In this document: piece after piece, positions 1-64,000 of the stretch | How the letters are laid out: every line of letters starts with the position of its first letter | Numbering within the stretch: position 1 is the first letter of the stretch | Assembly (NCBI RefSeq): GCF_004363075.1 | Contig: NZ_SNYN01000003.1 | Coordinates: 62,001 to 126,000 of the forward strand | Reading direction: 5' to 3' | DNA length: 64,000 nt | DNA from: Actinorugispora endophytica | Lineage (GTDB): Bacteria > Actinomycetota > Actinomycetes > Streptosporangiales > Streptosporangiaceae | Made by a program: the position numbers and the translations under genes | Notes under the pieces: generated by a model | Databases searched by the model: none | What the model was told of the DNA's origin: nothing | Seen by the model: the letters and a program-made list of their open reading frames with translations, nothing else

Positions 1-1
1 C

Positions 2-1384
2 CTCGCCGGCCTCACCGGCCCCGACAGCGCCATCAGCGGGGAACAGGAGGGCGTCCTGCTGGTCGACGGCGAACCCGCCACCCGGCGGCGCGGCCGCGTC
101 GGCCTGGTCAGCCAGGACCCCGAGACCCAGCTGGTGATGGCCCGAGCGGGCGACGACGTCGCCTTCGGACCGGAGAACCTGGGCGTCGAGCGCGACGAGG
201 TCTGGCGGCGCGTGGACGCCGCCCTCGGCGAGGTCGCCTTCCCCTACGGGCGCGACCACTCCACCGGCGCGCTGTCGGGCGGGGAGAAGCAGCGGCTCGT
301 CATCGCCGGGACGCTCGCCATGCGCCCCCGGCTGCTGCTGCTGGACGAGCCCACCGCGAACCTGGACCCCGCGGGGGCCGAGCTCATCCGCGGGGTCCTG
401 GCCCGGCTGCTGGCCGCCACCGAGGCCACCCTCGTCCTGGTGGAGCACCGCGTCGCCGAGGTCGTGGACCTGGTGGACCGCGTCGTCGTGGTCGAACCCG
501 GCGGCGGCGTCATCGCCGACGGCGCCCCCCGCGCGGTCTTCGCCGAGCACGGCAGGGCGCTCGCCGGGCAGGGGGTGTGGGTCCCGGGTGGCGAGCCCGA
601 CCCCGGGCTCGCCCCCGCTCCCGGGGGGCCGGTCCTCATCGAGGCCGTGGACTGCCTCGTGCGCACCCCGCCCGACCTGGGCATGCGCGCGGCCCCGGCG
701 CGCACCGTCCTGAGCGGTGTGCGCGCCGCCGTCGCCGCGGGGACCGCCACCGCCCTCACCGGGCCCAACGGCGCGGGCAAGTCCACGCTGCTGACGCTGC
801 TGGCCGGGCTCGCCAGGCCGCGCGCCGGGGCGGTGCTGCCGCGCGGCCCCCTCGCCGAGGCCGACGCCCGTCCGCTGGCCAGGTGGCCCGCGCGGCGGCT
901 CGCCCGGCACATCGGCACGGTGTTCCAGCACGCCGAGGACCAGTTCGTCACCGCCACCGTGCGGGACGAGCTGCGGTTCGCGCCGCTGAGGGCCGGGATG
1001 GGCCGGGCGGAGACGGACGCGTGGGTGGACGAGCTGCTGGAGCGGCTGCGGCTGGCCCGGCTCGCCGACGCGCACCCCTTCACGCTGTCGGGAGGCGAGA
1101 AGCGGCGGCTCTCGGTGGCCACCGCGCTCAGCTCCGGCCCCGCGCACGCCCCCGACGCGCTGGTCCTGGACGAGCCCACCTTCGGCCAGGACACCAGGAC
1201 CTGGGCCGAACTCGTGGAACTGCTGGGCGACCTGCGCGCCCAGGGGCGGGCGATCGTCATGGCCACACACGACGCGCTGCTGCTGCGGCACCTCGCCGAC
1301 ACGCGCCTCCGCGTCGCCGACGGCCGGGTCACCCCCGTGGAGCGCCCGGACGGCGTGGAGCGCCCGGACGGAGGGACGCGATGA
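2..1384 (+). CDS. ECF-type ABC transporter ATPase, two fused nucleotide-binding domains (5' partial)
   Basis: Energises an energy-coupling-factor vitamin or metal importer at the inner membrane face. The frame is open from base 2, so the start codon and the first Walker A lie before the window. The first domain shows a Q-loop of ECF type (SQDPETQLVMA), signature LSGGEKQRLVIAG and Walker B LLLLDEPTANLD. The second has a complete Walker A (GPNGAGKST), Q-loop (FQHAEDQFVTATV), signature LSGGEKRRLSVA and Walker B (LVLDEPTFGQD). The fused two-domain form is common in actinobacteria. The stop overlaps the start of the EcfT gene (ATGA), so the two are translationally coupled. The substrate-binding S component is not in the window, so the substrate is unknown. 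Confidence 0.93.
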   Translation, partial: LAGLTGPDSAISGEQEGVLLVDGEPATRRRGRVGLVSQDPETQLVMARAGDDVAFGPENLGVERDEVWRRVDAALGEVAFPYGRDHSTGALSGGEKQRLVIAGTLAMRPRLLLLDEPTANLDPAGAELIRGVLARLLAATEATLVLVEHRVAEVVDLVDRVVVVEPGGGVIADGAPRAVFAEHGRALAGQGVWVPGGEPDPGLAPAPGGPVLIEAVDCLVRTPPDLGMRAAPARTVLSGVRAAVAAGTATALTGPNGAGKSTLLTLLAGLARPRAGAVLPRGPLAEADARPLARWPARRLARHIGTVFQHAEDQFVTATVRDELRFAPLRAGMGRAETDAWVDELLERLRLARLADAHPFTLSGGEKRRLSVATALSSGPAHAPDALVLDEPTFGQDTRTWAELVELLGDLRAQGRAIVMATHDALLLRHLADTRLRVADGRVTPVERPDGVERPDGGTR

Positions 1385-2163
1385 GGACGACCGACCGGGG
1401 GCGGGGCGACCCGATGACCCTCGACGCCCCCGGGGACGGCGGGGCGCGCTACTGGCTGCTGGGGTTCAATCCGGCCGCCAAACTGATCGCCGCGCTGGTC
1501 CTGGCCGTCGGCCTGGTCCCGGCGGTGGACGCGGTGACCGGCGGGGTGGTGCTGGCCGCGGTGCTGCCGCTGGTGCTGTTCAGCGGGGCCGACCGCCGGA
1601 CCCTGCTGGTCCTCGGAGTCCCGTTCCTGTTCATGGGCCTGTCCAGCGGCCTGGTCAACCTCCTGTACGGCGAGGCCGGGCCGCTGGGCGCGCTCGGCGC
1701 CGCGGTGCGGCTGCTGGCCATCGCGCTTCCCGGCATCCTGGCCGCCGTCAGCAGCGACCCGACCGAGACGGCCGACAGCCTCGTGCAGCGGCTCCGGATC
1801 CCCGAGCGGCCCGCCATGGGGGTGCTCGCGGCGCTGCGGCTGATCCCGCTGCTGGCGGGCCAGTGGCGCACCATCACGCTGGCCCGCCGCGCCCGCGGCC
1901 TGGAGGCGGGGCACAACCCGGTCGCGATGACGGCGCTCTTCTTCGGTCGGCTGTTCGCGCTGCTGGTGCGCTCCATCCGGACCGGGACCCTGCTGGCCAC
2001 CGCGATGGACGCCCGCGCCTTCGGCACCGGTCCGCGCTCGCACGCCCGGACCAGCCGGTGGCGCCCGGCCGACACCCTGCTCGTCGCGGCCTGTCCGGTG
2101 CTGCTGGCCGCCGCCTACGCGGTCTCGGCCGGACTCGGCACGCTGACACTGCTGTTCGGCTGA
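1381..2163 (+). CDS. ECF transporter transmembrane component EcfT (CbiQ family)
   Basis: Scaffold membrane subunit that couples the ATPase to the substrate-binding S protein. The 260-residue product has hydrophobic segments near residues 22-60, 75-105, 108-130 and a last one at the C-terminus. Between them lie the two arginine-containing coupling motifs typical of EcfT (ARRARGLEAG and AMDARAFGTG) that contact the ATPases. The ATG overlaps the ATPase stop by four bases. A second ATG lies 12 codons downstream, but the coupled start is preferred. Two hairpins follow, so the operon probably ends here. Confidence 0.9.
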   Translation: MRTTDRGRGDPMTLDAPGDGGARYWLLGFNPAAKLIAALVLAVGLVPAVDAVTGGVVLAAVLPLVLFSGADRRTLLVLGVPFLFMGLSSGLVNLLYGEAGPLGALGAAVRLLAIALPGILAAVSSDPTETADSLVQRLRIPERPAMGVLAALRLIPLLAGQWRTITLARRARGLEAGHNPVAMTALFFGRLFALLVRSIRTGTLLATAMDARAFGTGPRSHARTSRWRPADTLLVAACPVLLAAAYAVSAGLGTLTLLFG

Positions 2164-2165
2164 GC

Positions 2166-2252
2166 TCCGCGGGGCCGGGAGGCGGGGTCCGGCCTCCCGG
2201 TCCTGCGGACGAGGGAAGGGTGTGTCCTCGGGGTCACCTGGACCGAGGACAC
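2166..2252 (+). terminator. Two tandem hairpins after ecfT
   Basis: The first stem has the core ccgggaggc/gcctcccgg (2175-2183 with 2192-2200), extended by tccgc/gcgga. The second stem is gtgtcctcgg/ccgaggacac (2222-2231 with 2243-2252). There is no T tract, as is usual in high-GC actinobacteria. Position after the last transporter gene fits transcription termination. Confidence 0.6.
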
Positions 2253-2413
2253 GCCCCGGTGCCGATTCTGGGCGGGTCCGCCGCCGGACGGCGCGCCGCG
2301 GCGCGCCGACGTGACCGGTTCGGGGCGCGAAGCGAACCGGAGGTTGACGCTCCGGCGCTTCGCGGGCGCCTCCGGATGGTAGGCAGGGGGTGGAAAGCGA
2401 AGCCGCGTGAGAG

Positions 2414-3211
2414 GTGTCGACTGTGGGCGAGTTCGTTCGTGTGGAGACTGACCCCGACAATCCGGCGGTCGCCGTCATCAGGCTGGACCGGCCCAAGATG
2501 AACGCGCTGAACGCCCGGGTCCAGGCCGAGATCGCCGAGGCCGCCGCGCAGGTGGGCGCGGACCGGTCGGTGGCGGCCGTGGTGCTCTACGGCGGGGAGC
2601 GGGTGTTCGCCGCGGGGGCCGACATCAAGGAGATGGCGGACATGGACTACGTCCGCATGGCCGAGCACTCCCGGACGCTCCAGAGCTCCTTCACCGCCGT
2701 GGCCCGGATTCCCAAGCCCGTCATCGCCGCGATCACCGGCTACGCCCTCGGCGGCGGCTGCGAACTGGCGCTGTGCGCGGACTTCCGGGTCGCGGCCGAC
2801 GACGCCAGGCTCGGCCAGCCCGAGATCCTGCTCGGTGTGATCCCGGGCGCGGGCGGCACCCAGCGGCTGCCCCGCCTCATCGGCCCGGCCAGGGCCAAGG
2901 ACCTGATCTTCACCGGTCGGCACGTCGACGCCGCGGAGGCGCTGGCGATCGGCCTGGTGGACTCGGTCGTGCCCGCCGGGGAGGTGTACGCCGCGGCCGT
3001 GTCCATGGCCGCGCGCTACTCGGGCGGTCCGGCGGTCGCGCTGCGCGCGGCCAAGCAGGCCATCGACGCGGGCCTGGAGGTGGACCTGGACAGCGGCCTG
3101 GAGGTCGAGCGGCTCCAGTTCGCCGCGCTGTTCGCCACGGAGGACCAGAAGACCGGCATGCGCGGCTTCGTCGAGCGGGGGCCCGGCAAGGCCGCCTTCT
3201 CGGGGCGGTGA
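2414..3211 (+). CDS. Enoyl-CoA hydratase/isomerase family protein
   Basis: A crotonase-fold enzyme of 265 residues, the usual length, expected to hydrate 2-enoyl-CoA in fatty acid or branched-chain acyl-CoA degradation. Oxyanion-hole segments are visible (FAAGADIKEMADMD and ITGYALGGGCELALCADFR). The two acidic catalytic positions expected of hydratases fall in the segment ARLGQPEILLGVIPGAGGTQRLPR. The GTG start at 2414 sits behind GTGAGAG. The exact substrate cannot be told from sequence. The YbaK gene follows after six bases and is probably co-transcribed. Confidence 0.9.
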   Translation: MSTVGEFVRVETDPDNPAVAVIRLDRPKMNALNARVQAEIAEAAAQVGADRSVAAVVLYGGERVFAAGADIKEMADMDYVRMAEHSRTLQSSFTAVARIPKPVIAAITGYALGGGCELALCADFRVAADDARLGQPEILLGVIPGAGGTQRLPRLIGPARAKDLIFTGRHVDAAEALAIGLVDSVVPAGEVYAAAVSMAARYSGGPAVALRAAKQAIDAGLEVDLDSGLEVERLQFAALFATEDQKTGMRGFVERGPGKAAFSGR

Positions 3212-3217
3212 GCGGGG

Positions 3218-3760
3218 ATGTGGGGGCTCGACGCCCGTCCCGCCGTCGAGCGGACCGACCTGCTGGCCGCGCCGGTCGCCGCGGCGGTGGCCGACTGGAA
3301 GCACACCACCCCGGTGGAGCGGTTGCTGGTGGCCGGGATCGATCCGGAACTCGCGGACACCGCCGAGTTCTGCGCCGCCTACGGCGTGCCGATGGACGCC
3401 TCGGCCAACTGCGTGGTGATCGCGGCCAGGCGTGGTGGTGAGACCCGCCTGGCGGCCTGCGTGCTGCTGGCGACCACCAGGGCCGACGTCAACGGTGTCG
3501 TCCGCAGGCGGCTGGGGGCCCGCAAGGCCGGCTTCGCCCCCCGGGACGACGCGGTGCGGGAAAGCGGTATGGAGTACGGCGGGATCACCCCGGTCGGCCT
3601 CCCCGACGACTGGCCGGTCCTGGTCGACGCCGCCGTGCTCGCCCGGCCGCATGTGGTCGTCGGCAGCGGCCTGCGCCGCTCCAAACTCGTCCTGCCGGGC
3701 GCGGCCCTCGCCGGGCTTCCGGGGGCCGAGGTCGTCGAGGACCTGGCACGACCCGCCTGA
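3218..3760 (+). CDS. YbaK/EbsC (aminoacyl-tRNA editing domain) family protein
   Basis: A 180-residue stand-alone editing-domain protein, related to the ProX/YbaK deacylases that hydrolyse mischarged tRNA such as Cys- or Ala-tRNA(Pro). Family features seen: an N-terminal helical part, the strand pair NCVVIAARR and AACVLLATTRADVN, the central RRRLGARKAGFAPRDD with the conserved Lys, the GGITPVGLP segment, and the C-terminal VVGSGLRRSKLVLPG. It begins six bases after the enoyl-CoA hydratase stop. The in vivo substrate is not deducible. Confidence 0.85.
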   Translation: MWGLDARPAVERTDLLAAPVAAAVADWKHTTPVERLLVAGIDPELADTAEFCAAYGVPMDASANCVVIAARRGGETRLAACVLLATTRADVNGVVRRRLGARKAGFAPRDDAVRESGMEYGGITPVGLPDDWPVLVDAAVLARPHVVVGSGLRRSKLVLPGAALAGLPGAEVVEDLARPA

Positions 3761-4235
3761 GGGGAGGCCCCGGGGCGTCCGGCGGGAGCGCCGGGCCCCC
3801 GGGGCGCGGGTCGCGGCGCCGGGGGCGGGGTCTCGGGGGGTGAGACGGAGAGCGCCCTGATCACCCAAGATCAGCGGACCGCTACGATCCGCACAACCCC
3901 GAGGCCAGGGCCTGTCCGGGAGCCGGCCGGGCAGGCGGCCGCCGATATTCGCGGGAACCGGATCGCCTGTTTTTCCGTCATACTCATGGAGTCCCTCCGT
4001 GGGACGCGTGGGACGTCGAGGGCAAGCTCTTTGCGGCCGTGCGCGATCCGGTTAGCGTGAGGTGACCGCGGTGATACCGCGTGGACCGCCCGGTGTCGCC
4101 GGGAGGCTGTGTCGGCGCGGTCCTGGTGATCGGCGCGGCGCACAGCGCGGCCGGGTTCCGGTGCGCGGGTCCGAAAGATTGCGGCGACCAGGCCGGTTTT
4201 AGGCGGTATGCGGTGTTCGAGGGGATGAGTTCACT
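3761..4235. other. Intergenic region between YbaK-type gene and kinase
   Basis: GC-rich stretch of 475 bases. It should hold the terminator of the upstream pair and the promoter of the kinase gene. No RNA gene was recognised. The only coding candidate is the short minus-strand frame listed separately. Confidence 0.5.
3871..3987 (-). CDS. Possible small protein (38 aa), unconfirmed
   Basis: A short frame reading MSMTEKQAIRFPRI at its N-terminus, preceded on its own strand by a very good ribosome binding site (CGGAGGGACTCC then ATG). The C-terminal half is Gly/Pro/Arg-rich and could be chance in this GC background. No family is recognised. The Shine-Dalgarno match is the main reason to list it. 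Confidence 0.25.
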   Translation of the reverse strand: MSMTEKQAIRFPRISAAACPAGSRTGPGLGVVRIVAVR

Positions 4236-6095
4236 ATGGCAATGACGGCAGGTTTCCCCGAGGCTGAGGGGCTGCCGGAACACATCGGCCCGTACAAGAT
4301 CCGCCGGCGTATCGGCCAGGGCGGAATGGGCGTTGTGTACCAAGCCGTAGACCCTGAAGACCGCCTTGTCGCGGTCAAGGTGCTGCGCTCGGAGGTGGCC
4401 GGGGACGACATCGCCCGGGCCCGTCTGGCCCGCGAGGTCGCGACCATGCGGCGGGTGCGCAGCCGCAACGTCGCCGCGGTCATCGACGCCGACACCAACG
4501 CGCGGCTGCCCTGGGTGGTCACCGAGTACATCCCCGGCCCGACCCTGGACTCCACCGTGACCAACCACGGGCCGCTGCGCGGACGCGCGCTGACCCGGCT
4601 GGTCACCGGCCTGGCCCGGGCGATCGGCGACATCCACGTCGCCGAGGTCATCCACCGGGACCTCAAACCCGGCAACGTGATCATCTCCAACGGCGAGCCG
4701 ATCGTCATCGACTTCGGCATCGCGCACGCGGTCGACGGCGCCAAGCTCACCCAGACCGGCACCTTCGTGGGCACGCCGAGCTATCTGTCCCCCGAGGTCA
4801 TCGAGGGGTCGGACCTGAGCCCGGCGACCGACATCCACGCCTGGGGCGCCACCGTGGCCTTCGCCGCCACCGGCAACCCGCCCTACGGCGCGGGCGCCTT
4901 CGAGGTGATCTTCTTCCGGATCCTCAACGGCGAGATCAACCTGGACGGCATCCCCGACGCGCTGCGCCCGCTGGTCAAGTCCGCCGTGGCGCGCGATGTC
5001 AGTTCCCGCCCCGACGCGGTCCGGCTGCTCGCCGAGACCGAGCGGCTCAACCTGGACCTGCCCTGGACCGAGGCCGACTACCAGGCCTCGGGGCTGACCG
5101 GCAACCACACCGTGGCCGCGAGCCGGCCCGACACGTCCAGGACCGAGGTCGCCCCCGTCGCCGAGAACAGCGACCGCACCATGGCGGCCGGGGCCGAGAG
5201 GGCCCCGGAGCAGACCATGGCCGCGCCCGGGGACGACCCGCGGCGCACCGGGCTGCTGCCCGCCGAGGGCGATCCCGAGGACGACGACTCGCCACCACAT
5301 ACCCAGTTCTTCAACTCCACCCTGCGTCCGGACGAGTTCCGCGACATCCTTCCTCCCGTCGACTACGACGGCGGCCGGGCCAACCGGACCTCCACCTTCT
5401 CCGCGGACGAGTTCGAGGACGACGAGCCCAAGGGGCTGCTCGAGCGGTTCCGCGCGCGCCGCAGGGGCGAGGACCGGCTCAGCGACTACCTGGGCGGGGA
5501 CGACGAGGACGAGTACGACGACCGCGAGGCCCGGCGGCTGCCGTGGCTGCTGGCCGTTCCGGCCGCCCTGTGGATCGTCGGCCTGACCCTCATGGTCCCC
5601 ACCATCGGCTTGATCCTGGGACTGATCGCGGTCTCGATCCTGGGCGGTCTGGACATCGCCAAGCGCGAGCACGCCCGCCGCCTGCACGAGAGGGGCCCGC
5701 GCAACTCCGACAACATGGTCGTGGCGTTGAGCCTGCCGTGGGCGGTCCTGCGTACGCTGGGGTCCGCGGCGGCCTACGGGCTCGGTTACCTGCTGGCCGG
5801 GATCGTGATCGGCATCGGCATCGGGCTGGCGACGGGGAGCAACTCGGCGAACGTGGTGGGCACCTGGGCCGTGGGGATCGTGGTCCTGATGAACTTCCTG
5901 TTCGGTCCGCACGCGCGGGGCGCCCAGCGCCAGGCGCGGTGGCTGGTCGGCAAGATCACCGTCCGCAACCCGTACGTGTACTGGGGGACCATCGTCGCGG
6001 TCAGCCTGATCGCGTTGTTCCTGGTGGTGTTCGGGATCCAGCCCGGCCAGGCGTGGGACCCCCTTCCCGGGCCGTCGGAGTGGTTCGGGTCCTAA
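4236..6095 (+). CDS. Membrane-anchored Ser/Thr protein kinase (Hanks type)
   Basis: A 619-residue signalling kinase. The N-terminal catalytic domain (about residues 18-270) has all core motifs: Gly-rich loop GQGGMGVVY (28-36), ATP-binding Lys48 (AVKVL), HRDLKPGN (140-147, catalytic Asp142), DFG (159-161) and SPE (185-187). An acidic low-complexity linker follows (about 290-435). The C-terminus is hydrophobic with several predicted membrane helices (about 438-480, 500-545, 575-605). No PASTA or other extracellular sensor is visible. This differs from PknB and suggests sensing through the membrane part itself. Promoter and operator were not identified. Confidence 0.93.
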   Translation: MAMTAGFPEAEGLPEHIGPYKIRRRIGQGGMGVVYQAVDPEDRLVAVKVLRSEVAGDDIARARLAREVATMRRVRSRNVAAVIDADTNARLPWVVTEYIPGPTLDSTVTNHGPLRGRALTRLVTGLARAIGDIHVAEVIHRDLKPGNVIISNGEPIVIDFGIAHAVDGAKLTQTGTFVGTPSYLSPEVIEGSDLSPATDIHAWGATVAFAATGNPPYGAGAFEVIFFRILNGEINLDGIPDALRPLVKSAVARDVSSRPDAVRLLAETERLNLDLPWTEADYQASGLTGNHTVAASRPDTSRTEVAPVAENSDRTMAAGAERAPEQTMAAPGDDPRRTGLLPAEGDPEDDDSPPHTQFFNSTLRPDEFRDILPPVDYDGGRANRTSTFSADEFEDDEPKGLLERFRARRRGEDRLSDYLGGDDEDEYDDREARRLPWLLAVPAALWIVGLTLMVPTIGLILGLIAVSILGGLDIAKREHARRLHERGPRNSDNMVVALSLPWAVLRTLGSAAAYGLGYLLAGIVIGIGIGLATGSNSANVVGTWAVGIVVLMNFLFGPHARGAQRQARWLVGKITVRNPYVYWGTIVAVSLIALFLVVFGIQPGQAWDPLPGPSEWFGS

Positions 6096-6336
6096 GCTTA
6101 GGAGAGCCTTCCCTCAATTGACGAGGGGAGGTGGTGTTCGCGCCATTTGCTACCAGTCAGTAACATCGGTCTGGAAGCAGTAGACGAGACAGCGCGGGAC
6201 GGCGTTCCCGGAACGCCGACCCGATGCCGAATCCCGTTCGGGTATTTGGCACTCTTGAGAGAAACCACGGACGCGCCAGCGTCCACGGCGTCCACCAGGG
6301 CGGCGCAGGCAAGGGCAGGGAGGTCGGCCACCGGCC
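6096..6336. promoter_or_regulatory. Upstream region of etfBA with two dyads
   Basis: It holds a 7-bp-arm hairpin (ggcgttc ccg gaacgcc, 6201-6217) and an imperfect outer dyad around ctaccagtcagtaac near 6150. These could be regulator sites for the electron-transfer flavoprotein operon, but no regulator gene is adjacent. Confidence 0.3.
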
Positions 6337-7116
6337 ATGAATATTGTCGTTTTGGTCAAGCAGGTCCCGGACACCGCGACCGAGCGCAAGTTGGACCCGG
6401 CGGACAGCACGGTGGACCGTGCCGCTTCGGACGGTGTGATCAACGAGCTCGACGAGTACGCGATCGAAGAGGCGCTGCTGCTCAAGGAGAAGCACGGCGG
6501 TGAGGTCACCATCCTCAGCGCCGGTCCCGACCAGGCCACGGACTCCATCCGCAAGGCCCTTTCCATGGGCGCGGACAAGGCGGTGCACCTGAACGACGCC
6601 GCGCTGCACGGCTCCGACGCGCTGCAGACCGCCTACGCGCTGGCGCAGGCGCTGGGCACGGTCGAGTACGACCTGGTGATCCTGGGCTCGGAGTCCACCG
6701 ACGCCCGCACCGGCGTCGTGGGCGCGGCGCTGGCCGAGTACCTGGGCCTGCCGCAGCTCACCCTGGCCAACAAGGTCGACATCGACGGCACGTCGGTGCG
6801 GATCCAGCGCCAGACCGACGAGGGCTACGACGTGGTCGAGGCGACGCTGCCGGCCGTCGTCTCGGTCGTCGAGAAGATCAACGAGCCGCGCTACCCGTCG
6901 TTCAAGCTGATCATGGCGGCCAAGAAGAAGCCGGTCGCCAAGCTCGGCGCGGCGGACGCCGGCATCGACACCGCCAGGGTCGGCCTGGCCAACGCCACCA
7001 CCGAGGTCGTGGACTTCGCGGCGGCCCCGCCGCGCGCGGCGGGCACCGTCGTCAAGGACGAGGGCAACGGCGGCGTGCAGATCGCCGACTACCTCGCCGC
7101 CAAGAAGTTCCTGTAA
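6337..7116 (+). CDS. etfB: Electron transfer flavoprotein beta subunit
   Basis: Small subunit of the FAD-containing ETF heterodimer that accepts electrons from acyl-CoA dehydrogenases and passes them to the quinone pool. The 259-residue product has the typical N-terminus MNIVVLVKQVPDTA, the AMP-binding region LGSESTDARTGVVGAALAEYLG, and the EtfB recognition-loop segment LPAVVSVVEKINEPRYPSFKLIMAAKKKP. GGGAGG lies upstream of the ATG. etfA follows after 25 bases with its own strong ribosome binding site, so the two form an operon. Confidence 0.96.
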   Translation: MNIVVLVKQVPDTATERKLDPADSTVDRAASDGVINELDEYAIEEALLLKEKHGGEVTILSAGPDQATDSIRKALSMGADKAVHLNDAALHGSDALQTAYALAQALGTVEYDLVILGSESTDARTGVVGAALAEYLGLPQLTLANKVDIDGTSVRIQRQTDEGYDVVEATLPAVVSVVEKINEPRYPSFKLIMAAKKKPVAKLGAADAGIDTARVGLANATTEVVDFAAAPPRAAGTVVKDEGNGGVQIADYLAAKKFL

Positions 7117-7141
7117 GCGACGAGACGAGAGGAGAAAGATC

Positions 7142-8086
7142 ATGGCTGAGGTCCTCGTCCTCGTCGACCACGTCGACGGACAGGTCAAGAAGGTCGCCCT
7201 GGAGCTGCTGACCGCGGCCCGCCGCATCGGCGAGCCCGCCGCGGTGGTCGTCGGGGAGGCCACCGACGGCATCAAGGCCAAGCTCGCCGAGTACGGCGCG
7301 GAGAAGGTCTACACGGCCCCGGCCGAACTCGACGACTACGTCGTGGCGCCCAAGGCCGAACTGCTGGCCACGCTGGCCACCGACAGGTCCGCCGCCGCGG
7401 TCCTGCTCTCGGCCACCGCCGAGAACAAGGAGATCGCCGGGCGCACCGCGGTCAAGCTGGGCTCCGGCGTGCTCACCGACGTCGTCGACATCACCGCCGA
7501 CGTGGTCGCCGAGCACTCGGTCTTCGGTGGCGCCGTCGTCACGCACGCCAAGGTCAGGACCGGTGTACCGGTGGTGGCCGTGCGCCCGAACGCGATCGCC
7601 GCCGAGGCCGCGCCCGGCGCCGCGGTCGAGGAGGCCGTCTCGGTCGAGCTGTCGGACTCCGCGAAGGCCGCCCGCGTCACCGAGCGCGTGAAGCAGGAGC
7701 AGGGCTCGCGTCCGGAGCTCACCGAGGCCGCCGTCGTGGTCTCCGGTGGCCGCGGCGTGGGCGGCGACGACTTCTCCGTCGTCGAGAACCTGGCCGACTC
7801 GCTCGGCGGGGCCGTGGGCGCCTCCCGTGCCGCGGTCGACTCGGGCTGGTACCCCAACGCGTTCCAGGTGGGGCAGACCGGCAGGACCGTCTCGCCGAAC
7901 CTCTACATCGCCCTGGGCATCTCCGGCGCCATCCAGCACCGGGCGGGCATGCAGACGTCCAAGACGATCGTCGCGGTCAACAAGGACCCCGAGGCTCCGC
8001 TGCTGGAGATCTCGGACTTCGCGGTGGTCGGCGACCTGCACAAGGTCGCCCCGCAGCTGACCGAGGAGATCAACAAGCGCAAGTAG
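7142..8086 (+). CDS. etfA: Electron transfer flavoprotein alpha subunit
   Basis: Large ETF subunit of 314 residues, normal length. The C-terminal FAD-binding domain shows [10 protein letters not shown], the [20 protein letters not shown] segment, [25 protein letters not shown] and the final [20 protein letters not shown], all characteristic of EtfA. The ATG at 7142 follows AGAGGAGAAAGATC. A long perfect hairpin follows the stop codon. The partner acyl-CoA dehydrogenase and ETF:quinone oxidoreductase are not in the window. Confidence 0.96.
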
Positions 8087-8103
8087 CGCCTGGACCGGGC
8101 GCG

Positions 8104-8148
8104 GGGCGGCGGCCCCGGGAGGAGTGATCCCTCCCGGGGCCGCCGCCC
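8104..8148 (+). terminator. Terminator hairpin after etfA
   Basis: Perfect 19-bp inverted repeat (8104-8122 with 8130-8148) with a seven-base loop. It lies between the convergent etfA and the minus-strand sigma partner gene, so it could serve both. Confidence 0.8.
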
Positions 8149-8191
8149 TTTCGCGTGCCCGCGCCGCCGCCGCCGAACAGCCGGGGCCCGT

Positions 8192-9178
8192 TCAGGAGCC
8201 CGGGACCGGGGAGCTCATGGTGTCCAGCGACTCGCAGGCGGCGGTCGCGGGGGCGCCGGCGGCCTCCGCGGCGTCGAGGGCCTCGGGGGAGTCGCAGGGC
8301 AGCTGCTCGGTCTCCGTCCCGGGGCCCACGAACAGCAGGACCGAGTCGTCGCTCGTGCCCACGACGTCGTGGACGTACCAGTCGCCGGGGACCTCGTCCC
8401 CGGCGACCACCCGGGAGGCGCCCACACCGCTCGGCGTCCCGTCCGATGTGAGGAAGTCGACCTGGTAGCGGTAGTCGGAGGCGCGCATCCCCCGTTCGGC
8501 CAGCGCGTCGCGGGCCTCCGAGACCCGCATGCCGGCCAGGTCGGCGTCCTCCAGGATCTCGCCGGGGTCGGTGACCAGGCCGGAGGACCGGTACTCCTCG
8601 CCCTCGGCCGGGGCGCGGCCGAACACCAGCCGGACCGGGTCGGGATGGTCGAGGGGGATCCGCACGCCGATCGCGCAGCCGCCCAGGGTCGCCGCGCACT
8701 CCCCGGGCGCCTCGATGACCTCGATCCCGCCCCCGGCGTCGCTCATGACGATCCGCCCGACCAGGGTCGGGGAGGCGGGGACGAGGCTCAGGTCCACGTC
8801 GAGCCCGTACTCCTCGAACTGGTGGGCGTACTCGACGGGGTCGGCCACGGGGTCGTTGACGGTCACGTCGAGGTAGCCGCCGTCCTCGGAGATCGCCAGT
8901 ACGTCGGCCTCTGCGGCGGGCGGTCCCGCGGGGGAGGACGGGGAGACCAGGGCGGTGCCCACGACCGCGGCTCCGGCCAGGCCGGCCGCCACCGGGATGC
9001 CGATCAGCAGGCTGCGGCGGCGGAGGGGGTTTCCTGCCATGGTGGTTTCCTTGCTCTGTCGGATGATCATGGAACGGAGTTCGCGTGCGGCCGGGCCGGC
9101 CGGATCGTGCGCGAACGGCGCCTCCACACGGGGGGCGAGCCGCCCCACGACGCGGTCGATGCCTTCATCGGCCCTCAT
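8192..9178 (-). CDS. Membrane protein paired with sigma factor (possible anti-sigma), PASTA-like C-terminus
   Basis: A 328-residue protein whose ATG overlaps the stop of the sigma factor gene (ATGA), a classic sigma/partner arrangement. The N-terminal 50 residues are cytosolic and short, without a zinc-binding HxxxCxxC motif. One membrane helix follows ([24 protein letters not shown], about 56-79) and then an extracellular domain of about 245 residues. Part of that domain ([21 protein letters not shown]) resembles a PASTA repeat. The role as regulator of the sigma factor is inferred from gene context only. Confidence 0.75.
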
Positions 9179-9774
9179 CGGAGTGCTCCTTTCGGGGTTC
9201 TGCGGGCGGCGGGAGGGGGTTCGGGGGGCAGGCAGGAGGCGACGTCGAGCCCGGCTCCGCGCAGCGCGCGGGCGAACCGGCCGCGCGCGCGGTGCAGCCG
9301 GACGCGTGCGGTGCCGCGCGCGCAGCCCAGCACGACCGCGATCTGCCCGGGGTCCAGCGCCTCCCACGCGGCCAGCGTCAGGACCTCCTGGTCCTTGTCG
9401 GACAGGGTCCGGAACACCCGGCCGATGTCGGCGACGGCCTGGTCCTCCCAGTCGGGGCGGGAGACCGCGGCGGCGCCCAGTTCGAGCCGGAGCCGGGCGG
9501 CGAGGGCGTTGCCGCGCCGGGCCCCGCGCCGGTGGTTGGCCAGCACCCGGCGGGCGACCCCGAAGACCCAGGGACGGGCCTGCGGGGCCGGCGGCACGTC
9601 GCCGATGCGGTTCCACACCGTGACGAAGACGTCCGCGACCAGGTCCGCGGCGGCCTCGGGATGGTCGAGACGGCGTAGCAGGTATCCGAGGACATCGCCG
9701 TAGCACGTGTCGTAGAGGGCCTCGAAGCGTGTGACGGAATCCTCCGGCGCGCTTGCCGGGGCATCGCGAGGCAC
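9175..9774 (-). CDS. RNA polymerase sigma factor, ECF (sigma-70) family
   Basis: Region 2 is visible as FEALYDTCYGDVLGYLLRRLDHPEAAADLVADVFVTVWNRIGDVP followed by PWVFGVARRVLANHRRG. Region 4 appears as LSDKDQEVLTLAAWEALDPGQIAVVLGCARGTARVRLHRAR. The GTG at 9774 is chosen because GGAGGAG lies six bases upstream and the frame before it is low-complexity; this gives 199 residues. Translationally coupled to the downstream membrane protein. Divergent from the cysteine desulfurase. The target promoters are unknown. Confidence 0.9.
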   Translation of the reverse strand: MPRDAPASAPEDSVTRFEALYDTCYGDVLGYLLRRLDHPEAAADLVADVFVTVWNRIGDVPPAPQARPWVFGVARRVLANHRRGARRGNALAARLRLELGAAAVSRPDWEDQAVADIGRVFRTLSDKDQEVLTLAAWEALDPGQIAVVLGCARGTARVRLHRARGRFARALRGAGLDVASCLPPEPPPAARRTPKGALR

Positions 9775-9971
9775 GTGGTCTCCTCCTCTGTCTCTGTGGG
9801 CGGGCCGTCCTGGGGCGCGTCCCCGGGCCGGCCGGTTCGCGAGGGCCGCCCGGGGAGGCCCGGGCGGATCGGCGCCGCAGGCGTCGTTCTGGTGGGCAGG
9901 GCCCGGAGCGCGCCCTGTACCAAGACACATGTCCGGCAGGGGGCGGAGCGTTTCACACCGTTTCGCGGTCG

Positions 9972-9977
9972 TATCCT
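9972..9977 (+). promoter_or_regulatory. Candidate -10 box (TATCCT), leaderless promoter of cysteine desulfurase
   Basis: TATCCT ends nine bases before the ATG at 9987, so the transcript would start at or beside the start codon. There is no Shine-Dalgarno sequence. Leaderless mRNAs are common in actinobacteria. Confidence 0.45.
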
Positions 9978-9986
9978 GTGATCGCC

Positions 9987-11156
9987 ATGGTGTACTTCGA
10001 TCACGCTGCCACGACCCCGGTCCGCCCCGAGGCCGTCGCCGACATGACCGCCGAGTTCGGTGCCCTCGGGAACGCGTCCGCGCTGCACGCGGCGGGCCGC
10101 CGGGCCCGGCGCGCGGTGGAGGAGTCGCGCGAGGCCGTCGCCGAGGCGCTGGGCGCCACCCCTCACGAGGTGGTGTTCACCAGCGGAGGGACCGAGGCCG
10201 ACAACCTCGCGGTCAAGGGCCTGTACTGGGCGCGCAACGGCGCGGACCCGGCGCGGCGGCGCATCCTGGTCAGCGCGGTGGAGCACCACGCGGTCCTGGA
10301 CCCGGCGCACTGGATGGCCGAGCACCAGGGCGCGGTCGTGGAGGAGCTGCCGGTCGACGGCCGCGGCCGCCTGGACCCCGGAACCCTGCGCGCGGCGATC
10401 GAGCGCGATCCGGCGAGTGTGGCCCTCGTGTCGGTGATGTGGGCCAACAACGAGGTCGGCACCGTCCAACCGGTCGCCGAGCTCGCCGCCGCCGCGGCCG
10501 AGTACGGGATCTGGTTCCACACCGACGCGGTGCAGGCGGTCGGCGTCGAGCCCGTGGACTTCGCCGCGAGCGGGGTGTCGGCGCTGACCGTGACCGGGCA
10601 CAAGCTCGGCGGTCCCGTCGGCGCGGGCGCGCTGCTGCTGGCCAGGGGGGTGGACCCGGTCCCGGTGCTGCACGGTGGCGGCCAGGAGCGCGAGGTGCGC
10701 TCGGGCACCCTGATGACCCCGCTGCTGCGCGGCTTCGCCACGGCGGTGCGCCTGGCCGCGGCCGAGCGCGTCGAGCACGCGGCCGAACTCGCGACGCTGC
10801 GCGACGAGCTGGTGGAGGCGGTGCGGGCGGTGGTGCCCGACGCCAGACTCAACGGCCACCCCACCGACCGCCTGGCGGGCAACGCGAACATCGGCTTCCC
10901 CGGGTGCGAGGGCGACGCGCTGCTGATGCTGCTGGACGCCCAGGGCATCGAGTGCTCCACCGGCTCGGCCTGCTCGGCCGGGGTCTCCCAGGCCAGCCAC
11001 GTCCTGCTCGCCCTGGGCGCGGACCCCGACACCGCGCGGGACTCCCTGCGGTTCTCCCTGGGGCGCGGCTCCACCCGGGCCGACGTCAAGACCCTGGCCG
11101 AGGCCATCGGCCCGGCCGTGGAGCGCGCCCGCGCGGCCCGCGCCAAGCGCCGCTAG
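9987..11156 (+). CDS. Cysteine desulfurase (NifS/IscS family)
   Basis: PLP enzyme that removes sulfur from cysteine as a persulfide. The 389-residue product shows YFDHAATTPVRPEA at the N-terminus, the PLP lysine in TGHKLGG (Lys206), a His for cofactor stacking (EHHAVL) and the active-site cysteine in CSTGSACSAG (Cys329). An upstream in-frame GTG at 9978 is an alternative start. mnmA lies 1.35 kb downstream, so this enzyme is the likely sulfur donor for tRNA 2-thiouridine, and possibly for iron-sulfur clusters. Confidence 0.94.
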   Translation: MVYFDHAATTPVRPEAVADMTAEFGALGNASALHAAGRRARRAVEESREAVAEALGATPHEVVFTSGGTEADNLAVKGLYWARNGADPARRRILVSAVEHHAVLDPAHWMAEHQGAVVEELPVDGRGRLDPGTLRAAIERDPASVALVSVMWANNEVGTVQPVAELAAAAAEYGIWFHTDAVQAVGVEPVDFAASGVSALTVTGHKLGGPVGAGALLLARGVDPVPVLHGGGQEREVRSGTLMTPLLRGFATAVRLAAAERVEHAAELATLRDELVEAVRAVVPDARLNGHPTDRLAGNANIGFPGCEGDALLMLLDAQGIECSTGSACSAGVSQASHVLLALGADPDTARDSLRFSLGRGSTRADVKTLAEAIGPAVERARAARAKRR

Positions 11157-11170
11157 CGCCCCGCGCCGGT

Positions 11171-11244
11171 TTCCCGCCGATCGTGGCCTTCTCGGGGTCT
11201 CGACCGCCTCCGAGACCCCGAAAAGGCCACGATCGGCGGGGAAA
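11171..11244. repeat. Palindromic intergenic repeat, copy A (bidirectional terminator-like hairpin)
   Basis: Arms 11171-11202 and 11211-11244 pair with one mismatch and one extra base. They contain the core gatcgtggccttctcggggtc, shared with copies at 45.0, 51.6 and 55.0 kb. It lies between convergent genes. Confidence 0.85.
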
Positions 11245-11261
11245 ACACCACGGACCGGACG

Positions 11262-12407
11262 CTAGCGGTCCAGTTGGCGCCTGATGGGACGGAGGATCTG
11301 GTCGATGGTGCTCCAGTCGGGGTCCAGGGCGCTGGTGATCTGGACCTTTCCCTCGGACCAGCCGCGCGCGGCCTTCTCGAACTCGGGAAGGACGCCCGAC
11401 TCGGGGTCCAGGTAGAAGTGGAAGGTCCGCTGCCCGCCGACGGTCTGCTGGGCGAACAGGGCGCCGTTCGCGCCGAGCAGCTCGCGCAGGCCCAGGGCGT
11501 AGGCGTCCAGGGCGGAGGCGGAGGAGCCGGCGGGCAGCCGGTCCTCGTCGCTCTCGCCGTAGGCCGTCGTGACCTGCACGTACAAGGAGAGCGCGGGGTA
11601 GTCGCGCCGGTGCAGCGGGTGCCGCGCCGTGATCTGGAGGGCGCCGCGCAGCGGTATCCGGCCCTGGAAGGTCACCCAGCCGCCACTGGCGCCCACACCG
11701 GACAGCTGCTGCACCACCGAGGGGATCGAGGTGGGCGGCAGGGGGTCCAAGGGCTTCTCCACCAGCGGGTTCACCGAGGAGACCCAGCGCACGAAGTCGT
11801 CCTCGCCCAGGGCCAGCATCGCCACGTGCTCGGAGACCCCGCGCTGGACCTCCTCGGGCAGGAACATGAAGTCGGGGTGGTAGACGCCGATCTCGATCCG
11901 CCCGCTGGCGTGGTCCACGCGCAGCGCCACCGACGTGTGCGACAGGTCCAGTTCGTGGTCGTCCCAGGTCGTCGGCCGGACGAGCCCGGTGTGGTCCGCG
12001 GGGACGGCCGGGAAGAACGTCCAGTCGGCGTCCGGCGGCGCGGCCCGGTACCAGCGCTCCGCCAGGACGCGGGCGTCGTCGTCGGCTCCGGCCGACAGGG
12101 TCAGCGCGTAGGAGGCGCTCGCCGAGGCGGGCGCGTCCAGGCGGGCGAACAGCGCGTCGGGGTCGTCGAAGGAGGCGGTCAGGTCGATCGGGTCCGGGGT
12201 CGGCGCGCGGGACACCTCCCAGCGGAGGTTCGGGTGGATGCGCCGGACGCGTTCGCCGAGCAGTTCGGAGGTCTCGTCGGGCACGGGTGTCCCCGCGTCG
12301 ACGGACGACGCCAGGGCGTCGCGGAGGTCGGCCCACTGGGACCAGAAGCCGTCGACGGCGACGGCGGTTTCGGAGTCGGCTGGGCGGCGGCGACGGAACA
12401 GAGCCAT
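11262..12407 (-). CDS. DUF695-like protein of unknown function
   Basis: A soluble protein of 381 residues with no signal peptide or membrane helix. The N-terminus is basic (MALFRRRRPADSE). The C-terminal third, with YPALSLYVQVTTAYGESDEDRLP, then LRELLGANGALFAQQTVGGQRTFHFYLDPES, has the shape of the DUF695 family. The assignment rests on general resemblance. No catalytic residues can be named. It is convergent with the cysteine desulfurase and divergent from mnmA, splitting that functional pair. Confidence 0.7.
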   Translation of the reverse strand: MALFRRRRPADSETAVAVDGFWSQWADLRDALASSVDAGTPVPDETSELLGERVRRIHPNLRWEVSRAPTPDPIDLTASFDDPDALFARLDAPASASASYALTLSAGADDDARVLAERWYRAAPPDADWTFFPAVPADHTGLVRPTTWDDHELDLSHTSVALRVDHASGRIEIGVYHPDFMFLPEEVQRGVSEHVAMLALGEDDFVRWVSSVNPLVEKPLDPLPPTSIPSVVQQLSGVGASGGWVTFQGRIPLRGALQITARHPLHRRDYPALSLYVQVTTAYGESDEDRLPAGSSASALDAYALGLRELLGANGALFAQQTVGGQRTFHFYLDPESGVLPEFEKAARGWSEGKVQITSALDPDWSTIDQILRPIRRQLDR

Positions 12408-12490
12408 GTCCTGATTTTCGCAGAGTCCGGGGGTGCTCTCCGCAGGGGACCGCGTCGGGATCCCGGTAGGGAGTGGTTCCGGTGAGCGCT

Positions 12491-12496
12491 TAGGCT
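12491..12496 (+). promoter_or_regulatory. Candidate -10 box (TAGGCT), leaderless promoter of mnmA
   Basis: TAGGCT ends nine bases before the mnmA ATG. No ribosome binding site is present between them, which suggests a leaderless transcript. Confidence 0.45.
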
Positions 12497-12505
12497 TGGA
12501 CTGTT

Positions 12506-13591
12506 ATGACTTTGCGAGTACTGGCCGCCATGTCCGGCGGCGTGGATTCCGCGGTGGCCGCCGCGCGTGCCGCCGAGGCGGGCCATGATGTCACCGGCGT
12601 GCACCTCGCGCTGTCCAAGAACCCGCAGTCCTACCGCACGGGCGCGCGCGGCTGCTGCACCGTCGAGGACTCCCGGGACGCGCGCAGGGCCGCCGACGTG
12701 ATCGGCATCCCCTTCTACGTCTGGGACATGGCCGAGGAGTTCGACCGGGAGGTCGTACAGGACTTCGTCGCCGAGTACGCGGCCGGCCGCACCCCCAACC
12801 CGTGCCTGCGGTGCAACGAGAAGATCAAGTTCGAGGCCGTCCTGGAGCGCGCGGTCGCGCTCGGTTTCGACGCGGTCTGCACCGGCCACCACGTGCGGCT
12901 GGAGGACGGCAGGCTGCGCCGCAGCGTCGACTACGCCAAGGACCAGTCCTACGTGCTGGCGGTGCTCGACCGGGAGCAGATCGCGCACTCGATGTTCCCG
13001 CTCGGCGACTGCACCAAGGCCGAGGTGCGCGCCGAGGCCGACCGCCGCGGTCTGGCGGTGGCCGACAAGCCGGACAGCCACGACATCTGCTTCATCGCCG
13101 ACGGCGACACCGCGGGTTTCCTCAACCGCAGGCTCGGCAGCGAGCCCGGCCCCATCGTGGACGAGTCCGGGGAGGTGCTGGGCAGCCACGACGGCGCGCA
13201 CGCCTTCACCGTGGGCCAGCGCAAGGGCCTCAACCTCGGCGGCGCGGTCAACCGGCGGTACGTGCTCTCGATCGAGCCGGTGAGCAACACCGTGACCGTC
13301 GGCTCGCGCGACGCCCTCGCGGTGGACCGCATCACCGCCGAGCGCCCGGTGTGGTCCGGCTGCGAGCCGCCCGCCGAGCCGACGGCGTTCACCGTCCAGC
13401 TCCGCGCCCACGGAGAGGTGCACGGCTGCCGGGCCCACGAGCGCGACGGCCGGCTGGAGATCGTCCTCGACGAGCCCGCCACCGGGGTGGCCCGGGGGCA
13501 GGCGGCGGTGCTCTACGACGGCGACGTGGTGATGGGGTCGGCGACGATCTCGGCGACGTCCCGCGTGGGCGAGGCGGCCGCGGCGGGCTGA
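12506..13591 (+). CDS. mnmA: tRNA-specific 2-thiouridylase MnmA
   Basis: ATP-dependent enzyme that thiolates U34 at C2 in tRNA-Lys, -Glu and -Gln. The 361-residue product has the PP-loop SGGVDS (10-15), the catalytic cysteine pair in NPCLRCN (Cys100) and DICFI (Cys195), and the TGHH motif near 126. Its substrates include the class of tRNAs encoded at 53.3-53.7 kb. It takes sulfur, directly or through relay proteins, from the upstream desulfurase. In related genomes the MetE-like gene and ligA normally follow closely; here about 4 kb intervene. Confidence 0.96.
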
Positions 13592-13619
13592 CCGATTCAC
13601 CCCCCTCCGTCGCGCCAAG

Positions 13620-13638
13620 TTAGGTTAGGCATAGCATA
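13620..13638 (+). promoter_or_regulatory. Candidate iron box (DmdR/IdeR type) before the DedA-like gene
   Basis: TTAGGTTAGGCATAGCATA matches the iron-box consensus TTAGGTTAGGCTAACCTAA at 14 of 19 positions. The left half is perfect and the right half degenerate. It lies 70 bases before the next start codon. Confidence 0.4.
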
Positions 13639-13708
13639 GTTCTGCCTTGGGGCGCGTCGCCCGGAACGGTCCGGGAGGCGTGCCCAACCCCGCGTCGGGA
13701 GGACCGTG

Positions 13709-14230
13709 ATGCCGTACGAGTTCCTGGAGGGGCGCCCGTTCTGGGTGGTCTACTTCTCCCTGCTCGGCATCGTCTTCGCCAGAGCCCAGGCGACCTACTG
13801 GATCGGGCGGGGACTCGGCGCGGGCGTGCACCGCTCCGGGTTCGCCGAGCGGATCGGCCCCAGGCTGGCCAGGGCCGAGGGCCTCGTCAACCGCTTCGGA
13901 CCGCCCGCTGTCACCCTCTCCTTCATGACGGTCGGCATCCAGACGGCGGTGAACCTCGCCGCCGGGGGCGTGCGGATGAGGTTCCCGCGCTACCTCGTCG
14001 CGATGTTCCTGGGCTGCCTGATCTGGGCGGCGATCTACAGCCTCGGCGGAATGGCGGTCCTGGCCGCGTGGTGGAGCCTGTTCCTGCGCTCGCCGCTCCT
14101 GGCGCTCGCCGTCGTCGCGGCGACCGCCGCGGCCGTCACCGGCCTCCTGTGGTGGCGCCGCCGCCGCAGGGCCGCGACCGACCCCGGGGCCGCCCCGGAA
14201 CGGTCGGAACCGGTCTCCGCCGCCGAGTAG
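13709..14230 (+). CDS. DedA/VTT-domain family membrane protein
   Basis: A 173-residue integral membrane protein with four to five hydrophobic segments. The VTT-type signature region is seen as FGPPAVTLSFMTVGIQTAVNLAAGGVRMRFPRYLVAMFLGCLIWAAIYSLGG split over residues 68-120. Known DedA relatives act in lipid flipping or membrane homeostasis. ATG 13709 is chosen over GTG 13706 because GGGAGGA is correctly spaced from it. The iron-box candidate upstream hints at iron-dependent expression. Its C-terminus is a short basic then acidic tail. Confidence 0.75.
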   Translation: MPYEFLEGRPFWVVYFSLLGIVFARAQATYWIGRGLGAGVHRSGFAERIGPRLARAEGLVNRFGPPAVTLSFMTVGIQTAVNLAAGGVRMRFPRYLVAMFLGCLIWAAIYSLGGMAVLAAWWSLFLRSPLLALAVVAATAAAVTGLLWWRRRRRAATDPGAAPERSEPVSAAE

Positions 14231-14501
14231 GCCGGGGCCGGGGCGGTGGCTCCGAGCGGCCTCCGCCACGCCGGAGACGGCCCTCCGGTTGGCCGAATGA
14301 GGCCACCGAAGGCCCTTTGAGCAGGAGATCCGTCCGGGTCGTCCCGTTCTGCGTGTGGTGTCGGACGGAAAGCCACCGTCCCCTCTTTTTTGAGGATGGA
14401 TATCCGGTCGGGGCTCGGCGATGCTCGGGATTCGAACGGCTCGGCGACGTGCTGTAACGGCCGTGGTCCGCTGTCCCCCGATCGGAGAGGCCCCACCGCG
14501 C
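14231..14501. other. Upstream region of the vWA/PP2C/kinase operon
   Basis: Contains a weak hairpin after the DedA-like stop, an AT-rich stretch near 14380 (ctcttttttgagga), and GGAGAGG about ten bases before the vWA ATG. A short tRNA T-loop-like motif is discussed under rejected items. Confidence 0.35.
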
Positions 14502-15179
14502 ATGCAGGGTTTGACCTACGGTGTCGACATCGTCTTCTGCATCGATGCCACCGGCAGCATGTATCCCATCATCGACCGGGTCAAGGAAAGCGCTTTGCGC
14601 TTCCATGAAGACCTGCGACGGGTGATGGATGACAAAAGCAAGAGCATCGACTCGCTGAGGGTTCGGGCCGTGGTCTACCGCGACTACTACTTCGACGACC
14701 TCTCCAAGGCGATGGAGGCCTCGGAATTCTTCTCGCTGCCGCAGCAGGCATCGGACTTCTCCCGCTTCGTCGACGGCATCACGGCGACCGGTGGCGGTGA
14801 CGAGCCGGAGAACGGCCTGGAGGCGCTGGCTGTGGCGATGCGCTCGAACTGGGCCGTCGACAGCGACAAGCGCCGCCAGATCATCGTGGTCTGGACCGAT
14901 GCCAGTGTCCATCCGCTGGAGAGGAAGGCCGGAAGTAAGCCCGAGGGCTACCCCGAGGACCTTCCCGCCGACTTCGACGCGTTGACCGACATGTGGGAAG
15001 GCCAGGAGCACATGGACCCCAACGCCAAACGGCTGATCGTTTACGCGCCGGACGCGCTGGGCTGGACCGAGATCGCCAACCACTGGGAGAACGTCATCCA
15101 CTTTCCCTCGCAGGGAGGCAAGGGGCTGGAGGAGGTCGACTACTCCACGATCCTCGACACCATCGCCAACAGCATCTGA
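14502..15179 (+). CDS. von Willebrand factor A domain protein (first gene of vWA/PP2C/kinase operon)
   Basis: A 225-residue protein made almost entirely of one vWA domain, with no signal or membrane segment, so cytosolic. The MIDAS metal site begins DIVFCIDATGSM (Asp15, Ser19). The third-strand acidic motif appears as GGGDEPENGLEAL and the later strand as IIVVWTDASVH. The family normally mediates metal-dependent protein contacts. ATG 14502 is chosen because GGAGAGG precedes it and homology-like sequence starts at YGVDIVF; an in-frame ATG at 14421 is less likely. Sixteen bases separate it from the PP2C gene. The GC content of the operon is visibly lower than its neighbours. Confidence 0.88.
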   Translation: MQGLTYGVDIVFCIDATGSMYPIIDRVKESALRFHEDLRRVMDDKSKSIDSLRVRAVVYRDYYFDDLSKAMEASEFFSLPQQASDFSRFVDGITATGGGDEPENGLEALAVAMRSNWAVDSDKRRQIIVVWTDASVHPLERKAGSKPEGYPEDLPADFDALTDMWEGQEHMDPNAKRLIVYAPDALGWTEIANHWENVIHFPSQGGKGLEEVDYSTILDTIANSI

Positions 15180-15195
15180 AGGCCGGTCCGAATCG

Positions 15196-16254
15196 ATGGT
15201 GATGCGACGGCTGCACTTGACGATCCAGATCGACAGGGAGGGGTCGAGGGAAGACGCGCCACCGCTGTGCGAGGCCATCGGGAGGACAACGGTCCTCGGT
15301 GTCTTCGACGGTCTCGGCGGGGCCGGCGCGGTGGGCTACCAGACCCCGAACGGGACGTTCAGTGGAGCCTACCTGGCGTCCCGCAGAGTCAGAAGCTCTG
15401 TCCGAGAGTGGTCGTACGAGGTTCTCCGCTCAGGGGAGATACCCCCCGACGCGGGCTCAAGGCTGGAACAGCGCATCAGGAAGGACCTGAACGAGTACTC
15501 CAGGTCGCTGCGGCCTTCAGGAAGCCGGTTGCGCAGTTCGATGCTGCGGACCCTGCCCACCACGTTGACGGTGCTCGCCGTGTCGGAGGTTGGGAGGCCG
15601 GAGCCGGAGGTCGGGAACAGCGCTGACGGCCTTCCATCGAAAGTCGTCTGCCGGTATTTCTGGGCCGGGGACTCGCGAGGCTACCTCCTGTCTCCGGATG
15701 CCGGACTCCAGCAGTTGACCCGAGACCACCTCAAAGGGTCCCCCGACGCCTACGAGAACCTCTCCGCCGACTCCCCCCTGTCCAACTGCGTCTGCGCGGA
15801 CCGTCCCTTCCGCCTGTCCGAAGCCTCCGTCAACGGAAGGACTGCGGCCGTGTTTCTCGCGGCTACGGACGGCTGTTTCGGTTACCTGCAGAGCCCGGTC
15901 CTTTTCGAGGGGCTGCTCCTCGATACCCTGGCGGATTCCGACTCCGTCGGCGAGTGGCAGGACCGCCTCACGGCTGAAGTGGACCGGACCACCGGGGACG
16001 ACGCCACGCTTTCCGCGGTCGGTGTCGGTTTCTCCGGATTTCAGCAGATGAAGGAGTCCTTCGCGGTGCGGCGCGAACGGGTAGAGGACAGGGTCGGACC
16101 GCTTCGCGTGAGACAGGCCAGGCGCGACGAGCTTCGGTCGGAGGCCGAAGCGGCGGAGAAGGAGTACTCCGAAGCACTCCGCACCTCGTGGGACGAGTAC
16201 CGGAAGTCGTACGAAGCGATCCTCCCCTCCGAAGGGCTGGGAGGAACCTCGTGA
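15196..16254 (+). CDS. PP2C-family Ser/Thr phosphatase-like protein with C-terminal coiled coil
   Basis: Likely reverses phosphorylation by the kinase encoded directly downstream. In 352 residues the PP2C metal-site motifs are recognisable: VFDGLGGAG (36-44), WAGDSRGYLL (156-164), LAATDGCFGY (221-230) and TTGDDATLSAV (265-275). These supply the conserved aspartates, so activity is plausible. Residues from about 285 on are charged and helical (RRERVEDRV to EAEAAEKEYSEAL), probably a coiled coil for partner binding. The GTG of the kinase overlaps its stop, showing tight coupling. Confidence 0.85.
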   Translation: MVMRRLHLTIQIDREGSREDAPPLCEAIGRTTVLGVFDGLGGAGAVGYQTPNGTFSGAYLASRRVRSSVREWSYEVLRSGEIPPDAGSRLEQRIRKDLNEYSRSLRPSGSRLRSSMLRTLPTTLTVLAVSEVGRPEPEVGNSADGLPSKVVCRYFWAGDSRGYLLSPDAGLQQLTRDHLKGSPDAYENLSADSPLSNCVCADRPFRLSEASVNGRTAAVFLAATDGCFGYLQSPVLFEGLLLDTLADSDSVGEWQDRLTAEVDRTTGDDATLSAVGVGFSGFQQMKESFAVRRERVEDRVGPLRVRQARRDELRSEAEAAEKEYSEALRTSWDEYRKSYEAILPSEGLGGTS

Positions 16255-17330
16255 GCAGGTCCGTCGGGGGGTACCGGATCACCACCGACTTCACCACCGC
16301 GGGAGGGGGTCAGTGCCGATGGGCCTTCGCGGTCCGTGACGGTGACGAGTACTTCCTCAAGGAGTTCCTGGCACCCACGTATCCGATCCCCGAATCACCG
16401 GGTTCCGCCACGACGAAGGAGCGCAAGCTTCGGAAGTGCGAGAAGTTCGAGGAGCACCACCAGTCTGTCACCAGTGCTCTGGCCCCCCTTTCCAAAACGG
16501 GCGGGAACCTGGTCACCACGCGCGACTTCTTCCGGGAAGGGGCGAAGTACTACAAGGTGACGGAGAAGGTCGACGTCACCTCGCTCTCCCCGCGGATGAT
16601 CTCCCGTGAGCCGGTGGAGCGCAGGATCCTCGTTCTGCTCACGGTCGCCCACTCCTTGGAGATCCTGCACAGAGCAGGTCTGGTCCACGGAGACCTCAAA
16701 CCCGAGAACATCCTCATCAAGGAGACCGCCAAGGGGTACTACGCCGCCAAACTGATCGACTTCGACAACGCCTTCTTCTCCGGCCGACCGGTCCCGCCGG
16801 AGGACATGGTCGGGGACCCCAACTACTACTCGCCCGAGATCTTCGGCTACTTCAATGGGGGCGTCACGGGGGAGCGGTTGACGACGGCCTCGGACGTCTT
16901 CGCGTTGGGCCTGGTCGCCGCGCTTTTCCTGACCGGCCGGGGGGCGGCCTTCGAATCGGTGGCGGATGCCGGACGCTACCCGGGTGAACTCCGCGGAGCC
17001 GGTGCGGACTGCTCCACGGGCCTGCGACGGACGGCCCGGGCCGACGCTCTGATCCAGAGGATGCTGTCCGCGGACCCGGATGAGCGGCCGACCGCTCTCC
17101 AGGTCTTCGACGGGCTCAAGGAGCTCCGCACGGAGGCCAAGCGGACCGGCGGGTGGCCGAGGGAAACGGAGTCCGAGGGGCCCTCGACCGGACGCCGACT
17201 GCGAGGAAAGCTGCTGGAGGCGGCCGCCCCGGAGCCGGACGCGCCGAAGCACGCCGCGTCCGGAGCATCGGGGGAAGGCGGCCGGCTGCGCGGTAGCCTG
17301 CTCCGCGGGCGGGACTCCTCGTCCGCATGA
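16251..17330 (+). CDS. Atypical Ser/Thr protein kinase (HGD...DFD) of the vWA/PP2C operon
   Basis: A 359-residue cytosolic kinase. Motifs: candidate ATP-binding Lys37 (EYFLKEF), HGDLKPEN (146-153) with Gly in place of the usual Arg of HRD, DFD (170-172) in place of DFG, and SPE in the activation segment (NYYSPEIFG). The Gly-rich loop is unusual (TTAGGGQCRW). Asp148, Lys150, Asn153 and Asp170 are all kept, so catalysis is likely. The tail (about 290-359) is low-complexity and has two similar basic repeats (RRLRGKLLE and GRLRGSLLR). No membrane helix; membrane attachment may come from the next gene. Confidence 0.87.
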   Translation: MSRSVGGYRITTDFTTAGGGQCRWAFAVRDGDEYFLKEFLAPTYPIPESPGSATTKERKLRKCEKFEEHHQSVTSALAPLSKTGGNLVTTRDFFREGAKYYKVTEKVDVTSLSPRMISREPVERRILVLLTVAHSLEILHRAGLVHGDLKPENILIKETAKGYYAAKLIDFDNAFFSGRPVPPEDMVGDPNYYSPEIFGYFNGGVTGERLTTASDVFALGLVAALFLTGRGAAFESVADAGRYPGELRGAGADCSTGLRRTARADALIQRMLSADPDERPTALQVFDGLKELRTEAKRTGGWPRETESEGPSTGRRLRGKLLEAAAPEPDAPKHAASGASGEGGRLRGSLLRGRDSSSA

Positions 17331-17746
17331 ACAAGAGCTGCGCCGTCTGCGAGACCCTCAACCCCAGGCGCGCGTTTCGTTGCGCGGTCTGTGACGAGCG
17401 GCTCGAGGACGGGACACCCGCCTCCGCGGCTCTGCCAGCGACGGCCGAAGCAGGAGCACCGGGCGGGTCCGTGCTCTCCGAGGCCTCGGGGAGGAAGACC
17501 GAGTCCAGGCCGCTGGGCGAGCTCATCGGGGAGTACCCCTGGTACGGCCGGATCGTCATATGGCCGATCGTGGTGGTTCTCTTGGCCGTCCTCCTGTCCT
17601 TGATGGCGGTGTGGGGGGTTCTCGGATGGCTCTGGCGAGCCAGATGGGTCATCCTCCTCCTCGTGTTCTCCTTCCTGGTCGTCCTCTCGGGCCTGGCCGT
17701 CCTCTGGGAATCCTCGGTGATCTATGAGAGGTCCGGCGTGCCCTAA
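17327..17746 (+). CDS. Zinc-ribbon protein with two membrane helices (fourth gene of vWA/PP2C/kinase operon)
   Basis: A 139-residue protein. An N-terminal zinc ribbon (Cys5, Cys8, Cys19, Cys22 in CAVC and CAVC) is followed by a 40-residue flexible linker and two closely spaced hydrophobic helices (about 85-105 and 108-128) with a short tail. The ATG overlaps the kinase stop (ATGA). It could tether the kinase or phosphatase to the membrane or act as their substrate or sensor. This is inference from gene coupling and architecture. Its stop codon TAA forms part of the candidate -10 box of the next gene. Confidence 0.8.
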   Translation: MNKSCAVCETLNPRRAFRCAVCDERLEDGTPASAALPATAEAGAPGGSVLSEASGRKTESRPLGELIGEYPWYGRIVIWPIVVVLLAVLLSLMAVWGVLGWLWRARWVILLLVFSFLVVLSGLAVLWESSVIYERSGVP

Positions 17747-17749
17747 TCT
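17744..17749 (+). promoter_or_regulatory. Candidate -10 box (TAATCT), leaderless promoter of the MetE-like gene
   Basis: TAATCT ends eight bases before the GTG at 17758, with no Shine-Dalgarno sequence. It overlaps the stop codon of the preceding gene. Confidence 0.4.
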
Positions 17750-17757
17750 GTTGCATC

Positions 17758-21007
<3,250 letters not shown>

Positions 21008-21316
21008 GGCCTGTCCGGGGGGCTGTTCCCGCCGGCCGGCGGGGTAATACGATGCGCGTCCGGCAGACTACGTGTCGTAGTACTGTGGGGTGAAAAGGGC
21101 GATCGTTTCAGGTGGTGTCCGGTTCACCTAAAGTCTGCGATCAACGACACGTGGTGACGAAACATCGTAAGCTGGCCAGCGGCGGCACACGCCGTTCGCG
21201 GCTGTTCCGGTCATGGGGGTGATCGAGGCGGTCGGCACAGAGCCCGTGAGGGGCGCGAGGGCGGGAGGGGAGTCCGGCCCGTTCAGCAGCGTTCCACGAA
21301 CCACCCCGAGGACGTT
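21008..21316. other. Intergenic region ligA to GGDEF/EAL gene
   Basis: Carries a GC hairpin-prone segment just after ligA, a short inverted repeat (actac gtgtc gtagt, 21067-21081) and GAGGA before the next ATG. No gene or RNA was recognised. Confidence 0.4.
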
Positions 21317-23377
21317 ATGAAGGACCCCAACAACACCCGGGACGTCGGACCCCGGGTAGGGACACCGCTGTGGCTGTATTTCGTCAGCACCACGGCGGCG
21401 GGCTGCGTTCTCCTTGTCGTGTCCCTGGTCTGGCTGGGGGCCGAGCGGCTCCAGGCGTTCGGCGCCGAGCCGCTCGTGTGGGTCCTGCTGTGCATGGTGG
21501 TCATCGGCGAGCTGCGGCCCATCGCGGCCCAGCACGTCACCGGGGGCGACGGCACCCCCACCTCGCTGCCCTTCGCCTTCGCGCTGGTCATCTACTACGG
21601 GCTGCCCGTCGCAGGGCTGGTCCAGGCGGTCGCCTCCCTGGTGGCCGGGGTGGCCCGGGGCCACGCGCCGCACCGCACGGCCTTCAACGTCGCCCAGTAC
21701 ACCCTGAGCTTCGGCGTCGCCGACGCCGCCGTCCAGCTGGTCTACCCCAGGACGCCGCAGGTCCCGTGGGTGCCCGAGGGCGTCGGCCTGCTGCTGGTCG
21801 CCCTGGCCGGGGCCGCGTACTTCGCCACCAACCTGGTCCTGGTGGAGTGCGCGGTCGCCATGCACGAGCGCGCGCCGCTGCACAAGGTGCTGATGAAGGA
21901 CATCAGCCAGCGCCTCTTCGTCGCGGGGGTGCTGCTCAGCCTGTCCCCGCTCGTCGTCGTCGCCATGGCGCACTCGGTCTGGCTGGTCCCGCTGTTCTTC
22001 TTCCCGCTGGCCGCGCTCCACAGCAGCGCCTCGCTCTCGGTCAAGCGCGAGCACCAGGCCAACCACGACGAGCTCACCGGCCTGGCCAACCGCAAGCTGC
22101 TGATCCTGCGCACCCAGGAGGCGCTCAGCGAGGCCCAGGTCCGCAAGCAGCGGGTCGGCCTGCTGCTCCTCGACCTGGACAGGTTCAAGGAGGTCAACGA
22201 CACCCTCGGGCACCCCACGGGCGACCGCCTGCTACAGACGGTCGCGCACCGGCTCACGCACAGCGTGCGCCCGGGCGACCTGGTGGCCCGGCTGGGCGGC
22301 GACGAGTTCGCGGTGCTGCTGCCGCAGATCCGCGACGCCGCATCGGCCCGCGAGGTCGCCGCGCGCCTGCGGGTGGCCCTGGCCGAGCCCATGCGCCTGG
22401 ACGGCATGGACTTCGACCTGGAGGCCAGCGTCGGCATCGCGCTGTACCCCAACCACGCCCCCGACTTCGAACTGCTGCTGCAACGGGCCGACGTGGCGAT
22501 GTACGTGGCGAAGGAGCGCCGCACCGGGGTCGAGTTGTACGCACCGCACAAGGACCGCAACTCCACCGCCCGCCTGAGCCTGTTCAGCGAGCTGCGCCGC
22601 GCGCTCATCGAGAACGAGCTGGAGATGTTCTACCAGCCGATCGTCGGACTCGCCGACCACCGCGTGGTCGCCGTGGAGGCGCTGGTGCGCTGGCGGCACC
22701 GCAGCCGCGGCATCCTCCCGCCGGAGGAGTTCGTCCCCATGGTCGAGCAGTCCTACCTGATGCGCAGCTTCACGCACGAGGTGATCGAGCAGACCCTCCC
22801 GCAGATCGCCCGCTGGTGGGGCGAGGGCATCAGGGTCCCGGTGGCGATCAACCTGTCCGCGCGCGAGCTGCTCGACCCCACGCTCCCCGAGATCGTCGCC
22901 GCCGGGCTGCGGCGGCACCGCCTGGAGCCGGGGGCACTGCGCCTGGAGATCAGCGAGCGCGTCATGGTCTCCGAGGCCGAGTCCATCGCGCCCACCATCC
23001 TGGCCCTGTCGGACCTGGGCGTCTCACTGGCCCTCGACGACTTCGGCACCGGTTACTTCACCCTGGCCCGCCTCGGCGGCCTGCCGGTCGAGGAGATCAA
23101 GGTGGACGAGTCGTTCGTGCGCCGGGTGGCCGAGAGCCCGGACGGCCGGATGATCGTGGGCTCGGCGGTGGACCTGATGGGGACCCTGGGGCTGCGCGCC
23201 ACCGCCGAGGGCGTGGAGAGCGCCGCCGACGCCGAGAACATGCGGTCCCTGGGCTGCTACGCCGCGCAGGGCCGGTACTTCACCCCGCCGCTGGACGCCG
23301 GGGCCGTCACCGGATGGCTGCTGGAGCAGGGCGGCCTGGGGACGCAGTCCACCGAGCGCACCGGTTCGACCGGCTGA
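21317..23377 (+). CDS. Membrane GGDEF-EAL protein (cyclic di-GMP turnover)
   Basis: A 686-residue cyclic-di-GMP enzyme. About eight N-terminal hydrophobic segments (to about residue 245) are followed by a GGDEF domain (FKEVNDTLGHPTGDRLL, intact RLGGDEF at about 325) and an EAL domain (VVAVEALVRW at about 453, then LDDFGTGYFTLARL and IKVDESFVR). Both active-site signatures are intact, so it could act as cyclase, phosphodiesterase or both. Position after ligA matches, from memory, a conserved GGDEF-EAL gene in Streptomyces. ATG with GAGGA upstream. Confidence 0.93.
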   Translation: MKDPNNTRDVGPRVGTPLWLYFVSTTAAGCVLLVVSLVWLGAERLQAFGAEPLVWVLLCMVVIGELRPIAAQHVTGGDGTPTSLPFAFALVIYYGLPVAGLVQAVASLVAGVARGHAPHRTAFNVAQYTLSFGVADAAVQLVYPRTPQVPWVPEGVGLLLVALAGAAYFATNLVLVECAVAMHERAPLHKVLMKDISQRLFVAGVLLSLSPLVVVAMAHSVWLVPLFFFPLAALHSSASLSVKREHQANHDELTGLANRKLLILRTQEALSEAQVRKQRVGLLLLDLDRFKEVNDTLGHPTGDRLLQTVAHRLTHSVRPGDLVARLGGDEFAVLLPQIRDAASAREVAARLRVALAEPMRLDGMDFDLEASVGIALYPNHAPDFELLLQRADVAMYVAKERRTGVELYAPHKDRNSTARLSLFSELRRALIENELEMFYQPIVGLADHRVVAVEALVRWRHRSRGILPPEEFVPMVEQSYLMRSFTHEVIEQTLPQIARWWGEGIRVPVAINLSARELLDPTLPEIVAAGLRRHRLEPGALRLEISERVMVSEAESIAPTILALSDLGVSLALDDFGTGYFTLARLGGLPVEEIKVDESFVRRVAESPDGRMIVGSAVDLMGTLGLRATAEGVESAADAENMRSLGCYAAQGRYFTPPLDAGAVTGWLLEQGGLGTQSTERTGSTG

Positions 23378-23454
23378 CCGGGCGGAGTCCTCGGAGGACC
23401 CTGCGGCGGCCATAGGATTGACCTGTCCGAATCCGCCGAAGGAACGGTTAATCC

Positions 23455-23754
23455 ATGTCCGCCATCACCCGCGATGAGGTCGCGCACCTCGCCCGGTTGT
23501 CGCGGCTGGCGCTGCCCGAGGACGAGCTCGACCAGCTCGCCGCCCAGCTGGATGTGATCATCTCCGCTGTGGCGAAGGTGCAGGAGGTCGCCAAGGGCGA
23601 CATCCCGCCCACCTCGCACGCCCTGCCGCTGACCAACGTCTACCGTCCTGACGAGGCCGTGCCGGGCCTCACCCCCGACCAGGCGCTGGCGGGAGCCCCC
23701 GCGGTGGAGGACGGCCGGTTCCGGGTACCGCAGATCCTCGGGGAGGAAGAATGA
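23455..23754 (+). CDS. gatC: Asp-tRNA(Asn)/Glu-tRNA(Gln) amidotransferase subunit C
   Basis: Small 99-residue subunit that stabilises GatA in the GatCAB complex. Typical features: [20 protein letters not shown] at the N-terminus and the C-terminal [14 protein letters not shown]. The stop overlaps the gatA ATG by four bases. GAAGGA lies upstream. gatB is encoded separately, 3.8 kb after gatA. Confidence 0.95.
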
Positions 23755-25247
23755 GCGAGCTGATCCGGCTGACCGCGGCCGAGCTCGGCGCGGCCATCGC
23801 CTCGGGCGAGACCTCGGCGGTCGAGGCGGCCCAGGCCTACCTGGACCGGATCGATGCGGTCGACGGCGAGGTCAACGCGTTCCTGCACGTGGCCACCGAG
23901 GGCGCGCTCGAGCAGGCCCGCGCGGTCGACGCCCGGCGCGCCGCGGGCGAGGATCTCGGCCCGCTGGCCGGGGTGCCCGTCGCGCACAAGGACGTGTTCA
24001 GCACCAAGGACATGCCCACCACCGCGGCCTCCAGGATTCTCGAGGGCTGGCAGCCGCCCTACGACGCCACCGTCACCGCGCGGCTGCGCGACGCCGGGCT
24101 CGTCATCCTCGGCAAGACCAACATGGACGAGTTCGCGATGGGCTCCTCCACCGAGAACTCCGCCTACGGCCCCACCCGCAACCCGTGGGACCTGGACCGC
24201 GTCCCCGGGGGCTCCTCCGGCGGCTCCTCGGCGGCCGTGGCCGCGTTCGAGGCCCCGCTGGCGACCGGCACCGACACGGGAGGGTCCATCCGCCAGCCGG
24301 CCGCCGTGTGCGGCCTCGTGGGGGCCAAGCCCACCTACGGCGGCTCCTCGCGCTACGGCCTGATCGCCTTCGCCTCCTCCCTGGACACCCCGGGCCCGTT
24401 CGCCCGCAACGTCCTGGACGCGGCCCTGCTGCACGAGGCGTTCTCCGGGCACGACCCCCGCGACTCCACCTCCGTCGACGCGCCGGTCCCCCGGGTGGTG
24501 GAGGCCGCCAAGCGCGCCGACATCGCCGGGATGCGCGTCGGCATCGTCCGCGAGCTCTCCGGGGAGGGCTACCAGGCGGGCGTCCTGGAGCGCTTCCACG
24601 AGGCGGTGGAGCTGCTGGAGTCCCTCGGCGCCAAGGTCGTCGAGGTGTCCTGCCCGAGTTTCGCCACCGCGCTGCCCGCGTACTACCTCATCGCCCCCAG
24701 CGAGTGCTCGTCCAACCTGGCCCGCTTCGACGCGATGCGGTACGGCCTGCGCGTCGGCGACGACGGCACCCGCGGCGCCGAGGAGGTCATGTCGCTGACC
24801 CGCGCGGAGGGCTTCGGGCCGGAGGTCAAGCGCCGCATCATCCTGGGCACCTACGCGCTGTCCAGCGGCTACTACGACGCCTACTACGGTTCGGCCCAGC
24901 AGGTGCGCACGCTCATCAAGCGCGACTACGACGCGGCCTTCGAGCAGGTGGACGTGCTGGTCTCGCCGACCACGCCGACCACGGCGTTCCCGATCGGCGA
25001 GCGCGCCGACGACCCGATGGCGATGTACCTGGCCGACCTGTGCACGATCCCCACGAACCTGGCGGGGAACGCCGCGCTGTCGGTGCCGTGCGGACTCGCG
25101 GCCGAGGACGGCCTCCCGGTGGGCCTGCAGGTCATGGCGCCGGCCCTGGCCGACGACCGCACCTACCTGGTGGGCGCGGCCGTGGAGGCCGCGCTGAAGG
25201 ACCGGTGGGGCGGCGACCTGCTGTCCAGGAGCGCGTTCGCGGTCTGA
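23751..25247 (+). CDS. gatA: Asp-tRNA(Asn)/Glu-tRNA(Gln) amidotransferase subunit A
   Basis: Glutaminase subunit of GatCAB: releases ammonia from glutamine for transamidation of Glu-tRNA(Gln). 498 residues. The amidase-signature Ser-cisSer-Lys triad is present: Lys in [10 protein letters not shown], the [13 protein letters not shown] Gly/Ser-rich segment and the nucleophilic Ser in [12 protein letters not shown]. Coupled to gatC. Together with a single GluRS and no GlnRS in the window, it supports the indirect Gln-tRNA route. Confidence 0.96.
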
Positions 25248-25260
25248 GCGCCGAGCCGGA

Positions 25261-25378
25261 GAAGCCCTCGGGGGCCGCGCCCCCGAGGGCTTCCGCGTCG
25301 CCGGACCCGCCGCCGTGACCGCTCCCGGCGCCGGGAACGACGGAGCGCCCCCGCCGCATCGCTGCGGCGGGGGCGCTC
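25261..25378 (+). terminator. Two perfect hairpins after gatA
   Basis: Stem 1: gaagccctcggggg with cccccgagggcttc (25261-25274 and 25280-25293). Stem 2: 16-bp perfect, 25343-25358 with 25363-25378, tetraloop tcgc. They lie between convergent gatA and the surface-protein gene and can serve both strands. Confidence 0.8.
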
Positions 25379-25413
25379 GTGGTCACCGCCCTCTACAGGG
25401 CGGTACTCCCCGG

Positions 25414-26646
25414 TCAGGCGCCGTGGTCGCTCTTGCGCTTGCGCGAGAGGTACATCGCGGCACCGCCACCGCCGACCGCGACGACCGCGGCGGCGATCAG
25501 GCCGCCCAGCGCGGCACCGGTCACGGGCAGGCCGGGCTTGTCGTCAGGGGTGGTGGGGGTGGGGGTGGGGGACTCCTCGGGGGTGCTCGGGGTGGGGGTG
25601 GGGGACTCCTCCGGGGTGCTCGGGGTCGGGCTCGGGGACTCCTCCGGGGTGCTCGGGGTCGGGCTCGGGGACTCCTCCGGCGCGGTCCAGGTGACCTTGG
25701 CCGAGGCGCTGGCCTCGGTCTCGCCCTCACCGGCGGTGATCAGGGTCTGGGTCGGCTTCTCGGGGTCCACGCCCTGGAAGAGGCGGCCGATCTGGACGGT
25801 GGCCTCCACCGAACCGGTGACGGTGGCCTCGCCGGCCGGGACGTCGTCCTCGACCGTGACGGTGAAGCGCTGGCCGTCGCCGATCTCGGTGATGACGTTG
25901 CCCTCGATGTCCCGGATCTCGACGCCCGACTCGGGGCCGTCCAGGGTCAGCGGCACCGAGGAGGCGGTGGTGCTGACGGTGAAGTCGCCGATCGGGGTGC
26001 CGGCCACGCCGGAGGCCTCGTTCGGGGTGATGGTCAGCGAGGCCGGGGCCTGGGTGATCTCGGTGGCGTTCTCCAGCAGGTAGGAGTAGACGGCCCGGAT
26101 CTTCCCGTTGTTGTCCTCGGAGAGGTTCACGCCGTTGCTGAAGTGCCAGATGGCGGCCTGCGTCGCGGACATGGCCTGCTTGTCGTTCAGGCCCTCGACC
26201 CCGGCGGCCTCGCCCAGCGCGGCGGCGTCGAGCGTGGGGTAGGAGTTCTGCAGGATCCAGAGGACCTTGCCGGGCTGGGAGTCGGCGAACTCGCCCTCGC
26301 CCGGGTACTCCTCCCACTCGCCTTCCTGGTAGTCGGCCTGGGAGACGATGCTGGTCTCGAAGTCGATGCAGTAGGCGGGGAGCGTCGTCTTGTCTTCGAG
26401 GGTCAGCTCGAAGAGGGAGGCCCGGACGGAGCCCCGGTTGTCGAACTTGAGGTTGACGCCGTCCAGGATGTTGCCGGTGTACGTGCCCTGCGCGCCGCCC
26501 GCGTACGGCTCGATCTCGTCGGCCGAGACGGGGGCGGTGGCGATGCCCAGCGCCAGCAGGCCGGCCGCCGTGGTGGCCGCGAAGGTGGTCAGCGCGCGCC
26601 GTGCGCCCCGGCGGGCCTTGGGGGATACGGATGTGTTGGTCAGCAA
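25414..26646 (-). CDS. Thioester-domain (TQXA) LPxTG cell-wall surface protein 1
   Basis: Secreted, sortase-anchored adhesin-like protein of 410 residues. Order: signal peptide (residues 1-42, ending TAPVSA), thioester domain with YCIDF (Cys93) and TQAAIW (Gln163), which form an internal Cys-Gln thioester in known relatives, then beta-sandwich-like domains, a Pro/Thr/Ser/Glu stalk of about four EESPxPTPSTP repeats, and a sorting signal LPVTG, a membrane helix and RKRK tail. Thioester proteins can bond covalently to surfaces or host molecules. A diverged paralogue lies directly upstream on the same strand. No sortase gene is in the window. Confidence 0.92.
   Translation of the reverse strand: MLTNTSVSPKARRGARRALTTFAATTAAGLLALGIATAPVSADEIEPYAGGAQGTYTGNILDGVNLKFDNRGSVRASLFELTLEDKTTLPAYCIDFETSIVSQADYQEGEWEEYPGEGEFADSQPGKVLWILQNSYPTLDAAALGEAAGVEGLNDKQAMSATQAAIWHFSNGVNLSEDNNGKIRAVYSYLLENATEITQAPASLTITPNEASGVAGTPIGDFTVSTTASSVPLTLDGPESGVEIRDIEGNVITEIGDGQRFTVTVEDDVPAGEATVTGSVEATVQIGRLFQGVDPEKPTQTLITAGEGETEASASAKVTWTAPEESPSPTPSTPEESPSPTPSTPEESPTPTPSTPEESPTPTPTTPDDKPGLPVTGAALGGLIAAAVVAVGGGGAAMYLSRKRKSDHGA
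25545..25680 (-). repeat. 33-bp tandem repeat encoding the EESPxPTPSTP stalk
   Basis: About four imperfect units of 33 bases encode the 11-residue repeat in surface protein 1. The last two copies read on the plus strand (ctcctccggggtgctcgggg) are nearly identical, which suggests recent expansion and possible length variation. Confidence 0.85.
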
Positions 26647-27425
26647 GTTGTGTCCCAGTGTGTAGAGGGGGGCCGGATGAGCGGTCCGCCCGCGCCAGGG
26701 TCTGACGCGTGGTCACGTGCGGGGGACCGCGCCGCGAGGGGTGGTCGGGCCTGGGCCGAGTCCTCGATGCGGGTATCCAGTCGGATCGGGAAACCAGCGG
26801 GTCGCTCTGTGCCGACGTCGGTCGTCGCTACGTCAGGGCCCCGGGCGACGCCGGGGCGACAGGTGGTCGATCACCGCACCGCCAGATACTAGCGAGCCTT
26901 AACGGCGGCTTCCAATAGGGATCGCGAAAAACAACCGGATATGTTTTGGACAACCCGTTAAGCAGGCTCTTCGGAGCCGTCCGTCCGGGCGTTCCCCGCG
27001 ACCGCTTTCCCGCCCCGCTTCCGTTGCCCCGTCGGGTTTCCGCGCCCCGCAAGGTCGGGGCCTGGGCCTTTCCCGTTGTCTAGTCAATTTTTATGATGCC
27101 CTGCTATGGCAGACGCGCAAAGGGCCGGAAAGGGTTACCGGCGTCGGCCGATTGTTGTCCAAGGGTTGCGGAAGTGTTCCCGACCGGTTTCGGTCACCTT
27201 CGTCCGGGGCGGTCGCGCCCGCTCCCGCTCCGAGTATGAGAACACCCCGATGACCGTGACGCCGGCGTCACGATCATCAACGGGACCCTCGCGAAACGGA
27301 CATCGTGGGCGCGGCCCCGACCCGCGCCCGCCGTCGCCGCCCCGTCACCGCGCCGCGCACGAGGACGCCCCGGCGATCCGGCCGGCGGACCCCCGACGCC
27401 GGAACACTCCTGCGGCGGGGGCTTC
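26647..27425. other. Intergenic region between the two surface-protein genes
   Basis: 779 bases without a convincing gene. It must hold the promoter of surface protein 1. AT-richer patches occur near 26890-26960 and 27075-27105. A perfect 16-bp palindrome and the first copy of a 71-base repeat lie at 27256-27340. A plus-strand frame from 27106 is Arg/Pro-rich and judged non-coding. Confidence 0.5.
27256..27340. repeat. Intergenic repeat, copy 1 (palindrome plus 71-base conserved segment)
   Basis: A perfect palindrome gtgacgccggcgtcac (27256-27271) runs into a 71-base segment (27270-27340) that matches 47635-47705 at about 61 of 71 positions without gaps. Confidence 0.75.
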
Positions 27426-28655
27426 CTACTCCCGTCGGCGGCGGAACGGCAGGGCCGACGCGACGAGGGCGACCGCGCCCAGCCCCAGCAGGACCAGTGC
27501 GGCGAGGAGGATCGCCCCCAGCCAGGTCCCGGTGAACGGCAGGTCCGGCTCGGCCCGCTTGTCCTCGGCGATGGCCACGGGGGAGGACGGCCCGGGCTCG
27601 GGGCCGGGCACGGGGCTCGGGGAGTCGGGGGCCGGGCCGGCGGGCGGCTCGGCGGCGGTCGGCGGGGCCGGGGGGGCGCCGTCCGCGGGGGGAGCGTCGG
27701 TGTCCGACGCGGCGGGCGCGTTCCAGTTCACCTTCGCCGAGACGGTGAGCGAGGCCGTCGCGGGCTCGGCCGCCACCAGGGGCTGCGTCTGCACGCCGTC
27801 CCTTCCGGTGTAGACGCGGCCGGTCCGCACCGCGGCCTCCTCCGCGTGCGCGTAGACCGTGGCGGTGCCGGTGCCGGTGCCCGCGGGGACGGAGAGCAGG
27901 ACCTGGTCGCCGTCGCGGGCCTCGGAGACCGGGTCGCCCAGCTCGTCGACCAGGGCGACCCCCTCCACCCCGTTCACGGTGAGCCGGACCGGCTGCTCGC
28001 TCGTGGTGCGCACGGTCAGCGGCCCCAGCGCGGCGGAGGCCTCGCCCACGACCTCGGCCGGGCCGATGGCCAGCGCCGGACTCGGTTCGGCCACGTCGGC
28101 GGCGCCGTCGAGCAGGTGCTCGTACAGTGTCCGCGCCTGCGGGGAGTTGCGGTCGCCGGGTCCTTCGGCCGCCAGGTCCACGCCGTTGGTGAAGTGCCAG
28201 ATCGCCGCCTGGGTGCCGGCGATCGCCTGCTCGGCCCGAAGCCCGGGGACCCCGCTGTCGGCGGCCACCCGCTCCAGGGGGAGCGCGGGGTAGGAGTTGC
28301 GCACGATCCAGTTGACCCGGCCGGGGTCCCGCGCGGCGGTCCGGTCCGTCCACCCGGTCTCGGCGTACGCCGCTTGGTGGTCCACGGACTCGCTCACGTC
28401 CACGCAGTACGCGCGCACGGTCGCGTCGTCGTCGACCCTCAGGTCGAACAGGGTGGTGGCGGCGGACTCGCCGGTGCCGAAGTGGATGTCCTCCCCGGGG
28501 GTGCCGGCGCGGTCCACCCGGGCGACGGAGGCCGCCTCGGCGGCGGCGGGAAGGGGGACGGCCCAGCCGACGAGGACCGCCGCGGCCAGTGCCGCCAGTC
28601 CGTGTCGGGTGAGAGAGGTGAGGCTGGGCAATGTGCTTCCCGGGGCGAGGACCAC
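27426..28655 (-). CDS. Thioester-domain (TQXA) LPxTG cell-wall surface protein 2
   Basis: Paralogue of the neighbouring surface protein, 409 residues from the GTG at 28655. Signal peptide, then thioester domain with YCVDV (Cys84) and TQAAIWHF (Gln149), Ig-like region, Pro/Ala-rich stalk (different from the EESP repeats), sorting signal LPFTG, membrane helix and RRRR tail. The start is uncertain: an in-frame TTG about ten codons downstream is preceded by GGGAAG and would still give a full signal peptide. Tandem divergence of binding domain and stalk suggests different targets or reach. Confidence 0.9.
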   Translation of the reverse strand: MVLAPGSTLPSLTSLTRHGLAALAAAVLVGWAVPLPAAAEAASVARVDRAGTPGEDIHFGTGESAATTLFDLRVDDDATVRAYCVDVSESVDHQAAYAETGWTDRTAARDPGRVNWIVRNSYPALPLERVAADSGVPGLRAEQAIAGTQAAIWHFTNGVDLAAEGPGDRNSPQARTLYEHLLDGAADVAEPSPALAIGPAEVVGEASAALGPLTVRTTSEQPVRLTVNGVEGVALVDELGDPVSEARDGDQVLLSVPAGTGTGTATVYAHAEEAAVRTGRVYTGRDGVQTQPLVAAEPATASLTVSAKVNWNAPAASDTDAPPADGAPPAPPTAAEPPAGPAPDSPSPVPGPEPGPSSPVAIAEDKRAEPDLPFTGTWLGAILLAALVLLGLGAVALVASALPFRRRRE

Positions 28656-29011
28656 GGCGAGGGAACCCGCGTCCGGGCCGTGCGGGGCTCGTGGCGGGGT
28701 GCTGCGCCGATCCCGAAAGGACGGATCCCGGAAAGCGTAACCGGAGTGACCCGGTCACTTTCGGCCACCGGCGAAACCGCGGGACAATCGTGCGCTTCCT
28801 GTGACCTTCGCCGGGGCGCGACCCCGGAGGCCGGAACGCGCCCAACCTGGTTCGGGACGTCACCCGCGCGCCAGGGCATCGGTAGGCTCGGAACGTGTCC
28901 TGCCCGATCACTGCCCGGCACGGCGGGGCGCGCACGATGGCCAACGGACGTCCGGTCGGCGGGGGCAGCGCCGGACGGGGTCCTTCGGATACGGAAACGG
29001 GTTGTGCGGCG
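28656..29011. promoter_or_regulatory. Divergent promoter region of surface protein 2 and gatB
   Basis: 356 bases. A perfect 15-bp palindrome AGTGACC C GGTCACT lies at 28745-28759, placed for a dimeric repressor or activator acting on the surface-protein gene. No regulator gene is adjacent. No other gene is seen. Confidence 0.4.
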
Positions 29012-30562
29012 ATGGGTAGCGCGGTAACGAGTAGCCCGGCCACGGGCGGCGCTCCGGCGCTTATGGCGTACGACGAGGTCCTGCGGGGGTACGAGCCGGT
29101 CCTCGGGCTGGAGACCCACGTCGAACTGGGCACCCGGTCGAAGATGTTCTGCTCCTGCGCCACCGCGTTCGGGGCCGAGCCCAACACCCAGGTCTGCCCC
29201 GTCTGCCTGGCGCTGCCGGGCTCGCTGCCGGTCGTCAACGGCGTGGCCGTGGAGAGCGCGATCCGGCTGGGCCTGGCGCTGAACTGCTCCGTCGCCTCGT
29301 GGTGCCGCTTCGCCCGGAAGAACTACTTCTATCCGGACATGCCGAAGAACTACCAGATCTCGCAGTACGACGAGCCGCTGTGCTTCGACGGCCACCTCGA
29401 CATCACGGTGGACACCCCTGACGGGCCGCGCGAGTTCCGGATCGAGATCGAGCGCGTCCACATGGAGGAGGACACCGGCAAGACCGCCCACATGGGCGGG
29501 GCCACCGGCCGCATCCACGGCGCCGAGTACTCCATCGTGGACTACAACCGCGCCGGGATCCCGCTGCTGGAGATCGTGACCAGGCCCATCGAGAACACCG
29601 GCGACCTCGCGCCGTTGGTGGCCCGCGCCTACGTCAGCGAACTGCGCGAGCTGGTGCGCTCCCTCGGCATCTCGGACGTGCGGATGGAGGAGGGCTCGAT
29701 GCGCTGCGACGTCAACGTCTCGCTGATGCCGCGTGGCGCCACCGAGTGGGGCACCCGCAGCGAGACCAAGAACGTCAACTCGCTGCGCTCGGTCGAGCGC
29801 GCCGTGCGCCACGAGATCGAGCGCCAGGGCGGGGTGCTCTCCGCGGGCGGGCGCGTCGTGCAGGAGACCCGGCACTTCCAGGAGAACACCGGCGGGACCG
29901 TGTCCGGGCGCAGCAAGGAGGAGGCCCAGGACTACCGCTACTTCCCGGACCCCGACCTGGTGCCGGTCGCGCCCGCCGCGGAGTGGGTCGAGGAGCTGCG
30001 CGCGGCCCTGCCCGAGCTGCCCGCGGCCAGGCGCCGCCGGATCAAGGCCGAGTGGAACCTGTCCGACGAGGAGCTGCGCGACCTCGTCAACGCCGACGCC
30101 ATCGGCCTGGTCGCCGAGACCGTCGAGGCGGGCGCCCCGCCGGCCGACGCGCGCAAGTGGTGGCTGAACGAGCTCTCGCGCCGCGCCACCGAGGCGGGCA
30201 CCGAACTGTCCGCGCTGGCGATCACCCCGGCGCAGGTCGCCCGAGTCGCGGCGCTGGTCGCGGAGGGCGCGCTCACCAACAAGCTGGCCCGGCAGGTCGT
30301 CGAGGGCGTGCTGGCGGGAGAGGGCGACCCCGACGCGGTCGTCGAGGCGCGCGGCCTCAAGGTCGTCAACGACGACTCCGCGCTGGGCGCGGCCGTGGAC
30401 CAGGCGATCGCCGACAACGCCGACGCCGCGGAGAAGGTCCGAGGCGGGAAGGTCGCCGCGGCCGGCGCCCTGGTCGGAGCGGTCATGAAGGCCACGCGGG
30501 GCCAGGCCGACGCGGGCCGGGCCCGCCAGCTCATCCTGGAGCGCCTGGGCGTGCAGGGCTGA
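29012..30562 (+). CDS. gatB: Asp-tRNA(Asn)/Glu-tRNA(Gln) amidotransferase subunit B
   Basis: Kinase/transamidase subunit of GatCAB; it phosphorylates and amidates the Glu on tRNA(Gln). Typical motifs: [15 protein letters not shown], the zinc ligands CSCA and CPVC near the N-terminus, [32 protein letters not shown] and the C-terminal tail domain. 516 residues from the ATG at 29012. A later in-frame ATG at 29063 (MAYDEVL) is possible, and neither start has a clear ribosome binding site. Confidence 0.95.
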
Positions 30563-31060
30563 GGCGTGCCCTCCGCCGCCGCGACGCCCGCGGCCGTCGC
30601 GGCGGGGGCCTGCCCCCGGGAGCTCCGGACGGGGGTGAAGCGCAGATCACAGGATCGCGTGCTCGCCCTCGTCCCAGGTCCGGGCGGCGTGTGACGAAGT
30701 GTGACCACTCCGTCACCTACTCTCGGCTTCCTCTCAATCTCACCGTGACCTTGGCCGAATAGCCTGAGAGGTGAGCAGGCAGGGGCTTCAGGCACCGGAT
30801 CCGGCGGTGTGTTCGAGCCCGCCGCCACGGCCCTTCCGCCGTGGCCGTCAGAACAAGGCGACGCGAACCCGGCAGACCGCCCAGTACTGATCCCCCCGTC
30901 GGAGCGCCGGTGCGCTTCCCCCGGGTCATGAGTCCGCAGCGACTCGAGCACCACCGACTGGAAGGGTGCCCATGTTCACGGTCGGCACTGTCGAGAAACA
31001 CCACCGCACGGGCGCGTCCACGTTCCCGGCTCCCCCCGGCCGCCCGCCAGAGGAGGAGCG
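30563..31060. other. Intergenic region gatB to second GGDEF/EAL gene
   Basis: 498 bases. A terminator-like hairpin (ccgccgcgacg/cgtcgcggcgg, 30576-30605) follows gatB. An AT-richer promoter-like stretch lies near 30700-30770. GAGGAGGAGC precedes the GTG of the next gene. Nothing else recognised. Confidence 0.5.
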
Positions 31061-33760
31061 GTGAGGAGCCCGCGCGTCTGGCTCGGCGCGGCCGCGGCGG
31101 TCGTCCTGATGTACGCGCTGGGCACGCTGTTCCAGGTCGGCGAGGTGTCGCTGACCACCTGGGCGGGGACCTGGCCGACCGCCGCGGCCTCCGGTGCCGC
31201 GGCCTGCTCGCTGCTGTACGCGGCCCGGCTGCGGGCGCGAGCCGACGACGACGGCAGGGCCGGGGCCGACGGCACCGACGGAGTGCTGGCGCTGCGGCTG
31301 TTCGGCTTCGCCGCGCTGGCCTGGTGCGCGGGCGCGATCACCTACGGCGTCACCGGCCTGTTCAGCTCCGCCGCGTTCTCGCTGACCTTCGGCGACCTGT
31401 TCTCGCTGGCGGCGCTCCCGCTCTTCGCACTGGGCTTCACCAAGTTCGCGCCGATGCCCCAGGGTGTGCGCCCGGCGCTGCGGCACTTCACCGACAGCTA
31501 CGTGTGCGCGGCCTCGGTGTTCACCGTCGTGTGGCTCGTGCTCTTCCAGCCGCTCTACCAGGACCTGGGCGAGGGCTCGGGGTTCGTGGCGTTCGCGCTG
31601 GTCTACCCGGTCGCGGACATCGCCGTGCTGTGCCTGCTGGCCCCGCTCGTGTTCACCTCGCCGCACAGCACCCGGCGCGCGGTCGTGCTCGCGATGGGCG
31701 CGTTCGCCGTCATCTGCGGCGCGGACCTCATCAGCACCGTCACCCGCCTCACGGGAGAGCCGGTGGCGGGCGGCATCGAGTACGCGGTGCGGTTCCTCGG
31801 CTTCACGGTGCTGGCCGGTCTGCCCTGGCTGATCAGGGAGAACGCGGGGGCGGTGCCGCGCCGCATCACGGGGCGGGGGCTGTACCGGTTCGCCCCCGAA
31901 CTCGCGGCGTCGGTGGCGCTGGCCGCGGCCGTGGTCGCCATGACCGTGGCGGGGCTGCGGATGAGCGGGATCGCGCCGGTGCTGCCGCTGGTGGCGGGTT
32001 CGGCGGTGGTCGTGCTGCTGGTGCGGATGCTGGGGATGCTGGAGGAGAGCGCGACCCTCGCCCGGATGGTGAACGTCCGCGAACGGCACTTCCACGAGCT
32101 GGCGAGGCACAGCGGGGACGTCATCCTCATCCTGGAGACGGACGGCCAGGTCTTCTACGTGAGCCCGGGAACGGCCGAGACGTTCGGATACCGGCTCGAC
32201 GACATCCTGACCGAGCCCGTGACCGCCCTGGTCCACCCCGAGGACCTGCCGGCGGTGGCCGCCGCGATGGCCGGGTTCAAGCGCGGGGCCGACAGCGTGC
32301 ACATGCGGGTCCGGGTGCGCGCGGCCGACGGGACCTGGCGGCACACCACGTCGACGGCTTCGGTGTACGAGCGGCCCGGCGAGCCGAACCGCTTCCTGCT
32401 GACCACCCGCGACATCAGCGCCCAGGTGGAGCTGCAGAACCAGGTCAACCACCTCACCTTCCACGACGGGGTCACCGGCCTGCCCAACCGCGCCTACCTG
32501 GAGGAGCGCACCCGGGAGGTGCTGGACCGGCACGCGGAGGAGGGGCGGGCGCCCGTCGAGACCGCCGCGATCTTCCTGGACCTGGACGGCTTCACCGCCG
32601 TCAACGACTCCGCCGGGCACACCTTCGGCGACTACCTGCTCGCCCAGGTCGGGCACCGCCTGCGCGCGACGCTGAGCCCGGGCGACACGCTGGCCCGGTG
32701 GGGCAGTGACGAGTTCGCGGTGCTGGTCGAGGAGCGCCCGAGGGCCGACAACGTCGTGGACCTCGCCGAGCGGATGATCCGGGTGATCGGGGGTGAGCCG
32801 TTCCAGGTGGCCGAGCGGGAGGTGGTGGTGACGGCCAGCGTGGGCGTGGCCTTCGCCGATCCCGGGACCGGCGGCTCCGAACTGCTGCGCAACGCCGACA
32901 TGGCCATGGCGCGGGCCAAGGAGGAGGGCGGCGGCCACCTGGAGGTCTACGCCGCCCACATGCACGCCCAGGTGGTGAGCCGCCTGGAGCTGCAGACCGA
33001 GTTGCGCCAGGCCCTCGCCGACAACGCGTTCACGCTCGAGTACCAGCCGGTGGTGAACCTGGAGACCTCCCGGGTGACGGCGGTGGAGGCGCTGGTGCGC
33101 TGGCGCAAGGGGGACGTGCTGGTGCCGCCGGAGGAGTTCATCGGCCCGGCCGAGGAGTCGGGCCTGATCGTCCCGCTGGGGGAGTGGATCCTGCGCGAGG
33201 CCTGCCAGAAGGTCGCCGTGTGGCGGGCCACCACCGGGCTGGACATCGGCCTTTCGGTGAACGTCTCGGTCAAGCAGGTCCTGTCGCCGCGGTTCGTGAC
33301 GACCGTCGCCGAGGTGCTCGCCGAGAGCGGGCTCAACGCCGACGCGCTCACGATGGAGGTCGACGAGGAGATCCTGCTGGAGAACCCGGGGCAGGCGGTG
33401 GAGCGCCTCGCCGAACTGAGGGACCTCGGGGCGCGCCTGGCCATCGACGACTTCGGCATGGGCCACGCCTCGCTGGCGCACCTGCGCCGTCTGCGGGCGG
33501 ACGAGCTCAAGATCGACCCGTCCTTCATCCGGGACCTGGGCGAGGACGGCACCGTCACGCTGCTGACCCAGGCCATCATCCGGCTCGGCCAGGACCTGGG
33601 CATGCAGGTCACCGCGGAAGGCATCGAGCACCCCCGCCAGCTGGAGCGGCTGCGCGAGATGGGCTGCGCGTTCGGCCAGGGCTTCCTGGTGGCCCGGCCG
33701 ATGCCCGCGGACAGGGTCGAGGCCCTGGTCGGCGGGGAGACGAGCGCCACGGCGCTGTAG
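31061..33760 (+). CDS. Membrane PAS-GGDEF-EAL protein (cyclic di-GMP turnover)
   Basis: An 899-residue signalling protein. About ten N-terminal hydrophobic segments (to about 330) resemble a MASE-like sensor. A PAS/PAC domain follows (DVILILETDGQVFYVSPGTAETFGY, about 350-460), then a GGDEF domain whose signature is GSDEF (about 547), and an EAL domain with VTAVEALVRW, IDDFGMGHASLAHL and LKIDPSFIRDL. EAL appears intact. The Gly-to-Ser change in GGDEF may reduce cyclase activity, so phosphodiesterase is the safer prediction. GTG start with GAGGAGGAGC upstream. From memory, Streptomyces also has a GGDEF-EAL gene just before ilvB. Confidence 0.92.
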   Translation: MRSPRVWLGAAAAVVLMYALGTLFQVGEVSLTTWAGTWPTAAASGAAACSLLYAARLRARADDDGRAGADGTDGVLALRLFGFAALAWCAGAITYGVTGLFSSAAFSLTFGDLFSLAALPLFALGFTKFAPMPQGVRPALRHFTDSYVCAASVFTVVWLVLFQPLYQDLGEGSGFVAFALVYPVADIAVLCLLAPLVFTSPHSTRRAVVLAMGAFAVICGADLISTVTRLTGEPVAGGIEYAVRFLGFTVLAGLPWLIRENAGAVPRRITGRGLYRFAPELAASVALAAAVVAMTVAGLRMSGIAPVLPLVAGSAVVVLLVRMLGMLEESATLARMVNVRERHFHELARHSGDVILILETDGQVFYVSPGTAETFGYRLDDILTEPVTALVHPEDLPAVAAAMAGFKRGADSVHMRVRVRAADGTWRHTTSTASVYERPGEPNRFLLTTRDISAQVELQNQVNHLTFHDGVTGLPNRAYLEERTREVLDRHAEEGRAPVETAAIFLDLDGFTAVNDSAGHTFGDYLLAQVGHRLRATLSPGDTLARWGSDEFAVLVEERPRADNVVDLAERMIRVIGGEPFQVAEREVVVTASVGVAFADPGTGGSELLRNADMAMARAKEEGGGHLEVYAAHMHAQVVSRLELQTELRQALADNAFTLEYQPVVNLETSRVTAVEALVRWRKGDVLVPPEEFIGPAEESGLIVPLGEWILREACQKVAVWRATTGLDIGLSVNVSVKQVLSPRFVTTVAEVLAESGLNADALTMEVDEEILLENPGQAVERLAELRDLGARLAIDDFGMGHASLAHLRRLRADELKIDPSFIRDLGEDGTVTLLTQAIIRLGQDLGMQVTAEGIEHPRQLERLREMGCAFGQGFLVARPMPADRVEALVGGETSATAL

Positions 33761-33762
33761 GA

Positions 33763-33982
33763 GCCGCGGCCGTGGGGGGGGGGGGGGGGGGGGGGGGGGG
33801 GCGGGCGCGCGGCCCGCGGGGGGGGGGGGGGGGCGCCCCGCCCCCCCCCCCCCCCGGGGGGGGGGGGGGGGGGGGGGGGCGGGGGGGGGCGGGCGGGGCC
33901 GGGGGGGGGGGGGGGCGGGGGGGCGGGGGGGGCCCGGGGGGGGGGGCGGGGGCGGGGGGGGGGGGCCCCCCACGGCCGCGGC
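33763..33982. other. Hairpin stem enclosing a near-homopolymeric G/C tract (probable sequence artefact)
   Basis: A perfect 17-bp stem (33763-33779 with 33966-33982, gccgcggccgtgggggg) flanks about 185 bases of nearly pure G or C runs. The stem looks like the terminator of the preceding gene. The filling has no codon structure and resembles polymerase or base-calling failure at a strong hairpin. Confidence 0.6.
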
Positions 33983-34104
33983 CTTCCGGCGGGCTCCAAC
34001 GGACGACCTGCGAGGATTCATATGGTGGTCCAAATATCTCACATGTTGAGACAAAGTGGTGTTCCGTTTGACGTAGCGTCCCTTCCTCGGTCATTGTTGG
34101 TGGC

Positions 34105-34155
34105 GTGCAGAGCAACTCCCTGATTCTCGTACTTGGTCGGCGCGCAGCCAGCTGA
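34105..34155 (+). CDS. ilvB leader peptide (attenuation)
   Basis: A 16-codon frame GTG...TGA encoding MQSNSLILVLGRRAAS. The run Leu-Ile-Leu-Val-Leu makes its translation sensitive to charged branched-chain tRNAs. A T-tailed terminator follows 20 bases after its stop and ilvB comes next. This is the classical attenuation layout. Confidence 0.85.
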   Translation: MQSNSLILVLGRRAAS

Positions 34156-34175
34156 TCGAGTCAACGCTGCGCGCT

Positions 34176-34208
34176 CCCCTCAACCGCTGGTGCGGTGAGG
34201 GGTTTTTT
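34176..34208 (+). terminator. Attenuator terminator before ilvB
   Basis: Stem cccctcaaccgc/gcggtgagggg (one bulged A) followed by six T residues. An intrinsic terminator with a T tract is rare in this GC background and lies between the leader peptide and the ilvB start. Confidence 0.85.
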
Positions 34209-34251
34209 GTTGCCAGACACGCGTTACCCGCCCTCTCCGAAGGATCTAGTG

Positions 34252-36018
34252 ATGACCGAGCAGATGACCGGAGCCCAGTCGCTCATCAGGTCGTTAGAGC
34301 ATGTCGGCGTCGATGTCGTGTTCGGGATCCCCGGCGGAGCGATCCTCCCCGCCTACGACCCGCTGTACGACTCCGAGAAAGTGCGCCACATCCTCATGCG
34401 GCACGAGCAGGGCGCCGGGCACGCCGCCGAGGGCTACGCCTACGCCACGGGGCGTCCGGGAGTGTGCATGGCGACCAGCGGTCCGGGGGCGACGAACCTG
34501 GTGACCCCGCTGGCCGACGCGCACATGGACTCGGTCCCGATGGTCGCGATCACCGGCCAGGTGGCCGCGCCCGCGATCGGCACCGACGCCTTCCAGGAAG
34601 CCGACATCTGCGGCATCACCATGCCGGTCACCAAGCACAACTTCCTCGTCCGCGAGGCGGACGACATCGCGCGCACCATCGCCGAGGCGTTCCACATCGC
34701 CTCCACCGGCCGCCCCGGGCCGGTCCTGGTGGACATCGCCAAGAGCGCGCTGCAGGCCGACACCCGCTTCGAATGGCCCCAGCGCCTGGACCTGCCCGGA
34801 TACCGGCCGGTCACCAAGCCGCACGGCAAGCAGGTCCGCGAGGCCGCCCGGATGATCGCCGAGGCCAAGCGCCCGGTCCTGTACGTCGGCGGCGGCGTGC
34901 TCAAGGCGGGGGCCTCCCAGGAGCTGCGGGTCCTGGCCGAACTGACCGGCCTGCCGGTCGTCACCACCCTGATGGCGCTGGGCGCCTTCCCGGCCAGCCA
35001 CCCCCAGAACGTCGGGATGCCGGGCATGCACGGCACCGTCGCGGCGGTCGGCGCCCTGCAGCGCGCGGACCTGATCGTCGCGCTCGGCGCCCGCTTCGAC
35101 GACCGGGTCACCGGCAGGCTCGACTCCTTCGCCCCCGACGCCAAGATCGTGCACGCCGACATCGACCCGGCCGAGATCTCCAAGAACCGGCACGCGGACG
35201 TGCCCATCGTCGGCGACTGCCGCGAGGTCATCGCCGACATGGTCGTGGCCGTGCGCAACGACCAGGCCGCCGGCCGTCAGGGCGACTACGAGGCGTGGTG
35301 GGACCAGCTCAACCGGCTGCGCGCCGCCTACCCGCTGGGCTACGAGCAGCCGGGCGACGGCTCCCTGGCCCCCCAGCACGTGATCCAGCGCATCGGCGAG
35401 ATCGTCGGCCCCGACGCCGCCTACGCCGCGGGGGTCGGCCAGCACCAGATGTGGGCGGCCCAGTTCATCAACTACGAGCGTCCCGGATCCTTCATGAACT
35501 CCGGCGGCGCCGGGACGATGGGCTTCGCGGTCCCGGCCGCGCTCGGCGCCAAGGTCGGCGACCCCGGCCGGGCGGTCTGGGCCATCGACGGCGACGGCTG
35601 CTTCCAGATGACCAACCAGGAGCTGGCCACCTGCGCCGTGGAGAACATCCCGATCAAGGTCGCCGTCATCAACAACGGGAACCTGGGGATGGTCCGGCAG
35701 TGGCAGACCCTGTTCTACGAGGGCCGCTACTCCAACACCAACCTGCAGACCTCGCCCTCGCCCGGGACCGAGAAGGTCCGTATCCCGGACTTCACCCGCC
35801 TGGCGGAGGCGTACGGTTGTGTCGGGCTGCGCTGCGAGCGCGCCGAGGATGTGGACGCCACCATCGAGAAGGCCATGGCCGTCGACGACGCGCCCGTGGT
35901 CATCGACTTCACCGTCAACCACGACTCGATGGTCTGGCCGATGGTCGCCGCTGGTGTCAGCAACGACAGCATCCAGTACGCCCGCGACATGGCGCCCCAC
36001 TGGGACGACGAGGAATAG
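34252..36018 (+). CDS. ilvB: Acetolactate synthase, large (catalytic) subunit
   Basis: ThDP- and FAD-dependent first common enzyme of Val/Leu and Ile synthesis. 588 residues. Motifs: catalytic Glu in [17 protein letters not shown] region [32 protein letters not shown] (split here by function only) and the ThDP/Mg motif [12 protein letters not shown] to INN. The ATG 34252 has AAGGA seven bases upstream; an upstream in-frame GTG at 34195 lies inside the attenuator and is unlikely. ilvN starts 11 bases after the stop and ilvC follows, forming ilvBNC under attenuation control. Confidence 0.96.
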
Positions 36019-36029
36019 GAACGGTTTCG

Positions 36030-36554
36030 ATGAGTCTGCACACGCTGTCCGTCCTCGTGGAGGACACGCCGGGCGTGCTCGCTCGGGCCTCCGCGCTGTT
36101 CTCCCGTCGCGGTTTCAACATCAACTCCCTCACGGTGGGACCCACCGAGTACGAGGGCCTGTCCCGCATGACGATCGTGGTCAACTGCGACCGCCACCCC
36201 TTGGAGCAGGTGACCAAGCAGCTGAACAAGCTGGTCAACGTCATCAAGATCGTCGAGATGGACTCCGACGCCTCGGTGCGGCGGGAACTGCTGCTGGTGA
36301 AGGTCAAGGCCGACGCCGGCAGCCGTACCCACGTGCTGGAGACCGCCGAGCTGTTCCGTGCCAACGTCGTCGACGTGAGCCCGGACGTGGTCGTCATCGA
36401 GGCCGTCGGCAAACCCGAGAAGCTCGAGGCGCTGATCCGCAACCTGGAGCCTTTCGGGATCAAGGAGCTGGTGAAGTCGGGTCTGGTCGCACTCGGCCGC
36501 GGGCCCCGGTCCATCACGGACCGGTCCCTGCGCGCGGTCGAGCGCAGCGCCTGA
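36030..36554 (+). CDS. ilvN: Acetolactate synthase, small (regulatory) subunit
   Basis: Regulatory subunit (also called ilvH) giving valine feedback control. 174 residues with an N-terminal ACT domain (MSLHTLSVLVEDTPGVLARA, RRGFNINSLTVGPTE) and the C-terminal ALS-small-subunit domain (ELLLVKVKADAGSR to FGIKELVKSGLVALGRG). It follows ilvB by 11 bases with AGGAACG as ribosome binding site. A small hairpin (36559-36580) lies after the stop, before ilvC. Confidence 0.95.
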   Translation: MSLHTLSVLVEDTPGVLARASALFSRRGFNINSLTVGPTEYEGLSRMTIVVNCDRHPLEQVTKQLNKLVNVIKIVEMDSDASVRRELLLVKVKADAGSRTHVLETAELFRANVVDVSPDVVVIEAVGKPEKLEALIRNLEPFGIKELVKSGLVALGRGPRSITDRSLRAVERSA

Positions 36555-36658
36555 CCCCTTCTCCGGGACCGACCGGAGAACCCGCGTGCCCCGGCGGCGT
36601 CCACGGCCAGCCCGGCCGCCGCGCAGCACGGACGAGAAGTCTTTTCATCAAGGAGTAA

Positions 36659-37660
<1,002 letters not shown>

Positions 37661-37671
37661 GCGGCGGTCGC

Positions 37672-37709
37672 GCGGGCCCCGGGACGCCGCCGTGCTCCCG
37701 GGGCCCCGC
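37672..37709 (+). terminator. Terminator hairpin after ilvC
   Basis: Stem gcgggccccggga/tcccggggccccgc with one extra base, no T tract. It ends the ilvBNC unit. Confidence 0.65.
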
Positions 37710-37907
37710 CCGTCTCCGGGGAAACCGCTGGTCCATACCAATTCCCGGATGGACCTGTCGGCCAAGCTGGGGGTTCTCGTAACATCGGAGAAACCCGGCA
37801 ACTAGACTTCTCACCGGTCGGGGCGCCTGGCTGGAGCCGACGCCGCCAACGTCACGGCTGCGGCGCCGTCGCAGCCGAACACACGCACTCCCCATAAGGA
37901 ACTCGCT

Positions 37908-39494
37908 GTGCCCAAGCCAGTCGTCCTGGTCGCGGAAGAACTCTCGCCCGCTGGAATCGCGCTGCTGGAGGAGGACTTCGAAGTCCGCTCCGTCAACGGC
38001 GCCGACCGCTCACAGCTCCTCCCCGCGCTCGCCGGAGTCGACGCCCTGATCGTGCGCAGCGCCACCAAGGTGGACTCCGAGGCCCTGGCCGCCGGGTCCG
38101 CCCTGAAGGTCGTGGCGCGCGCGGGTGTGGGGCTGGACAACGTGGACGTCGAGGCCGCGACCAAGGCGGGCGTACTCGTCGTCAACGCGCCCACCTCCAA
38201 CATCATCAGCGCGGCCGAGCAGGCCATCAACCTGCTGCTGGCCTCGGCCCGCAACACCGCGCCCGCCCACGCGGCCCTGGTCAACGGGGAGTGGAAGCGC
38301 TCCAAGTACACCGGTGTCGAGCTGTACGACAAGACCGTCGGCATCGTGGGCCTGGGCCGCATCGGCGTGCTCGTGGCCCAGCGGCTGGAGGCCTTCGGCA
38401 CCAACCTGATCGCCTACGACCCCTTCGTGCAGCCCGCCCGCGCGGCACAGCTGGGCGTCGAGGTCGTCACCCTGGACGAGCTGCTGGAGCGCAGCGACTT
38501 CATCACCGTGCACCTGCCCAAGACCGCCGACACGATCGGCCTGATCGGCGAGGAGGCCCTGGGCAAGGTCAAGCCGGGCGTCCGCGTCATCAACGCCGCG
38601 CGCGGCGGGATCGTGGACGAGACCGCGCTCTACAACGCGATCAAGGCCGGCCGGGTCGCGGGCGCGGGCATCGACGTGTTCGCCAAGGAGCCGTGCACGG
38701 ACAGCCCGCTGTTCGAGCTGGAGAGCGTCGTGGTGGCCCCGCACCTGGGCGCCAGCACGCACGAGGCGCAGGAGAAGGCGGGCACCCAGGTCGCCCGTTC
38801 GGTCAAGCTCGCGCTGTCGGGCGAGTTCGTGCCCGACGCGGTGAACATCCAGGGCAAGGGCGTGGCCGAGGACATCAAGCCCGGCCTGCCGCTCACCGAG
38901 AAGATCGGCCGCATCCTCACCGCGCTGGCCGACGGCGCGGTCACCCGCGTCGAGGTCGAGGTGCGCGGCGAGATCGTCGCCCACGACGTCAAGATCATCG
39001 AGCTGGCCGCGCTCAAGGGCGTCTTCGGCGACGTCGTCGAGGAGGCCGTGACCTACGTGAACGCTCCGCTGGTGGCCAAGGAGCGCGGCATCGAGGTCAG
39101 CCTGACGACGCAGGAGGAGAGCCCGGACTGGCGCAACCTCATCACGGTGCGCGGCATCCTCGCCGACGGCCGGCGGGTGTCGGTGTCGGGCACCCTGACG
39201 GGGCCGCGCCAGCTGGAGAAGATCGTCGAGATCAACGGCTACACCATGGAGATCGCGCCCAGCGAGCACATGGCGTTCTTCTTCTACGACGACCGCCCCG
39301 GCGTGGTCGGCGTGGTCGGCCAGCTCCTCGGCAAGGCGTCGATCAACATCGCGGGCATGCAGGTCAGCCGGGACGAGGAGGGCGGTTCGGCGCTCATCGC
39401 GCTGACCGTCGACTCCGCCATCCCCGACGAGACCCTCGCCACCATCTCCGCCGAGATCGGCGCGGACATCAGCCGGGTCGACCTGGACGACTAG
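37908..39494 (+). CDS. serA: D-3-phosphoglycerate dehydrogenase
   Basis: First step of serine synthesis from 3-phosphoglycerate. 528 residues, the long mycobacterial-type form with an intervening domain and a C-terminal ACT domain. Visible: NAD-binding VGLGRIGVLVAQRL, catalytic Arg/Glu/His in NAARGGIVDETALY, GAGIDVFAKEP and APHLGASTHEAQEK, then the ACT segment MAFFFYDDRPGVVGVVGQLLGKASINIAGM. GTG start with AAGGA seven bases upstream. Monocistronic in appearance: 247 bases follow ilvC and a perfect terminator follows the gene. Confidence 0.95.
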   Translation: MPKPVVLVAEELSPAGIALLEEDFEVRSVNGADRSQLLPALAGVDALIVRSATKVDSEALAAGSALKVVARAGVGLDNVDVEAATKAGVLVVNAPTSNIISAAEQAINLLLASARNTAPAHAALVNGEWKRSKYTGVELYDKTVGIVGLGRIGVLVAQRLEAFGTNLIAYDPFVQPARAAQLGVEVVTLDELLERSDFITVHLPKTADTIGLIGEEALGKVKPGVRVINAARGGIVDETALYNAIKAGRVAGAGIDVFAKEPCTDSPLFELESVVVAPHLGASTHEAQEKAGTQVARSVKLALSGEFVPDAVNIQGKGVAEDIKPGLPLTEKIGRILTALADGAVTRVEVEVRGEIVAHDVKIIELAALKGVFGDVVEEAVTYVNAPLVAKERGIEVSLTTQEESPDWRNLITVRGILADGRRVSVSGTLTGPRQLEKIVEINGYTMEIAPSEHMAFFFYDDRPGVVGVVGQLLGKASINIAGMQVSRDEEGGSALIALTVDSAIPDETLATISAEIGADISRVDLDD

Positions 39495-39540
39495 GGGCGT
39501 CCCCAGGACGCTCCCGGGCGGGCGGGCGCCCGTCCGGAAT

Positions 39541-39575
39541 GGGGCCCGCACGGCGAAACGCGCCGTGCGGGCCCC
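39541..39575 (+). terminator. Terminator hairpin after serA
   Basis: Perfect 15-bp stem ggggcccgcacggcg/cgccgtgcgggcccc with a five-base loop. Confidence 0.8.
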
Positions 39576-40129
39576 ACCCGTTTCCGGGGCGGTGTGGCCA
39601 TTTAGTTGGTCCTCCGATATTCTGCCTTCCTAGGAGATGGTGCTCGGTGACGAAGCCGGGACAGCCACGCGCACCGCGCCGCCGCCCGGACCCGGGTGTG
39701 AGCGGTGGTCCTCCCGGTCAGGCGATCCCACCGGGGACGGCGCGTTCCCTCCGGACCCGCACCTCCGTGCAGAGCCGTTCACCCCTGCCCCGCGCGGGGG
39801 CGGCTCGGGATCGCGAATCGAGGACCGACATGTACGAGACCACCTCCCCTTCGGACGGCGACGAGGCCACCCGCGCGCTGCAGACCGCGCTGGACCGCCG
39901 CGACAACGGGGGACCGGCGGGCCGCTGAGCGCCGGGGATTCCGGGGAAAACCCAGGCAGCCTCCGCGAACGCTCACCCGCTTCGATAGGCTTGTCTCATT
40001 CCCGTCGCCTCACGTCTCAGAGAGTGAGACGCGAGGTCTGCGGGGCTCCAGCGTCCGGGCAGGTTCCGGAGGCCGGAGCGCGCGCCTGGGACCCCCGAGA
40101 CACCATCGAACCAAAAGGCAAGGCTCTTT
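39576..40129. promoter_or_regulatory. leuB upstream region with inverted repeat GTCTCA-N5-TGAGAC
   Basis: Apart from the small frame at 39830, this region carries a candidate -10 (TAGGCT, about 39985) and, just downstream, a perfect inverted repeat GTCTCA-gagag-TGAGAC (40014-40030) within a longer imperfect stem. It could be an operator or a leader hairpin for leuB. Confidence 0.4.
39830..39928 (+). CDS. Possible small protein (32 aa) between serA and leuB
   Basis: Frame starting MYETTSPSDGDEATRALQTA, with GAGGA six bases before the ATG. It is acidic, then amphipathic and helical. No family is recognised. An in-frame GTG at 39647, itself preceded by AGGAGA, would make a 93-residue product whose extra N-terminal part is Arg/Pro-rich, so the short form is preferred. 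Confidence 0.4.
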   Translation: MYETTSPSDGDEATRALQTALDRRDNGGPAGR

Positions 40130-41194
40130 ATGTCCGCTCGTACCGTGAAGTTGGCCGTCATCCCCGGTGACGGCATCGGGCCCGAGGTCGTCGCGGAGGG
40201 GCTCAAGGTCCTCTCCGCGGTCGCGCCCCGGCACGGGGTCACCTTCGACACCACCGAGTACGAGCTCGGCGCCAAGCGGTGGCACGCCACCGGCGAGACC
40301 CTCCCCGACTCGGTGGAGGAGGAGCTGCGCGGCCACGAGGCCATCCTCCTCGGCGCGGTCGGCGACCCCACGGTGCCCAGCGGCGTCCTGGAGCGCGGTC
40401 TGCTGCTGCGCCTGCGCTTCAGCTTCGCGCACTACGTCAACCTGCGCCCGGTCCGGCTCTACCCGGGGGTGACCACCCCGCTGGCCGGTGTCGCGCCCGA
40501 GGACATCGACATGCTGGTCGTGCGCGAGGGCACCGAGGGCCCCTACGCCGGCATGGGCGGGGTGCTGCGCAAGGGGACCCCCGGCGAGATCGCCACCCAG
40601 GACAGCGTCAACACCCGCTTCGGCGTCGAGCGCGTCGTCCGGTATGCCTTCGCCAAGGCCGCCGAGCGCCCCCGCGGGAAGCTCACCCTGGTCCACAAGG
40701 ACAACGTCCTGACCTTCGCGGGCGAGCTCTGGCAGCGCGTGGTGCGCGAGGTGGGCGCAGGGTATCCGCAGGTCGAGGTCGACTACCTGCACGTGGACGC
40801 GGCCACCATGTTCTTCGTGACCAACCCCGGACGCTTCGACGTCGTCGTCACCGACAACCTCTTCGGCGACATCATCACCGACCTCGGCGCCGCCGTCGCG
40901 GGCGGCATCGGACTGGCCGCCAGCGGGAACATCAACCCCGAGGCCGACTCCCCCAGCATGTTCGAGCCCGTCCACGGCTCCGCCCCCGACATCGCGGGCC
41001 AGGGCAAGGCCGACCCCACCGCGACCATCCTGTCCGTGGCTCTCATGCTGGACCACCTCGGCCTCGCGGCCGCGGCCGGGCAGGTCGAGGCCGCCGTCGC
41101 CGAGGACCTCAAGGCCCGGGCCAAGGACTCGACCGCGCGTTCCACCAGCGCGGTCGGCGATGACATCGCCCGGCGAGTAGCGGAGCAGGGCTAG
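40130..41194 (+). CDS. leuB: 3-isopropylmalate dehydrogenase
   Basis: NAD-dependent oxidative decarboxylation of 3-isopropylmalate in leucine synthesis. 354 residues. N-terminal [19 protein letters not shown]. Substrate-binding arginines lie in [12 protein letters not shown] and [10 protein letters not shown]. The metal-binding aspartates and NAD site appear in [32 protein letters not shown] and [19 protein letters not shown]. The distant leuCD genes are at 56-58 kb, so the leucine pathway is split over the window; leuA itself is not present. Confidence 0.95.
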
Positions 41195-41348
41195 ACGGGA
41201 AAGACCTCCCCGGCCCTGCTGTCTCCACGGCGCGGCCGGGCACCAGCACACCTTGATGCGACGGGCGCGCCCCACGGCGCGCCCGTCGTCGTGTCCGCCG
41301 CGATGGCGGCTCTGGCCCCGGGTGCGTCGCTTCCGTCAGACTAGATCC

Positions 41349-41372
41349 CGGAACGGCAGCGCTGCCGTTCCG
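41349..41372. promoter_or_regulatory. Perfect 24-bp palindrome upstream of ilvE
   Basis: The half-site cggaacggcagc is followed directly by its exact reverse complement. It lies 25 bases before the ilvE start codon. It could be an operator for a dimeric repressor or a hairpin masking the ribosome binding site. Confidence 0.5.
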
Positions 41373-41396
41373 ATGTACCGAGAGGACCCACAGCAA

Positions 41397-42515
41397 ATGA
41401 GCAACGACACCACCACAAGCGGGTTGACGTTCGACATCCAGGTCTCCCCCCGGCGGAGGACCCCGCAGGAGCGGGAGGCGATCCTGGAGAGCCCCGGGTT
41501 CGGCAAAGTGTTCACCGACCACATGGTCACCATCCGCTACAGCGAGGAGAAGGGCTGGTACGACGCCCGCCTCGAGCCCTACGGGCCGCTCTCGCTCGAC
41601 CCGGCGACCTCGGTCCTGCACTACGCGCAGGAGATTTTCGAGGGCCTGAAGGCGTACCGGCACCCCGACGGCTCCATCGCGGCCTTCCGCCCCGAGGCCA
41701 ACGCCGCGCGCTTCAACCGCAGCGCCGTGCGCATGGCGATGCCGGAGCTGCCCGAGGACCTGTTCATCGGCGCGATCGAGACCCTGCTGGCGCACGAGGC
41801 CGACTGGGTCCCCGTCAAGCCCGACATGAGCCTCTACCTGCGTCCCTTCATGATCTCCACCGACGTGGGCATGGGCGTCAACAGGCCGTCCGGCACCTAC
41901 CTGTTCGTCCTCATCGCCTCCCCCTCCGAGGCGTACTTCGCCAGCGGGGTCAAGCCGGTCACGGTCTGGCTGAGCGAGGACTACACCCGCGCAGTGCGCG
42001 GCGGCACCGGCGAGGCCAAGTTCGGCGGCAACTACGCGGCCAGCTTCCTGGCCCAGGCGCAAGCCGTGGAGAAGGGCTGCGACCAGGTCGTCTGGCTCGA
42101 CGCGGTCGAGCACCGCTGGGTCGAGGAGATGGGCGGGATGAACCTGTTCTTCGTGTTCGGCTCCGGCGCGGACGCCCGCCTGCTCACCCCCGAGCTGACC
42201 GGCACGCTGCTGCCGGGCGTCACCCGCGACTCGCTGCTGAAGCTGGCCCCCGAACTCGGCATCCCCGTCGAGGAGGGCCGAATCTCCACCGACCAGTGGC
42301 GCGAGGCGGCGGTCGGCGGCGAGCTCACCGAGGTGTTCGCGTGCGGCACCGCGGCCGTCATCACCCCGGTCTCGCACGTCAAGAGCACCCGGGGCGGGTT
42401 CCAGATCGGCGACGGGCAGCCCGGCCCGGTCACCATGCGCCTGCGCGAGGAGCTGGTGGCCCTCCAGTACGGCACCCGCCCGGACAACCACGGCTGGGTC
42501 CGCACGTTCGGCTGA
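41397..42515 (+). CDS. ilvE: Branched-chain amino acid aminotransferase
   Basis: PLP enzyme for the last step of Ile, Val and Leu synthesis and the first step of their breakdown. 372 residues, group II type. Visible: [41 protein letters not shown], the PLP Lys region [12 protein letters not shown], then [14 protein letters not shown] and the C-terminal [20 protein letters not shown] 41397 is chosen because GAGAGGA precedes it and homology starts there. It sits between leuB and cimA. Confidence 0.95.
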
Positions 42516-42663
42516 CCGGGCCCCGCCCCGAGCGCGGGAACGGCCTCCGCGGCCTTCGCGGGGGCCGTTCCCGTTCCGGGACCGCCCCCGAGCGCCACGT
42601 GGGGCACCGGAGGCGGGGGAGCCCCGGTGCGATCCGGGGGAGGCGTGTGGCACACTTGTTCCC

Positions 42664-42705
42664 GTGTCGCCTCAGGCCATCATTATCGTGAGGCGCGCCG
42701 GCTGA
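42664..42705 (+). CDS. cimA leader peptide (attenuation)
   Basis: A 13-codon frame GTG...TGA encoding MSPQAIIIVRRAG, with Ile-Ile-Ile-Val in a row. A T-tailed terminator follows 22 bases after the stop, then cimA. The Ile-rich control sequence fits the product of the gene it precedes. Confidence 0.85.
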   Translation: MSPQAIIIVRRAG

Positions 42706-42727
42706 AAACGGACCCCGCCGGCGCGCT

Positions 42728-42757
42728 GACCTCTCGTGTCCACGAGGGGTCTTTTTT
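42728..42757 (+). terminator. Attenuator terminator before cimA
   Basis: Stem gacctctcg/cgaggggtc (one G-U pair), followed by six T residues. The second T-tailed terminator of the amino acid region, again directly after a leader peptide. Confidence 0.85.
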
Positions 42758-42811
42758 GTTGGCATCGGAGGGTCGGCCACCAGGTGACATCCACTTCCGG
42801 GAGTTCCCCAA

Positions 42812-44395
42812 ATGCTGGACGACAGTTTCCACGTATTCGACACGACGCTGCGCGACGGCGCGCAGCGCGAGGGCGTCAACCTCACCGTCGCCGACAAACT
42901 GGCGATCGCGAAGCTGCTCGACGAGTTCGGCGTGGGCTTCATCGAGGGGGGATGGCCGGGGGCCAACCCGAAGGACACGGAGTTCTTTCAGCGGGCTCGA
43001 ACAGAGCTCTCGCTGAAACACGCGCAGCTCACCGCGTTCGGCGCGACCCGCCGGGCCGGTGTGCGGGCCGCCGACGACCCTCAGGTGGCCGCCCTGCGCG
43101 ACTCCGGCGCGCCGGTCGTCACCCTTGTCGCCAAGAGCGACGACCGGCACGTCGAACTGGCACTGCGCACCACCCTCGACGAGAACCTCGCGATGGTCGC
43201 GGACACCGTGTCCTACCTGCGCGAGCAGGGGCAGCGCGTCTTCCTGGACTGCGAGCACTTCTTCGACGGCTATCGCCACAACCCGGAGTACGCGCTCAGC
43301 GTGGTGCGCACCGCCGTCGAGGCGGGCGTGTCCGTGGTCGTGCTGTGCGACACCAACGGCGGGATGCTGCCCGCCGACGTCACCCGGATCGTCACCGAGG
43401 TCCGCGAGGCGACCGGGGCGCGCCTGGGCATCCACGCCCAGGACGACAGCGGCTGCGCGGTGGCCAACACGCTGGCCGCCGTCGACGCCGGCGCCACGCA
43501 CGTGCAGTGCACCGCCAACGGCTACGGCGAGAGGGTCGGCAACGCCAACCTGTTCTCCGTGGCCGCCGCCCTGGTGCTCAAGCACGGCCGCGAGGTGCTG
43601 CCCGAGGGCTGCCTGCGCGAGATGACCAGGGTCTCCCAGGCCGTCGCCGAGATCGTGAACATCGCACCGGCCACCCACCAGCCGTACGTCGGCGTCTCCG
43701 CGTTCGCGCACAAGGCCGGGCTGCACGCCTCGGCGATCAAGGTGGACCCCGACCTCTACCAGCACCTCGACCCGGAGCTGGTGGGCAACGACATGCGCAT
43801 GCTGGTCTCGGACATGGCGGGGCGCGCCTCGGTCGAGCTCAAGTCCCGGGAGCTCGGTGTGGAGCTGGCCGGGGACCGCGAGACGCTGGGCCGGGTCGTG
43901 GACCGGGTCAAGGCGCTGGAGCTGGCCGGGTACAGCTTCGAGGCGGCGGACGCCTCCCTGGAGCTGCTGCTGCGCGAGGAGGCGGGCCAACCGGTGCGCT
44001 ACTTCGAGGTGGAGTCGTGGCGCGCGATCTCCGAGCGGCGCCCTGACGGGGCCAACGTCAGCGAGGCCACCGTGAAACTGCACGTCAAGGGCGAGCGGGT
44101 GATCGCCACCGGTGAGGGCAACGGCCCCGTCAACGCGCTGGACCGGGCGCTGCGCTCGGCGCTGGAGGGCGTCTACTCGGCGCTGGCCACCATGGAGCTG
44201 TCCGACTACAAGGTGCGCATCCTCGAGGGGACCTCGGGCACCGACGCCGTCACCCGGGTCCTGATCGGCTCCACCGACGGCAGGGGCGAGTGGACCACCG
44301 TCGGCGTCGGCGAGAACGTCATCGACGCCTCCTGGATCGCGCTGGAGCAGGCCATCACCTACGGCCTGATGCGCCAGGGCTACCCGCAGGGCTGA
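42812..44395 (+). CDS. cimA: Citramalate synthase
   Basis: Condenses acetyl-CoA with pyruvate to (R)-citramalate, giving isoleucine without threonine. 527 residues, LeuA/CimA family. Catalytic barrel with DTTLRDGAQREGVNLTVADK, the CimA-type FIEGGWPGANPKD (LeuA has a different loop here), and metal-binding IHAQDDSGCAVANTL and QCTANGYGERVGNANL. The HKAGLHASAIKVDP segment and a C-terminal regulatory (LeuA dimer) domain follow. The attenuator with Ile codons upstream supports an isoleucine role over a second isopropylmalate synthase. Confidence 0.93.
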   Translation: MLDDSFHVFDTTLRDGAQREGVNLTVADKLAIAKLLDEFGVGFIEGGWPGANPKDTEFFQRARTELSLKHAQLTAFGATRRAGVRAADDPQVAALRDSGAPVVTLVAKSDDRHVELALRTTLDENLAMVADTVSYLREQGQRVFLDCEHFFDGYRHNPEYALSVVRTAVEAGVSVVVLCDTNGGMLPADVTRIVTEVREATGARLGIHAQDDSGCAVANTLAAVDAGATHVQCTANGYGERVGNANLFSVAAALVLKHGREVLPEGCLREMTRVSQAVAEIVNIAPATHQPYVGVSAFAHKAGLHASAIKVDPDLYQHLDPELVGNDMRMLVSDMAGRASVELKSRELGVELAGDRETLGRVVDRVKALELAGYSFEAADASLELLLREEAGQPVRYFEVESWRAISERRPDGANVSEATVKLHVKGERVIATGEGNGPVNALDRALRSALEGVYSALATMELSDYKVRILEGTSGTDAVTRVLIGSTDGRGEWTTVGVGENVIDASWIALEQAITYGLMRQGYPQG

Positions 44396-44435
44396 CCGGG
44401 CGCGTGCCGGGCCCGCGGGCCCGGCACGCGCCCGG
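44396..44435. terminator. Bidirectional terminator between cimA and Rieske gene
   Basis: Perfect 19-bp stem (44396-44414 with 44417-44435). It starts right after the cimA stop and ends right before the stop of the convergent Rieske gene. Confidence 0.85.
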
Positions 44436-44906
44436 TCAGGCCAGGGTGATCCCGTCGTCCCCGACGCTGACCGCGATCTCGGGCAGCGGCTCCGTGGCGG
44501 GTCCGGCGACGACGGACCCGTCGGCGATGTCGAACCGGGCCCCGTGGCAGGGGCAGTTGATCGTGCCGTCGCTGACGTCGGCGACCGTGCAGCCCTGGTG
44601 CGTGCAGGTCGAGGAGAACGCCATGATCGTTCCGGCCTCGGGCTGGGTGACGACCACCGATCCGTCCGGGAACACGGTTCCGCCTCCCACCGGGATCTCG
44701 TCGATCCGGGCGAAGGGCTCGCCGCCGCCCTCGGGAGTGCCGCTGCCCGCCGGATCGGACGGTGCGGGGGAGGACGGTTCCGGGGTCTCCTCCGGAGCGC
44801 CTCCGCAGGCCGCGAGCACCCCTGTCAGGAGGGTTCCCCCGGCCACCGCGAGCACGCCTCTTCGAGAGGTGCAAACGGCTCCATCGCAGTGCTGGCTGTT
44901 TGCCAT
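44436..44906 (-). CDS. Rieske [2Fe-2S] lipoprotein with Tat-type signal
   Basis: Exported electron-transfer protein of 156 residues. N-terminus: twin arginine (TSRRGVLAV), hydrophobic stretch, lipobox VLAAC with Cys34 as lipid site. A Pro/Ser/Gly linker follows, then a Rieske domain with ligands Cys101 and His103 in CTHQGC and Cys118 and His121 in CPCHGARF; Cys106 and Cys120 fit the usual disulfide. It lacks the length and membrane anchor of the bc1-complex protein, so it is a stand-alone Rieske lipoprotein. The partner is unknown. Confidence 0.92.
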
Positions 44907-45003
44907 CGACGTGTTCCTGTCGTCTCGGTCCGATCGAGCGGGACTGAAACGGTAGAAGAGGCGTACTAGAGAACCATTGGATTCCGGATAGAGGACTCTT
45001 ACC

Positions 45004-45083
45004 GGTTCTCCCGGTGATCTTGACCTTTCCGGGGTCTCAGAGGTGCTTGAGACCCCGGAAAGGTCAAGATCACCGGGAGAACC
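45004..45083. repeat. Palindromic intergenic repeat, copy B
   Basis: Perfect 36-bp arms (45004-45039 with 45048-45083) and an eight-base loop, with the shared core gatcttgacctttccggggtctc. It lies just downstream of the DUF3152 gene (minus strand) and probably terminates it. Confidence 0.9.
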
Positions 45084-45102
45084 ACCACGAACCGGAGCCT
45101 TC

Positions 45103-45891
45103 CTAGGGGTGCGGCCAGCCGTTCTTCTCGCAGCCCTCGAGGCCGAAGGTCTGCTGCTGCATGACGGGGGCCTGCTCGCCGGCGCCGGGGCAGCCCACGT
45201 GGCCGTGGCCGAGGGCGTGGCCGACCTCGTGGTTGATCACGTAGGTCCGGTAGGTCTCCAGGTCGTCGTCGAAGTGCGGAACCCCGGAGACCCAGCGGTT
45301 CTGGTTGATCATCGCGCGGCCCTCGGCGAAGCAGGAGACGTAGCCGCCGGTCCGCAGGGGCGCGCACCTGTCGTCAACGGTCGCGGGGGAGGCGAGGGTG
45401 ACCCGGAAGTCCACCGGACCCTCGTCCACCCGCTGCAGGGACATGGCGCCGTCGTGGCTCCAGCTCCTGGGGTCGCCCAGGATCGTCTCGACCGCCGCGG
45501 CGAAGTCCTCCGCCTCGCCGGGCAGGCCCTTCTCGACCTCCACGGTGTAGCGCTTGAGCGGGCCTTCACCCGCGGGTTCGCTCTCGCCCTCGACCACCCG
45601 CAGGTCGCCGCTGCCGCTGGACACCTCCTCCACCACGGACCGCAGGAGCGGAGGGGGTGGAGAGGGTGCCGCCGACGAGGACGGCACGGCGGGCTCGCGC
45701 TGCGGGTCGAGGGACGTCGCGGGGATCGCCGAGTCCGGAGCGGACCCGTCCGGTGTCAGGACACCGGTCGACACGGCTCCCAGGCCGGTGGCGCCGAGGG
45801 CCAGTCCCAGCAGCGCCACCCACGGCACCCGACGCCGCCGATGCCGACCGGTTCGTCGCGGTCGTCGTGTCTTCGGCGAGGACGTGGACAA
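45103..45891 (-). CDS. DUF3152-type secreted or membrane-anchored putative zinc protease
   Basis: 262 residues. Basic N-terminus followed by one hydrophobic helix ([22 protein letters not shown], about 24-45), a Pro/Ser linker, and a C-terminal domain with the zinc-protease-like signature [11 protein letters not shown] (221-231, HExGHxxGxxH) ending CPG. Such DUF3152 proteins are frequent in actinobacteria; the substrate is not known. The TTG start at 45891 has AGAAAGG upstream. The flanking region to the right is full of gene remnants. Confidence 0.8.
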
Positions 45892-46006
45892 GCGGCGACC
45901 TTTCTCGCGGGCGGTGGAATCGTTCTATTATCGCAGATCAGGCAAGTCCGTATTACGAAAGGGGCACGGTTCTGGCGCCTCCTTCGCCCTGCGCCGACGG
46001 GGTGGC

Positions 46007-46114
46007 CCGCCTCGGATCGGTCCTGGGCCCGGACGTGCTGGACGACCTCGAAGCCCCAGAGCTCGCTTCCGGTCGCGGCGGGGCCGCCGTCCCCGTTGTG
46101 CCCGTGCCCGGTAC
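46007..46114 (-). pseudogene. Fragment of a duplicated monooxygenase gene (C-terminal end)
   Basis: Matches 48012-48122 closely: both encode GPAATGSELWGFEVVQHVRAQD on the minus strand. Here the stop codon is altered (TGA to CGA) and the N-terminal 80 residues are absent. It abuts the transposase remnant. Confidence 0.8.
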
Positions 46115-46130
46115 ATGCCAAAGCCTCTGA

Positions 46131-46442
46131 AAACCCGGTACGGAACACAACTGCGAAACCGCCCTGGTCAAGACCCGCGCTCTGCTCAACGTACGCGGAA
46201 TCCGCGGCCGCATTGCGCACAGAAGCGGAAAGGCGCCGATCCAGACCAGCCGGCGGTGGCAAGCCGAACGCGTCCACGCATGGCGGAACGCCTTCTGTCG
46301 GCTCGCCCGCTGCTACGAGCGGTGCGCCACCGTGGTCGACGCGTTCTTCGACCTCGCCGAGATGATCATAACCGTGCGTAGCCTGATCCGCCAAGCATGG
46401 ACGACTCGCCGCTGGGGAGTACGCCCGAACCGTCGGCCATGA
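46131..46442 (+). mobile_element. IS5-type transposase remnant (C-terminal part)
   Basis: The open frame from 46131 to the TGA at 46440-46442 reads, after a short lead, ALVKTRALLNVRGIRGRIA, APIQTSRRWQAERVHAWRNA, then CRLARCYERC, DAFFDLAEMIITVRSLIRQ and WTTRRWG. This is the C-terminal pattern of IS5-family transposases, with the late catalytic-region ER. No start, no N-terminal DDE parts and no inverted repeats were found, so it is a dead fragment. Confidence 0.8.
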
Positions 46443-46450
46443 CCGCACGC

Positions 46451-46954
46451 CTACCCTGCGGACTTTCGCAGACCCAAATCCGGCGGATCGCTGAAGATGT
46501 CAGCCAGGGAAGCCTTCTGGGCGCGATCTGCATTGGAGCGTCCCGCTGGAGGCGAATCAGAAAGTTGATTCGTCCCGTCCGAAGTCGAGGAACCCGTTAC
46601 GTTCGCCAGGAATTTCTGGTTGACCTCGATGAGGTGGTCAAGTGCTTCCCTGGCGGCGGCCAGACTGTCAATCGTGGATGAAAGGCGGGTCCGCTCCTCA
46701 TTCATCGCCGTCGATGCCTGCCGGGCCCTGTCCATGTCGGGATGCGTCATGCAGGGGACCAACTGGGCGATGGTCCTACTGGACATCCCGGCGGCCAGGA
46801 AGACCCGGATCAGCGCCACCCGCTGGACGTGCCCGTCGTCGTAGCGCCGCTGGCCGCTGGGGGACCTTGTGCTGGCCAGCAGACCCTGCTGCTCGTAGTA
46901 GCGCAGCGAACGACGGCTCGCTCCCGTCCGGGCGGACAGTTCACCGATCCGCAT
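46451..46954 (-). CDS. MerR-family transcriptional regulator
   Basis: A 167-residue regulator. Winged helix-turn-helix at the N-terminus (MRIGELSARTGASRRSLRYYEQQGLL, then SGQRRYDDGHVQRVALIRVFLAAG), a dimerisation coiled coil (MNEERTRLSSTIDSLAAAREALDHLIE) and a variable tail without the cysteines of metal sensors. ATG 46954 follows GAGAGG. Divergently transcribed from the EthD-domain gene, with a MerR-like long-spacer promoter between them, so it likely controls that gene. Composition is AT-richer than the core genome, which suggests acquisition. Confidence 0.9.
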   Translation of the reverse strand: MRIGELSARTGASRRSLRYYEQQGLLASTRSPSGQRRYDDGHVQRVALIRVFLAAGMSSRTIAQLVPCMTHPDMDRARQASTAMNEERTRLSSTIDSLAAAREALDHLIEVNQKFLANVTGSSTSDGTNQLSDSPPAGRSNADRAQKASLADIFSDPPDLGLRKSAG

Positions 46955-46993
46955 CTCAACCTCTCGTGTGCATTGGGTCACAGCGACTTGCCC

Positions 46994-47024
46994 TTGACGT
47001 CGATGTGAGCGTTTAGGTTAAACC
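46994..47024 (+). promoter_or_regulatory. MerR-type promoter candidate with 19-base spacer and dyad
   Basis: TTGACG (46994-46999) and TAAACC (47019-47024) are 19 bases apart, the overlong spacing typical of MerR-activated promoters. The dyad GTTTA GGT TAAAC (47011-47023) lies in the spacer and overlaps the -10. Confidence 0.5.
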
Positions 47025-47102
47025 CAATGGCCCGCGACCCGCTTCCAGGGCGTCAGGTCGCTGGCCTCCCGCGTCCACGAGAGCACGAAAGTGGAGAAGT
47101 CA

Positions 47103-47438
47103 TTGATCAAGTTCGCCTTCATGGTCAACCGTGTCGATGGAATGGCCTTCGAGGAATTCGTTGAGCACCACCGAAACCGCCACGCCCCGTTGTTCGCCTC
47201 CATCCCGGAAGCGCGGCAGTATGTGAAGAGGTACGCCGTCTCTCATCCGGTTTCGGCTGAAGGGTACCCTGGTTCGGCCTACGACGGTCTCACCGAGATC
47301 TGGTTTGAAAGCTGGGCGGACCACGACGCTTTCTTTGCTTCCAAGAATTACAAAGAGCTGGTGAACCCGGACGAGGGCAAGTTCATCGATATGAATTCGG
47401 TGGCAGTAATGGTCACCGAAGAAAGGGTTGTGATCTAG
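47103..47438 (+). CDS. EthD-domain (dimeric alpha/beta barrel) protein
   Basis: A 111-residue small protein from the TTG at 47103 (MIKFAFMVNRVDGMAFEEFVEHHRNRH...), which has GGAG six bases upstream. GTG at 47091 would add four residues. It has the EthD pattern: an N-terminal strand, then the conserved EEFVEHHRNRHAPL helix and a C-terminal FIDMNSVAVMVTEE. Relatives take part in oxidation of xenobiotics or aromatic polyketides, often as helper proteins. Controlled in all likelihood by the divergent MerR gene. Confidence 0.85.
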   Translation: MIKFAFMVNRVDGMAFEEFVEHHRNRHAPLFASIPEARQYVKRYAVSHPVSAEGYPGSAYDGLTEIWFESWADHDAFFASKNYKELVNPDEGKFIDMNSVAVMVTEERVVI

Positions 47439-48021
47439 GGAAGCCCCGGCGCGGGGGTGGTCGGGGCTCTGTCGGGTCGGGGTCCGCTCGGGGTCTGTGA
47501 CGGCGGGCGGGGCCGGAGGTCCGCGCGTGCCCGCCAGGTGTCCGTGACGCGGCGGTTCGCGGGCCGGCCCTGCCCCGATCCGGAATGATCACGGGCTTTC
47601 TGCCCGTTTCGGGGCCGGGAAGGGCAGAAAGCCCACGACCGTCAACGGAACCCTCACGCGACGGACATCATGGGCGCGGCCCCGGCTCCCGCCCGCCGTC
47701 GCCGCTCGCCGTGACCTCGCGATCCGCGTGGCGTGAGGCCGAAAGACCCACCCGAAGCACCGGCACGCGAACCACCCCCGCGCCGGAACCTCCATAGTCC
47801 TTTGGCTTTTGAGTCAGGACAGGGGGGAACGACGAATCGGAAGCGTCCTTGAAGCGGCTCTCCTGGGCTTGTCGCGATAGGAGTTCGGCGCCCCGGCAGA
47901 AGCGGTGGCGCGCGCATCGAGCGCGAAGGGCTGTCCACGGCCACGGCGCCCCGTCTCCTCATCGAGGCCCGCAAGCCCCGCTGACCTATCCGGGAGGCGG
48001 GGTGCGGGCGTCCGCCTCGGA
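47439..48021. other. Intergenic region with hairpin and repeat copy 2
   Basis: 583 bases. It holds a 13-bp perfect inverted repeat gggctttctgccc/gggcagaaagccc (47593-47605 with 47622-47634) immediately followed by the second copy of the 71-base repeat. From 47800 on, sequence of unclear origin, possibly further gene remnants. No intact gene seen. Confidence 0.5.
47635..47705. repeat. Intergenic repeat, copy 2 (71-base conserved segment)
   Basis: Matches 27270-27340 at about 61 of 71 bases without gaps, 20 kb away. Both copies are preceded by a palindrome of different sequence. Confidence 0.75.
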
Positions 48022-48375
48022 TCAGTCCTGGGCCCGGACGTGCTGGACGACCTCGAAGCCCCAGAGTTCGCTTCCGGTCGCGGCGGGGCCCTCGTTCCCG
48101 TGGCCGTGGCCGTGCCCGGTACGCCCGGCGTCCTCGGAGGCCTGGGCGTGTCCCTGCTGGAAGGAGCGGCTCCGCAGCCAGCCCTGGAAGTCCTGCTCGG
48201 AGCGCCAGCGCGTGTAGACCAGGTACTTGTCGGTTCCCTCGACCGGCCGGAGCAGCTGGAACTCCTCGAAACCGGGCTGGTTCTCCACCAGGCCCGCGCG
48301 CCTGGAGAAGCGCTCCTCCAGGGTCGCCCCGGTGCCGGCGGGTACGGTCAGGACGTTGAACTTCACGACACTCAT
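48022..48375 (-). CDS. Antibiotic biosynthesis monooxygenase (ABM) family protein
   Basis: A 117-residue dimeric alpha/beta-barrel protein like the small monooxygenases and IsdG/MhuD haem-degrading enzymes. Core seen as VVKFNVLTVPAGTGATLEERF, FEEFQLLRPVEGTDKYLVYTRW and FQGWLRSRSF. The C-terminal extension is His/Gly-rich (GHGHGHG) and ends GSELWGFEVVQHVRAQD, a stretch duplicated as a fragment at 46.0 kb. ATG 48375 has GAGAGG upstream. Substrate unknown; both haem and polyketide roles are possible. Confidence 0.85.
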   Translation of the reverse strand: MSVVKFNVLTVPAGTGATLEERFSRRAGLVENQPGFEEFQLLRPVEGTDKYLVYTRWRSEQDFQGWLRSRSFQQGHAQASEDAGRTGHGHGHGNEGPAATGSELWGFEVVQHVRAQD

Positions 48376-48548
48376 GAGACGCCTCTCAGTGATCACGGGT
48401 CGGGTTACCGGCCCAACCTAGACCATGCGCCCGCGGTCGCGCGGCCACCGGGCCGCGAACGGCGCCGGACAGGGCGGCGCCCGCCCACCTCGGTGGTGGA
48501 CGGGCGCCGGTTTCCTGTGTTTTCTCCCGTCAGCGGCAGGTCAGGGGC

Positions 48549-50288
48549 CTACAGCGGGGGGTAGGCGTTCTCCATCAGCTCCTGGAACTGGGCGGAGAAC
48601 CAGTGGCCGGAGACCGGCGCGTCGGGCAGGGCACCGCTCATGTTGTCGCCGTTGCGGGCGTTGCCCTCGTAGGTCGGGTCGCACATCCGGTCGAAGCCCT
48701 TGCCCTCGGGGTTCTCGATGAACTCGCTGGAGCCGTCGGACTCGCCCGGGGGCTTCATCCAGACGTAGGCGTCGATGCCGGGCTCGGGAGCCGCGGTGGG
48801 ACGCTCGCCCAGACCCGCGCCGGACTGGTTGCACCAGTTGCCCAGGTGGATGCGGCGGTCGTAGCGGCCGCCGTCGACGTAGGCGTTGACGTCGCTCGTC
48901 GAGCCGGGGCCGTCAGGCCGGTCGGGGCCGCCCCAGCCGTTGCGGGAGGTGTCGATCAGCATGCCGATGCCAGGATCGAAGCCCGTGGAGACGAGCTCCT
49001 CGCGCAGCGCCTGGGAGAAGGACAGCTCGTCGGTGTACCGGTTCCAGTCGACCCAGTCGGACTGGCGCACCATCTGGCCGTTGATGGTCTGGTCGATGGT
49101 GAAGTGGTCTTCCTGCAGGGCCGAGTAGTTGGCCGTGTTGGCGATGAAGCCGTGCACGTCGTCGGGGGTGGCGCCAGCGGCGTTGGCGGCCTCGTAGAAC
49201 TTGTCCGCCGAAGCCCCGAAGTTGTCGTCCCAGCCGATCCAGCCGTGGTGGCCGGCGTCGATGTAGTTGTAGACGTTGGGGATGTCGCCCAGCGTGGCCA
49301 GCGCGTAGCCGACGCCCTCGACGTAGTTGCCGTTGGCGAGCATCTCGTCGCACTCGGGGGTGGCGGTCGGGCGGCTGCCGACGTTGGTGACCAGGTTCGG
49401 CAGCGAGTCGATCTCGATGGTCGTCACGATCCGCAGGTCCGAGTACGCCGGGTCGCTCATGATCTCGGCGATCGGGTCGATGTACTCGTTCTTGTAGCGG
49501 TCGATCTCGTCGGGGCCGAGCTCGCCGTTGGAGGCCAGCGCGGCGCAGTCGCGGCCGGGCAGGTTGTAGATGACGATCTGGATCACCATCTCGCCGCCGT
49601 CGGCCTGCTCGACGGCCTCGTCGAGGTGGTCGCGCAGACCGTAGCTGCCGGTGGTGGGGCTGCCGTTGCCCTCGATCGCGCTGATCTGGTCCAGCCAGAC
49701 GCCGGTCGGCTGGTCGGCGACGCGGTCGCCGCCCGGCTCGGCGGCGGCGTTGGCCGACCAGATCGGGTTCACGTACACGTCGGCGCCCACATACGGGTTG
49801 TCGACGCGTTCACCCGGATCCGGGTCGGGGTCGGGGTCGGTCCCCGGGTCGGTCGAGCCGTCGCAGACGACGCCGTTCAGCGTGAAGGTGTCAGGGGCGG
49901 GGTTGCTCCCGGAGTAGGAGCCGTTGAAGCCGAACGTGACGGTGCCGTTCGTGCTCAGGGAGGCGTTGTGGGAGACGTTGCCTACGGTGACGTCCTGGCC
50001 GGACTGGCTGAGGGAGCCGTTCCACAGGTTCGTCACCTGCTGGTTGCCCGAGAAGCTCCACTCCAGGTCCCAGCCGTTGAGCGGGTCGCCCAGGTTGGTG
50101 ACGGAGACGTTGGCGGTGAAGCCCGAACCCCAGTCGTTGACCTGGTAGTCGACCGCGCAACCAGCGGCCGCGGCGGCGGGGGAGGATGTCGCGGCCACCA
50201 GCGAGGCGCCGAGCGCCAGGGTGGATGCGGCCGCGAGACCGCTCCGCGCCCACGAGCGTCTGCCCGTGGAACGGGGTAGTTCTCTCAT
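48549..50288 (-). CDS. Secreted cellulase/exoglucanase: CBM2 plus glycoside hydrolase family 6
   Basis: Exported cellulose-degrading enzyme of 579 residues. Signal peptide (1-42, ending AAAAA), CBM2 (about 44-142, with the Trp-rich CAVDYQVNDWGSGFTANVSV and GWDLEWSFSG), an acidic Pro linker (DPGTDPDPDPDPG), then a GH6 catalytic domain. Catalytic region seen as VIYNLPGRDCAALASNGEL (about residue 245, proton-network Asp) and TIEIDSLPNLVTN (about 293). The C-terminus has IDAYVWMKPPGESDGSS. Architecture and length resemble the Thermobifida exocellobiohydrolase Cel6B. Two CelR boxes upstream imply cellobiose induction. Confidence 0.94.
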   Translation of the reverse strand: MRELPRSTGRRSWARSGLAAASTLALGASLVAATSSPAAAAAGCAVDYQVNDWGSGFTANVSVTNLGDPLNGWDLEWSFSGNQQVTNLWNGSLSQSGQDVTVGNVSHNASLSTNGTVTFGFNGSYSGSNPAPDTFTLNGVVCDGSTDPGTDPDPDPDPGERVDNPYVGADVYVNPIWSANAAAEPGGDRVADQPTGVWLDQISAIEGNGSPTTGSYGLRDHLDEAVEQADGGEMVIQIVIYNLPGRDCAALASNGELGPDEIDRYKNEYIDPIAEIMSDPAYSDLRIVTTIEIDSLPNLVTNVGSRPTATPECDEMLANGNYVEGVGYALATLGDIPNVYNYIDAGHHGWIGWDDNFGASADKFYEAANAAGATPDDVHGFIANTANYSALQEDHFTIDQTINGQMVRQSDWVDWNRYTDELSFSQALREELVSTGFDPGIGMLIDTSRNGWGGPDRPDGPGSTSDVNAYVDGGRYDRRIHLGNWCNQSGAGLGERPTAAPEPGIDAYVWMKPPGESDGSSEFIENPEGKGFDRMCDPTYEGNARNGDNMSGALPDAPVSGHWFSAQFQELMENAYPPL

Positions 50289-50474
50289 CTCGATGTCTTC
50301 CTTACCTGGAGGGTGTTCAGCCGAAGAGGGCAGTCAGTGGAACCGGGCGCCGGAGCGCGCGGTTCGGGGGCCTGCTGTGGACTCACGGATGGACGTCGCC
50401 GCCCTGGAGGGGCGCGGGGGTCGCGGGGCACGGCTTCCTCCGGTGAAGGTCGGACGGGAAGGGGAAGAGGTGCA

Positions 50475-50488
50475 TGGGAGCGCTCCCA
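50475..50488. promoter_or_regulatory. CelR-type operator 1 (perfect TGGGAGCGCTCCCA)
   Basis: The 14-bp palindrome bound by the LacI-family repressor CelR in Thermobifida fusca cellulase promoters. It lies about 190 bases before the GH6 start. Confidence 0.9.
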
Positions 50489-50577
50489 TGAACAGGGCGC
50501 GAGCGTTCTGTGCAGTTGTCCGCCGAGGTGCGAAGTTCAACAGTGACTTCGTTCACGATCCTGTGTGACCGAGATCA

Positions 50578-50591
50578 CGGGAGCGCTCCCA
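50578..50591. promoter_or_regulatory. CelR-type operator 2 (CGGGAGCGCTCCCA, 13/14)
   Basis: Second CelR box, about 103 bases further upstream (centre to centre), with one mismatch in the first base. It could also affect the divergent FAH-family gene. Confidence 0.8.
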
Positions 50592-50671
50592 GAAAGGGTA
50601 ACTATTTTGATGGTGGATGTAAACAGTCCGTTAACTGGGCTTATACGCGCGGACCGGCCGAAGGGGTGCTT

Positions 50672-50723
50672 CGCGCGCCCTCCCCGGTGCGCCGGGTGGT
50701 CGGCGCACCGGGGAGGGCGCGCG
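50672..50723. terminator. Long hairpin in the divergent region before the FAH-family gene
   Basis: Perfect 22-bp stem (50672-50693 with 50702-50723), eight-base loop. It stands between divergent genes, where no terminator is expected. Apart from this and the CelR boxes, the region 50289-50797 shows only a candidate -10 (TAGCCT, 50752-50757). Confidence 0.6.
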
Positions 50724-50797
50724 GAACCGGCCGCCCGGCCGCCGGGATCGATAGCCTGTGCTGGAACAACGGCACATGACCCAGAGGTAGGACCCCC

Positions 50798-51595
50798 GTG
50801 CGCATCGCGAGATTCTCTGCCGGCGACGAGGTCGGCTTCGGCCTGATCGACTCCGACGACGAGGGGAACCGGTTCGTCTCCCGGTTGAGCGGCCACCCGC
50901 TGCTCGGGCAGATCCAGCTCACCGGAGAGCGCGCCAGGCTGGAGGACGTGCGCCTGCTGTCCCCGGTGCTGCCCAGCAAGGTCGTGTGCATCGGCAAGAA
51001 CTACGCCGACCACGTCGCGGAGATGCGGCACATCACCGGTGAGGGCACGGCGGAGCCGGTCGTCTTCCTCAAGCCCTCGACCTCCGTCGCCGGTCCGGAC
51101 GACCCGGTGTTCTACCCGGCGCTCTCCTCGCGGGTGGACTTCGAGGGCGAACTCGCCGTGGTCATCGGGCGGGTCTGCCGCGAGGTCCCCGTCGAGCGCG
51201 CCAAGGACGTCGTCTTCGGCTACACCGTCGGCAACGACGTGACCGCGCGGGACCTCCAGCAGACCGACAAGCAGTGGACGCGGGCCAAGGGGTTCGACTC
51301 CTTCTGCCCCCTCGGCCCGTGGATCGAGACCGGCCTGAGCCTGGAGGAGGCCGCGGACCTGCGCGTCACCACCACCGTGGACGGCGAGGTCCGCCAGGAC
51401 GGCAGCACCGCGCAGATGATCCGCGGGATACCCGAGGTCATCGCCTACGTGAGTTCGTTCATGACGCTGCTGCCCGGCGACGTCATCCTCACCGGGACCC
51501 CGGCGGGGGTCGGACCGGTCGAGGTCGGCCAGAGCATGACCGTCTCCATCGAGCGGATCGGCGACCTGACCAACCGCGTGGTGACACGCGACTGA
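50798..51595 (+). CDS. Fumarylacetoacetate hydrolase (FAH) family protein
   Basis: A 265-residue metal-dependent C-C bond hydrolase or isomerase of the FAH superfamily. Family motifs: SKVVCIGKNYADHVAEM, FLKPSTSVAGPDDPV, the metal-ligand segment RVDFEGELAVVIGR, YTVGNDVTARDLQ, GFDSFCPLGPWI and LLPGDVILTGTPAGVGPV. Substrate is undetermined; candidates are acylpyruvates and oxaloacetate tautomers. GTG start with AGGTAGGA upstream. gltX follows after a hairpin, an order I recall from other actinomycetes. Confidence 0.9.
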   Translation: MRIARFSAGDEVGFGLIDSDDEGNRFVSRLSGHPLLGQIQLTGERARLEDVRLLSPVLPSKVVCIGKNYADHVAEMRHITGEGTAEPVVFLKPSTSVAGPDDPVFYPALSSRVDFEGELAVVIGRVCREVPVERAKDVVFGYTVGNDVTARDLQQTDKQWTRAKGFDSFCPLGPWIETGLSLEEAADLRVTTTVDGEVRQDGSTAQMIRGIPEVIAYVSSFMTLLPGDVILTGTPAGVGPVEVGQSMTVSIERIGDLTNRVVTRD

Positions 51596-51605
51596 CCTGG
51601 TGGCC

Positions 51606-51677
51606 TCCCCGGCGATCGTGACCTTTCCGGGGGCTCGGAAGCAGCTGAGGCCCCGGAAAGGTCACGATCGCCGGGGA
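51606..51677. repeat. Palindromic intergenic repeat, copy C
   Basis: 31-bp arms (51606-51636 with 51647-51677) with one mismatch, core gatcgtgacctttccgggg. It lies between two plus-strand genes, after the FAH stop, so it acts as that gene's terminator. Confidence 0.9.
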
Positions 51678-51741
51678 AGGGGCGCGCGAGGGGGTCCGTG
51701 CCGCCTGACGCGGGGAAACGCCCGGCGCGCGCACCCCCCGA

Positions 51742-51747
51742 TAGGCT
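51742..51747 (+). promoter_or_regulatory. Candidate -10 box (TAGGCT), leaderless promoter of gltX
   Basis: The hexamer ends six bases before the GTG at 51754 and no ribosome binding site is present. A leaderless transcript is likely. Confidence 0.45.
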
Positions 51748-51753
51748 GAGCCC

Positions 51754-53181
51754 GTGACTGAGAACGCAATCCGCACCCGCTTCGCTCCCTCGCCGACAGG
51801 GATGTTCCACGTCGGCGGCGCGCGCTCGGCGCTGTTCAACTGGGCCCTCGCCCGGCAGCAGCCCGAAGGCACGTTCGTCCTGCGCATCGAGGACACCGAC
51901 GCCGCGCGCAACAGGCCGGAGTGGACCGAGGGCATCCTGCGCGCCCTGTCCGCGCTGGGGATCAACGAGGAGGACCCGCACTTCGAGGGGCCGTACTTCC
52001 AGTCCCAGATGGCCGACAACCACCGGGAGCTGTGCGAGCGGCTGTTCAAGGAGGGCAGGGCCTACTACGAGGAGGCCCGCGGGGTCGAAGCCGACGACGC
52101 CCCCAGCGGGGCGCGCTACGACCGGCGGCACCGCGACGCGGGCCTGGAGTGGGCGCCGGGGCGGGCGCTGCGGTTCCGCTCCCCCGACGAGGGCGTGACG
52201 CTGGTCCGCGACAGGATCCGCGGCGACGTGGAGTTCCCCAACTCCGCGATCGAGGACTTCGTGATCGCCCGCGGCGACGGCTCCCCGCTGTTCGTGCTCG
52301 CCAACGTCGCCGACGACATCAGCCAGGGCATCACGCACGTGGTGCGCGGCGAGGAGCACCTGTCCAACACCCCCAAGCAGCAGCTGATCTGGGAGGCGCT
52401 GGGGCACACCCCGCCGGTGTGGGCGCACCTCCCGGTGATCGTGAACGAGAAGCGGCAGAAGCTGTCCAAGCGCCGCGACAAGGTCTCGCTGGAGATGTAC
52501 CTCGAGGAGGGCTACCTGCCCGAGGCGATGGTCAACTACCTGATGCTGCTCGGCTGGGCGCCCGGGGACAACCGCGAGATCATGCCGTTCGCCGAGATGG
52601 AGCCGCTCTTCAGGCTGGAGGACGTGAACAGCGCGAGCGCCTTCTTCGACGAGAAGAAGCTGCGCGCGTTCAACGGCGAGTACATCCGCGCGCTCGGCGT
52701 ATCCGAGTTCGTCGAGCGCTGCGCGCCATGGCTGGGCCCGGGCAAGGCTCCGTGGCCCGCGGCGGACTTCGACGCCGCCGTCTTCGAGGCGGTCGCCCCA
52801 CTCGCGCAGAGCCGCATCGCGGTGCTCGGCGAGATCGTGCCCAACGTGGACTTCCTCTTCCTGGACAAGCCCGTCGAGGACGAGCAGAGCTGGAACAAGG
52901 CCATGAAGCCGGGCGTGGGCGAGGAGATGCTCACGGCCGCTCTGGAGCGCTTCGCCGACCAGGGCCTGGCGTGGGAGGCCGCGGAGCTCAAGACCGCGCT
53001 GGAGGAGGCCGGCGCGGGGCTGGGGCTCAAGCTGGGCAAGGCCCAGGCGCCGGTCCGGGTCGCGGTGACCGGCCGCACGGTGGGCCTGCCGCTGTTCGAG
53101 TCGCTGGAGCTGCTCGGCCGCGGGCGCGTCCAGGAGCGGCTGCGCGCCGCCCTGGCCAGGCTCGCCGCCGCGGGAGCCTGA
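51754..53181 (+). CDS. gltX: Glutamyl-tRNA synthetase
   Basis: Charges tRNA(Glu) with glutamate and, in GatCAB organisms without GlnRS, also tRNA(Gln). 475 residues. Class I motifs: [11 protein letters not shown] (HIGH-like) and KLSKR in [24 protein letters not shown] is also typical. The anticodon-binding C-terminal part runs from about residue 330. It is followed directly by the genes of its likely substrates, tRNA-Gln and two tRNA-Glu. GTG start, apparently leaderless. Confidence 0.96.
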
Positions 53182-53187
53182 GCCGGA

Positions 53188-53218
53188 CGGAGGGCGGGAC
53201 CGCGCGCCCCGCCCTCCG
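53188..53218 (+). terminator. Terminator hairpin after gltX
   Basis: Stem cggagggcggg/cccgccctccg with a nine-base loop. Confidence 0.7.
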
Positions 53219-53319
53219 GCTCGCGCGCCTATCCGTTCGCGAGCACTCAGGATGTCCGCTAAAGTTGTGCCTGCGCCGAGGGGAACGGGGCTCACAAGGA
53301 ACCGATCCCCGATGAGCAC

Positions 53320-53391
53320 TGGGGTATGGTGTAATCGGCAGCACGACTGATTCTGGTTCAGTTAGTCTAGGTTCGAGTCCTGGTACCCCAG
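53320..53391 (+). tRNA. tRNA-Gln (anticodon CTG)
   Basis: Acceptor tggggta/taccccag, D-arm with gtgtaatcggcagcac, anticodon stem actga-tt-CTG-gt-tcagt, T-arm ctagg-ttcgagt-cctgg. 72 bases, CCA not encoded. Substrate for GluRS plus GatCAB. Confidence 0.96.
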
Positions 53392-53454
53392 CATCGAGTC
53401 CTTCGAGGACTCGCCAAGGGCCGGTTTCCGGTCCGGCTGCTTCAGCAGTCCAAG

Positions 53455-53527
53455 GCCCCCGTCGTCTAGCGGCCTAGGACGCCGCCCTCTCAAGGCGGTA
53501 ACGCCGGTTCAAATCCGGTCGGGGGTA
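53455..53527 (+). tRNA. tRNA-Glu (anticodon CTC), copy 1
   Basis: Acceptor gcccccg/cgggggt, anticodon stem ccgcc-ct-CTC-aa-ggcgg, T-arm gccgg-ttcaaat-ccggt. 73 bases, CCA not encoded. Confidence 0.96.
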
Positions 53528-53541
53528 CTCACGGAGAAGAC

Positions 53542-53567
53542 GCTTCCACCTCGGTGGAGGCTTTTTT
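53542..53567 (+). terminator. T-tailed terminator after tRNA-Glu copy 1
   Basis: Stem gcttccacc/ggtggaggc (one G-U pair) followed by six T residues. It separates the first two tRNA genes from the third. Confidence 0.8.
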
Positions 53568-53654
53568 CTGGGAAGCGGGAGATGAGATCCCGATTCGAAG
53601 GCAGGACAGAGCGTCCACCGGCTTCCGGTAGAGTGAGTCCTGAGCAGTTCCGAG

Positions 53655-53727
53655 GCCCCCGTCGTCTAGCGGCCTAGGACGCCGCCCTCTCAAGGCGGTA
53701 ACGCCGGTTCAAATCCGGTCGGGGGTA
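53655..53727 (+). tRNA. tRNA-Glu (anticodon CTC), copy 2
   Basis: Identical in all 73 bases to copy 1 and exactly 200 bases downstream. CCA not encoded. Confidence 0.96.
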
Positions 53728-53734
53728 CCACCAG

Positions 53735-53760
53735 CGCTCCGCCTCACCAGAGGCGGGGCG
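53735..53760 (+). terminator. Terminator after tRNA-Glu copy 2
   Basis: Stem cgctccgcct/aggcggggcg followed by the T-rich ttctttgctttcc. Confidence 0.75.
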
Positions 53761-53855
53761 TTCTTTGCTTTCCGGGGCCGGTGCCGGAGTGTGAGCGGAG
53801 CCCGGAGCGGGCACCCGTTGACTCGACAAGAGGCGTCGAGGCGCGGGGGAGCGGC

Positions 53856-54989
53856 ATGGGTGTGCGGACGGGGGCGGCGACCGTGGCGCTGCTGCTGGCG
53901 GCGGGCTGCTCGGGTGTTCCGGAGCAGGCGGGCGCCCCGGCGAGCCCGCCGGCCGGGCAGACCTCCGAGGCCACCGGAGGCGCGGAGGAGCGGGACCGCC
54001 TGATCCCGCCGGGGGAGCCGGTCGACGTGGCGGCGGGGCTGCGCGTCCCGTGGGACGTCGCCTTCCTGCCCGACGGCGCGGCGCTGGTCTCCGAGCGGGA
54101 CTCCGGACGCGTCGTCCGGGTCGCCCCGGACGGTGCGACCACGGAGGCCGGGACCGTCGGCGGGGTGGTCGCGGAGGGGGAGGGCGGCCTGCTCGGGCTG
54201 GCGGTCTCCCCGTCGTACGCCGAGGACTCGGCCGTCTACGCCTACTTCACCGCCGCCGAGGACAACCGGATCGTCCGAATGGCCTACGACCCCGCGGACG
54301 GCCTCAGCGGGGCGGAGGTGATCGTGGACGGACTGCCCAAGGCGGGCAACCACAACGGCGGGCGGATCGCGTTCGGCCCCGACGGGATGCTGTACGCGGG
54401 GACCGGTGACGCGGGGCGGGAGGAGCTCGCCCAGGACACCGGCTCCCCGGCGGGCAAGATCCTGCGGATGACCCCCGACGGCGAACCCGCCGAGGGGAAC
54501 CCGTTCGGCAACCTGGTCTACAGCTACGGGCACCGCAACGTGCAGGGGCTGGCCTGGGACGAGGACGGCCGGATGTTCGGTGTGGAGTTCGGCCAGGACG
54601 CCTTCGACGAGGTCAACGTGATCGAGCCGGGCGGCAACTACGGCTGGCCGGAGGTCGAGGGGGTCGGCGGGTCGGACGAGTACGTCGACCCGGTGGTCAC
54701 CTGGACCACCGACGAGGCCTCCCCCAGCGGTGCGGCCGTCGCGGGCGGCTCCCTGTGGGTGGCCGCGCTGCGCGGTGAGCGCCTGTGGCGGATCCCCCTG
54801 ACCGGCGCGGACGACGGCCCGGTCTACGAGCCCGAGGCCCTCTTCGTCGGAGAGTACGGCCGCCTGCGCGCCGTCGCGGCCGAGCCGGGCGGCGACGCCG
54901 TGTGGGTCGGCACCAGCAACCACGACGGCCGCGGCGCCCCCGCCGGTGACGACGACCGCCTGCTGCGCGTCCCCCTCGACCCCCGCTGA
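53856..54989 (+). CDS. PQQ-dependent (aldose/sorbosone) sugar dehydrogenase lipoprotein
   Basis: Exported six-bladed beta-propeller oxidoreductase of the soluble glucose dehydrogenase/YliI family, 377 residues. Lipoprotein signal with lipobox LLLAAGCSG (lipid Cys18). Propeller motifs: RVPWDVAFLPDGAALVSERDSGRV, GLLGLAVSP, VYAYFTA, NHNGGRIAFGPDGMLYAGTGDAG, YSYGHRNVQGLAWD and FGQDAFDEVNVIEPGGNYGWPEVEG. These match the catalytic His and metal/PQQ loops of the family. ATG 53856 is chosen for the signal peptide and the GGGGGA upstream. Its stop codon lies inside a long palindrome shared with the convergent regulator gene. Confidence 0.9.
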   Translation: MGVRTGAATVALLLAAGCSGVPEQAGAPASPPAGQTSEATGGAEERDRLIPPGEPVDVAAGLRVPWDVAFLPDGAALVSERDSGRVVRVAPDGATTEAGTVGGVVAEGEGGLLGLAVSPSYAEDSAVYAYFTAAEDNRIVRMAYDPADGLSGAEVIVDGLPKAGNHNGGRIAFGPDGMLYAGTGDAGREELAQDTGSPAGKILRMTPDGEPAEGNPFGNLVYSYGHRNVQGLAWDEDGRMFGVEFGQDAFDEVNVIEPGGNYGWPEVEGVGGSDEYVDPVVTWTTDEASPSGAAVAGGSLWVAALRGERLWRIPLTGADDGPVYEPEALFVGEYGRLRAVAAEPGGDAVWVGTSNHDGRGAPAGDDDRLLRVPLDPR

Positions 54990-55049
54990 TCGTGACCTTT
55001 CCGGGGTCCCGGGGGCGGTTGGGACCCCGGAAAGGTCACGATCAGCGGG
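54982..55049. repeat. Palindromic intergenic repeat, copy D, containing both flanking stop codons
   Basis: Perfect 29-bp arms (54982-55010 with 55021-55049) and a ten-base loop. The TGA of the plus-strand gene lies in the left arm and the TGA of the minus-strand regulator in the right arm, at symmetric positions. Acts as a bidirectional terminator. Confidence 0.92.
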
Positions 55050-55791
55050 AGACCACCGAGGACTGCGCCTCGTGGTTGCGCAGGGCCTCGCTGATCTTGT
55101 CGGCGGCGGCCATCACCGCGGGGGCGTGCAGGCGGCCAGGGGAGCGGGTGAGGCGTTCGAGGGGACCGGAGACCGAGACCGCGGCGATGACGCGGCCGCC
55201 CGCGCCCGCGATGGGGGCCGAGACCGAGGCCACGCCCTGTTCGCGCTCACCGACGCTCTGGGCCCACCTGCGGCGGCGCACCTGGGACAGGGTCGCGGCG
55301 GTGAAGTGCGCGCCGCGCAGCGCGCGGCGGACGCGCTCGGAGTCCTCCCAGGCCACGAGGACCTGGGCGGCCGAGCCCGCGTTCATCGGAAGCTCGCTGC
55401 CGACCGGGACGGTGTCGCGCAGGCCGCTGGTGCGCTCGGCGGCGGCCACGCAGACCCGCACGTCGCCCTGGCGGCGGTAGAGCTGGGCGCTCTCGCCGGT
55501 GAGGTCCCGCAGCTGCGTGAGGACCGGGTTGGCGATGGCCAGCAGCCGGTCCTCGCCGGTGGCGATGGACAACTCGCCGAGCCGGGGACCGAGCACGAAG
55601 CGCCCCTGGCTGTCCCGGGAGACCATGCGGTGCCGTTCCAGCGCGACGGCGAGCCGGTGCGCGGTGGGACGGGCCAGGCCGGTGATCTGCACCAGCTGGG
55701 CCAGCGAGGCGGGCCCCGACTCCAGTGCGTCGAGCACCGTCATTGTCTTGTCCAGCACACCTACGCCACTGGATGGGCTAGAGTTGTCCAT
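55042..55791 (-). CDS. ndgR: IclR-family regulator, NdgR-like (amino acid metabolism)
   Basis: A 249-residue regulator divergent from leuC. N-terminal winged helix-turn-helix ([25 protein letters not shown]), then the IclR effector domain ([47 protein letters not shown], split over residues 95-145). In Streptomyces the orthologue NdgR, and in Corynebacterium LtbR, sits beside leuCD and controls leucine and other amino acid genes. The gene symbol rests on this context and resemblance. Its start is [20 protein letters not shown] at 55791; the longer frame upstream is leuC promoter sequence. Confidence 0.85.
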
Positions 55792-55943
55792 GGCTTGATA
55801 TTGCCGTCTCGCTATTTGGAATGCAAATCCGCCCGCACGGGCGGGTGGCGCGCGGGACCTCTCCGCGCCGGCCCCGGAACGGGCGGCGCGCGATGGCGAG
55901 AAGCTTGGCGACAACACCGTCGAGACGCGAGGAGGCGTCGCAC
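55792..55943. promoter_or_regulatory. Divergent ndgR/leuC promoter region
   Basis: AT-rich stretch 55790-55830 (ttgatattgccgtctcgc) expected to hold both promoters and the regulator's site. The GTCTC element also occurs upstream of leuB. The exact operator was not resolved. Confidence 0.45.
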
Positions 55944-57341
55944 ATGGCCCGCACGATGGCCGAAAAGGTCTGGGAGGAGCACGTCGTCCGGCGTGCCGAA
56001 GGCGAACCGGACCTGCTCTACATCGACCTGCACCTGGTGCACGAGGTGACCAGCCCCCAGGCGTTCGAAGGGCTGCGCCTGGCCGGTCGGACGCTGCGCC
56101 GCCCGGACCTCACCATCGCCACCGAGGACCACAACGTCCCGACCGAGAACATCCTCCTGCCGATCGCCGACCCGGTGTCGCGCACCCAGATCGAGACCCT
56201 GCGCAAGAACGCCTCCGACTTCGGCGTGCGCCTGCACCCGATGGGCGACATCGACCAGGGCGTCGTCCACGTCATCGGCCCGCAGCTGGGGCTGACCCAG
56301 CCGGGCATGACCGTCGTCTGCGGCGACAGCCACACCAGCACGCACGGCGCGTTCGGAGCACTGGCCTTCGGTATCGGCACCAGCCAGGTCGAGCACGTCA
56401 TGGCCACCCAGACGCTGCCCATGGCGCCCTTCAAGACGATGGCGGTCAACGTCACCGGCACGCTCAGGCCGGGGGTGACCTCCAAGGACATCATCCTGGC
56501 GGTGATCGCCAAGATCGGCACCGGCGGCGGCCAGGGCTACGTCATCGAGTACCGGGGCGAGGCCATCCGGTCGCTGTCGATGGAAGCCCGCATGACCGTG
56601 TGCAACATGTCGATCGAGGCGGGCGCCCGCGCCGGGATGATCGCGCCCGACCAGACCACCTTCGACTACCTCGAGGGCCGTCCGCACGCTCCGAAGGGCG
56701 AGCTGTGGGACCGGGCCGTCGAGCACTGGAAGAGCCTGGCCACCGACGAGGGAGCCGAGTTCGACCACGAGGTGTTCCTGGACGCCGACGAGCTGAGCCC
56801 GTTCGTGACCTGGGGGACCAACCCCGGCCAGGGCGCCCCGCTGGACTCCGCGGTCCCGGACCCGGCCTCCTTCGAGGACGACACCGACCGCGCCGCCGCC
56901 GAGAAGGCGCTGGCCTACATGGACCTGGCCCCCGGCACTCCGCTGCGCGAGGTCAGGGTGGACACCGTCTTCGTCGGTTCCTGCACCAACGGCCGGATCG
57001 AGGACCTGCGCGCCGCCGCCGAGGTCATCAGGGGCCGCAGGGTCGCCGAGGGCGTGCGCATGATGATCGTGCCTGGCTCCATGCGGGTCAAGGAGCAGGC
57101 CGCCGCGGAGGGCCTGGACCAGGTCTTCCGTGAGGCCGGGGCCGAGTGGCGCGAGGCGGGCTGCTCGATGTGCCTGGGCATGAACCCCGACACCCTCAAG
57201 CCCGGCGAGCGCAGCGCCTCCACCTCCAACCGCAACTTCGAGGGCAGGCAGGGCAAGGGCGGCCGCACGCACCTGGTCTCGCCGCTGGTCGCCGCGGCCA
57301 CCGCGGTGCGCGGCACGCTGTCCTCGCCCGCCGACCTGTAG
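55944..57341 (+). CDS. leuC: 3-isopropylmalate dehydratase, large subunit
   Basis: Aconitase-family enzyme that isomerises 2- to 3-isopropylmalate with LeuD. 465 residues. Iron-sulfur ligands and active-site segments: [22 protein letters not shown], the cluster cysteine in [13 protein letters not shown], the pair in [10 protein letters not shown], and [19 protein letters not shown] for substrate binding. ATG 55944 follows GAGGAGG. leuD begins 18 bases after the stop. Confidence 0.96.
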
Positions 57342-57359
57342 TCAGTTAGGAACGCCGAC

Positions 57360-57950
57360 ATGGAGAAGTTCACCGTCCACACCGGCCGCGCCGTGCCGCT
57401 GCGCTACAGCAACGTGGACACCGACCAGATCATCCCCGCCGTCTACCTCAAGCGGGTCAGCCGCGACGGCTTCGAGGACGGCCTGTTCGCCGCCTGGCGC
57501 GCCAACGACCCCGGGTTCGTGCTGAACAGGCCCGAGTACAAGGAGGGCACCGTCCTGATCGCCGGGCCCGACTTCGGCACCGGCTCCTCCCGCGAGCACG
57601 CGGTGTGGGCCCTGCAGAACTACGGGTTCAAGGCGGTCCTGGCCCCCCGCTTCGCCGACATCTTCCGGGGCAACTCGCTCAAGGGCGGCCTGCTGACCGT
57701 CGTGCTGCCCCAGCAGGTCATCGAGCGGCTGTGGGAGATGGTGGAGGCCGACCCCGCCACCGAGGTCACGGTCGACCTGGAGGCGCGCGAGGTGCGGGCC
57801 GGGGGGATCACGGAGCCGTTCGAGCTGGACGACTACACCCGTTGGCGGCTCATGGAGGGCCTCGACGACATCGGCCTGACACTGCGGCACACCGACGCCA
57901 TCACCGAGTTCGAGAAGCACCGCAAGCCGTGGCTGCCGGTCACCCAGTAG
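57360..57950 (+). CDS. leuD: 3-isopropylmalate dehydratase, small subunit
   Basis: Swivelling small subunit of 196 residues. [32 protein letters not shown] at the N-terminus and [44 protein letters not shown] in the middle are diagnostic. Operon with leuC. Confidence 0.96.
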
Positions 57951-58198
57951 AGGCCGGGAACCCCGACGAGGAGCCGGAATCCGGCCGCGATCAGGAATTT
58001 TACCTGGACTTGGCACGGCGTCTCCGGGACGCCCACCGCCGGGCCAACGCGCTTCCTGATCCTGTCCGCATTCCGGCGATTCGTAGGCTTTTGACGGTCA
58101 CAGAAGGGGTCAAAAGGGATCCGGTCCGGGCGTCGGGACGGCTGGACCGCATGCTCGCGGAGCTCCCAGAACAGGCGGAAGACCCCTCGACACGCTGA
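57929..58198 (+). CDS. Hypothetical helical protein (about 89 aa) between leuD and hup
   Basis: Frame from a GTG at 57929 (22 bases inside leuD, GAGAAG upstream) to the TGA at 58198. The stretch [20 protein letters not shown], then [18 protein letters not shown] and [16 protein letters not shown] looks like genuine amphipathic helices, unlike the usual Arg/Pro shadows. No family recognised. Start uncertain. Overlap with leuD suggests translational coupling. Confidence 0.5.
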
Positions 58199-58275
58199 TT
58201 TTCCAGGCGTTTGTATTTGTGTAAGCCCCCTGGTGTCCCCTAATTTCGAGCGAGCAAGGGGGAACCGGAGGAACC

Positions 58276-58554
58276 ATGAACAAGCGTGACCTGATCGACG
58301 CGATCTCGGATCGGCTGGGGGACAAGAAGACCGCCACCGAAGCCGTCAACGCGGTGCTGGACGCGATCCAGCAGACCGTCGCCAAGGGCGACAAGGTGGC
58401 CATCACCGGGTTCGGGGTCTTTGAGAAGTCCGAACGCGCGGCCCGCACCGCACGCAACCCCGCCACCGGGGCCGCCATCGACGTTCCCGCGAGCTTCGTC
58501 CCGAAGTTCCGTCCGGGCGCCGACTTCAAGGCCCTGGTGAACGGCGACAAGTAG
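58276..58554 (+). CDS. hup: HU-family nucleoid DNA-binding protein
   Basis: A 92-residue HU protein that bends and compacts DNA. MNKRDLIDAISDRLGDKKTATEAVNAVLDAI forms the dimerisation helices, and the beta-arm region is GFGVFEKSERAARTARNPATG to VPKFRPGADFK. It lacks the Lys-rich C-terminal tail of mycobacterial HupB, so it is the short form. GGAGGAACC precedes the ATG. Confidence 0.96.
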   Translation: MNKRDLIDAISDRLGDKKTATEAVNAVLDAIQQTVAKGDKVAITGFGVFEKSERAARTARNPATGAAIDVPASFVPKFRPGADFKALVNGDK

Positions 58555-58570
58555 CAACCGACAGCACGCA

Positions 58571-58605
58571 CTGCCCGGGGCCCGGAATGGATGGGTCCCG
58601 GGCAG
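58571..58605. terminator. Terminator between hup and cofC
   Basis: Stem ctgcccggg/cccgggcag with further pairing (gccc/gggt) inside, between convergent genes. Confidence 0.65.
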
Positions 58606-58623
58606 CCGTGTGTCCGGGGCCGC

Positions 58624-59280
58624 TCAGGTCCGGGCCAGGCCCAGTTCGGCCAGAACCCTGGCGGTGGCCGGCCCCACTCCGAGCTCCGCGGCCGCGCGCA
58701 GGTCGTCGGGGGTGTCCACGTCCCGGCGCGCCGTGGGGACGTCGTCCAGGCCGATCTCCGCCGCCCCGCGGGCCCGGTGCCGCAGTCGGGAGGCCCCCTC
58801 GAAGGCGGGGGCGAAGGCCGCGCCCGGCATCGCGCTGTACACGGTGGTGCCCACACCGGGCGTGTCGGCGAGGAAGGCGTTCGGGTGCGCCGCGGCGGCG
58901 TCCAGTACCCGGGCGAGTTCGTCCGCGCGCAGCGCGGGGAGGTCCGCCGAGAGCGCGCACACCCCGGCGCCGGGGCGCAGCGCGCGGGCGTGCGCCGCCC
59001 CGTGCGCGAGCGCGGTGTTGAGCCCCGTGCCGGGCTCCCCGCCCACCACGCGCGCGCCGAGCCCGAGCAGCACCGGGGCCGCGGCCCCGTCGTCGGTGAC
59101 CGCGAAGACCGCGCCCACCTGGGGAACGGCCACGGCGGCCCGCACGGTGTCGGCGGCTACCGCCAGCGCGAGGTCCCGCCGGAGCGGCCCGGCGAACGCG
59201 GCGAGCCGTGACTTGGCGGCGGTGAGCCGTTTGACCGGTACCACCAGCGACCAGCGCTGCCGCGCGCGTTCGGAGTCCAC
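58624..59280 (-). CDS. cofC: Phosphoenolpyruvate (2-phospholactate) guanylyltransferase CofC/FbiD
   Basis: Activates the three-carbon acid for coenzyme F420 synthesis. 218 residues. Nucleotidyltransferase fold with VVPVKRLTAAKSRLA at the N-terminus, ALSADLPALRADELARVL with the metal-binding Asp, and LADTPGVGTTVYSAMPGAAFAPAFEGASRLRH for substrate binding. GTG 59280 follows GAGGAAACCG. The longer frame upstream overlaps the plsC promoter region. Other F420 genes are not in the window. Confidence 0.9.
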   Translation of the reverse strand: MDSERARQRWSLVVPVKRLTAAKSRLAAFAGPLRRDLALAVAADTVRAAVAVPQVGAVFAVTDDGAAAPVLLGLGARVVGGEPGTGLNTALAHGAAHARALRPGAGVCALSADLPALRADELARVLDAAAAHPNAFLADTPGVGTTVYSAMPGAAFAPAFEGASRLRHRARGAAEIGLDDVPTARRDVDTPDDLRAAAELGVGPATARVLAELGLART

Positions 59281-59572
59281 CGGTTTCCTCGGCTCCCTCT
59301 CGCCTCGACGCCAGCCGGTAGTAAAGAGTATGTCCCAGCCGTCCGAAGGCGGTCGAGGGCGGCCCCGTCCGGGACGGCGCCCGCCGCACCGGCGGCACCC
59401 GGGCGGCGGACCGGGACGAACACCGCGAACCGTCCTGCGGGACCCGTCCTGGACGGACGCGGGCCGACCCGAGAGCATTCGGGAAACACGCCCTAGACTG
59501 GAGCGGTTGCGCGGCCGGGGAATCCCGCGACGGCACGACCGCAGGCGCGCCGAACCGATTAAGGAGTCCACC

Positions 59573-60328
59573 ATGAAACGCCGCGAATCACCGTGGGTGA
59601 AGGCGGTCGTCGCCACCATCGTGCGTCCGATCATGAGTGCCTTCACCAAGCCCGTCTGGAGCGGGCAGGAGAACATCCCGCGCGAGGGCGGCGTGATCAT
59701 CGCGGCCAACCACCTGTCGATGGCGGACCCGCTGACGATCGCGCACTACCTGTACGTGGCGGGGCGCCGCTGGCCGACGTTCACCGCCAAGGAGGGCGTC
59801 TTCCGGATCCCCGTCGTGGGCGCGGTGGCGCGCGCCACCGGGCAGATCCCCGTCCACCGGGGCAGCAGCGACGCGGTCAAGGCCCTGCACGAGGCCCGTC
59901 GGGCGCTCGGCGAGCACGGCTCGTCGGTGATCTTCTACCCCGAGGGCACCTGCACCCGGGACCCCGGGCTGTGGCCGATGGTCGCCAAGACGGGCGTGGC
60001 CCGCCTCGCCCTGGAGACGGGGGTGCCGGTCATCCCGCTGGCCCACTGGGGCGAGCAGCACGTGCTGCCCTACGGCAGCAAGCGGATCAGCCTCGTCCCG
60101 CGCAAGACCGTCCAGCTGGCGGCCGGACCCGCGGTGGACCTGTCCAAGTACCGGGACAAGCCGCTGACCGCGACCACGCTGCGCGCGGCGACCGCCGACA
60201 TCATGGCGGACATCACCGCCCTGCAGGCGCGGATCCGCGGCGAGGAGCCGCCGCTCGAACCGTACGACCCCAAGAAGGCCCGCCAGGAGGCGCTGGAGCA
60301 GGGCGACGCCGGTAAGGACGCGAAATGA
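59573..60328 (+). CDS. plsC: 1-acyl-sn-glycerol-3-phosphate acyltransferase (PlsC-like)
   Basis: Membrane-associated acyltransferase of phospholipid synthesis, 251 residues. Motifs: NHLSMADPL (the H-x4-D catalytic motif), FRIPVVGAVARATGQIPVHRG, FYPEGTCTRD (the EGT motif) and VPVIPLAHWGEQ. ATG 59573 has AAGGAG upstream. The stop overlaps the gpsA ATG by four bases. The pairing with gpsA makes a glycerol-phosphate to phosphatidate unit. Confidence 0.92.
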   Translation: MKRRESPWVKAVVATIVRPIMSAFTKPVWSGQENIPREGGVIIAANHLSMADPLTIAHYLYVAGRRWPTFTAKEGVFRIPVVGAVARATGQIPVHRGSSDAVKALHEARRALGEHGSSVIFYPEGTCTRDPGLWPMVAKTGVARLALETGVPVIPLAHWGEQHVLPYGSKRISLVPRKTVQLAAGPAVDLSKYRDKPLTATTLRAATADIMADITALQARIRGEEPPLEPYDPKKARQEALEQGDAGKDAK

Positions 60329-61350
60329 CGAAGGTGGCGGTCCTCGGCAGCGGTTCGTGGGGCACCGCCTTCGCCAACGTGGTGGCCGACGCGGGCGTCG
60401 CCGAGGTGGTGCTGTGGGGCAGGCGCGCCTCCGTGGTCGAGGCGGTCGACACCCGGCACGAGAACCCCGACTACTTCCCCGGGATCACCCTCAACCCCGA
60501 CCTCAGGGCCACCACCGACGTCGCCGAGGCGCTCGACGGCGCCGGGTTCGTGGTCATCGCGATCCCCGCGCAGACGCTGCGCGCCAACCTGGCCCGGTGG
60601 GCGCCCCTGGTACCCCGCGACGCCGTCGTCGTCAGCCTGATGAAGGGCATCGAGGTCGGTACGTCGTGTCGGATGAGTGAGGTCGTCGCCGAGGTCCTGG
60701 AGCTGCCGCAGAGCCAGGTCGCGGTGGTCACCGGGCCGAACCTGGCGCGTGAGATCGCCGAGCGCCAGCCCGCCACGGCCGTGGTCGCCTGCGTGGACGA
60801 GGGGACGGCCACCCGCCTCCAGCACATCTGCAAGTCGGCGTACTTCCGCCCTTACACCAACACCGACGTCATCGGCGCGGAGCTGGGCGGGGCGGTCAAG
60901 AACGTCATCGCCCTGGCCGTGGGCGTGGCCGTGGGGATGGGGTTCGGCGACAACGCCAAGGCGTCCCTGATCACCCGGGGTCTGGCCGAGACCGTGCGGC
61001 TGGCGGTCACGCTGGGCGCCGACGAGCACACCCTCGCCGGGCTCGCCGGGCTCGGCGACCTCGTGGCCACGTGCGGCTCCCCGCTCTCGCGCAACCGCAC
61101 CTTCGGGGAGAAGCTGGGCGGCGGGATGACCGTGGAGCAGGTCGTCGCCGAGACCAGGCAGACCGCCGAAGGGGTCAAGTCGTCCGAGTCGGTCCTGGCG
61201 CTGGCCCGCGCCAACGACGTGGACATGCCCATCACCGAGGCCGTCGTGGCGATGATGCACAAGGGGCTGCCGCCCGCGGAGGCGCTGCTGGCGTTCATGT
61301 CCCGCAGCGCCAAACCCGAGCGCTACGGGGTGTCGGCCCCCCGGCCCTGA
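60325..61350 (+). CDS. gpsA: Glycerol-3-phosphate dehydrogenase [NAD(P)+]
   Basis: Makes sn-glycerol-3-phosphate for phospholipids. 341 residues. NAD-binding VLGSGSWGTAFANVV, IAIPAQTLR, TGPNLAREIAE, catalytic-Lys segment ELGGAVKNVIALAVGVAVGMGFGDNAKA, then GLGDLVATCGSPLSRNRTFGEKLG. Coupled to plsC. Confidence 0.96.
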   Translation: MTKVAVLGSGSWGTAFANVVADAGVAEVVLWGRRASVVEAVDTRHENPDYFPGITLNPDLRATTDVAEALDGAGFVVIAIPAQTLRANLARWAPLVPRDAVVVSLMKGIEVGTSCRMSEVVAEVLELPQSQVAVVTGPNLAREIAERQPATAVVACVDEGTATRLQHICKSAYFRPYTNTDVIGAELGGAVKNVIALAVGVAVGMGFGDNAKASLITRGLAETVRLAVTLGADEHTLAGLAGLGDLVATCGSPLSRNRTFGEKLGGGMTVEQVVAETRQTAEGVKSSESVLALARANDVDMPITEAVVAMMHKGLPPAEALLAFMSRSAKPERYGVSAPRP

Positions 61351-61491
61351 TGGCCGGACCTGCCGGACCGGGGCCTTCACGCTCCGCCGGACGCCCGGCC
61401 GCCCCGCGGGACGGGGCGGCCGCGGGCCGCGTCCCCCCGCTCCGTGCCGCGCGGGCGGGGGGACTCCCTACGATGGCGGAGGAGGACGAGA

Positions 61492-62712
61492 ATGTCAGAA
61501 AACCATGGTGAGCACACGCGCGCGGTGCGCCTTCCGGGGCCGGGGACCCCTGTCGGCGACCCGGTGCGCATCCCGGTGTACCGCAGCACCACGTACGCCT
61601 TCGGGACGTCCAAGGAGTACGCGGACACGCTGGACAGCGGCGACGGCTACTCGTACGCGCGCATCGACAACCCCAACAGCGAGGCGTTCGCGCACGCGGT
61701 GGCGGCGCTGGAGGGCGCGGGGCTGGACCACGAGGTGCGCGGCCAGGCGTTCGCCTCGGGGATGGCCGCCATCAGCACGGTGCTGCTCGCCCTGACCGGG
61801 ACCGGGTCGCACGTGGTGGCGTCGGAGTCGATCTACGGCAACACCTACACGTTGCTGGACGGCCTGCTGCGCCGGTTCGGCGTGCGCACCGACTTCGTGG
61901 ACGTCACCGACCTGGACGCCGTGCGCGCCGCGGTGCGCCCCGAGACCGCGCTCGTCTTCACCGAGACCCTGTCCAACCCGGCCATGGTCGTCTCGGACCT
62001 GCCCTCCCTCGCGGCCGTCGCGCACGACGCGGGGACACTGCTCGTGGTGGACTCCACCTTCGCCTCGCCCGCGGTGTGCCGCCCGCTGGAGCACGGCGCC
62101 GACGTGGTGCTGCACTCGGCGACCAAGTACCTGGGCGGGCACTCCGACGCCACCGGGGGCGTGACCGTGGCCAGGCCCGAGCTCTCGGCCCGGATCCGGT
62201 CCGCCCGCGTCGACCTCGGCCCGTGCCTGTCCCCCGACGAGGCGTTCATGCTGCACCGGGGCCTGGAGACGCTGCCGCTCCGGGTGGCCCGCCAGTGCGA
62301 CTCGGCCGCCGAGTTCGCCGCCGCGGTGCTGGGCCACCCCGCCGTGGCCCGGGTGGACTACCCGGGCCTGCCCGGGCACCGGGGACACCGGCTGGCGCGG
62401 ACGCTGTTCGACGAGGGCGAGGCGGGCACCCGGTACGGCGCGGTCGTCACGGTCACCCCGCACGGCGGCCGCGAGGCCGGGACGGCCTTCGCCGACGGCC
62501 TGCGGCTCGCGACCATCGCCGCCTCACTGGGCGGAGCGCACACCCTCGTCGGGCACGTGGGCTCCACGTCGCACCGCCAGATGTCCGACGACGCCCTGAG
62601 CGCCGCCGGGATCGAACCGGGCGCGGTGCGCTTCTCCATCGGTCTGGAGGACCCGGCGGACCTGATCGCCGACGCGCTGCGCGCTCTGGACGAGCTTTCC
62701 CACCGGGTATGA
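61492..62712 (+). CDS. Cystathionine gamma-lyase/synthase-type PLP enzyme
   Basis: Trans-sulfuration family (Cys/Met metabolism PLP) enzyme of 406 residues. Motifs: PVYRSTTYAFGTSKEYA, YARIDNPNSEAF, FASGMAAISTVLLAL, SIYGNTYTLLDGLLRRFG, and the PLP Lys in VLHSATKYLGGHSDATGG. Lyase, synthase and methionine-gamma-lyase functions cannot be separated by eye. ATG 61492 has GGAGGAGGACGAG directly upstream. Confidence 0.9.
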   Translation: MSENHGEHTRAVRLPGPGTPVGDPVRIPVYRSTTYAFGTSKEYADTLDSGDGYSYARIDNPNSEAFAHAVAALEGAGLDHEVRGQAFASGMAAISTVLLALTGTGSHVVASESIYGNTYTLLDGLLRRFGVRTDFVDVTDLDAVRAAVRPETALVFTETLSNPAMVVSDLPSLAAVAHDAGTLLVVDSTFASPAVCRPLEHGADVVLHSATKYLGGHSDATGGVTVARPELSARIRSARVDLGPCLSPDEAFMLHRGLETLPLRVARQCDSAAEFAAAVLGHPAVARVDYPGLPGHRGHRLARTLFDEGEAGTRYGAVVTVTPHGGREAGTAFADGLRLATIAASLGGAHTLVGHVGSTSHRQMSDDALSAAGIEPGAVRFSIGLEDPADLIADALRALDELSHRV

Positions 62713-62781
62713 CAAACACCCCGTTTCGGACGGCCGTGGTTGTTTCCGGTTGCGGGGATGAGCGAGATAAGGTCGGGCACC

Positions 62782-63897
62782 ATGGCCGAGCAGCGAAAGA
62801 TTCGGGTCGCCGTCGTCTTCGGCGGACGCAGCTCCGAACACGAGATCTCCTGCGTGACGGCGGGCAGCGTGATGTCCGCCATCGACACCGACCGCTATGA
62901 GGTCGTGCCCATCGGGATCACCCGGGAGGGCAACTGGGTGCTGAGCGCGGCCGACCCGCGCGGTCTGGCGATCACCGACGGCACGCTGCCCAGCGTGAAG
63001 GGCGGCACCGCGCTGGCGCTGCCCTTCGACACCGGGGCCGCCTTCCTGGAGGTCGCCCCGGGGTCCGCGCCGCGCGCCCTGGACCAGGTGGACGTCGTCC
63101 TGCCGCTGCTGCACGGCCCCTTCGGCGAGGACGGCACCATCCAGGGCCTGTTCGAGATGATCGGCGCGCGCTACGTGGGCGCGGGGGTCTTCTCCAGCTC
63201 CGCCTCCATGGACAAGGTGTTCATGAAGGCGCTGCTGACCGGCCAGGGGATCAGGACCGGCCGGTACGTGGCGGTGACCGACCGCGCCTGGCGCGGGGAG
63301 CGCAAGCGCGTCCTCGACGACGTCGCCGCGCTCGCGGGGGTCGTCTTCGTCAAGCCCGCGCGCGCCGGTTCCAGCATCGGTATCAGCAGGGTCCCCGACG
63401 CCGCCGACGCCGAGGCGGTGGCCGCGGCGATCGAGGCGGCGCGCGAGCACGACCCCAAGGTCATCGTCGAGGCGGGGATCAGCGGCCGCGAGATCGAGTG
63501 CGGAGTGCTGGAGGGCGTCGACGGCGCCGCCCCCGACGTGTCGGTCCCGGCCGAGATCCACGTCGCCGAGGGCTTCGACTTCTACGACTTCGAGGCCAAG
63601 TACCTGTCCGACAGCAGCACCCTCAGCATCCCGGCGGACCTGCCCGCCGACGTGGCCGAGCGGGTGCGCCGCCTGGCCGCCGACGCCTTCGAGGCGATGG
63701 GCTGCGAGGGCCTGGCCAGGGTGGACTTCTTCTACGGCGACGACGGCGAGGTCTACGTCAACGAGATCAACACCATGCCGGGGTTCACCCCGTCCTCGGC
63801 CTTCCCGAAGATGTGGGAGGCCAGTGGGACGGACTACGGGGCCCTGGTGGACCGGCTGATCCAGACGGCGCTGCGCCGCCGCACCGGGCTGCGCTGA
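62782..63897 (+). CDS. ddlA: D-alanine-D-alanine ligase
   Basis: ATP-grasp enzyme of peptidoglycan precursor synthesis. 371 residues. VAVVFGGRSSEHEISCVTAGSV at the N-terminus, LHGPFGEDGTIQGLFEMIGARYVGAGVFSSSASMDK, VFVKPARAGSSIGISRV (ATP-binding Lys) and the metal-binding VYVNEINTMPGFTPSSAFPKMW. The substrate-selecting residue pattern is consistent with D-Ala rather than D-lactate, but this is not certain by eye. ATG 62782; TAAGGT upstream may be a -10 box or a weak ribosome binding site. Confidence 0.95.
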   Translation: MAEQRKIRVAVVFGGRSSEHEISCVTAGSVMSAIDTDRYEVVPIGITREGNWVLSAADPRGLAITDGTLPSVKGGTALALPFDTGAAFLEVAPGSAPRALDQVDVVLPLLHGPFGEDGTIQGLFEMIGARYVGAGVFSSSASMDKVFMKALLTGQGIRTGRYVAVTDRAWRGERKRVLDDVAALAGVVFVKPARAGSSIGISRVPDAADAEAVAAAIEAAREHDPKVIVEAGISGREIECGVLEGVDGAAPDVSVPAEIHVAEGFDFYDFEAKYLSDSSTLSIPADLPADVAERVRRLAADAFEAMGCEGLARVDFFYGDDGEVYVNEINTMPGFTPSSAFPKMWEASGTDYGALVDRLIQTALRRRTGLR

Positions 63898-63963
63898 GCG
63901 GTCCCGCCGCACCCGGCCCCTTCCGCGCGCTTCCGGCGCGGCGGGGCCGGGGAGACGGAGGAT

Positions 63964-64000
63964 TCAGACCTGGCCGCCGGGCAGCGACGGGTGCGCGGGG
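63964..64000 (-). CDS. Possible C-terminal end of a minus-strand gene (partial)
   Basis: From the window edge the minus strand is open and ends in a TGA at 63966-63964, reading PAHPSLPGGQV. Related genomes, from memory, have a DUF3515-type gene here, convergent with ddlA. Twelve codons are too few to identify it. A GC-rich hairpin-prone segment lies between the two stops. Confidence 0.3.
   Translation of the reverse strand, partial: PAHPSLPGGQV

Follow-up and report, generated by a model that had tools for sequence, protein, structure and literature searches.

Triads of a vWA protein, a PP2C phosphatase and a Ser/Thr kinase are known from the TerY-P systems, stand-alone versions of which have been reported as antiphage. 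A kinase opposed by a PP2C phosphatase also forms the PpkA/PppA switch of type VI secretion, with its membrane output, and to our knowledge this pair has no vWA or finger protein of the kind described below. In TerY-P, a passage of PMC11090510 notes that the zinc ribbon can be on the kinase. Excerpts of PMC7159879 describe GAP1-N2 GTPase systems with a kinase, a PP2C and a stand-alone vWA, accompanied by a zinc ribbon or membrane helices, and an excerpt of PMC11341870 describes KKP, a prophage-borne kinase-kinase-phosphatase antiphage module. The window analyzed here, a stretch of 64,000 nucleotides from Actinorugispora endophytica, carries a four-gene operon which we read, with moderate confidence, as a horizontally acquired phospho-signalling module, one of a type that has reached seven phyla or more.

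Gene content and protein features

The four genes lie at 14502-17746, with a gap of 16 bases between the vWA and PP2C genes and overlaps of 4 bases at both the PP2C/kinase and the kinase/finger gene junctions, as had been claimed in a preliminary description of this DNA. Their start codons are consistent with those of relatives.

14502..15179, + strand: vWA protein (putative adaptor), 225 aa; MIDAS-type metal site (DxTxS ... GGGDEPENG ... WTD)
15196..16254, + strand: PP2C phosphatase, 352 aa, with a long C-terminal helix; from invariant motifs and predicted fold
16251..17330, + strand: Ser/Thr kinase, 359 aa, GTG start, DFD replacing DFG; from Pfam Pkinase and alignment
17199..17216, + strand: kinase tail motif 1, LRGKLL; from the tail motif test
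17286..17303, + strand: kinase tail motif 2, LRGSLL; from the tail motif test
17327..17746, + strand: zinc-finger membrane protein, 139 aa; from an 18-sequence alignment and hydropathy
17339..17392, + strand: RanBP2-like zinc finger, C-x2-C-x3-N-x6-C-x2-C; from sequence and alignment
17534..17674, + strand: two predicted membrane helices; from hydropathy windows at residues 70 and 98
17738..17757, + strand: right edge of the insertion, the leader of a metE-like gene (GTGCCCTAA ... CATC-GTG); from relatives L090 and L094

The protein assignments first made for the operon, namely a MIDAS-type vWA, a PP2C-like phosphatase, a Ser/Thr kinase and a CxxC-x10-CxxC protein with two membrane helices, were all upheld. 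The vWA protein matches Pfam VWA_4 at 7.9e-10, and its metal-site residues D15, T17, S19, G97-D100 and D133 are invariant in an alignment of 17 sequences. The PP2C of the window received no PP2C score in the Pfam scan, and PP2C_2 was matched by eight of the 18 aligned PP2C members, the window copy not among them; however, the family profile finds solved PP2Cs and the predicted fold (pLDDT 91.3) matches the PP2C tPphA at an E-value of 2e-11. Residues D20, D38, D225 and D269, which we take to be metal ligands, are invariant across 30 sequences together with GDS. The kinase matches Pfam Pkinase at 1.1e-24 and its residues K37, H146, D148, K150, N153, D170, E196 and D215 are invariant in 40 aligned sequences.

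The predicted fold of the kinase has a pLDDT of 87, falling below 50 at residues 313–356, and its tail is predicted to be disordered. This tail carries a short motif, often repeated, of which no earlier description was found. Using a pattern written post hoc, when all tails had already been inspected, the motif was detected in all 22 Actinomycetota tails (window counted, Coriobacteriaceae L063 left out) and in 25 of 33 other non-Bacillota tails, against a mean of 6.1 and a maximum of 12 in shuffled tails, and 18 of the 33 have it at least twice (shuffled mean 0.7). It is missing from eight of these 33 non-actinobacterial tails and from 11 of the 12 Bacillota/Coriobacteriaceae tails. Tails were delimited by a domain-end pattern, which failed for nine of 67; the last 60 residues were used for six of these and the last 75 for three.

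RanBP2-type zinc fingers follow the consensus W-x-C-x2-4-C-x3-N-x6-C-x2-C. The finger of the window has C, C, N, C and C at this spacing, but K in place of W. These residues (C5, C8, N12, C19 and C22) are invariant in an alignment of 18 sequences from which cyanobacterial ones are absent; PF00641 was matched by seven of the 18, the window copy being unmatched. Two hydrophobic stretches follow the finger. Mean column identity, a crude measure in which longer and gappier alignments score lower, falls from 61% for the vWA to 36% for the kinase, 23% for the PP2C and 13% for the finger protein, as would be predicted if a fixed core carried a variable end.

Recurrence of the gene set and origin of the operon

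Sixty-six vWA-PP2C-kinase triads were identified across seven phyla; two of the triads are plasmid-borne. A triad was counted if all three profiles matched and the kinase scored above 200 bits; 22 of 77 scanned loci were dropped (partial contigs, lone vWA genes, weaker kinases and the five distant vWA matches L084–L088), as was G182 (L011/L113) from the family matches, and both the window and the later-found L162 stand outside the 66. The three genes are co-oriented in every triad and follow the order vWA-PP2C-kinase in 52. In four Bacteroidota genomes the fetched vWA locus does not include the kinase, and three genomes with the vWA (two Paractinoplanes and one Glaciihabitans MAG) gave no kinase match at 1e-25; apart from these seven exceptions the homologs mostly occur as triads and not as scattered single genes.

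An ORF with two CxxC pairs is found downstream on the same strand in 51 of the 66 triads, compared with two on the opposite strand and nine upstream, a linkage that exceeds chance. For the remaining 15 triads, including L012 and L013, two of the nearest by vWA, the 3 kb downstream contain no ORF of this kind. In 29 of the 51 the ORF overlaps the triad or lies within 15 bases of it, and in all 51 the finger falls within the first 60 residues. A membrane helix is predicted in 28 of these proteins and in none of the other 23; 36 have a helix or a multi-helix neighbor. The exact x3-N-x6 form is present in 28 of the 51, and N with x5-x7 in 38 (36 of these with W). In 13 cyanobacterial fingers the spacing is x12 and the N is missing, so a common finger family for all triads is not established. 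The proposal that a four-gene set recurs at varying sites is borne out by these counts, and the claim of a phospho-signalling set agrees with this recurrence and with the invariant catalytic residues of the kinase and PP2C.

The operon is an insertion at its present site. Among seven relatives with the same neighboring genes, six lack the operon and the seventh holds other genes there (six of 13 VTT matches in relatives had no adjoining mnmA and were left out of this comparison). The leader block before the metE-like start is shared with L090 and L094, GTGCCCTA is absent from L112, the relative with the other insert, and the finger gene seems to end in codons that belong to the host. The left edge could not be placed by comparison with relatives. 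The GC content of the four genes is 62–68% (GC3 82–87%), against 72–76% (GC3 92–97%) in mnmA, VTT, the metE-like gene and ligA, the flanking genes scanned with Pfam.

The vWA is of foreign origin and the operon was gained by gene transfer: the window vWA is 68% identical to that of Thermonema and is nested in a Bacteroidota clade with support of 98/82. The kinase and PP2C trees did not place the window copies, and joint transfer of all four genes is therefore only likely. Occurrence of the vWA is sporadic, in 11 of 200 family genomes and three of 396 phylum genomes, its own genome being in both counts. The lower GC was confirmed, and the acquisition it had been taken to suggest is supported.

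Possible roles of the module

The best reading of these data is a mobile, often membrane-linked kinase/phosphatase switch, in which the vWA is an adaptor and the variable finger protein a plug-in input or output. We infer the interactions, direction of signalling, trigger and target of this switch as follows. The kinase and PP2C would act antagonistically, as on and off, upon common substrates, and the vWA, the most conserved part, may be an adaptor that depends on metal and keeps hold of the complex or of a peptide partner. The disordered kinase tail could dock on a partner in the complex through its short motif or motifs. The constant N-terminal finger would plug into the kinase/PP2C/vWA core, and the variable C-terminal part of the same protein, which consists of membrane helices here and of other domains elsewhere, would act as sensor or output, linking the switch to the membrane or to some other partner. 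The membrane partners of other triads, DUF4407 proteins and the type VII secretion genes of L062, fit this reading. With its constant finger, recurrent tail motif and variable ends, the family makes the wiring of such triads testable.

It is possible, though doubtful, that the operon serves anti-phage defence of the abortive kind. By analogy with KKP, for which an excerpt of PMC11341870 provides a precedent, the free kinase would be toxic and restrained by the PP2C, infection would unbalance the pair, and the two-helix finger protein would be the membrane target or pore. The sporadic occurrence, the other cargo at the insertion site in one relative and the plasmid copies are consistent with this, the Herpetosiphon plasmid triad having a resolvase 0.6 kb downstream and a transposase ~7 kb upstream. 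Phage collections yielded three records, one of them matching over the full length; this one is an unverified clone labelled as phage, in which an integrase gene lies ~0.9 kb from the triad, and in Taibaiella a TIR gene is the second gene upstream of the vWA. However, the triad is nearly absent from viral contigs, which gave a single distant match, and many homologs lie amid housekeeping genes. Nor did the placement in defence islands that had been suggested hold up: triad neighbors matched 30 PADLOC families and control genes 83 (1e-15, 120 proteins each), a coarse comparison since families and not proteins were counted and single proteins match many families. For the triads, genes were sampled randomly out of the 199 closest to 54 loci (348 lay within 5 kb), with 12 near-duplicate loci dropped, and the control sample was 120 of 127 genes from 13 stretches of the same genomes (20 asked for, seven contigs too short). 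Known defence families are not enriched beside the triads.

The control matches seem to be mostly due to one type I specificity subunit and one Cas12-like protein.

Among the matches listed for the window operon with PADLOC 2.0.0 (best 25 of 35) only the kinase scores, with mad6, MkoA and PD-T4-6 best. The vWA and PP2C of the plasmid R478 TerY-P triad, the one reference used, were likewise unmatched, and the search, which had been suggested earlier, therefore says little. PADLOC saw general kinase matches only in both sets, and missing PADLOC matches should not be taken to mean that such systems are absent.

A regulator of membrane stress or secretion, akin to the kinase/phosphatase pair of type VI secretion and with no part in defence, is a comparably tentative suggestion. 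In L062 type VII secretion genes lie directly downstream of the triad, encoding YukD and an FtsK/SpoIIIE-type ATPase and followed by a WXG100-like gene (labelled by eye), and an FHA-ABC protein is found near the L057 triad. Homologous membrane proteins lie downstream in eight Bacteroidota/Treponema loci, with DUF4407 in both of the loci scanned singly; a DUF4407 protein accounts for six of the 120 triad neighbors scanned. PppA of the type VI system (structure 6jkv) is also rank 10 among the fold matches of the window PP2C. Against this, the partners vary by lineage, the operon of the window is uncoupled from secretion or envelope genes, and a sparse, transferred distribution would be unusual for a housekeeping regulator.

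Relationship to described systems

Membership of the TerY-P triads is very improbable and was ruled out, although the three folds and the order vWA-PP2C-kinase are common to the window and plasmid R478. The kinship that had been proposed was not found: with E-values scaled to 1000 sequences, the window vWA scored 9.4, 11 and 63 against the three vWAs of the R478 cluster and the PP2C at best 38 against the R478 set, compared with 6.9e-7 for the kinase. Family profiles against six sequences gave 0.033 for the best vWA, 1.1e-4 for the PP2C and 1.6e-12 for the kinase. No TerY_C, and no zinc ribbon or OB fold fused to the kinase or vWA, was seen in the Pfam scan of the operon. TerY_C was found in none of 120 family genomes, a search that shows little as the profile matched no control either. 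There are no linked Ter, CoCoNuT or restriction genes among the scanned flanks (mnmA, VTT, metE-like, ligA), so the absence of adjoining Ter genes was correctly noted at the outset.

It is equally hard to maintain that the operon represents the accessory set of kinase, PP2C and vWA that belongs to GAP1-N2 GTPase systems, in which excerpts of PMC7159879 place the same three kinds of protein. Ten other family genomes have the vWA, and seven of them contain a GAP1-N2 gene somewhere, but on another contig or more than 300 kb away, and none was found in the genome of the window (G000). Outside the family it occurs in one of 40 triad genomes and one of two lone-vWA genomes, many of these being incomplete MAGs. 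None of 36 GAP1-N2 loci was matched by the window vWA or PP2C profile at 0.01 (kinase profile, four of 36), and this linkage was also ruled out. The sole GAP1-N2 triad that is fully readable, L164, scores 8.1e-17, 3.7e-11 and 5e-10 with its vWA against the three R478-cluster vWAs and 1.1e-25 with its kinase against TerY-P, compared with 60 and 0.37, respectively, against the window. Judged by sequence, the TerY-P and GAP1-N2 triads are alike in vWA and kinase, and the window vWA and PP2C match neither. That the genes are chance neighbors or a vertically inherited local operon has practically no standing: nothing was found in its favor, and it is contradicted by the 66 triads, the finger-ORF linkage in 51 of them and the lack of the operon at this site in all seven relatives.

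With PpkA/PppA, compared by description, the acquired module shares a kinase opposed by a PP2C phosphatase and a membrane output. For KKP the offsetting of kinase toxicity by a phosphatase, as given in an excerpt of PMC11341870, may serve as a working analogy; that description has two kinases and mentions no vWA or finger protein, and the operon, with one kinase, is set apart from it on this basis. The GAP1-N2 set, as excerpted in PMC7159879, likewise has a kinase, a PP2C, a stand-alone vWA and a zinc ribbon or membrane helices, but the window lacks GAP1-N2, and L164, the example, belongs to the TerY type. In TerY-P of R478 a single operon encodes the vWA, the PP2C and the Ser/Thr kinase in identical order, and a zinc-binding part is present as well; this system differs in that the vWA and PP2C have no sequence kinship, the kinase likeness is general to kinases, and TerY_C sits on a vWA, whereas the zinc part of the window is a separate finger protein. 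Speculatively, the operon could represent a third, independently evolved vWA-PP2C-kinase lineage with its own mobile immune or stress switch, in which a PP2C-restrained kinase would assemble on a MIDAS adaptor by way of tandem tail motifs, and a constant RanBP2-like finger would connect it to outputs that can be exchanged, such as two-helix proteins, DUF4407 pairs or type VII secretion. The operon extends the known vWA-PP2C-kinase triads by a family of its own, which has been transferred widely and has a finger-bearing protein as fourth component.

The four coupled genes and their products

The layout given in the preliminary description was reproduced with identical coordinates and couplings: a 16-base gap lies between the vWA and PP2C genes, followed by 4-base overlaps between PP2C and kinase and between kinase and finger protein.

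Genes of the operon (window coordinates)
14502-15179, forward strand: vWA gene (Pfam VWA_4, E 7.9e-10)
15196-16254, forward strand: PP2C gene (relatives, profile match, fold model)
16251-17330, forward strand: kinase gene, GTG start (Pfam Pkinase, E 1.1e-24)
17327-17746, forward strand: finger protein gene (N-terminal finger, two predicted helices)

An alternative vWA frame opens earlier, at 14421; in the alignment the nearest relatives start at the MQGL of 14502. A Pfam scan of the window's PP2C copy gave no match to the PP2C domain, and its identity follows from PP2C_2 matches in 8 of 18 aligned family members, from the recovery of solved PP2Cs by a search with the family profile (best E 8.3e-7) and from a predicted structure (pLDDT 91.3) whose top fold match was tPphA (E 2e-11). 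Residues D20, D38, D225 and D269, which we take to be the metal ligands, are invariant in 30 aligned PP2C sequences, as are K37, H146, D148, K150, N153, D170 and E196 in 40 aligned kinases, the window kinase carrying DFD in place of DFG. Given this invariance, both enzymes are probably catalytically active.

Apart from residues 313-356, the kinase was modelled with confidence. The tails of related kinases contain a short motif, frequently doubled (LRGKGL, RVRINL, KLKISM, IRISGNL). A five-residue pattern, devised after all tails had been viewed and therefore descriptive rather than blind, occurs in all 22 actinobacterial tails (the window included, Coriobacteriaceae locus L063 counted elsewhere) and in 25 of 33 other non-Bacillota tails (shuffled mean 6.1, maximum 12); 18 of these 33 hold at least two copies (shuffled mean 0.7). 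Among Bacillota and L063 it was present in 1/12 tails, not above shuffled sequence (1.5). By eye, a similar stretch was seen at the N-terminus of three Oscillospiraceae kinases (L036, L039, L043), and LRINI close to the C-terminus of the kinase of a phage-labelled clone.

The finger protein, for which a Pfam scan returned no match better than chance, begins with C-x2-C-x3-N-x6-C-x2-C. By its consensus this presumably resembles the RanBP2 finger; Pfam PF00641 matched 7 of 18 aligned finger proteins, the window copy not among them.

Recurrence of the set across bacteria

A genome scan with the window vWA yielded 77 loci, and a profile scan placed vWA, PP2C and kinase together (the triad) at 66: 55 of the scanned loci, nine same-family loci and two plasmids. 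With phylum labels as in the vWA tree and the window's family counted as Actinomycetota, these belong to Bacteroidota, Actinomycetota, Chloroflexota, Cyanobacteriota, Bacillota, Pseudomonadota and Spirochaetota. The three genes share a strand in all 66, mostly in the order vWA-PP2C-kinase (52/66); PP2C-kinase-vWA was found in ten, namely the nine same-family loci and Catellatospora, and other orders in four. Within 3 kb downstream on the same strand, 51 of the 66 triads have an ORF carrying two CxxC pairs, against 2/66 on the opposite strand and 9/66 upstream. The four-gene set is thus real and recurrent.

In these 51 ORFs the pairs are spaced by x10, as in the window (28), x9 (8), x11 (2) or x12 (13), the last confined to cyanobacterial ORFs (13/13). 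The asparagine of the finger is kept in 38 and missing from the 13 cyanobacterial ones. The region C-terminal to the finger varies, with a helix predicted in 28/51. Eight loci from Bacteroidota and Treponema continue with membrane proteins homologous to one another (DUF4407 in those scanned).

The vWA lies away from a 48-50% identical kinase in four Bacteroidota genomes, and a kinase search of three other genomes with the vWA found no such kinase. At the Cytophagales loci L014-L016 and L069 a solitary vWA is 60-63% identical to that of the window, with a matching kinase elsewhere in the genome, outside the locus. Several further contexts were observed. Family triads at L103-L108 (e.g., L105:7873-16795) are preceded by genes for a BTAD regulator, a protein of 747 aa that matches HEAT weakly and one of 384 aa with no Pfam match; a small gene nearby looks to us like DUF397. 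A Lachnospiraceae triad (L062:12690-18244) is followed directly by YukD, an FtsK/SpoIIIE-type ATPase and, by eye, a WXG100-like gene, that is, type VII secretion. The Taibaiella triad (L022) has a TIR gene in its context. Among the genes listed for the Herpetosiphon plasmid record, the triad's finger ORF (L126:12213-12461) is missing. The 12 kb phage-labelled clone (L162:109-5065) has the order PP2C-kinase-vWA, with a PemK-like toxin gene and an integrase gene nearby on the other strand.

Acquisition and the insertion site

The operon has been acquired, as had been proposed. Its vWA, present as a single copy in its own genome, occurs in 11/200 family genomes and 3/396 phylum genomes (own included in both). 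The other family copies are 45-48% identical to it, except one fragment (G182, 38%); the nearest vWA in the genome scan is that of Thermonema (68%). The vWA tree places the window within a Bacteroidota group (support 98/82), distant from its own family. The kinase and PP2C trees leave its position open, the former setting it apart from the own-family kinase clade. GC and GC3 are lower in the four genes than in their neighbors, in line with the lower GC first noticed by hand count. Elsewhere in the window, another low-GC stretch (65%, 46001-48000) adjoins the genes of a MerR regulator (46451-46981) and of a glycosyl hydrolase of family 6 that bears a cellulose-binding domain (48549-50288), and a DUF695 protein gene (11262-12407) is divergent from mnmA.

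Among 40 relatives searched, 13 had a VTT match, seven of these with the orthologous mnmA-VTT pair. In six of the seven the metE-like gene is reached without the operon, and the seventh carries a different insert (L112:4266-7923) with an XRE-DUF5753 regulator, DUF6879, a transglutaminase-like gene and a small gene; the site is therefore variable, and may be an insertion hotspot. In two of the six operon-free relatives (L090 and L094), GTGCCCTA plus CATCGTG or CCTCGTG stands right before the metE-like start. The final codons of the finger gene in the window are a GTGCCCTA/CATCGTG-type block, so that the right insertion edge is visible. We infer that the metE-like transcript is leaderless and that this block provides its -10 region.

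Proposed working and comparison with known systems

Alignments rank the vWA highest in conservation, then the kinase, then the PP2C, with the finger protein variable. This fixed core with its variable partner suggests, at the level of sequence, a switch with an exchangeable end, in which the kinase would be opposed by the PP2C, the vWA could act as a metal-dependent adaptor, the tail motifs may be docking elements of the kinase, and the finger protein would join the core to the membrane or another partner.

That the operon is an anti-phage defence system appears unlikely. The sporadic spread of the triad, its carriage on plasmids (in Herpetosiphon with a resolvase at 0.6 kb and a transposase at 7 kb), the integrase gene close to it in the unverified phage-labelled clone and the variable insertion site speak for such a role, for which the kinase-kinase-phosphatase module KKP (PMC11341870) offers a precedent. 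The defence-island setting named as support in the preliminary description did not emerge, however: in a coarse count at 1e-15, PADLOC families numbered 30 for 120 triad-neighbor proteins and 83 for 120 control proteins, which is no enrichment, and housekeeping genes are numerous among the neighbors (Pfam, best 25 of 119 families).

Apart from general kinase matches, PADLOC models recognise neither the window set nor the vWA and PP2C of the reference TerY-P triad on plasmid R478. In the literature covered, mostly outside subscription journals and at the level of titles and abstract openings, there was no account of such a vWA family plus finger, nor does the accessible part of a BREX paper (PMC12839542) mention a vWA-PP2C-kinase-finger set.

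Kinship to TerY-P, also considered earlier, is rejected, the window vWA and PP2C being without a match to the R478 set (E 9.4 and 38, Z 1000); the kinases match at E 6.9e-7 (Z 1000), a level usual among kinases. In R478 the zinc domain TerY_C sits on a vWA protein, whereas the window has no such domain. It likewise lacks a ribbon fused to the kinase, the type described in the CoCoNuT paper (PMC11090510). GAP1-N2 systems have an accessory kinase-PP2C-vWA set, according to PMC7159879. This candidate is also rejected, as the window's vWA or PP2C was found in 0/36 GAP1-N2 loci; its kinase profile matched in four. GAP1-N2 was present anywhere in the genome in 1/40 triad genomes outside the family and in 7/10 other family vWA genomes, but there on another contig or >300 kb off. 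The complete GAP1-N2 triad at L164 is TerY-like against R478 (vWA 8.1e-17, kinase 1.1e-25, PP2C only 0.21) and unlike the set of the window.
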